Assembly (NCBI RefSeq): GCF_019721995.1
Contig: NZ_BLYC01000032.1
Span: forward strand, 1-34,531
Source of the DNA: Bathymodiolus japonicus methanotrophic gill symbiont
GTDB lineage: Bacteria; Pseudomonadota; Gammaproteobacteria; Methylococcales; Methylomonadaceae
Length of the DNA: 34,531 nt
Direction: 5' to 3'
Shown: positions 1 through 34,531 of the stretch, in pieces
Position numbering within the stretch: position 1 is the stretch's first letter
Layout: each line of letters begins with the position of its first letter
Translations under genes and position numbers: made by a program
Notes under the pieces: generated by a model
What the model saw: only the letters and a program-made list of their open reading frames with translations
Databases searched by the model: none
Told to the model about the DNA's origin: nothing

Positions 1-295
1 CGCTGAAAATCAGGGAAACGGAGCCTAAGCGAGTGATGATTTTTAGTCCGCGATAGGCCGTATGGCCGTTAGTTCACTTGTCGCGTCTGAGCGTTAGCGA
101 AGGTTGAGACAAATAAAAGGCCATCCGACACGGCGTCACAGTCATTTGGAGCCTATGTTCCGACCCCTTGTTGGGTCGGGACGAGGTGACGAGGACGAAT
201 CGGGGCCGCCGGAGGCATAAGTGGTCGCGTTAAGTTTTTGCTGCTTGCTTGGGCTGGGATGCCCAAAACAAGCTTTCGCAAAAATATGCGACTCC
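1..295 (-). repeat. Repeat family R2, near-complete copy, non-coding
   Basis: This stretch is, in reverse orientation, a close copy of the 292-bp insert at 12376-12667. Its first bases (cgctgaaaatc) are exactly the reverse complement of that insert's last bases, and its far end (gcgactcc near 288-295) matches the insert's first bases. A short open frame on the minus strand (142-351) reads the same peptide as the tail of the interrupted IS66 gene (containing FAKACFGHPSPSKQ), so that frame belongs to the repeat and is not taken as a gene. Shorter pieces of the family occur at 4960-5108 and 10804-10856. Base composition is more GC-rich than the surrounding genes. Confidence 0.8.
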
Positions 296-308
296 ACCGA
301 ATCGTCCG

Positions 309-342
309 AGAGCCTCGCTATATTTTTATCCGATGGATGAAT
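309..342 (-). mobile_element. 34-bp fragment of the IS4-family transposase gene
   Basis: These bases match part of the IS4-family transposase gene of the two full copies (around 33125-33160), apart from one missing T in a T run. The piece is stranded between repeat R2 and unrecognised DNA and can only be a relic of insertion, deletion or recombination. Confidence 0.7.
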
Positions 343-587
343 ACTTATCAAGTCATTATCTTGTAAACGTCGATGTTCAATGTTTGTTCAGCTATACTGT
401 GGGCTAAGGAACGTAAATTTTTTATCCGGGCGTTGTTTTATAGAGTGATTGATATTTACATATGATGTTGATGTGCTCTGTCTTTAGTCAATAATAGTTA
501 GGTCTAAATCATAAATGCCATCAGTTACATCAACTTGAACATCGAGTTACAGCATGTAAACGGACTATGACGATACACATGTGAGAA
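343..587. other. Gene-free stretch in mobile-element mosaic
   Basis: I see no convincing coding frame here. It contains two copies of the 12-14 bp junction motif (reverse complement CTTGAACATCGA): at 369-380 as gtcgatgttcaa and at 534-548 as cttgaacatcgagtt. The rest is AT-rich and unrecognised. Confidence 0.5.
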
Positions 588-600
588 GTCGATGTTCAAG
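534..600. repeat. 67-bp segment bounded by inverted junction motifs
   Basis: CTTGAACATCGAG at 534-546 and GTCGATGTTCAAG at 588-600 face each other as inverted repeats with one mismatch. The same motif occurs at 1231-1244 and 31823-31836, each time where two unrelated fragments join. It could be the end of a small mobile element or a preferred insertion site; the sequence does not decide. Confidence 0.5.
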
Positions 601-905
601 TTTTTTCCATCCCTTGCCATCAAACTCTTACCTTCACCCAGAAGAACAATACTTTAATGATGCTGTTGGCTCTAAGCGCCCTAAATCTCTGCCAATCATA
701 TGGTTTCCTGATGGCATCAGTTGTGAACGACATCCTGTATTAATTCAGCTCTAACGCGTTTCAGCTTATCAGCCAGGATCGGGAACTCTCAGCAATGACG
801 TGATGAACTCGAAGCTCGTCACATCCATTTGAGACTTGCGCTGTAAAGCTTCCTACGTATAGGCGCAGGTAGTTTGCTTTCAATGCGGGGCGCTATTTGC
901 TCTGG
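588..905 (-). pseudogene. Decayed copy of the 31825-32127 segment
   Basis: This region is a diverged duplicate of 31825-32127, which covers the 3' part of the minus-strand gene at 31870-32283. It is about 15 bases longer, and many differences are single-base insertions (for example gcggggcgctattt against gcgggctattt), so the reading frame is destroyed. Both copies begin at the motif TCGATGTTCAAG followed by a T run and ccatccc. At 905 it joins abruptly to a transposase fragment. Confidence 0.7.
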
Positions 906-1165
906 TCAACCCGTAGCAACCAGTCCCAGGGTATACTTGCTTTACGAAACACCCAGGATAATGCGGCTACTTTGCAATCTCCAAGGCTTGCTCGCTCAAA
1001 CTTAGCCCAGCAAACAGAGTTCATTAGCAGTATGCCCGTTAAACAAGCGCCCAACCAAGCGGCTTGAATCCGTGTCAAAGCGGCTCCGGGTTTTAGCTGA
1101 TTGAGCGCATCATTTAAATCGTCAATATAGCTTTGGATAAAGGTGGCTGGGGCATTCATTAACAT
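893..1165 (-). pseudogene. Transposase, N-terminal fragment (about 85 aa)
   Basis: The minus-strand frame starts MLMNAPATF and reads through PGAALTRIQAAWLGACLTG and a FERASLGDCKVAALSW stretch. This resembles the start of a DDE transposase family that I associate with methylotroph and other proteobacterial genomes, where products usually begin MNAP; Met at 1159 is therefore the likelier start. After LLRV (about 906) the sequence switches to the neighbouring repeated segment and the frame stops, so only the N-terminus remains and no catalytic residues are present. Family assignment is from memory and tentative. Confidence 0.6.
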
Positions 1166-1243
1166 GGGCTTACACCGATAAAATTACAACAACCTCAGAA
1201 TACCTGATTTTACCTTCTCAATATCAAAAACTTGAACATCGAG

Positions 1244-1269
1244 TATCAGCCCGTCCGGGGCTGACAGCG
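1244..1269. repeat. REP-like palindromic repeat unit
   Basis: These 26 bases (core tcagcccgtccggggctga) are the exact reverse complement of bases within 29530-29555. The unit is itself a partial palindrome (tcagccc...gggctga). It sits between a junction motif and the truncated IS4-family copy. Confidence 0.6.
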
Positions 1270-2139
1270 GGGGAAAGTTTATGCGGCCGGGGGGATTTAC
1301 GCGTTGAATCTCAGAAGTGGGTTGCTCAGATTTCTTTGTCTGGTGACAAACGGAACTCAGAGACATCAAGAAATACCTGTGTTACGAGATCATATTGAAA
1401 AGCAAAACAAGGGAAATAACAGCTCTCAGAAACATCTCTATGTCTACGATAAAGCCGTCACCGACTTTGTCTGGTGGGATCGGCAGAAACGACATGCTAA
1501 TTACATGATTTCAATGCTAAAAGAAAATTCAATTGCGACTCTGGTTGAGTCTATCCCTTTTGACTCCCGCCATGAGATCAATACAGGGGTTGAAGCATAC
1601 AGTGTGTACGAAAACAAGGGCATCAAATTTAACGTGGTGGATTACCGTGATCCAGAAACCGGAAAACTTCACCGGTTTGTGACAACCTTGCCAATGACTA
1701 TTAACCCTGGAACCATTGCCATGCTGTATTTCAAGCGATGGACGATTGAAAAGACATTCAATAACACTAAAAGTAATTTCAAGGAAACTAAAGCTTGGTC
1801 TTCCAATACCCGCTCACTTGAAAATCAAATGCGCCTGACTGCAATGAGCTATAATTTAATGCGCGTATTTGAAGAGATTTCAAAAACACAACAGCCAGAA
1901 TTGATTCATCCATCGGATAAAAAATATAGCGAGGCTCTGGAGATTAGGCAGCAACAGGCTCAAAAACGAGATCGTTTTGTGAATCCATTATTTTTCCAGG
2001 CAAGAATATCTCGTATCAGCTCGTATACCATTCGAGCAGTTCAAAACGCAATAATAACAGGAATGTCTTTACAGCGTTTTATGAGCTTTCTTGTGGCGAG
2101 GTTAGTTTCACGGCCTCAATTGATAGGGGAACACTGATG
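1270..2139 (+). pseudogene. IS4-family transposase, 5'-truncated copy
   Basis: This is the 3' part of the element found whole at 8962-10484 and 32925-34458. The longest remaining frame (1304-2137, 277 aa) equals the C-terminal two thirds of the 432-aa transposase, with only a few substitutions. It keeps the YREK-type motif (YFKRWTIEKTFNNTK) and the right inverted end gggaacactgatg (2127-2139), but lacks the N-terminal region, the first part of the DDE domain and the left end. The break at about 1270 joins a REP-like unit. Without the left end it cannot move by itself. Confidence 0.9.
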
Positions 2140-2162
2140 ATCCTTTTGGGAAAACCGGTGTC

Positions 2163-2645
2163 TTAATTTAGTTTTAAATTACGTGCTTTTTCCCGCTGCC
2201 AGTCACGATCTTTTTCAGTTGCGCGTTTATCGTGCAATTTTTTACCTTTTGCCAGGGCAATTTCTAATTTTGCACGGTTATTTTTCCAGTATAAAAACGT
2301 TGGTACTAAGGTATAACCTTTACGCTCAACATTACCAATCAGTTTATTGATTTCCTGGCGGTGTAATAACAGTTTTCTTACCCGGGTAGCAAACGGGGTA
2401 ATATGTGTAGATGCAGAATTAAGCGCAGAAATATGCATACCTGAAATCCAGACTTCGCCATTTTTTATAAACACATAACTTTCCTTTAGCTGGACTTTTC
2501 CTTCACGCATACTTTTTACTTCCCAGCCTTCGAGTACAAGACCTGCTTCAAAGCGTTCTTCAATTAAGTATTCGTGTGAGATGTGGCGATTTTTTGCGAT
2601 TATATTATCGCCCTGTTTTCTTTTCTTGGTTTTTTTTCCAGCCAT
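2163..2645 (-). CDS. smpB: SsrA-binding protein SmpB
   Basis: SmpB binds tmRNA and brings it to stalled ribosomes, where trans-translation tags the unfinished protein and frees the ribosome. The 160-aa product has the family's usual length and landmarks: an N-terminal [11 protein letters not shown] stretch, then [20 protein letters not shown], the [11 protein letters not shown] strand, and a basic C-terminal tail ([25 protein letters not shown]) of the kind that enters the ribosomal decoding channel. The start is preceded by a lysine-rich leader ([13 protein letters not shown]). It is transcribed away from the symporter-ratA-rnfH genes, matching the conserved smpB / ratA-ratB / bamE neighbourhood of gammaproteobacteria. 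The truncated IS4-family copy ends 24 bp beyond its stop, so its native downstream region has been lost or displaced. Confidence 0.97.
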
Positions 2646-2841
2646 GGCAGCCCAATTCTGTTTTCTAATACGGAGGTAGAATGTATAATGTTATCGTTTC
2701 AGTGTCTTTATATATTGCAATACGGCTTTATGCCACTGCCAGTATAAAAAAATACATTACACACTATTTCTAAAGACAATGCCTGTATTTTACTGTAATT
2801 TACCGGTAAAAATTAAATTTTTCTAACGCGTAGGTAGCTTA

Positions 2842-4215
2842 ATGGCAGATACAAATAAATCTATTCATGGTGAATGGTCTTCACGCTTTGCATTTATACT
2901 TGCTGCAACTGGTTCGGCAGTCGGTCTGGGTAATATCTGGAAATTCCCCTATATTACCGGAGAGCACGGAGGCGGGGCATTTGTTATTATTTATTTGCTC
3001 TGTGTTGCTGCGATAGGCATACCTATTATGATTGCCGAGACGATGATGGGGCGGCGCGGTAGACAAAGCCCGATTAATACCCTGGAAGTGCTGACTAAAG
3101 AAGCGGGCGCAAATACTAACTGGCATTATGTCGGCTGGCTTGGCGTTATTGCTGGTTTTTTGATCTTATCTTATTACAGCGTGATTGCTGGCTGGTCTAT
3201 GGCTTATGTGATAAAAGCATTTACCGGTAGCTTTTCAGGTGAGAGTGCAGCGCATATTAATAGCCTGTTTGCCGATTTGCAGGCGAGCCCGGTACAGCAG
3301 ATTTTCTGGCATACTGTGTTTATGGTTGCAACCATGGCGGTTGTTGCCCATGGTGTACAGGGTGGGCTGGAAAAAGCAGTGCGTTTTTTAATGCCGGGCT
3401 TATTTATTCTACTAATTTTACTGGTCGCTTACGCCATGACGACTGGCGCATATTTGCAAGGTCTGGAGTTTATGTTTAAGCCTGATTTCAGTGAAATTAC
3501 CGGTGCTAGTGTTTTAACTGCGATGGGACATGCGTTTTTTACACTGAGTTTGGGCATGGGCGCAATTATGGTTTACGGCTCATATTTACCCAAAGATGTT
3601 TCGATTGCCAAAACTACGATCATTATTGCTGGGGCTGACACCCTGGTGGCATTGCTGGCAGGGATTGCTATTTTCCCTATCGTTTTTGCAAATGGGCTAG
3701 AGGTGGGCTCTGGTCCAGGCCTTATTTTTCAGACCTTACCTATTGCCTTTGGCAATATGGCCGGTGGCTGGTTATTCGGAGTATTATTTTTTGTCTTACT
3801 GGTTTTCGCCGCATTATCTTCGGCTATTTCATTAATCGAACCCGCTGTAGCCTGGTGCGTAGAGAACTATAATATTGAACGAAAAAAAGCCTGTGTGATT
3901 ATGGGTGGGTTTACCTGGACACTAGGCCTGGGAACGGTATTTTCATTTAACAACTGGTCCGGCGTTACCTTTTTTGGAGCTACTATTTTTGAGGCTCTGG
4001 ATTACCTGACAGCAAACTTGATGCTGCCATTGGGCGGGTTTTTTATTGCTGTGTTTGCCGGCAGGATAATGCTGGAAAAACATAGTAAAGAAGAGCTGGA
4101 TCTAAGTAGTGATGATTTATATGCCATCTGGAAATTTCTGGTCAGTTACGTTGCACCTGCTGAGGTATTTATTGTCTTCCTGCATGTGCTTGGTGTATTT
4201 GGGATATTTAGCTAA
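2842..4215 (+). CDS. Sodium-dependent transporter, NSS/SNF family
   Basis: The 457-aa polytopic membrane protein belongs to the neurotransmitter:sodium symporter family, which uses the sodium gradient to import amino acids or related small solutes. The hallmark first helix motif GSAVGLGNIWKFPY lies at residues 24-37, followed by GGGAF and a long run of hydrophobic segments to the C-terminus; the length fits bacterial members. The substrate cannot be read from the sequence. Its stop codon overlaps the ratA start by one base, so the two are probably co-transcribed. The 196-bp gap to the divergent smpB should hold both promoters. Confidence 0.92.
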   Translation: MADTNKSIHGEWSSRFAFILAATGSAVGLGNIWKFPYITGEHGGGAFVIIYLLCVAAIGIPIMIAETMMGRRGRQSPINTLEVLTKEAGANTNWHYVGWLGVIAGFLILSYYSVIAGWSMAYVIKAFTGSFSGESAAHINSLFADLQASPVQQIFWHTVFMVATMAVVAHGVQGGLEKAVRFLMPGLFILLILLVAYAMTTGAYLQGLEFMFKPDFSEITGASVLTAMGHAFFTLSLGMGAIMVYGSYLPKDVSIAKTTIIIAGADTLVALLAGIAIFPIVFANGLEVGSGPGLIFQTLPIAFGNMAGGWLFGVLFFVLLVFAALSSAISLIEPAVAWCVENYNIERKKACVIMGGFTWTLGLGTVFSFNNWSGVTFFGATIFEALDYLTANLMLPLGGFFIAVFAGRIMLEKHSKEELDLSSDDLYAIWKFLVSYVAPAEVFIVFLHVLGVFGIFS

Positions 4216-4643
4216 TGACCGCAGTTAACAAAAGCGCACTGGTTAAATATTCTGCGCATGCAATGTATGATATCGTCAGCGATATTGAAGCGTATCCTGA
4301 ATTCCTGCCCTGGTGTACGGGGAGTCGAATAATCGGTCGTGAAGGCAATGTGGTTGAGGCTGAATTGCAGATTTCCAAAGGTGGCTTTAAAAATTCCTTT
4401 GCGACCCGTAATATCAATGATGAAGGCGGACGCATCACGGTTTCTTTGCTAGATGGCCCATTTTCGTCATTAGATGGCGTATGGAATTTTATGCCCTTAC
4501 GCGAAGATGCCAGTAAAATTTCCCTGGATCTGGAATTTCAAATCAACGGTGTATTAGCAAATTTTGCCTTTGGTGCCGTGTTTAATCAGATTTGTAATAC
4601 CATGGTGACGTCTTTTACAGAACGTGCCAGGCAAATCTATTAG
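4215..4643 (+). CDS. ratA: RatA / Coq10-like START-domain protein
   Basis: The 142-aa product is a small START/polyketide-cyclase fold protein of the RatA-Coq10 group. Visible landmarks are the N-terminal Y-S-x-x-x-MYDIVSDIEAYPEFLPWC stretch, typical of the family, and the C-terminal FNQICNTMVTSFTERARQIY helix that closes the lipid-binding pocket. Relatives bind ubiquinone-type lipids and support respiration; the E. coli homologue has also been described as a toxin that blocks 70S ribosome assembly, but the name does not prove that role here. The start overlaps the symporter stop and rnfH follows after 39 bp, an arrangement conserved beside smpB and bamE. Confidence 0.93.
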   Translation: MTAVNKSALVKYSAHAMYDIVSDIEAYPEFLPWCTGSRIIGREGNVVEAELQISKGGFKNSFATRNINDEGGRITVSLLDGPFSSLDGVWNFMPLREDASKISLDLEFQINGVLANFAFGAVFNQICNTMVTSFTERARQIY

Positions 4644-4682
4644 TGTTGTCGGATGGTTTGAATCATAGAGGAGTTACGCCTT

Positions 4683-4958
4683 TTGCAGATTGAAGTCGCT
4701 TATGCGAGACAGGACAGGCAATTGATTGTAGCTTTGCAAGTACCTGAGACCTGCACGGTAGAACAGGCAATCGCATTATCGAATATTAGCGCAGAATTTC
4801 CGGAAATTGACCTGGCAAAAAATAAGGTAGGTATTTTTAGTCAGATCTGTGGCTTGCATGCTAGGTTACAGGAAAATGATCGCGTTGAAATATACCGAAA
4901 TCTGGCGATTGATCCTATGGAGGCACGGCGGCAGCGATCGCTTAAGCAAGGACGTTAG
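4683..4958 (+). CDS. rnfH: RnfH family (RatB) protein
   Basis: The 91-aa protein has the beta-grasp, ubiquitin-like pattern of the RnfH/RatB family: IEVAYA at the start, VPETCTVEQAI, then KVGIFSQICGLHARLQENDRVEIYRNLAIDPMEARRQR near the end. The function is poorly known; the family accompanies ratA, and in some bacteria rnf electron-transport genes. The likely start is TTG at 4683, supported by a gaggag ribosome-binding sequence ending 9 bases upstream. It is probably co-transcribed with ratA. Repeat R2 remnants begin immediately after its stop. Confidence 0.9.
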   Translation: MQIEVAYARQDRQLIVALQVPETCTVEQAIALSNISAEFPEIDLAKNKVGIFSQICGLHARLQENDRVEIYRNLAIDPMEARRQRSLKQGR

Positions 4959-4959
4959 C

Positions 4960-5108
4960 ACCGAGGTGTCCCTAATTTGCATTGAGTATTCACCCCCTGG
5001 CTTGTGGTAAAAACTTAACGGGGCTGATTAAAATCTGCGATGCTCTGCATCTAGGGACTAAAATCTTTACTTCGATAAGGCTTCGTTGTCTGGATCTTCA
5101 ACGTTCGA
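4960..5108 (+). repeat. Repeat family R2, degenerate internally deleted copy
   Basis: Two blocks match R2 as seen at 12376-12667: taaaaacttaacgggg (near 5008-5023) and the last part, gggactaaaatctttacttcg onwards (5055-5108). The middle of the element is missing. The copy lies between the convergent rnfH and bamE genes, and its terminal bases (cttcaacg) include the bamE stop codon. Confidence 0.65.
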
Positions 5109-5550
5109 CGAAAGTAAATAAATCTACTATCATTTCATATAATGTTCTTCTCAGGTCTCGTTTAGGTGCTTCTATGGTCGTTTCGGTGGGCGGTGGAGGG
5201 GGAGGGTTCAAGTCTGGTGTTAAATTGCCTTCTACATGAATCAAATGATCGCCTGCAAAAAACAGTGCAATACGGTCTTGCAGTCTATCTTCTCCGCCGG
5301 GCTGTACGGAATAGATATAATCCCAGCGATTGGTGCTAAAAGGGTCGATCAAAAGTGGGGAGCCCAGGACATAAATCACTTGTCGCTTGGTCATATCAGG
5401 CCGGAGTTGATTGACCATGTTTTGATCGATGACATTACCCTGGTCTATATCAATTTTATAAACTAAAGGCACGTCAATAGCCAGGGTAGAGCAGGCTGAT
5501 AACCAGACTAATGCAGTTAATATAGAAGTTAGACGTAGTGCTAGGAACAT
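5098..5550 (-). CDS. bamE: Outer membrane protein assembly factor BamE
   Basis: BamE (SmpA) is a small outer-membrane lipoprotein subunit of the BAM complex that folds beta-barrel proteins into the outer membrane. The 150-aa product has a signal peptide ending in the lipobox LSAC (Cys20), then the family core: a Q-x-x-V/I-x-x-L-R-P-x-M-T-K-R-Q-V segment, LGSPLLIDPFSTNRWDYIYS, and DRIALFFAGDHLIHVEGNL. The C-terminus is longer than in E. coli BamE (about 113 aa), with a proline run (PPPPPP) and a tail ending TFVER. The stop codon lies in a degenerate R2 repeat end, so the tail's end may be set by that insertion. The gene diverges from fur. Confidence 0.93.
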   Translation of the reverse strand: MFLALRLTSILTALVWLSACSTLAIDVPLVYKIDIDQGNVIDQNMVNQLRPDMTKRQVIYVLGSPLLIDPFSTNRWDYIYSVQPGGEDRLQDRIALFFAGDHLIHVEGNLTPDLNPPPPPPTETTIEAPKRDLRRTLYEMIVDLFTFVER

Positions 5551-5726
5551 TGGAATGTGATTTTTTCGGTTTAGGGTAAATTCAGATCAATATCATACCT
5601 GATGCTATATTGTAAAACGAAATAAGTGCAAGCAAACTATATTTTTTTCTTTTGCCTGAAAAGCTTTACAATAAACCCCTAAATGCATTTTCTATAGGCA
5701 TCTAAATTAGATTTAAGGAGTAAAAA

Positions 5727-6137
5727 GTGGAAACACAAGAATTGCGTGATGCAGGTTTAAAGGTCACGCTGCCGCGAATGAAAATTCTGGAAATTATGGA
5801 GCGGGAAACCGATGAGCGTCATTTAAATGCAGAACAGGTATACAAGATTTTATTAAGCGAAAATGAAGAAATCGGCCTGGCGACAATCTATCGGGTATTA
5901 ACCCAGTTTGAAACTGCAAGGTTGGTGACCCGGCATCATTTTGAAGGGGGTAACTCGGTTTTTGAACTTAATAAAGGCCCGCACCATGATCATGTGGTCT
6001 GCGTTAAATGTGGCATGGTTGATGAATTTACCGATGAAATAATTGAAGACCGTCAAAAGCAGATTGCCAAAGATTTAGGCTATGAACTCACTGATCATAG
6101 CTTGTATTTATATGGCTTATGTCCAAAGTGTAAGTAA
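5727..6137 (+). CDS. fur: Ferric uptake regulator Fur
   Basis: Fur is the iron-responsive repressor: with ferrous iron it binds Fur boxes and shuts off iron-acquisition genes. The 136-aa protein matches the family in length and order: N-terminal winged helix (LKVTLPRMKILEIM, then the recognition helix near GLATIYRVLTQF at residues 50-61) and a C-terminal metal-binding dimerisation domain with HHDH (86-89), CVKC (92-95) and CPKC (132-135), the latter two forming the structural zinc site. Translation probably starts at GTG 5727, six bases after an aaggag ribosome-binding site. It is divergent from bamE across 176 bp. Confidence 0.97.
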   Translation: METQELRDAGLKVTLPRMKILEIMERETDERHLNAEQVYKILLSENEEIGLATIYRVLTQFETARLVTRHHFEGGNSVFELNKGPHHDHVVCVKCGMVDEFTDEIIEDRQKQIAKDLGYELTDHSLYLYGLCPKCK

Positions 6138-6206
6138 CTCTTAGGAGTGAGGGTATTATTGAATACTTACTCCGATTAGCTTCCTCTCTTTACCCCAACA
6201 CATTTT

Positions 6207-7454
6207 ATGTTTAAACCCCTGACTATTTATATAGGTTTGCGCTACACGCGCGCCAAACGCCGCACCCAGTTTATTTCCTTTATTACTTTAACTTCTGTTT
6301 TAGGTATCGCTTTAGGCGTGACCGCATTGATTACCGTGCTCTCTGTCATGAATGGCTTCGAGGATGAATTACGCCAGCGTATTCTGGGTATGACAGCACA
6401 CTCGACCATTACCGGCAGAGGAGGTAAGTTGAATAACTGGCAAAGCTTAAAACAGCAGGTTAAAGACCTGCCGCATGTTGAAGGTGCTGCGCCTTTTGTG
6501 CGTGGTCAGGTAATGGTGAATGCGGGGCGTAGAGTTAGCGGGACTTTACTGCGGGGTATTCTGCCTGACCAGGAAATAGCGGTGTCTGAAGTCGGTGAGA
6601 AAATGGAAATTGGCGCACTTTCGGATCTTAAATCTGGAAAATATCAAATTGTTCTGGGTGCCGAGTTGGCATCTTATTTAGGCGCGGTGGTAGGGGATAA
6701 AATTACCGTGATCAGCCCTCAGGTAAATTCAACTCCAGCAGGTATTATTCCGCGTCTACGTCGCTTTACTGTCATCGGCATTTTTGAAGTGGGTATGTAT
6801 GAGTATGACCGGAATATGGCGATTATTCATATCGATGATGCGGCAAAATTGTTTCGCATGAATAACAATGTCTCAGGTCTACGCTTAAAGCTGGATGACT
6901 TGTTTAATGCGCCAGAAATTTCCTATCAGTTAGCGCGACAATTATATGGTGATTATTTTGTCAGTGACTGGACCAATGCTCATAGTAATTTTTTTCAGGC
7001 AATTAAAACCGAGAAGCGGGTGATGTTTATCATTTTATTATTAATTGTAGCGGTTGCTGCCTTTAATATTGTCTCCACCCTGGTTATGGTGGTCACTGAT
7101 AAACGTGGTGATATTGCTATCTTAAAAACGCAAGGTTTAACGCCGATGGCTGTCATGGGTATCTTTATTGTGTTAGGCGCGATTATTGGTTTAATTGGGA
7201 CTGTGCTGGGCACTGTAGGGGGAGTCCTATTAGCCTTAAATGTAGAAACGATAGTGCCTGCAATAGAAGAATTTTTCGGAGTTAATTTTATGGCTGCTGA
7301 TGTGTACTATATCAGTAGCTTGCCTTCAAAACTGGTGTGGGCTGATGTGTATGTGATTGCTGTTGTGGCTTTTACATTGGCATTATTAGCAACGATATAT
7401 CCCGCATGGCAGGCTTCGCGAGTAAATCCGGCGGAGGTATTACGCTATGAGTGA
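6207..7454 (+). CDS. Lipoprotein-releasing ABC transporter permease (LolC/LolE/LolF type)
   Basis: This 415-aa inner-membrane protein is the permease of the Lol system, which extracts mature lipoproteins from the inner membrane and hands them to LolA. It has the family architecture: a first transmembrane helix after the conserved [19 protein letters not shown] start, a large periplasmic domain (about residues 50-270), and three C-terminal helices in the FtsX-like domain, ending [18 protein letters not shown]. lolD overlaps its end by 8 bp. Only one permease gene is present; LolCDE bacteria have two, whereas LolDF systems use one. If no second gene exists elsewhere this would be LolF, so I leave the symbol open. 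Confidence 0.92.
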
Positions 7455-8127
7455 TCACGCTATCTTACAGTGTCATCAATTAACCAAGCGATTTAAGCAG
7501 GGCGATCTGGATGTCGAAGTTTTAAAAGGTATCGATTTTTCAGTTTATGCAGGAGAGCGGGTAGCCATTATGGGCGCATCAGGCTCAGGCAAGAGTACGC
7601 TGCTACATTTACTCGGTGGTCTGGATAGGCCAACGAGTGGCGAAGTTATTCTGGATGGCGTGAACTTAAAGAAAGTGCGCCAGGCGAAACTATCAAAATT
7701 ACGCAATCGTTCATTAGGTTTTATCTATCAGTTTCACCATCTATTAGGTGAATTTACGGTGTTAGAAAATGTCGCTATGCCAGCATTGATCGGAGGGAGT
7801 TCAATAACAGAGGCTAAGCAGGCTGCTGAGGAAATTCTACTGCGTGTGGGTTTAGAGCATAGAGTTAAACATAAGCCGGGTGAGTTATCCGGTGGTGAAC
7901 GGCAAAGAGTGGCAATAGCACGAGCATTAATTAATAAGCCCAAGTGCATCCTGGCAGACGAGCCGACAGGAAATCTGGATAGTAAAACGGCTGAAAGCAT
8001 TTATCAGCTAATGTTAGAACTGAATCAGGAATTGCAGATTAGCTTTTTGATAGTCACGCACGACCCTGATCTGGCTGGGCGTATGGATAAAGTATTACAT
8101 ATGGCTGATGGTTTGATTGTAGATTAG
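7447..8127 (+). CDS. lolD: Lipoprotein-releasing system ATP-binding protein LolD
   Basis: LolD is the ATPase that powers lipoprotein release by the Lol permease. The 226-aa protein shows a complete ABC cassette: Walker [10 protein letters not shown] (43-51), Q-loop at Gln95, signature [10 protein letters not shown] (147-156), Walker B CILADEP (167-173) and the H-loop histidine in IVTHD. The [19 protein letters not shown] stretch is characteristic of LolD and distinguishes it from other MacB-type ATPases. It overlaps the permease gene by 8 bp, indicating translational coupling. No second permease gene follows; the next 500 bp are degraded. Confidence 0.95.
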
Positions 8128-8630
8128 GAACGAAAAATTAAGCTTTTATGCACTCTTGCCCTTGCGTAAGCTATAAAATGAAATATGTTTAAGAGTCTAG
8201 ATATTTGCTACTCTGGCATACACAAAACATACAGTTGATGCAATAGGGAGATGGAAACACACATCATCCAAAACTGCTGGTCTTTTTGTCCGTCTTCTGC
8301 GTTGTAATAACTTTACGTAGCCTGCCATGCGCCTGTTACTATGTCTTGAATACGAACAAAAAACCTGCTCAATATTGGACAATTATTTATTTCCAGCTCC
8401 CTTGTCCTAAAAACCACAGCTGACCGCTATATAATATTGTAAACTGTTGGCTATTAAAAATAATGATCGTAAAAACTTGTCACCTGTTGGATGAGTGTCT
8501 TCCGCTTCACAGTTTTGTGAATAAATCTGTGTACGAAATCCTGCGTTACAGCTCTTGCCTGCGAGCTGTGCCTTGACTTTCATGCACAGATTTTCCACAA
8601 ATTCAGTGCTCAACTGCGGTTTCTAAGATT
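8128..8630. other. Intergenic stretch without a supported gene
   Basis: Two short minus-strand frames exist (8197-8382 and 8407-8613). The second reads smoothly (FVENLCMKVKAQLAG...) and could be a relic of something, but I recognise no family and see no ribosome-binding site. The stretch precedes a decayed sigma-factor gene, so the real upstream control region of that gene may lie in its last 150 bp. Confidence 0.4.
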
Positions 8631-8957
8631 ATGAAAACACCAGAACATCCTGTGAAATCATCCCTTGATACCTTCGTTATGGAAGATATGGTGCGCGACA
8701 ATATCGCCTGGATGATCCGTGTTGAAGAACGGTTGTTAAAGGACTCAGCAATGGCTGAAGATGCTGTGCAAGAGGCATTTGTTTCTGCATTTCGTGGATT
8801 TGACAGCTTTCAAAACCATTCTACACTAATTACGGCGACAGGAGTCCCGGAATTTCGTGAGGTAGCATGGCGCGCCTGTTCTGCTCCTGATGCAAAGCTT
8901 CCTGATGAAGTACCCGAAGATCTTATCAAAGCAATCCTAAAGGAACGTGATCACTAA
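8631..8957 (+). pseudogene. ECF-type RNA polymerase sigma factor, broken by repeat R1
   Basis: The first 65 codons resemble the start of an extracytoplasmic-function sigma factor: IAWMIRVEERLLKDSAMAED and then AVQEAFVSAFRGFDSF, the region 2 pattern that contacts core RNA polymerase. From 8829 the frame runs into a 50-bp end of repeat R1 (8829-8878), which is translated as a foreign stretch (ITATGVPEFREVAWRAC). It then continues 25 codons to TAA. The -10 binding half of region 2 and all of region 4 are missing, so even though the frame stays open it cannot be a working sigma factor. The stop codon lies inside the target duplication of the following IS4-family element. Confidence 0.75.
8829..8878 (+). 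repeat. Repeat family R1, terminal fragment
   Basis: These 50 bases are identical to the end of the R1 copy at 29740-29789 and close to the right end of the copy at 11047-11096; the inverse left end is at 10757-10789. Only the end of the element remains, inside the sigma-factor relic. Confidence 0.9.
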
Positions 8958-8961
8958 ATCA

Positions 8962-10484
8962 CATCAGTGTTCCCATTGAAAGAAGAAGTACCTAAACAAA
9001 GCAGCCTATAACCTACCTGAAGGTAGCACCACTCGAATATTTCCATCTTTTTGATTTTAATCACTTATAACAGCAAATAGACACTCTGTAGGCACCGTAA
9101 AAAAACAACAAATAATTTCAAATAAAGCTTGCAATTACCGAAAAAAATTTCCGTTTTAATCACCTCATAAACGGATATCACCCATGCTTAAAGACCTACC
9201 ACTCTCTGAACATATTCACCAACACTGCAATGAAAGTATGGAACGTGCCCTGTTAGCAGAGCGTCATCCTTTGTGGGCTCGTTCATGCCCAGAGTTGAAG
9301 GATATCGACTTTATTCGCCTTGGGTTATTACGCTGTATCAGTGTAGTCGATAGTGGTCGCCATTTCCTCCAAACCAATGAACAGATTTATGGCCAGCTGC
9401 TTCCCCACTCAACGTATTTTAAATCACTGAAGTCGCATAGACGAACAAGTATGCTTGAGGCATTTGAACAGCAGAGCTACCATCTTCACTCTGAAACACT
9501 GCTATCGCAAGACATTGATTATCTTAAAGCATTACCGGAACTTGACGAATACACCATAGAAGCAGCGGATGGACATTTTATTGATCATGCCTGCCGTACT
9601 GAAAAAAACAGCAAGGGGAAAGTTTATGCGGCCGGGGGGATTTACGCGTTGAATCTCAGAAGTGGGTTGCTCAGATTTCTTTGTCTGGTGACAAACGGAA
9701 CTCAGAGGCATCAAGAAATACCTGTGTTACGAGATCATATTGAAAAGCAAAACAAGGGAAATAACAGCTCTCAGAAACATCTCTATGTCTACGATAAAGC
9801 CGTCACCGACTTTGTCTGGTGGGATCGGCAGAAACTACATGCTAATTACATGATTTCAATGCTAAAAGAAAATTCAATTGCGACTCTGGTTGAGTCTATC
9901 CCTTTTGACTCCCAGCATGAGATCAATACAGGGGTTGAAGCATACAGTGTGTACGAAAACAAGGGCATCAAATTTAACGTGGTGGATTACCGTGATCCAG
10001 AAACCGGAAAACTTCACCGGTTTGTGACAACCTTGCCAATGACTATTAACCCTGGAACCATTGCCATGCTGTATTTCAAGCGATGGACGATTGAAAAGAC
10101 ATTCAATAACACTAAAAGTAATTTCAAGGAAACTAAAGCTTGGTCTTCCAATACCCGCTCACTTGAAAATCAAATGCGCCTGACTGCAATGAGCTATAAT
10201 TTAATGCGCGTGTTTGAAGAGATTTCAAAAACACAACAGCCAGAATTGATTCATCCATCGGATAAAAAATATAGCGAGGCTCTGGAGATAAGGCAACAAC
10301 AGGCCCAAAAACGAGATCGTTTTGTGAATCCATTATTTTTCCAGGCAAGAATATCTCGTATCAGCTCGTATACCATTCGGGCAGTTCAAAACGCAATAAT
10401 AACAGGAATGTCTTTACAGTGCTTTATGAGCTCTCTTGTGGCGAGGTTAGTTTCACGGCCTCAATTGATAGGGGAACACTGATG
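8962..10484 (+). mobile_element. Complete IS4-family insertion sequence, copy B
   Basis: The element is 1523 bp with matching ends catcagtgttccc (8962-8974) and gggaacactgatg (10472-10484). It is flanked by the exact 8-bp direct repeat ctaaatca (8954-8961 and 10485-10492), a target-site duplication, so this is a single clean insertion. It carries one transposase gene. Compared with copy C it lacks 11 bases in the leader just before the gene (around 9145), where a short AT repeat could have slipped. It landed at the stop codon of the sigma-factor relic. Confidence 0.95.
9184..10482 (+). CDS. IS4-family transposase, full length
   Basis: The 432-aa DDE transposase cuts and rejoins the ends of its own element. 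Key features are the first catalytic region EAADGHFIDHAC (about residues 125-136), a second VYDKAVTDFVWWD, and the IS4-family YREK signature in YFKRWTIEKTFNNTK (Tyr, Arg, Glu, Lys spaced 2-3-6). ATG 9184 follows a short leader. The stop codon overlaps the right inverted end. It is nearly identical to the copy at 32927-34225, with only a few amino-acid differences, suggesting recent spread. Confidence 0.95.
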   Translation: MLKDLPLSEHIHQHCNESMERALLAERHPLWARSCPELKDIDFIRLGLLRCISVVDSGRHFLQTNEQIYGQLLPHSTYFKSLKSHRRTSMLEAFEQQSYHLHSETLLSQDIDYLKALPELDEYTIEAADGHFIDHACRTEKNSKGKVYAAGGIYALNLRSGLLRFLCLVTNGTQRHQEIPVLRDHIEKQNKGNNSSQKHLYVYDKAVTDFVWWDRQKLHANYMISMLKENSIATLVESIPFDSQHEINTGVEAYSVYENKGIKFNVVDYRDPETGKLHRFVTTLPMTINPGTIAMLYFKRWTIEKTFNNTKSNFKETKAWSSNTRSLENQMRLTAMSYNLMRVFEEISKTQQPELIHPSDKKYSEALEIRQQQAQKRDRFVNPLFFQARISRISSYTIRAVQNAIITGMSLQCFMSSLVARLVSRPQLIGEH

Positions 10485-10492
10485 CTAAATCA

Positions 10493-10685
10493 TCCGAATG
10501 TTCAGCAGTCTACATATCAAAAAATAGGCTTTGGCCTACGAAACTGACAACTCGTGTGGACTAAAGCCTACTCCCCATCGCTAAAAACTTTTCATTGTCA
10601 CTGTAACCTTATCGAATATTCAGGCATCTAACGGTTAACTAAAACCCACTGGACTACTAATCCAGCAATACCAGGAGATATCCAT
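10493..10685. other. Remnant intergenic DNA after IS copy B
   Basis: No gene is visible. An 8-bp inverted pair, taggcttt (10525-10532) and aaagccta (10563-10570), could be a REP-like or terminator relic of the sigma-factor operon. A ribosome-binding-like aggagatat precedes the short frame at 10686. Confidence 0.35.
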
Positions 10686-10793
10686 ATGAATATTAAAGCA
10701 GGCATGTTATCAGGCTTTTTCGCCACCATAGTATTATCCACTGAAGTTTCCCAATACAGGCGCGCCATGCTACCTCACGAAATTCCGGGGTAA
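10686..10793 (+). pseudogene. Truncated start of a hydrophobic-leader protein
   Basis: ATG 10686 with a good aggag site upstream begins MNIKAGMLSGFFATIVLS, a short hydrophobic N-terminus like a signal or first membrane helix. After about 23 codons it enters repeat R1 at 10757 and ends at TAA 10791. What followed originally is unknown. It may have been the next gene after the sigma factor, since both lie on the same strand either side of IS copy B. Confidence 0.45.
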
Positions 10794-11096
10794 CTACTCA
10801 GCGTACGCTTAAAATCAGGGAAACGGAGCCTAAGCGGAGTGATGATTTTTAGTCTCTGGTAGGCGACAGGGCAATTCGCTGATCCGAAGTGCGCTAGTAG
10901 CGCGCGAGGGAGGCAAGAATTGCATTCCGAATAGCCGTCCAGCCATTTGAGGTAGACTTAACTGAGCAGGGTTTTGTGCGTAGTTGAGTAGTTGAGACGG
11001 ACGCAGGGCGACCAGGGCATCTCCCATTCGCTGCGTAGGCGAATGAATGTTGGTGACAGGAGTCCCAGAATGTTGTGAGGTAGCATGGCGGGCCTG
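10757..11096. repeat. Repeat family R1, complete MITE-like copy (340 bp)
   Basis: The left end begins caggcgcgccatgctacctc and the right end (to 11096) is its near-perfect inverse over about 30 bases (gaggtagcatggcgggcctg). The bases aata lie on both sides (10753-10756, 11097-11100), a possible 4-bp target duplication, though chance is not excluded in AT-rich DNA. The interior carries gtaactactcagcg at 10790, an R2-like module at 10804-10856, and a GC-rich core with a gcgctagtagcgcgc hairpin shared with 29570-29789. No transposase is inside, so it would depend on an enzyme encoded elsewhere. A minus-strand open frame here (10830-11027) is not taken as a gene. Confidence 0.75.
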
Positions 11097-11341
11097 AATA
11101 ATTAAAAAAGTTCTTGACAGGGTTTTAGTCTGGTTTTTGTGATTTTTAGTAAACTGCCCAACAGTCGATTAATCCACGCTTTATTGCTTCTATCGCTATA
11201 GTCATCACAAAATGTCCCCTTAAACATCTACGACCTCGAAGAACTTTTTTATTCGCCTTACAATCGCTTAAAACAAGGAAAATTCGGGATTTAAAACCCA
11301 TGAGATAATAAGCCTGTCCTTAAAGCAATACAGGTTACCCT

Positions 11342-13022
11342 TTGAAAATAGACTTCATCGATGTTGATTCCGCAATCAGTCATGCCAAACAGTTACTTGA
11401 AACTGAGCGTGATATATCGCCTGCGCTAAAATCAGCACTGGAAGTGATTCTATTATTAGTCACGGTATTACTCAATCGAGTGACACTGAACAGCAAAAAT
11501 AGCAGTAAACCACCTGCAAGTGATCCCAACCGTAAAAAAGGGAATCGAAAAAAATCAGATAAGCCTTCTGGCGGACAAAAATCGCATGTCGGCACGACAC
11601 TTCAAAAAATAGATGACCCGGATGAAATCGAGATCATTACCATTGATCGCCGTACCTTGCCAAAAGGGCGATACACGGCAGATGGCTTTGAAACACGCCA
11701 GGTATTCGATATTGATATCTCAAGGGTAGTGACAGAATACCAGGCGCAACGGTTGATAAATGGAAAAGGTCAGTGTTTTATCGCTCCTTTTCCAGATGAG
11801 GTTACTAAGGCTGCGCAATATGGTAATGGGATAAAAGCCCATGTGGTTTATCTTTCGCAATATCAGTTATTGCCCTACAACCGAATACAGGAGTATTTCG
11901 CTGATCAATTAGGTATGCCGATTAGTGAAGGCTCTATCTATAATTTCAATGAACTGGCCTATGAGAAGTTGGCTGGGTTTGAAACTATCAGTAAAGAACA
12001 CTTAGTCGAATCAGCGTGCATTCATGCGGATGAAACAGGCATTAATATTAATGGTAAGCGCCATTGGCTACATGGGGCCTCCAATGTTCAGTGGACACAC
12101 TTCTTTCCCCATGCCAAACGTGGCACAGAGGCAATGAATGACATTGGTATTTTACCCCATTTTCATGGGATTTTATGTCATGATCATTGGAAGCCCTACT
12201 ATAAATATGATTGTACTCATTCGCTTTGTAATGCACATCATTTGAGGGAATTAACGCGCGCCTGGGAGCAGGATAAACAGGAGTGGGCGCTTGAAATGAA
12301 ACGACTACTTGAAAAAATGAATGATGCCGTCAATGAAGCAGGTGGCATGCTACTACATAAAGAAGCAGAAAATCGGGGAGTCGCTATTTTTGCGAAAGCT
12401 TGTTTTGGGCATCCCAGCCCAAGCAAGCAGCAAAAACTTAACGCGACCACTTATGCCTCCGGCGGCCCCGATTCGTCCTCGTCACCTCGTCCCGACCCAA
12501 CAAGGGGTCGGAACATAGGCTCCAAATGACTTGACGCCGTGTCGGATGGCCTTTTATTTTGTCTCCACCTTCGCTAACGCTCAGACTCCGACAAAACAAC
12601 GGCCCTACGGCTATCGCGGACTAAAAATCTTCACTTCGCTAAAGCTCCGTTTCCAGGATTTTCAGCGATGGAAGGTACAATACAGAGAATTACTTGGCAA
12701 AGCGGAGATCGAATGCCCACCACCCGATAAGCCTAAAGAAGTAAAACGGGAGCGAATAAAACGCAGTAAAGCTAGAAACTTACTGGAAAGGCTGATTAAT
12801 TATGAAGAGGATGTCTTGCGCTTCATGACAAATACCTGGGTGCCATTTACCAATAATGCCGCAGAAAATTCGATTCGGATGACCAAGGTTCAACAGAAAA
12901 TATCCGGCTGCTTTCGTAGTACCAAGGGTGCAGAGATATTTTGTCGTGTCAGAGGGTATTTATCAACGTGCCGTAAACAAGGTCTAAGTGCAACTCAGGC
13001 AATGACCTTGGTCTTTGAGTGA
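11342..13022 (+). pseudogene. IS66-family transposase, split by repeat R2
   Basis: The first part (11342-12375, TTG start) has the IS66 layout: a helical N-terminus, NSKNSSKPPASDPNRKK, the first catalytic Asp in CIHADETGINI, and the second in CHDHWKPYYKYD with the zinc-like CNAHHLREL. The 3' part (12668-13022) holds KAEIECPPPD, and the catalytic Glu in NNAAENSIRMTKVQQKISGCF. Between them sits a 292-bp insert. Joining aaaatcg (to 12375) to atggaag (from 12668) restores the frame, but 292 is not a multiple of three and there is a stop at 12527, so no full transposase is made. No small accessory IS66 genes are present, as in single-gene ISBst12-like members. Confidence 0.92.
12376..12667 (+). 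repeat. Repeat family R2, reference copy inside the IS66 transposase
   Basis: The boundaries are defined by restoring the IS66 reading frame: the host gene reads aaaatcg|atggaag across the site. The 292-bp insert starts gggagtcgc and ends gattttcagcg, with at most a 2-bp (cg) target duplication visible. It includes a short inverted pair around the ccgacccaac...gggtcgg stretch. The near-identical reverse copy is at 1-295. It encodes no plausible protein. Confidence 0.85.
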
Positions 13023-13054
13023 AAGTTACCTGAATTTGCTTTATAATTTCATTG

Positions 13055-13081
13055 AACTACTCAGCTTCGCTGAGTAGTTAC
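13055..13081. repeat. Hairpin and possible IS66 right end
   Basis: An 11-bp perfect stem (aactactcagc / gctgagtagtt, loop ttc) is followed by ac. The outer bases cgctgagtagttac (13068-13081) recur at 32418-32431 and, inverted, at 10790-10803. The motif may be the terminal inverted repeat of the IS66 element, but no matching 8-bp target duplication is seen at 10790/13081. It may also act as a terminator. Confidence 0.5.
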
Positions 13082-13159
13082 AGTTGTTTTTCCTTTAGTC
13101 GTTATACGAATCATTCAATAATTCTGCGCACGATTTAATTTCTGCTGATGAAATAGGTT

Positions 13160-13529
13160 AGAGTTGGTCGATAAGCCGGGTTTTGTCTAGGACAGTCATT
13201 CATCTAGGCCATAAGTCACCTTATAGCTCAAGCGATCTACCCAGGAGCCGCGCGAGCCGCGCGTCTGCTCCTCTATTTGATCTTGCTCCAGGTAGGGTTT
13301 GCCATGCCGCTCCTGTTACCAGTCACGCGGTGCGCTCTTACCGCACCATTTCACCCTTACCCAGCCCCTGAATATTAGATTCAGGGGCTGGGCGGTTTAT
13401 TTTCTGCTGCACTTTCCGTAGGCTTTCGCCCCCCAGACGTTATCTGGTACCTTGCCCTGTGGAGCCCGGACTTTCCTCTGTATAAACACTTGAAACCAAG
13501 TTCATACAGCGACTGCCTGACCAACTCTT
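13160..13529 (-). ncRNA. rnpB: RNase P RNA, bacterial type A
   Basis: RNase P RNA is the catalytic RNA that trims the 5' leader from tRNA precursors. Read on the minus strand it begins gagttggtcaggcagtcgc, contains the near-invariant gaggaaagtccgggctcc block, the ggcgaaagcctacgg region and a helix-closing cccagcccctgaat...attcaggggctggg hairpin. It ends with gacaaaacccggcttat, then a segment complementary to the 5' end. The length (about 370 nt) fits the class. The plus-strand open frame 13183-13371 lies entirely in it and is not a gene. Mobile elements flank it within 80 bp on one side and 50 bp on the other. Confidence 0.96.
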
Positions 13530-13534
13530 GCTGT

Positions 13535-13540
13535 ATTATA
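13535..13540 (-). promoter_or_regulatory. Likely -10 box of rnpB
   Basis: On the minus strand TATAAT is followed by acagc and then the start of the RNase P RNA, about 7 bases on, the expected spacing. The DNA duplicated by the upstream IS begins at 13576, roughly 48 bases before the RNA start, so the core promoter is intact but sequence farther upstream has been replaced. Confidence 0.65.
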
Positions 13541-13581
13541 GCTGAATTTTGCAGCTAATAAAGGCTAGCGAATATTTAACA

Positions 13582-15150
13582 ACTGAAGTTTCCTAGTTTT
13601 TAAAGCATAAGAATATAAGCTAATGCTTATTTTTAAGAAATATTAGATATTACTAATATTAATGGCATTCCGTTGACTAAAAGCCTTGAGTTCTTTTTAA
13701 AAACAACAGGTTAATCGTGAATGAGGCCTAGTTTTACTGTATAATGAAAGTTTCTAACACATTGATTATACAAACAAACCGGCCTCATTCATGTTCATTT
13801 TACGCGATACTTTACTTCCGCTTCAAGATCATTTTTCCAAAACCACTTTAGGCCGCGAACGAGCCTCTCTGTTTGTTTACACGATACTGTCTATTATCGT
13901 TCCCTTTACGTCGTCGATGACATCTAATCTTTGGCGTTGCCTTGATACGCTGTTTGGGTTTGAGATCAAGAATAAGCGCGTTTACACTTTCATGGCTTCT
14001 TCAACTTTGCCGTGGGCTGGGCTGTGGAAAACTATCTGGGAGCTGATTCCGTCTCCTGAAACAGATGGGCGCATATTGGTTGCACTGGATGACTCCATTA
14101 TCACTAAAGTAGGCAAAAATATCTTCGGCTGTGAAGCCATTTTTGACCTCGCGGCCAAATCGAATCAAAGCAAATATCCATGGGCACAAAATATTGTGTC
14201 GGTAGGGTTGCTGAAACAGGTCAAAGGTCGCTGGGCGTGCTTATTTTTAGATTTCCGATTTTATCTGCCCTTAAAAACAATTCAGGCAAAAAAAGAAACC
14301 GCCACGATAAGAGGGGAAGTAGTTCCTTTCCAGACCAAGATGACTCAGGCGGCTCAAATGCTGATTGCAATTGCAGAACATTTTTCCACCGCTCCGATAT
14401 TGACAGTCACTGATAGCTGGTTTGGCAACAATGGCCTATGGAAGCCGGTTTACAAAGCTATCGGAAGCCGGTTTAATATTCTCTCTAGGTTAAGGTGCAA
14501 TAATGTACTGTACGATCGTCCAGAAAAAAGAAAACCCAAGCAGAGGGGGCGGAATAAAAAGTACGGGCAGCGTCTGAGGTCAGCCACAGACATGGCAAAA
14601 ACAGTACAACAAAAGGCCCGATCGTATACCGTGAATCTCTATGGAAAACAGCGTGAAGTCAGGGCTTATAGTCGCGTTGTCATGCTGACAACATTGAAAC
14701 GACCCGTTCAGGTTGTCTGGGTGTTTCGTCGCACACAGTGGATTGCTTTGTTTACGACCGATCTAAGTTTATCCGTCACACAGATTATTGAGTATTATGG
14801 TGCGCGATGGAAAATCGAATCCGAGTTCAAAGAGCTCAAGCAAGACATAGGGAGTCAGAAAAGTCAGTGTCGAAATGCGCAGGCAGTGACCAACCATTTG
14901 AACTTCTGTATGATGGCAACAACGCTGACGTGGATTTACGCGGATCGTTTAAAAACCGATCCGGAACGTCGGCACAAAGTGAAGGGGCGAGCCAGTTTCG
15001 CCTTTTCAGATATCCGCCGCATCATTGCCGAAGCGGCTTTGGATCCGGATTTTGAAAGGGTTTGCCCCAAATACAGCAGCTCCCCTGTAAATTCGGTGGT
15101 AGCCGTTTTATTGCGAATGGTTCCTTGATGAATTTCTAAGAAACTTCAGT
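13582..15150 (+). mobile_element. Complete DDE insertion sequence between rnpB and rsmI
   Basis: The 1569-bp element has 11-bp perfect inverted ends actgaagtttc (13582-13592) and gaaacttcagt (15140-15150), with the 6-bp direct repeat ttaaca on both sides (13576-13581, 15151-15156). It holds a single transposase gene preceded by a tataat-like box near 13739. This element is unrelated to the 1.5-kb IS4-family copies apart from sharing the DDE/YREK fold. Confidence 0.9.
13791..15128 (+). CDS. DDE transposase, IS4 superfamily (IS4/IS701-like)
   Basis: The 445-aa transposase has an N-terminal DNA-binding part, then a first catalytic Asp in ILVALDDSIITKVGKN (about residue 103), a second in LTVTDSWFG (about 205), and the third in YGARWKIESEFKELK (about 336-350), where Tyr, Arg, Glu and Lys follow the YREK spacing. 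The product appears complete and the ends of the element are intact, so it may be active. Exact family placement within the IS4 superfamily is uncertain without a database search. Confidence 0.88.
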   Translation: MFILRDTLLPLQDHFSKTTLGRERASLFVYTILSIIVPFTSSMTSNLWRCLDTLFGFEIKNKRVYTFMASSTLPWAGLWKTIWELIPSPETDGRILVALDDSIITKVGKNIFGCEAIFDLAAKSNQSKYPWAQNIVSVGLLKQVKGRWACLFLDFRFYLPLKTIQAKKETATIRGEVVPFQTKMTQAAQMLIAIAEHFSTAPILTVTDSWFGNNGLWKPVYKAIGSRFNILSRLRCNNVLYDRPEKRKPKQRGRNKKYGQRLRSATDMAKTVQQKARSYTVNLYGKQREVRAYSRVVMLTTLKRPVQVVWVFRRTQWIALFTTDLSLSVTQIIEYYGARWKIESEFKELKQDIGSQKSQCRNAQAVTNHLNFCMMATTLTWIYADRLKTDPERRHKVKGRASFAFSDIRRIIAEAALDPDFERVCPKYSSSPVNSVVAVLLRMVP

Positions 15151-15215
15151 TTAACAATTAACTGTAGTCAAAATAGGATGCAGAGTTTTATACGTAATTA
15201 AAGATGGCAACACTG

Positions 15216-16076
15216 CTATTGTTCTTGCGCAGCTGATAACTCTAGTGCAGCCTGATAGAGGAGTTTTTTGCGCGCGCCGGTAATCTCGACAGCAATTTTT
15301 ACGGCTGTTTTAATAGAGCATTCTGCTAGCAGTACTTGCAGAGTATTAAGCTGTTGTTCACTCAATACAGCAGGATTTTTATCGGGTTTAACGCCTGAAA
15401 CCATAACGACTAACTCACCGCGCTGCATATTACTGTCTTGGGAAAATAATGTGAGCATGTCTGCAATGCTTGATTTTATAATGGTTTCATGTAATTTTGT
15501 GATTTCACGGGCGACGGCTATTTCCTGGCTGGCAGGCAATACGCTGGCCAGGTCATTAAGACACGCAGCTATGCGGTGGCAGGATTCGTAGAATACCCAG
15601 GTTGCAGTATTGTTTTTCTGTTGTTTGAATAGGCTGATTCGTGCGTTAGTGGTGCGGGGTAAAAAGCCTAAAAAAGAAAATTGTGTGACAGCGAGCCCCG
15701 ATGCTGATAAAGCGGCTATTAAGGCACATGCCCCGGGTATTGGTGAAACTGAAATACCTGCTGTCTGTGCTAAAGCGACAACGGGCATGCCTGGGTCGCT
15801 GATCATTGGGGTGCCGGCATCTGAAATAATCGCAATAGAGAGCCCTTGCTGAATTTGCTGGATTAACTCGGCGGCTTTTTGTTGCTCGTTGTGTTGATGA
15901 AGTGCGATGCAATGTGTTGTAATGCCGTGGTGCTGTAGTAAGGTGCGCGCATGTCGGGTATCTTCTGCGCAGACTAGGTCGACCTGCTGCAATGTTTCGA
16001 TAGCTCTGAGGCTAAAGTCGGCTAAATTTCCGATAGGGGTCGCAACAACATATAATTTGCCATGTTGATTGGGCAT
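15216..16076 (-). CDS. rsmI: 16S rRNA 2'-O-ribose C1402 methyltransferase RsmI
   Basis: RsmI uses S-adenosylmethionine to methylate the 2'-OH of C1402 in 16S rRNA, fine-tuning the ribosomal P site. The 286-aa product follows the tetrapyrrole-methylase fold: GKLYVVATPIGNLADFSLRAIE at the start, CAEDTRHARTLLQHHGI, IAIISDAGTPMISDPG, PGACALIAALSASGL and FLGFLPR, with a C-terminal TGARKKLLYQAALEL region. It diverges from lpoA over 89 bp, the usual gammaproteobacterial order, with rnpB beyond it on the same strand, now separated by an IS. Confidence 0.97.
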   Translation of the reverse strand: MPNQHGKLYVVATPIGNLADFSLRAIETLQQVDLVCAEDTRHARTLLQHHGITTHCIALHQHNEQQKAAELIQQIQQGLSIAIISDAGTPMISDPGMPVVALAQTAGISVSPIPGACALIAALSASGLAVTQFSFLGFLPRTTNARISLFKQQKNNTATWVFYESCHRIAACLNDLASVLPASQEIAVAREITKLHETIIKSSIADMLTLFSQDSNMQRGELVVMVSGVKPDKNPAVLSEQQLNTLQVLLAECSIKTAVKIAVEITGARKKLLYQAALELSAAQEQ

Positions 16077-16165
16077 GCTTGAGTCCTGAAGTGGAATGAT
16101 GGCTTAGTAGTATACTTCGAGCAACAGTGCCGAGTGAAAGTATCTTTAAATTGATTGTGGTATTT

Positions 16166-18088
16166 ATGAAGTGTTATACAGACCGAGCCTGGAGCAATCA
16201 GGCAATTATTACCTTCTTGTTGCTTAGTATTATGTTATTACTGGCTTCGGGATGTGCCGTGAAAGCTGGGGCGGACTCACCTGGTGTTAAGAAAAGTGCG
16301 CAGGAGCGTAAAGCTCGGCGATTGTACGAACAAGGACAATACAGTGATGCAGCTCGTGCGTATCAACGCCTTGCGCAGCAGCCTTCGGAGCGACAGGATG
16401 TTTTGCATTTACAGGCTGCGCAGGCTTTTTCAAAAATACCCCGGGACGATAAGGCAAAAAAAAACCTGGATCTGGTTAGAACTGAAAAATTAAGTACTGC
16501 ACAGCTTAGCCATCTACATCTGATGTATGCGCAAATAGACATAAATGCAGGTAATGTTGAACAGGCACTGGATTTCTTGCGGCGTATTTCAGTCTCCTCG
16601 TTAAGCCATTCACGAAAAGCGGAATACTATAAATTGACCGCCTTTGCCTACGGGCTAACAAAGCAGATAGTGAAAAGCGTGCATGAGAGGGTTGCACTCG
16701 ATTTATATTTGCGTACGCAGCAGGAAAGAGACAGTAATAATCGCGCTATTTCAGAGTTACTAAGCCTGATGCCTGAGCAAACTTTGCAACAGCAGCGCCG
16801 ACAGCCGCAGCAATCAATTATTTACTCAGGCTGGCTGTCCCTGGAACATGCCAGGCGGCAATTTCCTGTGGGTGTGAAACAGCAGGAAGCACTTAATGAT
16901 TGGGCTGATCAATACCCGGGACACCCGGCACAGGCCTTAATTTCTTCGGGATATTTTCAGGTTTCCAGATTTAAATTAGCTAATGTACGGGTTATTGCCG
17001 TATTTTTACCGGAATCAGGGCCTTATCGTTCCTACGCGGCTGCATTAAAGGCTGGCTTTGTGGCGGCGTATGAGCGGGATCATACCTCGGTAAGGCCAAC
17101 GATACGTTTTTATGATACCCAGCAGGCAGATATTTTAACAATTTACCGTAGAGCTGTTGCGGATGGGGCACAGTTAATAATTGGGCCGCTAAATAAAAAG
17201 CATATTAAAGCGCTGGTGGAGCGTAATGATTTAACTGTTCCGGTTATGGCGCTGAATTACGTTGAGGGACTGGTCAAGTCGAATCTATATCAATTTGCAC
17301 TCAGCCCTCTTGATGAAGTGCAGCAATCAGTAAAGCAGGCAAGGCTTGCGGGACATAGGAATGCAATAATTCTTGCACCTCAAACTGCTGATGGCGAGCG
17401 CTTGAGTCAGTACTTTCAGCAAGCATGGGAAGCAAATGGGGGTAATGTTTTGCGGCTGCAAAGCTTTGATCCGAAAGCAAGAGATTTTAGCTTTCCAGTA
17501 AGAGAAATGCTCAGTATTAATGAGAGTCAATCCAGGCTCCAGCAAGTACAAAAAATCATTGGTGTGGTTGAATATCAGCCTAGGCGGCGGCAGGATGTGG
17601 ATGTAATCTTTCTAGCCGCTAGTGAAAAGCATGCGCGATTGATTAATCCGCAATTTTATCATAATCGTGCAGGATCTGTTGCTGTGTATGGTTTGGCAAA
17701 GTTGTATCAGGGCTATGCCGATAAAAATAAAGATATAGATCTTGAGGGCGTTAATTTCTGTACTATACCCTGGTTATTTGCTGAAACTTACCAAAGCGAT
17801 TTGAGCCGTGCCTCGCTACAAGAGATTGAAGCGCAGTTTCCCCGTAGCTTATTAAGTCTGATAGCTTTTGGCATAGATGCGTATGCTGTAGTGGCACACC
17901 TGAATGAGCTGGCGGACATACCATTTTATGGTGCAGCTGGTGATCTGCTATTAAATGGCAGCAACCGTATCGAGCGTCATCTGGTCTGTGCGAGATTTAA
18001 AGATGGAGAGGCTGTGCTGGTTGAAATGGCTGAAGAGCATGATGTTGAAACTCCTGTGCAGGATGTTTTTCCGGTTAACGCATTGTAA
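16166..18088 (+). CDS. lpoA: Penicillin-binding protein activator LpoA
   Basis: LpoA is an outer-membrane lipoprotein that reaches through the periplasm to activate the peptidoglycan synthase PBP1A. The product (640 aa from ATG 16166) starts with a signal peptide ending LLASGC (lipidated Cys30). An N-terminal helical TPR-like domain follows (RRLYEQGQYSDAARAYQRLA), then a glutamine-rich linker and a C-terminal domain with a type I periplasmic-binding-protein fold (VIAVFLPESGPYRSYAAALKAGFVAAY, LIIGPLNKKHIKAL). An in-frame GTG at 16127 would add 13 residues; neither start has a strong ribosome-binding site, and I prefer ATG because it gives an ordinary signal length. yraN follows after 1 bp. Confidence 0.9.
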   Translation: MKCYTDRAWSNQAIITFLLLSIMLLLASGCAVKAGADSPGVKKSAQERKARRLYEQGQYSDAARAYQRLAQQPSERQDVLHLQAAQAFSKIPRDDKAKKNLDLVRTEKLSTAQLSHLHLMYAQIDINAGNVEQALDFLRRISVSSLSHSRKAEYYKLTAFAYGLTKQIVKSVHERVALDLYLRTQQERDSNNRAISELLSLMPEQTLQQQRRQPQQSIIYSGWLSLEHARRQFPVGVKQQEALNDWADQYPGHPAQALISSGYFQVSRFKLANVRVIAVFLPESGPYRSYAAALKAGFVAAYERDHTSVRPTIRFYDTQQADILTIYRRAVADGAQLIIGPLNKKHIKALVERNDLTVPVMALNYVEGLVKSNLYQFALSPLDEVQQSVKQARLAGHRNAIILAPQTADGERLSQYFQQAWEANGGNVLRLQSFDPKARDFSFPVREMLSINESQSRLQQVQKIIGVVEYQPRRRQDVDVIFLAASEKHARLINPQFYHNRAGSVAVYGLAKLYQGYADKNKDIDLEGVNFCTIPWLFAETYQSDLSRASLQEIEAQFPRSLLSLIAFGIDAYAVVAHLNELADIPFYGAAGDLLLNGSNRIERHLVCARFKDGEAVLVEMAEEHDVETPVQDVFPVNAL

Positions 18089-18089
18089 T

Positions 18090-18443
18090 ATGCAAGCCAA
18101 ACCCACAAATAGTATACAGAAAGGCCAGCAATACGAAGACTTGGCGTTAGCCTATCTGCGTAAACAGGGGCTGAAACTCATTGCGCGAAATTACAAATGT
18201 CAGTGGGGTGAGCTGGATTTGCTGATGCTAGAGCAGAGCACACTGGTTATTGTAGAAGTGCGTTATAGAAAAAATGCCCGTTATGGCAGTGCAGGGGAAA
18301 GTGTGACGGCAAACAAACAGGCGCGTATTGTCGCGGCGACTAAACACTATATAATGAACCATAAAATAAATCAGCCGATGCGCTTTGATGTACTGGATAT
18401 CACCGGTGATATCCAGCTAGACTGGATTAAAAACGCATTTTAA
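18090..18443 (+). CDS. yraN: YraN family (UPF0102) endonuclease-like protein
   Basis: The 117-aa protein has the Holliday-junction-resolvase-like fold signature of UPF0102: KGQQYEDLALAYLRKQGLKLIARNY, then WGELDLLMLEQSTLVIVEVRYRK with the metal-binding E-x-D-(x)n-E-V-[RK] pattern, and a TANKQARIVAATKHYI helix. The function is not established, though the fold suggests nuclease activity. The frame stays open upstream into lpoA, but ATG 18090, one base after the lpoA stop, starts the conserved part. diaA starts one base after its stop, so it is translated as part of a tight operon. Confidence 0.92.
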   Translation: MQAKPTNSIQKGQQYEDLALAYLRKQGLKLIARNYKCQWGELDLLMLEQSTLVIVEVRYRKNARYGSAGESVTANKQARIVAATKHYIMNHKINQPMRFDVLDITGDIQLDWIKNAF

Positions 18444-18444
18444 G

Positions 18445-19041
18445 ATGAGTTCGAATAATAATATCAAGCAGCAAATTACCGAGAGCATACATACACAGCA
18501 ATTGGTTCTAGATGAGTTAAGTGAAGTAGTTGAGTTTGCTGCGCAACATATTGTGAATGCATTACTTGCCGACAGAAAGATTTTAAGTGCCGGGAATGCT
18601 GCTTCTGTATCTAATGTACAGTATTTTACTGTGCTTATGATCAACCGCTATGATCGTGTGCGCCCCTCCTTGCCAGCAATTTCACTAGTAAACGATGTGC
18701 AAATGCTTACTTCAATCGCTAATACGCAACACTATGACGATGTTTATGCCAAACAATTACGTGCATTAGGGCAAGCTGATGATGTGCTATTAGTATACAA
18801 TGTTGAAGGCAGCGCGCTAAATCTGGTGAAGCTAATAAATGCAGCGCATGATAAGCAAATAATCGTGATATTGCTAGTGGGTGAGAGTGAAACAACATTG
18901 CCTGCTCTGCTACATGAGGTTGACGTTTGCATTAATGTGCCGAGCCAGTCTGCGCAAAGAATTCATGAGGCACATCTATTGATTACCCATTGTTTATGTG
19001 ATCTAGTAGACAGTCAGCTCTTTGGTAACACATTATTATGA
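18445..19041 (+). CDS. diaA: SIS-domain protein, DiaA-like
   Basis: The 198-aa product is a single SIS (sugar isomerase) domain protein of the GmhA/DiaA group. In E. coli DiaA binds DnaA and promotes timely replication initiation; GmhA makes heptose precursors. Here the sugar-binding motifs are altered: SAGNAASVSNVQYF stands where GmhA has a glycine/serine-rich GNGGSAADA-type loop, and VYNVEGSALN stands where STSGNS is usual. This fits DiaA-type, non-catalytic use. The location between yraN and dolP matches the diaA locus. It overlaps dolP by 4 bp. Confidence 0.82.
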   Translation: MSSNNNIKQQITESIHTQQLVLDELSEVVEFAAQHIVNALLADRKILSAGNAASVSNVQYFTVLMINRYDRVRPSLPAISLVNDVQMLTSIANTQHYDDVYAKQLRALGQADDVLLVYNVEGSALNLVKLINAAHDKQIIVILLVGESETTLPALLHEVDVCINVPSQSAQRIHEAHLLITHCLCDLVDSQLFGNTLL

Positions 19042-19631
19042 AATACTTTCTATTGCTTATATCGATTTTATTGCTCACTGCGTGTGGTAATCTAGGGCAG
19101 GGACTTGCCGAGCTGACCGGGCTTTCATTTCTGCATGATAGACGCGATAGTGCCACCATTACGCTAGATGAGCGAATTGAAGATAGCGCTATTATAGAGT
19201 TGCACGGCCTTGATGGGATAAAAGATAAATCACACTTTAATATTACCTCTTATAATGGTAAAGTGTTAGTTACAGGTGAAGCAGAAACCGAAGATATACG
19301 CGAAATAATAATTGCTAATGTCAGGATTATTTCCGGGGTAAAACTAGTTCATAATGAAATGGTTGTGGGGCCGGTCTCCAGTATGCAGTCGCGCGCAGAA
19401 GACTCTCTGCTGACCATTCAGGTTAAAGATGCTTTAGCCGAGATAAAAGATAAGCCAGGCTTTGACGCAACCCGGGTAAAGGTTGTTACCGAGAACAAGT
19501 TTGTGTATCTAATGGGGCTGGTGCATGAAGAAGAAGGCTTGGCGTCAGCAAAAGCAGTACAGAATGTTGCCGGGGTGAAGAAAATTATTACAGTTTTTGA
19601 ATATATAGATTACTCAAGGGAAGAAAATTAA
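19038..19631 (+). CDS. dolP: Dual BON-domain outer-membrane lipoprotein (DolP/YraP)
   Basis: The 197-aa protein has a lipoprotein signal peptide with lipobox LTAC (Cys16), followed by two BON domains (about residues 45-115 and 120-190; the second contains KDALAEIKDKPGFDATRVKVVTENKFVYLMG). DolP supports outer-membrane integrity and is linked to BAM function and septal peptidoglycan splitting. It overlaps diaA by ATGA and closes the lpoA-yraN-diaA-dolP operon. A strong palindrome lies 35 bp after its stop. Confidence 0.93.
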   Translation: MKYFLLLISILLLTACGNLGQGLAELTGLSFLHDRRDSATITLDERIEDSAIIELHGLDGIKDKSHFNITSYNGKVLVTGEAETEDIREIIIANVRIISGVKLVHNEMVVGPVSSMQSRAEDSLLTIQVKDALAEIKDKPGFDATRVKVVTENKFVYLMGLVHEEEGLASAKAVQNVAGVKKIITVFEYIDYSREEN

Positions 19632-19665
19632 AGAAAAAGAAAAGTTTCTTTAGGAGCTGAATTTT

Positions 19666-19695
19666 CATGATAAATATTTCAATATTTATCATGAG
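19666..19695. terminator. Strong palindrome after dolP, possible terminator
   Basis: A 14-bp perfect stem (catgataaatatt paired with aatatttatcatg, extended by t-a) with a 2-base tc gap. It is very AT-rich and has no clear T tract, so it may stabilise the mRNA end or end transcription inefficiently rather than act as a classical terminator. Confidence 0.5.
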
Positions 19696-19831
19696 ATAAA
19701 TGATGTGACTTACTGTTTATAATTAAGAAGAATGATGTTAAGCAGTAAGAAAAAGACTTAAGCAAAGCTTAAAAAGGGGTGTGGATAGAGCGCATGGGAG
19801 TTAGTTAATGCTTGAATGAAGGCATTAGAAT

Positions 19832-19860
19832 TTGACATTAACCTGCTTTCTGATTTAAAG
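19832..19860 (+). promoter_or_regulatory. Candidate sigma-70 promoter of hps
   Basis: A perfect TTGACA -35 box (19832-19837) is followed after 17 bases by TTAAAG (19855-19860), a weak -10. It lies 60-90 bases upstream of hps, leaving an untranslated leader of about 50 bases with a ttggag ribosome-binding site near 19906. This is inference from consensus and spacing. Confidence 0.5.
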
Positions 19861-19920
19861 TTCTGTCCGCATAAAAATAAAAGTACGTAACAAAATTATA
19901 ACTAAATTGGAGTACATAAC

Positions 19921-20562
19921 ATGGCAACACCATTAATTCAAATGGCATTAGATTCACTAGATTTCGACGCAACTGTAGCACTTGCAGAGCAAGTAGCTGA
20001 TTCTGTTGATATCTTCGAAATCGGTACACCATGTATCAAACACAATGGTATTAACTTAGTAAAAGAATTAAGAGCTAGATTTCCTAATCACTTACTATTA
20101 GTTGACCTAAAAACAATGGATGCTGGCGAATATGAAGCCACTCCTTTCTATGCGGCAGGTGCTGATATTTGTACTGTGCTAGGTGTTTCAGGTTTAGCAA
20201 CATGTGCTGGTGTTATCAATGCAGCGAATGCACATGGTGCTGAAGCACAAATTGATTTGATCAACGTTGGTGATAAAGCAGCATGTGCACGTGCATGTGC
20301 AGAAGCGGGCGCACAGATTGTTGGTGTTCATACTGGTCTTGATGCACAGGCAGCGGGCGACACACCTTTTGATGACTTAGCAATGATTTCTGATCTAGGC
20401 TTAGACGTTCGTGTTTCTGTTGCAGGTGGAATTAATTCATCTACAATTCAGGATGTAGTTCGTGCCGGTGCTGGCATCGTTGTTGTTGGTGCGGCTATCT
20501 ACGGTGCAGATTCTCCAGCAGATTCAGCTCGTGAACTACGCGAATTAGTTGACGCTGCATAA
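19921..20562 (+). CDS. hps: 3-hexulose-6-phosphate synthase
   Basis: This enzyme condenses formaldehyde with ribulose 5-phosphate to give 3-hexulose 6-phosphate, the carbon-fixing step of the RuMP pathway. The 213-aa product is of standard length and belongs to the OMP-decarboxylase superfamily, with the D-x-K-x-x-D signature at Asp62, Lys64 and Asp67 (VDLKTMDAGE), the IFEIGTP start of the barrel, VGVHTGLDAQAAG, and the phosphate-binding VAGGINSSTI and VVVGAAIYGA loops. Codon use is cleaner and more uniform than in the neighbouring mobile genes, as expected for a highly expressed gene. phi follows 14 bp later. Confidence 0.97.
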   Translation: MATPLIQMALDSLDFDATVALAEQVADSVDIFEIGTPCIKHNGINLVKELRARFPNHLLLVDLKTMDAGEYEATPFYAAGADICTVLGVSGLATCAGVINAANAHGAEAQIDLINVGDKAACARACAEAGAQIVGVHTGLDAQAAGDTPFDDLAMISDLGLDVRVSVAGGINSSTIQDVVRAGAGIVVVGAAIYGADSPADSARELRELVDAA

Positions 20563-20576
20563 AGCGGAGTAAGACT

Positions 20577-21125
20577 ATGACGTGGCAACAAGAAAACCAG
20601 AAGTTGGTCATCAATAAGATTTCAGAAATTCTTGATGCAACTGATCTTGCGTACGCTGACCAAATGACAGAAATGTTTGACGGTGCCAAACGGATATTTA
20701 TTTCCGGTGCCGGTCGGTCTAAGTTAGTCGGTAATTTTCTGGGCATGCGTCTTATGCACAGTGGTTACGATGTTAGTATGGTAGGGGAAATCGTTACTCC
20801 AAGCATTAAGAATGGTGATTTATTAATTATCATTTCAGGGTCTGGGGAAACAGAGCAATTAGTCGCATTTACCAAAAAAGCAAAAAGTGTGGGTGCTAAA
20901 ATTATACTAATTTGCTCAAAAGCTGAGTCTACCATTGGCGATTTAGCGGATGGTGTATTCCAGATTGGCAAACAAGAGCTGTATCAATCAGTGAAAGGTA
21001 TGCCGATGGGAACAGTTTTCGAACTATCTACTTTATGCTTCCTGGAAGCAGTTGTCTCACATTTGATCTGGGAGAAAGATATTCCAGAGGAAAAGATGAG
21101 AGAAAGACACGCCAACATGGAATAG
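20577..21125 (+). CDS. phi: 6-phospho-3-hexuloisomerase
   Basis: It converts 3-hexulose 6-phosphate to fructose 6-phosphate, completing the fixation half of the RuMP cycle. The 182-aa SIS-fold protein shows both sugar-phosphate loops, SGAGRS (43-48) and SGSGET (87-92), the conserved MPMGTVFELS stretch (142-151) carrying the family's catalytic Glu region, and the C-terminal RERHANME typical of the hexuloisomerase. The gene is also called hpi or rmpB in some literature. It follows hps by 14 bp and is followed by two terminator-like hairpins. Confidence 0.96.
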   Translation: MTWQQENQKLVINKISEILDATDLAYADQMTEMFDGAKRIFISGAGRSKLVGNFLGMRLMHSGYDVSMVGEIVTPSIKNGDLLIIISGSGETEQLVAFTKKAKSVGAKIILICSKAESTIGDLADGVFQIGKQELYQSVKGMPMGTVFELSTLCFLEAVVSHLIWEKDIPEEKMRERHANME

Positions 21126-21132
21126 AAAAAAG

Positions 21133-21158
21133 CGAGTGGCTTATACCACTCGTTTTTT
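21133..21158 (+). terminator. Intrinsic terminator after phi
   Basis: A 7-bp stem (cgagtgg / ccactcg) with a 6-base loop, followed at once by six Ts (21153-21158). This is the classical form and should end the hps-phi message, at least partly. Confidence 0.8.
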
Positions 21159-21181
21159 ACTGCAAGATAAGAATCACACGA

Positions 21182-21212
21182 ATAGACATGAGGCTTTCTC
21201 ATGTCTATTTTT
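21182..21212 (+). terminator. Second terminator-like hairpin before tkt
   Basis: An 11-12 bp stem (atagacatgag / ctcatgtctat) with loop gcttt and a T tract to 21212. Its end is only 34 bases before the tkt start codon. It may be a second barrier between hps-phi and tkt, or a leader attenuator of tkt. Confidence 0.7.
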
Positions 21213-21245
21213 CGTTTAATAATTAAAAAAACTCTGGAGAACTAT

Positions 21246-23231
21246 ATGTCTTCGCGTAGAGAACTTGCGAACGCCATACGCGCTTTAAGCATGGATGCTG
21301 TTCAAAAAGCAAAATCAGGTCATCCTGGTGCACCTATGGGTATGGCGGATATCGCTGAAGTATTGTGGAATGATCATCTAAAGCATAACCCGACTAACCC
21401 TGATTGGGCAGATCGAGACCGTTTTGTTTTATCCAATGGTCATGGTTCAATGCTGATTTATTCATTATTACATCTGACAGGTTACGACCTGCCAATGGAT
21501 GAATTAAAAACATTCCGTCAATTACACTCAAAGTGTGCGGGTCACCCTGAGTATGGGTATGCACCTGGTATTGAAACAACGACAGGTCCTCTAGGCCAAG
21601 GCATAACAAATGGAGTGGGTTTCGCAATGGCTGAAAAGTTATTGGCGGATCAATTCAATAAGCCAGGGCATGACATCGTAGACCATAATACTTATGTATT
21701 TTTAGGTGATGGTTGTTTGATGGAAGGTATTTCTCATGAAGCTTGTTCTTTAGCAGGTACATGGGGCTTAGGTAAATTAATCGCCTTCTGGGATGATAAT
21801 AATATCTCTATTGATGGTCACATCGATGCCTGGTACACCGATGATACTGTTAAGCGCTTTGAAGCTTACCAGTGGCATGTAATCTCTGTAGACGGTCATG
21901 ATGCTGATGCAATTAATGCTGCGATAGCAGAAGCTAAAGCAGTCACTGATAAGCCTTCACTCATCTGTTGTAAAACAATTATCGGTTTTGGTTCACCTAA
22001 TAAGAGTGGTAGCCATGATTGTCATGGTGCGGCTCTAGGTGATGAAGAAGTTGCACTAACTCGTAAAGAGTTAGGCTGGACACCTGCTCCATTTGAAATC
22101 CCTGCTGAAATTTATGCTGGCTGGGATGGTAAAGAAAAAGGCGCTGCAGCTGAAAAAAACTGGGATGAGAAATTTGCAGCTTATGCAAGTGAATTTCCAG
22201 CAGAAGCAGCGGAGTTCACGCGTCGCATGGCAGGTGATTTACCCGCTAACTGGAAATCAGCAACCGATGCTTTTATTGCTGAGACTAACACAGCAGCAGC
22301 AAGCCTGGCTTCGCGTCAGGCATCACAAAAAACCATTGCAGCATTCGCTCCATTACTGCCTGAATTTTTAGGAGGTTCGGCTGATTTAACAGGTTCTAAC
22401 TTAACCAGTTGTGATAGCTTTACTCATGTTGACGGTAAAAAACCAGGTAACTACATCTCATACGGTGTACGTGAATTTGGTATGTACGCAATCATGAATG
22501 GTATGTCGCTGCACGGTGGATTAATTCTATTCGGTGGTACATTCCACATGTTCTCTGATTATGCAAAAAGTGCATTCCGCATGGCGGCATTAATGGGAAT
22601 TCGTACCATTGCAGTTTTGACTCATGACTCTATTGGTCAGGGTGAAGATGGTCCAACACATCAGCCGATTGAAAATACATCTGCAATGCGCTACATTCCA
22701 AATATGGATGTATGGCGTCCTGCAGATTCAACTGAGGTTGCAGTTGCATGGACTGCGGCTGTTGAGCGTATGGATGGTCCATCTAGTCTGGTATTAAGTC
22801 GTCAAGGTATTCCTGGGCGTAACCATGATGCGGCTGATTTTGCGGCCATACGTAAAGGTGGCTATGTGTTATCAGAAGCAAAAGGTGACGCAGCAGTTAT
22901 TATTATCGGCACAGGTTCTGAGTTAGACTTGGCAGCAAAAGCGCAAGAAGCTTTAGCCGCTGAGGGCATTAATGCCCGTGTTGTCTCTATGCCTTCGACT
23001 AATGTGTTTGATCGTCAGGATCAGGCTTATAAAGACAGTGTATTAACTCCAGGTGTAAAACGTGTTGCTGTTGAAGCAGGCGTCACTGATTTCTGGCGTA
23101 AGTATGTTGGCTTAGATGGCGCTGTAGTTGGTATCGATACATTCGGTGAATCTGCTCCTGGTGGTGTATTGATGGAGCACTTTGGCTTCACAGTGGATAA
23201 CGTTGTTAAGGCTGTAAAAGAAGTTTTATAG
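21246..23231 (+). CDS. tkt: Transketolase
   Basis: Transketolase moves two-carbon units between sugar phosphates using thiamine diphosphate and regenerates ribulose 5-phosphate for the RuMP cycle. The 661-aa product is of normal length. Visible are [19 protein letters not shown] with the substrate-binding His26, SNGHGSML (His66), the ThDP/metal motif [23 protein letters not shown], the [13 protein letters not shown] region with the catalytic Glu, and [17 protein letters not shown]. The frame extends upstream to 21201, but ATG 21246 has an ideal ggag site 6 bases before it and begins the conserved [21 protein letters not shown]. Confidence 0.97.
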
Positions 23232-23270
23232 TCTAAAAACGTATTGAGGTAGCATACCTCATTTACGAAT

Positions 23271-23312
23271 AGCCACTGATTAGTTATACTCATCAGTGGC
23301 TTAATTCGTTTC
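23271..23312 (+). terminator. Hairpin after tkt
   Basis: A 10-bp stem (agccactgat / atcagtggct, 23271-23301) with an 11-base loop and a weakly T-rich tail. A smaller 7-bp hairpin (tgaggta gca tacctca) precedes it at 23245-23261. Together they may end the tkt transcript. Confidence 0.55.
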
Positions 23313-23334
23313 TTACTACCTATAGGTGAATTGC

Positions 23335-24027
23335 GTGAAAAAAAATAATTTAAAAAAAGGTATATTTACTGCCTTATTACTTGCAAGTCCTTTTGTGACG
23401 GCAGGTACTGATTACCCGGCAGCTGATTTTCAACCTAAAATTTTGTATCAGGATGAAAGTTATCAGCATCAGGGTTCAGGGTCATCTAGTTCTTCTCAAG
23501 GCGAAAAATCAACTGCAGATGCCAATTATCCTGCAGCGAATTTTCAACCTGAAGTGCTGTATATAGACAAAGGTTACCAACACAAAGCTGGTACAGTTAC
23601 GAATAGTTCGGTTCCTCTAAAAAGAGCGGCTGTGTCATCTGCGGCTCCTGTTGAAGCAGAAACCACTACTTCTAGTGATGACTCTTCAATGAATCCTTTG
23701 TTTGCCATTGTTGTTTTAGGCGTAGCTGGCTTTCTTTATAGTAAGGCAGCTAAAGGAACAGCCAAGCCTAAGCAAGCAGCTGTATCAAGAAAGCCAGTAA
23801 ACTCAGGAAATTTTCGCAATGCTGATGGTGTCAGTGGCGTTGCTAAATATTTACAGAATAAAGTACCAAAGCTTTCTAGTGTAGATAAATATTTAGAAGC
23901 AAACCAGGTCGCGCCTAAATCAGGTGTTGCAAAATATGTTGCAAGAAAAGTCGTTGCCGCTAAAAAAACAGCTTCTGAAAAGGTAACGGGTGTAGAAAAA
24001 TATATGCGTAACCAGAAGCGAGGATAA
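23335..24027 (+). CDS. Unrecognised membrane protein with repeated GVAKY-type motifs
   Basis: I do not recognise this 230-aa protein. It begins with a basic, hydrophobic secretion signal (MKKNNLKKGIFTALLLASPF, then VTAG). The presumed periplasmic part carries a 21-residue motif twice, at 26-46 and 64-84 (YPAA[DN]FQP[KE][IV]LY...YQH), separated by a Ser-rich linker and followed by an Ala/Ser/Thr-rich stretch. A hydrophobic segment at 119-137 (NPLFAIVVLGVAGFLYSKA) is followed by lysines, suggesting an N-out, C-in anchor. The cytoplasmic tail contains four copies of [ST][GS]V-x-KY[LVM] at 167, 181, 196 and 218. GTG 23335 is chosen over GTG 23326 because aggtg lies just upstream. The next gene shares the tail motif. 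Confidence 0.85.
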   Translation: MKKNNLKKGIFTALLLASPFVTAGTDYPAADFQPKILYQDESYQHQGSGSSSSSQGEKSTADANYPAANFQPEVLYIDKGYQHKAGTVTNSSVPLKRAAVSSAAPVEAETTTSSDDSSMNPLFAIVVLGVAGFLYSKAAKGTAKPKQAAVSRKPVNSGNFRNADGVSGVAKYLQNKVPKLSSVDKYLEANQVAPKSGVAKYVARKVVAAKKTASEKVTGVEKYMRNQKRG

Positions 24028-24032
24028 TTAAC

Positions 24033-24689
24033 ATGGGATTTTTATCAGGTATTTTTTCCAGTAAGCAAACTAGTCAAAATATTTATCGTGATGATGTAAT
24101 CGAACCATCGGAAGACGGTTTAACTGGTGTCGCTAAATATCTACGTAATAAACCTGTTGAGCAGGGTGGTAGTGTTTATGCAAAAAAGTTAAGTAGCGTT
24201 GGTGAATATATCAATACGCGAAATGCTCGCTCAATTGAGCTTACGAGTGAAGAAAAAGACGTGACAAATGCCCGGCTTAAAGAAACGATAGAACTAAGAA
24301 AAATAGAGGAGAACTTAATGAGTGCAGAAGATAAAGAGTTAAGTGGTGTGGCCAGGTATGTTGAAAGCCAGGAGCAAGCCATAAGAGATGCCCAGGAAGC
24401 TGCGCCAGTTCTTACCGGTGTGGCTAAATATTTAACAAATATTGTTGAGAATAAGCCTGCTCTTACAGGTGTAGCTAGATATTTGTTTAATCGTGCTGAT
24501 GCGCAGGTAAGCAGTGTTGATAGATATGTAATCAAAAAAGCTCAGGCAGATAAAAATAAGCCAGAGGTAGTTATTATCCCTCCTTCTAGTGTGACTAAAT
24601 ATATCGAAAACAAGCCTACAATGCTAACGAGTAGTGTTGCTAAATATATTGCGAAACGAGTAGTTGCCCAGAAGCAGGTAGTGACCTAA
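24033..24689 (+). CDS. Unrecognised soluble protein with eight GVAKY-type motifs
   Basis: I do not recognise this 218-aa protein. It has no signal peptide or membrane helix. The start MGFLSGIFSS is short and amphipathic. The motif [ST][GS]V-x-[KRE]Y[LVI] begins at residues 31, 54, 104, 128, 145, 160, 186 and 200; most copies are followed by a charged or Asn/Lys turn such as RNK, ENK or AKR. A charged helix (about 70-103) lacks motifs. The spacing (14-26 residues apart from one 50-residue gap) and the Lys/Glu-rich linkers suggest short helices on a flexible chain that could bind several partners. It starts 5 bp after the previous gene, shares its motif, and is surely its operon partner. Binding partner and role are unknown. 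Confidence 0.85.
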   Translation: MGFLSGIFSSKQTSQNIYRDDVIEPSEDGLTGVAKYLRNKPVEQGGSVYAKKLSSVGEYINTRNARSIELTSEEKDVTNARLKETIELRKIEENLMSAEDKELSGVARYVESQEQAIRDAQEAAPVLTGVAKYLTNIVENKPALTGVARYLFNRADAQVSSVDRYVIKKAQADKNKPEVVIIPPSSVTKYIENKPTMLTSSVAKYIAKRVVAQKQVVT

Positions 24690-24727
24690 GTTTACATGCC
24701 CTGTTTTTATACAGGACAAACCCGCTT

Positions 24728-24771
24728 TGTAATCATTACTTTCAGCTAATAAGCTGAAAGTAATGATTACA
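24728..24771. terminator. Long perfect hairpin, 20-bp stem
   Basis: Bases 24728-24747 pair perfectly with 24752-24771 around a 4-base loop (aata). It could end the motif-gene transcript or protect its 3' end, but there is no T tract straight after it. It may also be a decayed palindromic mobile unit. Confidence 0.6.
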
Positions 24772-24786
24772 GAGAATAGCATTATT

Positions 24787-24836
24787 ATTTAAATCTACTT
24801 TCCTTACTATAAAAAGTAAGGAAAGTAGATTTAAAT
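24787..24836. terminator. Long perfect hairpin, 22-bp stem
   Basis: Bases 24787-24808 pair perfectly with 24815-24836 around a 6-base loop. It has a different sequence from the hairpin 16 bp before it, so the two are not a simple duplication. Confidence 0.6.
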
Positions 24837-24844
24837 GTCTTTTG

Positions 24845-24860
24845 GCAAGATTAATCTTGC
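24845..24860. promoter_or_regulatory. 16-bp perfect palindrome, possible operator
   Basis: The sequence gcaagattaatcttgc is a perfect dyad with no loop, the form of a dimeric regulator's binding site. It lies about 155 bases upstream of tal. No regulator is identified. Confidence 0.4.
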
Positions 24861-25013
24861 GCGAAAAGCTATCACCAAGAAGCCTGTCGTGCAGGAGATT
24901 ACGACTTAATTTCCAGCGGCAAAGCTTTCAAAGCTAATCAAGTTCCGTTTATATATTAATGTAATGTGTAAACCTATTTTAATTTTCTTTCACTATATTA
25001 AAGGTATTTAACA

Positions 25014-25997
25014 ATGGCTAATTACTTAGACCAACTTAAAGCAGTAACTGTTGCTGTCGCAGACACAGGCGATATTGGCGCAATTGAAAAATTTACACCA
25101 AGAGATGCAACGACTAACCCTTCGTTGATTACTGCAGCTGCACAAATGCCACAATATCAGGCGATTGTAGATGATACATTAAAAGGTGCACGTGAAACTG
25201 TAGGTGCTTCTGCTCCTGCATCTGAGGTTGTTGGGCTTGCTTTTGACCGTTTAGCGGTATCTTTCGGCTTGAAAATTCTTGAAATCGTTCCGGGCCGTGT
25301 TTCTACTGAAGTTGATGCGCGCCTTTCATATGATACAGATGCTACGATTGCCAAAGGTCGTGATTTAATTGCACAGTACGAAGCTGCAGGTGTAAGCAAA
25401 GAACGTATTTTGATTAAAGTTGCTGCAACCTGGGAAGGTATTATGGCAGCAAAAGTGCTTGAAGAAGAAGGCATTCATACCAACCTGACATTAGTATTTG
25501 GTTTACATCAGGCGATTGCATGTGCTGAAAATGGCATCACATTGATCTCTCCTTTCGTAGGACGTATTTTAGATTGGTACAAAAAAGATACCGGTCGTGA
25601 CTCTTATGCGCCAGCTGAAGATCCTGGCGTTGTTTCTGTGACTGAAATTTTCAACTATTATAAAAAATTTGGTTTTACAACTGAAGTAATGGGAGCAAGT
25701 TTCCGTAATATCGGTGAGATCACTGAATTGGCAGGTTGTGATTTACTGACAATTTCTCCTGCATTACTAGATGAACTACAATCTACTGAAGGTAATTTGC
25801 CAGTTAAGTTAGACGCGGCTAAAGCAAAGGCGATGGATATCGCAGAAATCAATGTTGATAAAGCGACATTTGATAAAATGCACGCTGAAAATCGGATGGC
25901 GACTGAAAAACTAGATGAAGGTATTAAAGGCTTTGAAAAAGCATTGGTACTTTTAGAAGAGTTATTAGCAGGTCGTCTTGCTGAATTAGAAGCTTAA
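25014..25997 (+). CDS. tal: Transaldolase
   Basis: Transaldolase transfers a dihydroxyacetone unit between sugar phosphates and helps regenerate ribulose 5-phosphate in the RuMP cycle. The 327-aa protein is of the long TalB type: Asp17 in VAVADTGD, the [12 protein letters not shown] motif, [15 protein letters not shown], the Schiff-base Lys135 in [12 protein letters not shown], and [17 protein letters not shown]. It shares strand and cluster with hps-phi-tkt and is followed by an excellent terminator. The 324-bp palindromic gap before it suggests its own promoter. Confidence 0.97.
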
Positions 25998-26017
25998 TAG
26001 TTTTTAAGCTTTTTGGA

Positions 26018-26044
26018 AAAGGCCTACACTGTAGGCCTTTTTTT
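26018..26044 (+). terminator. Intrinsic terminator of tal
   Basis: A 10-bp stem (aaaggcctac / gtaggccttt) with loop act runs into a T tract to 26044. It has the classical form. Confidence 0.9.
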
Positions 26045-26164
26045 ATGTCTGGAAGAAAGTGTCTTGCTTAGATTATCAAGTGAAAATAGATGAGTTAACT
26101 CGACATTTTTTAGAATTTTGGTTTGGCTCTTTTTCTGTGCAAGAAGCCAAGCTGTATCCCTCCA

Positions 26165-28183
26165 TTATTTAACCCGCATTCCGGCCTGTGCTCCATCATC
26201 TGGGTGTAAGACCCATAAATCCTCACCACCTGGTCCTGCAGCAAGCACCATGCCCGCCGATATGCCAAACTTCATTTTACGCGGCTTTAAATTAGCGACC
26301 ACAACGGTTAGCTTTCCTTCCAGCTCTTCAGGCTTATAAGCGGACTTAATTCCGGCAAAGACATTGCGAGTTTCATCACCAATATCAACGGTTAATTGCA
26401 GTAGTTTATCTGCTCCTTTAACATGTTCTGCTTTAATGATTTTGGCGATACGTAAATCTATTTTGGCAAAGTCATCGAACTCAATTTCATTAGCAATAGG
26501 GTCAAATTTCTTCGCAACAGGCTCGGCTATTTTTTCTAGATTTTCTTTAGACTCTGCTACGATAGCCGCAATTTTAGCTTCATCAACGCGAGTCATGAGC
26601 GCTTTAAATGATTTAATTTCATGGCTGAGCAGAGGCTCTGCAGCACTAGGCCATACTTGCTCTGGAATATTCAGGAAATCTTCACTGTCTGTTGCCAGTT
26701 TGGGTAAGACTGGCTTTAAATAGGCAACTAGTAAGCGAAACAGGTTTATACCCATAGAGCAGATATCATGTAACTCTTGATCTTTTCCCTCTTCTTTGGC
26801 AATCAGCCAGGGTTTTTTCTCATCGATGTATTGATTGGCTTTATCAGCCAGCGCCATAATTTCACGCATAGCCTTGCCGTATTCACGCGATTCATATAAC
26901 TCAGCAATCTCGTCATTGGCTGATATAAATTGTTGGAACAATTCAGGCTCAGAGCAATGTGCAGATAATTGACCTGCAAAGCGCTTCTTGATAAATCCGC
27001 TACAGCGACTGGCAATATTAACCACCTTACCCACTAAATCGGAATTCACTCTTAGTGTGAAGTCTTCAAAGCTCAAATCTATATCATCAACGCCAGCACC
27101 TAGTTTGGCAGCAAAGTAATAACGTAGATATTCAGGGTTTAAATGATCAAGATAAGTCAGCGCTTTAATAAAAGTGCCGCGCGACTTAGACATTTTTTCG
27201 CCATTAACAGTCAAAAAACCATGCGCGAATACAGCGCTCGGAGTTCTAAAGCCAGCACCATCTAGCATTGCAGGCCAAAATAAGGCATGGAAGTAGATAA
27301 TATCTTTACCGATAAAATGATATAGCTCGGTTTTGCTGTCTTTGCTCCAGAATTCGTCGAAATCCAGGTTCTGCTTTGCACACAGGTTTTTAAAGCTGGC
27401 CATATAACCGATAGGGGCATCTAGCCAGACATAAAAGTATTTGCCAGGAGCATCCGGGATTTCAAAGCCAAAATACGGTGCATCACGAGAGATATCCCAT
27501 TCATGTAAGCCACCTTCCAGCCATTCAGCTAATTTATTACTGACTTCGTTCTGCAAGTGTCCCTCAGTAGTAGTCCACTCCTGCAACATATTATTGAAAT
27601 CTGCAAGCTTGAAAAAGTAGTGGACTGAATCTTTTTCTATAGGCTTTTCACCTGATACTACAGAGACTGCATTTTTTAATTCGGTAGGTGAGTAGGTAGC
27701 GCCACAGACTTCGCAATTATCACCATATTGGTCTTTAGCATTACATTTTGGGCAGTCGCCTTTAATAAAGCGATCAGGTAGAAACATTTCTTTTACCGGG
27801 TCGTATGCCTGGGTAATGCTGCGTGAAGTAATATGTCCATCATCACGCAAACGCTCATATATCAGGCTGGAAAATAGCTTGTTTTCGTCTGAATGCGTGC
27901 TGTGGTAGTTATCGAACTGAATACCAAAATCAGTAAAGTCGCTTAAGTGTTCCTTGCCAACCTGGGCGATGAGTTCTTCAGGAGTAATGCCCTCGCGATC
28001 AGCCTTGAGCATAATAGGTGTGCCATGAGCATCATCTGCACAAACATAATAGCACTGGTTGCCACGTTGCTTTTGAAACCGGGACCAGATGTCAGTTTGT
28101 ATATATTCGACTAAATGGCCTAAGTGAATCGGGCCGTTTGCATAGGGAAGTGCGCTAGTAATCAGGATTTTTCGGTCTGACAT
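26165..28183 (-). CDS. metG: Methionyl-tRNA synthetase
   Basis: MetG charges tRNA-Met with methionine. The 672-aa protein has the ATP-binding [11 protein letters not shown] motif at residues 13-23, a zinc knuckle (CPKC...CEVCG), the second ATP motif [10 protein letters not shown], an anticodon-binding helical domain and a C-terminal tRNA-binding OB domain ([24 protein letters not shown]...[14 protein letters not shown]). The frame extends 14 codons upstream to 28225, but that extension is hydrophobic and atypical, and Met at 28183 starts the conserved [16 protein letters not shown]. It diverges from apbC, again a common gammaproteobacterial pairing. Confidence 0.97.
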
Positions 28184-28362
28184 AAAGAGTAAAGTCTGCT
28201 TGAAATATATGGCTAAAATAAACACTATATTATGGCATAAAATAACTTATTATTTTGACTAGAACACAGTGATAAATCAGGAATACTAGAAACTTACGCA
28301 ATTACCAAGTAAAATACTAGGCAATTACCTGAATAAAACAATGCTGCCTGAGAGTAGCTAAA

Positions 28363-29454
28363 ATGTCGATGATTGAAAAAAAAGAGATAGAAAACTTATT
28401 AAAAAATATTATAGATCCAAATGTTGAAACCGATTTAGTGAGTGCGCGCTCAGTAAAGTCAATTACTGTTGAAGCCGGACATGTTAAAGTGAGCTTGGAA
28501 CTTGGCTATCCAGCAAAAAGTTTTATTGCAGGGTTTAAGCAACAAATTACTGACAAGATTTCCGCGCTGGAGGATGTCAGTTCGGTTGGCGTTAATATTA
28601 GCGTTAATATTGTGGCTCACGGCGTACAAAATTCCCTTAAGCCGATTAATAATATAAAAAATATTATTGCTGTTGCATCTGGTAAAGGCGGGGTAGGCAA
28701 GTCAACGACTTCGGTAAATCTGGCATTAGCTTTAGCGGCAGAAGGTGCAATAGTCGGTATTCTGGATGCGGATATCTATGGTCCGAGTATTCCGACCATG
28801 CTGGGTCTATCTGGTTATCCTGAAAGTCAGGATAATAAGACCATGATGCCTAAAGTATCCTATGGTATCCAGACCATATCGATTGGCTATTTAATCGAGC
28901 CAGACCAGCCTATGATTTGGCGTGGTCCTATGGTAACCAATGCCTTGCAGCAACTTTTAAATGATACTAATTGGTCAAATATTGATTATCTGATAGTCGA
29001 TTTACCACCAGGTACGGGGGATATTCAGCTGACACTCTCACAGCAAATACCGGTCAGCGGGGCGGTTATCGTTACCACACCACAGGATATTGCACTGATT
29101 GATGCACAGCGTGGTCTGGGGATGTTTGAAAAGGTTAATGTGCCGGTACTAGGTGTGGTGGAAAATATGAGCATGCATATCTGTAGCGAATGCGGTCATG
29201 AAGAAGCTATTTTTGGTTCAGGTGGCGGCAAGGCAATGGCTGAGAAAAATAATATCGAATTATTAGGCTCTTTACCTTTAGACATACATATACGCCAGTT
29301 TGCCGATAGTGGCAGGCCTACGGTAGTTGCAGACCCGGGTGGCAGGCCCACAGAAATCTATAAAGAAGTTGCACGCAAAATGTCAGCCAAGCTAGCTTTA
29401 AAGAGCAAGGACTATAGTAGTAAATTTCCTAATATTGTGGTGCAGAATACTTAA
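28363..29454 (+). CDS. apbC: Iron-sulfur cluster carrier ATPase ApbC/Mrp
   Basis: ApbC (Mrp) is a P-loop ATPase that carries and delivers 4Fe-4S clusters to target enzymes. The 363-aa product has an N-terminal DUF59-like region (EIENLLKNIIDPN...), a deviant Walker A GKGGVGKST (107-115), ADIYGPSIPTMLG, the DLPPGTGD motif (213-220) and the cluster-binding CSEC (Cys274, Cys277). It is complete and divergent from metG across 179 bp. A repeat-rich gap separates it from the convergent fabI. Confidence 0.95.
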   Translation: MSMIEKKEIENLLKNIIDPNVETDLVSARSVKSITVEAGHVKVSLELGYPAKSFIAGFKQQITDKISALEDVSSVGVNISVNIVAHGVQNSLKPINNIKNIIAVASGKGGVGKSTTSVNLALALAAEGAIVGILDADIYGPSIPTMLGLSGYPESQDNKTMMPKVSYGIQTISIGYLIEPDQPMIWRGPMVTNALQQLLNDTNWSNIDYLIVDLPPGTGDIQLTLSQQIPVSGAVIVTTPQDIALIDAQRGLGMFEKVNVPVLGVVENMSMHICSECGHEEAIFGSGGGKAMAEKNNIELLGSLPLDIHIRQFADSGRPTVVADPGGRPTEIYKEVARKMSAKLALKSKDYSSKFPNIVVQNT

Positions 29455-29474
29455 TAAACCAGGGTAGAGCTGAC

Positions 29475-29789
29475 TTTAGTCCGCAATGATAATGGTTGAC
29501 TTTAAGACGAGCGGACTGAAGTCCGCTCTCGCTGTCAGCCCCGGACGGGCTGATAGTCTCCAGAAGGCGCAGGGAAATTTGCCAATCCGAAGTGCGCGAT
29601 AGCGCGCGAGGGAGGCTAAAATTTTATCCCGAATAGCCGTAGAGCCATTTGTGGTAGCCATGACTGAGCTGCTTTGTGCTCAGTCTGTGGCGGACGCAGG
29701 GCGGCTGGAGCATCTCCTATTCGCTGCGTAGGTGAACGAATTACGGCGACAGGAGTCCCGGAATTTCGTGAGGTAGCATGGCGCGCCTG
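29475..29789 (+). repeat. Repeat family R1 copy with REP-like left part
   Basis: The left part carries inverted units tttagtccgc / gcggactgaagtccgc and the palindromic cgctgtcagccccggacggg unit (also at 1244-1269). From about 29570 it follows the R1 core of 10860-11096 (tccgaagtgcgcgatagcgc, cgaatagccgt, gcatctcctattcgctgcg) and ends at 29789 with gcatggcgcgcctg. The inverse left end seen at 10757 is absent, so the copy is truncated or composite. It fills the gap between the convergent apbC and fabI. A minus-strand open frame (29476-29661) inside it is not taken as a gene. Confidence 0.75.
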
Positions 29790-29804
29790 ACAGTGTGTGG
29801 ACTT

Positions 29805-30587
29805 TTAAGAAGCCGCAATACCCGCGATATTGTAGCCACAGTCTACATAGGTAATTTCACCAGTCACCCCAGACGCAAGGCCTGAACATAGAAACGCGGC
29901 GACATTACCGACTTCATCAATAGTGACATTTTTCTTCAGTGGGGCTGTATCTGCAGCTTTACTGAGCATAGACTTAAAGTTGTTAATGCCAGCAGATGCC
30001 AATGTTTTAATTGGCCCCGCAGAAACCGCGTTTACTCGTGTTCCTTCTGCGCCTAAAGCAACGGCCATATAACGTACATTGGCTTCCAGGCTGGCTTTGG
30101 CAACTCCCATTACATTATAGTTCGGGATTGCGCGCTCAGCACCTAAATAGCTCAGCGTTAGTAATGAACCATTACGCCCCGCCATCATTTTACGTCCCGC
30201 ACTTGCTAAAGCTGTAAAGCTGTATGAGCTGATGTCATGTGCTATTTTAAAATTTTCGCGTGTGGTGGCGGCGACAAAATCACCGTCTAGTGCTTCTCTA
30301 GGTGCAAAGGCAACAGAGTGTACGATGCAGTCTAGCCCGTCCCACTGCTTGGCTAACTGAGTAAAGACATTATCAATCTGTTCATCACTGCTGACATCAC
30401 ATTCAATGGTAATATTTGAGTTACAGTCGGCGGCCATTTTCTCCACGCGTCCCTGAAGTTTTCCATTTTGAAATGTAAAAGCGAGCTCTGCGCCTTCACG
30501 GTGCATTGCTTGTGCGATACCCCAGGCGATTGATCGATTGCTGGCTAGGCCAACAATTAAGACGCGTTTACCTTGCATGAATCCCAT
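29805..30587 (-). CDS. fabI: Enoyl-[acyl-carrier-protein] reductase FabI
   Basis: FabI reduces enoyl-ACP with NADH in the last step of each fatty-acid elongation cycle. The 260-aa protein has the atypical short-chain-dehydrogenase nucleotide motif [31 protein letters not shown], and the catalytic pair Tyr157-x6-Lys164 together with Tyr147 ([19 protein letters not shown]). These are each one position on from E. coli FabI. The C-terminal [16 protein letters not shown] is typical. An R1 repeat ends 16 bp after its stop codon. Confidence 0.97.
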
Positions 30588-30721
30588 TTTTATTTCTCCG
30601 GTGAGTGTTATAAAGTGTTGTTTGTTTCCAGGTGGCTAAGTATCTATGAGCTGTATAGAGAAGTCCAGCGATAATCCAGTAGTTTGTGTGTTACGGTACG
30701 CTTGTAACTTTTGCAGCATAC

Positions 30722-31111
30722 TTAATCAGGCTTTTCCTCGTTGACCAGCTTTTCATCCACGCTATGATGTGTAGCGGGCAAATTTAAGGTGCGCCGAACT
30801 TCCAGAATAAATATCAGGCCTATCGGGGAAAAGGCATTTTTTACAATAGTGTTTAGGCTGAGCGCAGTCATTGTTGCAGATTTCTGAAACCTGGAACACT
30901 TACGCATCATCACCGAGAAAATATACATGGCACTTTCTTCGGTTATTTCACCGCTAGTGATCATATATTGTGCAATATCGGTTATTTGTTGATAGGCTTT
31001 AATTCGTTTTTTGCGACTGATAAGGCCTATGGGTGGCATATTCTCGATTAGCTTCTCGTAGGCATCGGTGGTTCTTTCTTCCAGGGTGAGTCTGAGTTCT
31101 TCGTCTAACAT
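30722..31111 (-). CDS. Hypothetical protein, 129 aa
   Basis: I do not recognise this protein. It is mostly helical and charged, with an acidic N-terminus (MLDEELRLTLEERTTDAYEKLIENMP), a basic patch (ISRKKRIKAYQQI), and a C-terminal hydrophobic stretch (NAFSPIGLIFILEVRRTLNLP) that could be a membrane-associated helix. It lies upstream of fabI on the same strand, 134 bp away, so it could share a promoter region but overlap is absent. Reading-frame quality looks genuine. Confidence 0.6.
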   Translation of the reverse strand: MLDEELRLTLEERTTDAYEKLIENMPPIGLISRKKRIKAYQQITDIAQYMITSGEITEESAMYIFSVMMRKCSRFQKSATMTALSLNTIVKNAFSPIGLIFILEVRRTLNLPATHHSVDEKLVNEEKPD

Positions 31112-31369
31112 AGCGGCAGGTGTTTTGTTTTCTTAGAGGAATCAATTAATATAAAAATTGGCATATTGTCATCTTATTAAGAGCAATATAAAATCACAGT
31201 CAATTAAAGGCGAAATGCATAAGCTCTGCAACATCTATTTTAACAGGACCTGAATTCGTATAATAAGTGCATAACCCTCTGCAAGTATTGGCTAGACTAA
31301 CACCTGTTGAATTAAGACAAGACATAGGTGTAAAGTAAACAGCTACCAAACAATTTACAGAGGCTACAA

Positions 31370-31836
31370 ATGAGCTATACACACCTATGTCCTGAAGAAA
31401 GATATTATATAGAAATTGAATTAAAAAAGGGAACTTCACAGAATAAAATAGCAGAAGCCTTAGAACGAAGCCAAAGCAATATTTCACGCGAGATTAAACG
31501 CAATACAGGTCAAAGAGGCTACAGGCATAAACAAGCAGAAGATTTTGCCCAAGAACGACACAAAAACAAGCCTAAAGAGGTTAAATTAACGGATGAAATA
31601 AAAGGCATTGTTAATGTTCGCATTGAGGATGACTGGAGTCCTGAACAGATTGCAGGGCGGTTAAAACAAGAAGGTATAATTAGTCTTCATCATGAAACAA
31701 TCTACCAGCATATTCTGGCGGACAAAAAGGAAGGGGGTGAACTATACAAGCATCTTCGGCATCAGAACAAAACCTATCGCAAGCGGTATGGGTCAGCCCA
31801 TAATAGGACAGGAATCCCTAATACTCGATGTTCAAG
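31370..31836 (+). pseudogene. IS30-family transposase, C-terminally truncated
   Basis: The frame begins MSYTHLCPEERYYIEIELKK and has the IS30 N-terminal helix-turn-helix (GTSQNKIAEALERSQSNISREIKRN) and the EDDWSPEQIAGRLKQEG region. It continues to GSAHNRTGIPN (about 31820). There, where intact IS30 enzymes go on into the DDE catalytic domain, the sequence switches to the junction motif actcgatgttcaag and unrelated DNA. The frame runs on by chance to 31960. The catalytic domain is missing. Confidence 0.85.
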
Positions 31837-31869
31837 TTTTTCCATCCCATTGCCATCAAACGCTTACCT

Positions 31870-32283
31870 TCACCCAGCAGAACAATACTTTAATGATGGT
31901 GTTGGCTCTAAGCGCCCTAAATCTCTGCCAATCATATGTTTCCCTGATGGCATCAGTTGAAACACATCCTTTATTAATTCACCTAACTCTTTCAGCTTAT
32001 CACCAGGATCTGGAAACTCTAGCAATGACGTGATGAACTCAAGCAGTACATCCATTTGAGACTTGCGCTGTAAGCTTCCTACGGTATACGCAGGTAGTTT
32101 GCTTTCAATGCGGGCTATTTGCTCTGGGTGAAGGAGAAGGCAATGGTCAAACAAAAGACTCAGAATCAGGCCACGGTTTGATCCCTCTTCATCTAATTGT
32201 TTGGCCTCACGCCCCCATCCTTCATAAAGCTTCCAGTCCTCAAAGGAAACCTCGGAACTAGTCTCAGCGTAATTTAAACTCAT
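31870..32283 (-). CDS. Hypothetical protein, possibly truncated, 137 aa
   Basis: I do not recognise this protein. The N-terminus (MSLNYAETSSEVSFEDWKLYEGWGREAKQLDEEGSNRGLILSLLFDHCLLLHPEQIARIE) and a leucine-rich middle look like a real helical protein; similar short accessory sequences accompany some transposases. The DNA from the stop-proximal half on is duplicated in decayed form at 588-905, so the gene is part of a repeated, probably mobile unit. It lies between a truncated IS30 gene and IS3 debris. Confidence 0.5.
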   Translation of the reverse strand: MSLNYAETSSEVSFEDWKLYEGWGREAKQLDEEGSNRGLILSLLFDHCLLLHPEQIARIESKLPAYTVGSLQRKSQMDVLLEFITSLLEFPDPGDKLKELGELIKDVFQLMPSGKHMIGRDLGRLEPTPSLKYCSAG

Positions 32284-32444
32284 AACAGATTGATTTAAAA
32301 TAATAATTAATGTATCTCTCTGAATTTTAGTCCAATTTTCACCCCTTTTTAAAGGTGAAAATGACTAAAGTCAGGTTAAATTAAAATATATCCATTTGAT
32401 TTTAAAGTTAAAAAATACGCTGAGTAGTTACAATTCATCATTGG
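32284..32444. other. AT-rich gap with hairpin and orphan IS end
   Basis: A hairpin with a 9-bp core stem (attttcacc 32335-32343 / ggtgaaaat 32354-32362) and outer pairing of tttagt with actaaa lies upstream of the minus-strand gene. At 32418-32431 cgctgagtagttac repeats the putative IS66 end of 13068-13081, with no IS66 gene beside it. Confidence 0.45.
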
Positions 32445-32576
32445 TTAATAATATTGTCCGGCTTCTTTAATTGTTCTTGCTATTTCATTACGTAAATTTT
32501 TAGCTGCTAGAACCTCATTACGCTCACTATAATGATCCCCAAAAACTAGACCAGTATTTAAGATAGAATCTTGCCC
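32445..32576 (-). pseudogene. C-terminal fragment of an unknown protein
   Basis: The minus strand is open for 43 codons before TAA (ending RNEIARTIKEAGQYY; upstream LVFGDHYSERNEVLAAKN). It has no start codon or ribosome-binding site but reads like genuine protein. It may be the tail of a gene lost in the rearrangements. Low confidence. Confidence 0.3.
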
Positions 32577-32596
32577 TCAAAACTGAGGATTAAGAA

Positions 32597-32753
32597 ATGA
32601 CCATAAATCGTAAGAAGCATAGTACGCAAACCAAAGTAAAAGTAGTGCTAGAAGCGCTAAAAGGAGAAAAGACAATAGCAGAGAGTACTGCGAACATATG
32701 GCATCCATGCGACACAAATCAATAATTGGAATAAAGCTGTATTAGAGGTTTGA
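32597..32753 (+). pseudogene. IS3-family OrfA remnant, frameshifted
   Basis: ATG 32597 starts MTINRKKHSTQTKVKVVLEALKGEK, the typical beginning of an IS3-family OrfA. After TIAES the frame shifts: the correct continuation, YGIHATQINNWNKAVLE, is found in another frame up to TGA 32751. A few bases have been lost at about 32685. No OrfB follows. Confidence 0.85.
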
Positions 32754-32802
32754 CTCGTTATTGATGAATTGTTTGTTTTCTTGAAAAAAGGGGAGGTCTG
32801 TA

Positions 32803-32907
32803 ATGATTAAAAGTATTTATGGTAAAATTGAAACTATGCTACAACTATATGAAAAAAATAGTCTTTTCATTCGTTTCAAATGCTATTGCCTAAGGGGAAT
32901 TAAGTAG
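32803..32907 (+). CDS. Small basic ORF, 34 aa
   Basis: ATG 32803 has a strong ggggagg ribosome-binding site 7 bases upstream and encodes MIKSIYGKIETMLQLYEKNS followed by a basic, Cys-containing tail ending RGIK. It ends 10 bp before the IS target duplication, and the gene at 34465 would originally have started 18 bases after its stop. It may be a small gene or leader peptide of that operon. No family is recognised. Confidence 0.4.
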   Translation: MIKSIYGKIETMLQLYEKNSLFIRFKCYCLRGIK

Positions 32908-32924
32908 GGGTTTGCTATAAACAT

Positions 32925-34458
32925 CATCAGTGTTCCCCTATCAATTGAGGCCGTGAAACTAACCTCGCCACAAGAGAGCTCATAAAGCACTGTAAAGACA
33001 TTCCTGTTATTATTGCGTTTTGAACTGCCCGAATGGTATACGAGCTGATACGAGATATTCTTGCCTGGAAAAATAATGGATTCACAAAACGATCTCGTTT
33101 TTGGGCCTGTTGCTGCCTTATCTCCAGAGCCTCGCTATATTTTTTATCCGATGGATGAATCAATTCTGGCTGTTGTGTTTTTGAAATCTCTTCAAATACG
33201 CGCATTAAATTATAGCTCATTGCAGTCAGGCGCATTTGATTTTCAAGTGAGCGGGTATTGGAAGACCAAGCTTTAGTTTCCTTGAAATTACTTTTAGTGT
33301 TATTGAATGTCTTTTCAATCGTCCATCGCTTGAAATACAGCATGGCAATGGTTCCAGGGTTAATAGTCATTGGCAAGGTTGTCACAAACCGGTGAAGTTT
33401 TCCGGTTTCTGGATCACGGTAATCCACCACGTTAAATTTGATGCCCTTGTTTTCGTACACACTGTATGCTTCAACCCCTGTATTGATCTCATGGCGGGAG
33501 TCAAAAGGGATAGACTCAACCAGAGTCGCAATTGAATTTTCTTTTAGCATTGAAATCATGTAATTAGCATGTCGTTTCTGCCGATCCCACCAGACAAAGT
33601 CGGTGACGGCTTTATCGTAGACATAGAGATGTTTCTGAGAGCTGTTATTTCCCTTGTTTTGCTTTTCAATATGATCTCGTAACACAGGTATTTCTTGATG
33701 CCTCTGAGTTCCGTTTGTCACCAGACAAAGAAATCTGAGCAACCCACTTCTGAGATTCAACGCGTAAATCCCCCCGGCCGCATAAACTTTCCCCTTGCTG
33801 TTTTTTTCAGTATGGCAGGCATGATCAATAAAATGTCCATCCGCTGCTTCTATGGTGTATTCGTCAAGTTCTGGGAATGCTTTAAGATAATCAATGCCTT
33901 GCGATAGCAGTGTTTCAGAGTGAAGATGGTAGCTCTGCTGTTCAAATGCCTCAAGCATACTTGTTCGTCTATGCGACTTCAGTGATTTAAAATACGTTGA
34001 GTGGGGAAGCAGCTGGCCATAAATCTGTTCATTGGTTTGGAGGAAATGGCGACCACTATCGACTACACTGATACAGCGTAATAACCCAAGGCGAATAAAG
34101 TCGATATCCTTCAACTCTGGGCATGAACGAGCCCACAAAGGATGACGCTCTGCTAACAGGGCACGTTCCATACTTTCATTGCAGTGTTGGTGAATATGTT
34201 CAGAGAGTGGTAGGTCTTTAAGCATGGGTGATATCCGTTTATGAGGTGATTAAAACGGAAATTTTTAGAAAAATTTTTTCGGCAATTGCAAGCTTTATTT
34301 GAAATTATTTGTTGTTTTTTTACGGTGCCTACAGAGTGTCTATTTGCTGTTATAAGTGATTAAAATCAAAAAGATGGAAATATTCGAGTGGTGCTACCTT
34401 CAGGTAGGTTATAGGCTGCTTTGTTTAGGTACTTCTTCTTTCAATGGGAACACTGATG
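32925..34458 (-). mobile_element. Complete IS4-family insertion sequence, copy C
   Basis: The 1534-bp element has ends catcagtgttccc (32925) and gggaacactgatg (to 34458) and perfect 8-bp target duplications ataaacat (32917-32924 and 34459-34466). It is in opposite orientation to copy B (8962-10484) and almost identical to it. It has the full leader, including the 11 bases missing in copy B, so this is the standard length. It inserted just upstream of the start codon at 34465. Confidence 0.96.
32927..34225 (-). CDS. IS4-family transposase, full length
   Basis: The 432-aa protein is the same enzyme as at 9184-10482, with a few changes (for example GIDYLKAFPELDEY for DIDYLKALPELDEY). It retains the DGHFIDHAC region and the YREK motif YFKRWTIEKTFNNTK, and its stop overlaps the element's end. 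Both the gene and the inverted ends are intact, so it is likely functional. Confidence 0.95.
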   Translation of the reverse strand: MLKDLPLSEHIHQHCNESMERALLAERHPLWARSCPELKDIDFIRLGLLRCISVVDSGRHFLQTNEQIYGQLLPHSTYFKSLKSHRRTSMLEAFEQQSYHLHSETLLSQGIDYLKAFPELDEYTIEAADGHFIDHACHTEKNSKGKVYAAGGIYALNLRSGLLRFLCLVTNGTQRHQEIPVLRDHIEKQNKGNNSSQKHLYVYDKAVTDFVWWDRQKRHANYMISMLKENSIATLVESIPFDSRHEINTGVEAYSVYENKGIKFNVVDYRDPETGKLHRFVTTLPMTINPGTIAMLYFKRWTIEKTFNNTKSNFKETKAWSSNTRSLENQMRLTAMSYNLMRVFEEISKTQQPELIHPSDKKYSEALEIRQQQAQKRDRFVNPLFFQARISRISSYTIRAVQNAIITGMSLQCFMSSLVARLVSRPQLIGEH

Positions 34459-34464
34459 ATAAAC

Positions 34465-34531
34465 ATGGCAAAACCACCTAAAATAAACCTCGATACACCA
34501 GCATTGTGTATTTCAGCTACTCAATATTGGG
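34465..34531 (+). CDS. Start of an unidentified gene, runs off the window
   Basis: The frame MAKPPKINLDTPALCISATQYW is open to the window end. Its ATG straddles the right target duplication of IS copy C, so the insertion separated it from its original leader (aagtaggggtttgctataaac before 32925). The element end gggaac lies 12-18 bases upstream and might serve as a poor substitute ribosome-binding site. The product is too short to identify. Confidence 0.5.
   Translation, partial: MAKPPKINLDTPALCISATQYW

Follow-up and report, generated by a model that had tools for sequence, protein, structure and literature searches.

What do two short genes of no recognised family do among the formaldehyde-fixing genes of a methanotrophic symbiont? 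The window, that is, the whole stretch of DNA analysed, comprises 34,531 nucleotides of contig NZ_BLYC01000032.1 from the Bathymodiolus japonicus methanotrophic gill symbiont. Its RuMP cluster lies on the forward strand and contains the genes of hexulose-6-phosphate synthase (HPS; 19921..20562), which scores over the cut-off of TIGR03128, phosphohexuloisomerase (PHI; 20577..21125), transketolase (TKT; 21201..23231, true start uncertain) and transaldolase (TAL; 25014..25997). PHI was named by reading its sequence and the cluster, and TKT and TAL by reading their sequences. The first-pass annotation placed two motif-bearing genes between tkt and tal, and both were found there: gene 1 (M4; 23335..24027, forward strand), encoding 230 residues from a GTG start with AGGTG immediately 5', and gene 2 (M8; 24033..24689, forward strand), encoding 218 residues. 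We favour, with moderate confidence, the reading that the two proteins act as a multivalent tether and collect RuMP enzymes, foremost HPS as the proposed main client, at the cytoplasmic face of the membrane.

Two proteins built around one repeated motif

Both proteins carry the GVAKY motif, counted with the pattern [ST]-[GS]-V-x-[KRE]-Y-[LVIM]. A pattern count on the proteins gave four copies in gene 1 (residues 167, 181, 196 and 218; 23833..24006, with starts at 23833, 23875, 23920 and 23986) and eight in gene 2 (residues 31, 54, 104, 128, 145, 160, 185 and 200; starts at 24123, 24192, 24342, 24414, 24465, 24510, 24585 and 24630). These are the numbers claimed initially, with one position corrected from 186 to 185. 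Shuffled controls (20,000 per protein) contained on average 0.00095 copies for gene 1 and 0.00185 for gene 2, with a maximum of one. No copy was found in the remaining open reading frames (ORFs) of the window (9,629 residues), nor in the 186,417 residues of ORFs of at least 100 residues, motif proteins excluded, in the regions of 40 relatives. A search of the whole source genome with a 16-position motif profile (A1) recovered the 12 known copies, the weakest at E 0.30, and the next-best match had an E-value of 0.44. A set of 541 distinct motif units, collected from 84 proteins with a pattern that fixes the Val, gave the consensus [ST]-G-V-[AES]-[KR]-Y-[LVIM]-x-[KN]-[QKR], with motif-to-motif spacing peaking at 15, 20 and 22 residues. 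The S/T preceding G-V-x-K-Y-L suggests an N-capped helix. Each copy, [ST]-G-V-[AES]-[KR]-Y-[LVIM], probably forms a short helix of this kind, and flexible linkers, mostly of 8–15 residues, lie between the copies.

The motif was found to be under constraint. In a codon comparison with seven close relatives, with six core positions set on the window's sequence, the fraction of codon comparisons with an amino-acid difference was 0.103 for the core of gene 2 and 0.109 for that of gene 1, versus 0.351 and 0.352, respectively, outside the core. Synonymous differences were commoner inside the motif (0.340 in gene 2 and 0.385 in gene 1) than elsewhere (0.222 and 0.245). Among 26 gene-1 proteins, the invariant residues are G168, V169, Y172, V198 and Y201 in the motifs, together with Y27, P28, F32 and P34 in the first of two repeats described below. 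These observations bear on one alternative, in which the basic, flexible chains adjoining a formaldehyde-fixing enzyme would be Lys-/Tyr-rich proteins reacting with formaldehyde as sacrificial or buffering agents, or sensing it. Chemical buffering does not require that the Val and Tyr positions of the motif be held while the linkers are free to change, as is the case for V169, Y172, V198 and Y201, and we consider this alternative highly improbable.

Gene 1 looks like a bitopic membrane protein, judging from its sequence. A signal-peptide-like N-terminus, MKKNNLKKGIFTALLLASPFVTAG (23335..23406), was assigned by eye and is similar across the gene-1 alignment (profile A2). It is followed by two periplasmic repeats, YPAADFQPKILYQDESYQH (23413..23469) and YPAANFQPEVLYIDKGYQH (23527..23583), of the form YPAA[DN]FxPxV[VIL][YF]xDxxY, and then by a single putative transmembrane helix, PLFAIVVLGVAGFLYSKAA (23695..23751), which contains the best hydropathy window (1.73, residues 121–139). 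The motifs would lie in the cytoplasm, on a basic tail with 20 K+R versus 5 D+E in the final 90 residues. The earlier proposal of a membrane anchor with cytoplasmic motifs is consistent with this helix; the signal-peptide-like start and the conserved periplasmic half are additions to it.

Gene 2 consists of motifs and linkers behind a short, conserved hydrophobic start, MGFLSGIFSSK (24033..24065). The corresponding starts in relatives include NSLFGFLF, YLIDFFAEIFPF and GFLSSICGMLKGLF, and a full transmembrane-like helix is present in one relative (L059). Inspection by eye suggests that gene 2 may be attached to the membrane via this N-terminus. The first-pass description of gene 2 as soluble is accordingly doubtful in view of the conserved hydrophobic start. 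The best hydropathy window of the window's own gene 2 (0.67) is below transmembrane grade.

Neither protein matched a family over cut-off in Pfam and NCBIfam scans. Gene 2 scored below the cut-offs for TmaR/DUF496 (16.3 bits versus 122, 14.1 versus 170 and, in Pfam, 16.6 versus 23.2). A PDB sequence search with A2 or gene 2 gave no meaningful match, and searches of plasmids with gene 1 and of phages with gene 2 gave none. Elsewhere in the window, two tandem long hairpins lie between gene 2 and tal (24725–24774 and 24787–24836), with arms of 23 nt (96% complementary) and 22 nt (100% complementary); a terminator, an attenuator or a small mobile element are possible identities. The ORFs at 9160–10479 and 32930–34249, on opposite strands, have an identical beginning and probably both encode the transposase of one insertion sequence, present twice.

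Genomic linkage and distribution

Linkage was examined in the best 80 of 139 relatives, which came from 146 pattern matches in a search with the gene-1 alignment of a single genome for each species. The record titles of these 80 are Methylococcales or unclassified bins, and the named loci are nearly all from methanotroph-type Methylococcales. A gene-1 ORF is present in 79 of these 80 loci. TKT lies immediately upstream in 69 of the 79 and the contig ends there in the other 10; TAL lies downstream in 76, with a contig end in three. Among these 79 loci from the best 80 of 139 relatives, no arrangement other than TKT–gene 1–TAL was found as far as the contigs reach, and the initial placement of gene 1 in the RuMP cluster thus extends to all of them. 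The genes outside HPS and TAL vary between genera, so this linkage is more than plain regional conservation.

Copy number was found to vary in the same set. Gene 1 contains four motifs in 69 of the 79 loci, three in two and two in eight. Gene 2 contains 6 to 17 motifs in 62 of the 63 loci, from the best 80 of 139 relatives, in which it lies directly 3' of gene 1; the remaining one is a split gene with two copies. Together with the codon comparison, these counts bear out the expectation that copy number would change while the motif itself was kept. As a separate observation, gene 2 is split into two ORFs, with two and six motifs, at L040:390-1065 and L041:9322-10013.

The position of gene 2 is less fixed. 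In 13 of the 79 loci (best 80 of 139 relatives), the interval from gene 1 to TAL lacks it; in three of these (L153, L155 and L197) it lies between two HPS genes. It is also missing from this interval in three g12 genomes (L302–L304); an invariable place between gene 1 and TAL was therefore rejected. At L057, unrelated genes come after a 15-motif gene 2 and a gene-1 paralogue truncated by the contig end, and at L061 an acyltransferase-like gene comes after a 15-motif gene 2; the upstream side of both loci is lost at the contig end. In other families, the order is M-HPS-PHI, where M is the motif gene (L068, L070 and L294), and in family f10 it is HPS-M-TAL-HPS-PHI (L267, L269 and L270). HPS is near the motif gene in each arrangement uncut by a contig end (HPS-PHI-TKT-M, HPS-M-TAL, M-HPS-PHI and HPS-M-HPS), and is thus the constant neighbour of the motif genes.

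Some clusters are repeated. At L069:4666-18506, HPS-PHI-TKT-M12 occurs as successive units, the first and second identical (100%) over 5,000 bases and the second and third 99.2% identical over 3,400; at L059:2316-11500, the measured repeat spans HPS-PHI-TKT (100% over 3,200). For the Methylococcus capsulatus genome, PMC517821 reports a direct repeat of 5,267 bp, identical in sequence, that contains RuMP genes, and PMC8527097 reports duplication of the RuMP genes in every Methylococcus genome studied there; L069, with its motif gene inside the repeat, belongs to another genus. Such identical repeats, some with the motif gene, suggest that the dosage of the unit matters.

The wider distribution was surveyed with A2, which contains both the motif and the periplasmic repeat and therefore also matches gene 2 and other proteins with either element. 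Within the order Methylococcales, A2 finds a match in 265 of 301 genomes. All 36 negative genomes were tested for HPS, in two sets (18 without and 2 with; 11 without and 5 with): it was missing in 29, several of them incomplete, and present in seven. Among 74 A2-positive genomes of the order that were tested, 63 have HPS and 11 do not. The A2 E-values in these 11 are no better than 4.9e-20; five of the genomes (G068, G097, G222, G256 and G263) are at least 90% complete, and the match in G068, the sole one of the 11 inspected, carries no GVAKY motif.

In the class sample, A2 matches six of 369 genomes and HPS scores over cut-off in six of 369, and these are the same six; the two samples were treated as one 369-genome set, the displayed genome handles agreeing. 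One further genome (G553) is A2-negative and has a sub-cut-off HPS-like match alone. Three of the six belong to f10, a gammaproteobacterial family outside Methylococcales, where a motif gene with three, four or six motifs was again found beside HPS, between HPS and TAL, with gene 1 absent. In the same family, a 2,049-residue chemotaxis-kinase-like protein (L268:6248-12394) has motif-like matches, one of them an A2 hit (E 5.3e-5), which are probably due to chance.

HPS was also found without the motif protein. In the phylum sample, HPS is over cut-off in four of 398 genomes, and no ORF with two motifs was detected around the HPS of the three new genomes. In G1009's family, none of 100 genomes is matched by A2; G1009 itself, with two HPS genes, is the only member tested for HPS. 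Inspection of the HPS loci of G065, G071 and G079 (f6), and of G081 and G087, revealed no motif protein. As far as seen, then, the motif protein implies HPS, and HPS does not imply the motif protein. The expectation that the motif would always travel with RuMP genes, and would be missing from genomes without a true HPS, held in the 369-genome class sample; it needs qualification for the 11 of 74 A2-positive genomes, with weak matches, that lack HPS. Since other RuMP bacteria have no motif protein, the system is accessory and the pathway works without it, as the seven HPS-positive Methylococcales and G1009, all without A2 matches, illustrate. The original idea of a RuMP-enzyme scaffold is consistent with the cluster linkage, the co-occurrence with HPS and the retention of the motif; any suggestion that RuMP needs such a scaffold is not. 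Overall, the gene pair forms a system that is conserved in methanotroph-type Methylococcales and seems not to have been described before.

The periplasmic repeat also occurs as a separate module. It was found in small secreted proteins in 14 of 20 fetched regions (L118–L120, L122–L127, L132, L133 and L135–L137), and nine of these 14 proteins adjoin a NitT/TauT-like ABC operon (permease and ATPase). The small proteins, at about 9,400–10,300 in each locus, have two or more YPAANFxPKV-like repeats, most with a VIYP end. The same repeats form C-terminal tails of secreted Polyketide_cyc2 (SRPBCC) proteins (L121:9153-9932 and L128:9127-10026). The latter bear no more than a resemblance to MxaD; their membership of a methanol dehydrogenase cluster was considered and is unsupported by the scanned neighbours. 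Two further proteins (L130:1007-1660 and L131:9723-10364), encoded away from RuMP genes, combine a gene-1-like signal peptide, repeats and transmembrane helix with a different cytoplasmic tail; HPS is absent from the genome of the first (G068) and present in that of the second (G082). As the repeats occur without a GVAKY tail, the periplasmic half probably interacts with a partner of its own, leaving the GVAKY tail as the part specific to RuMP.

Could the two proteins instead be structural components of the intracytoplasmic membranes of methanotrophs, placed in this operon for strong expression and binding no RuMP enzyme? The bitopic appearance of gene 1, the hydrophobic gene-2 N-termini and the near restriction of the named loci (best 80 of 139) to methanotroph-type Methylococcales would fit such a role. 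We regard it as improbable, given that the motif gene lies beside HPS in f10, outside the order, that HPS is missing in 29 of the 36 A2-negative genomes of the order (some incomplete), and that L130, from a genome lacking HPS, and L131 pair the periplasmic half with a different cytoplasmic tail.

HPS as the candidate client

Which enzyme might the motifs hold? At HPS position 108, Glu was found in all 26 sequences that come with the system, and the 10 without it have Lys, Gln or Trp; no other HPS position behaves in this way. This count omitted four rows, all with Glu: two HPS sequences of G096, which has no motif protein on the contigs concerned, and two fused HPS-PHI proteins from system-bearing genomes. 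With these rows, the count is 28 of 28 versus two of 12, and 11 positions are found at a looser threshold. The tracking of Glu108 may reflect phylogeny. No PHI position separates the groups (23 sequences with versus 8 without the system), and TKT had zero outsiders for comparison.

Structure prediction with AlphaFold2 was applied to a natural stretch of L155 where a motif gene and HPS share one reading frame (61 rows, pTM 0.52). The HPS part was predicted with block means of 65 to 98. In this single job, which had no depth over the motif, one of six motifs, TRVEKYV, with its flanks (residues 23–38), has a pLDDT above 50, with block means of 75 and 65; the other five are below 50, and a degenerate seventh copy (109–114) is just above 50. 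The prediction, read from its confidence values, suggests, as a lead only, one motif site on the HPS subunit. In a prediction of the window's gene 2 with TAL (59 rows, pTM 0.48), no motif-bearing block exceeded 49, and residues 136–150, covering part of one motif, were just above 50; this control used a different motif protein from the HPS run, its TAL part was poorer, and each comparison consists of one job. HPS is thus the best candidate client, as the constant neighbour of the motif genes, with a Glu108 that largely tracks the system and one AlphaFold2 run pointing to a site.

A similar scaffold might have another partner (PHI, TKT, TAL or a membrane complex), or might bind mainly to itself, so that RuMP enzymes partition into the resulting condensate. 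This is a serious alternative, if an unlikely one. In the main family, TKT and TAL directly flank the motif genes, the sharing of one motif by both genes is as expected for a common partner or mutual binding, and three TAL positions separate the groups, against only two outsiders. Opposed to this, no TKT was found next to the motif gene at any of the three f10 loci, and TAL does not adjoin it in L070, whereas HPS is near in every arrangement read; moreover, no clearly docked motif appears in the TAL fusion and PHI has no tracking residue.

A proposed membrane tether for formaldehyde fixation

Methanol dehydrogenase forms formaldehyde, a toxic and reactive intermediate, in the periplasm, and HPS consumes it in the cytoplasm. 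In the proposed tether, the single transmembrane helix of gene 1 would anchor two to four motifs, with its two conserved repeats extending into the periplasm, and gene 2 would supply further motifs on a chain probably fixed to the membrane by the hydrophobic N-terminus. Both proteins would cross-link oligomeric HPS, which would offer one site on each subunit, into a membrane-bound cluster near the site where periplasmic methanol dehydrogenase delivers formaldehyde, and the periplasmic half of gene 1 would tie the cluster to methanol oxidation. The tether reading draws on the linkage, the co-occurrence with HPS, the motif constraint, the signs of an HPS client and the membrane signals; from these we infer motif–HPS binding, clustering and a benefit for formaldehyde capture. 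In a more specific form, the gene-1 repeats would dock on the periplasmic methanol-oxidising machinery and the motifs of both proteins would hold HPS beneath, so that formaldehyde is fixed while crossing the membrane. We put forward such a transmembrane hand-off only tentatively and think it rather unlikely.

Known scaffolds provide partial parallels. EPYC1 is the Rubisco linker of the algal pyrenoid. As in EPYC1, a disordered chain bears a short, repeated, probably helical motif, with variable linkers, a conserved motif and a variable copy number, and is here proposed to cross-link an oligomeric carbon-fixing enzyme via one site. Unlike in EPYC1, which serves CO2 fixation, the process here is formaldehyde fixation and the binding is only predicted; to our knowledge, EPYC1 has no membrane anchor with a periplasmic half. 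CsoS2, a carboxysome scaffold, is likewise bacterial and multivalent and repeats a motif that binds enzyme; in the present proteins such binding is putative. The present proteins differ from it in having no CsoS2 family match, a different motif and probable membrane anchoring. No Rubisco or shell genes were recognised in the cluster, where the neighbours in the window and its relatives are HPS, PHI, TKT and TAL. A synthetic assembly for methanol utilisation by Price et al. in 2016, a work cited in PMC8741260, reportedly brought methanol-oxidising and formaldehyde-fixing enzymes together; the system described here, unlike that engineered one, is natural, conserved and seemingly membrane-spanning.

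No description of the motif or the proteins was found in open-licence papers. The single literature match to the motif letters (PMC4265542) concerns designed peptides. The tether, if confirmed in its proposed role, would be the first multivalent motif scaffold of formaldehyde fixation known to us, none having been found in the open-licence literature.

In the 1970s, the HPS of M. capsulatus was reportedly described as particulate or membrane-bound, and that of other methylotrophs as soluble. If the tether exists as proposed, it would explain this difference, and the distribution of the system fits such an explanation. It would also show how a toxic intermediate is captured where it is made. 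The system is a candidate tool for synthetic methylotrophy, in which the motif could serve as a natural tag for enzyme clusters.
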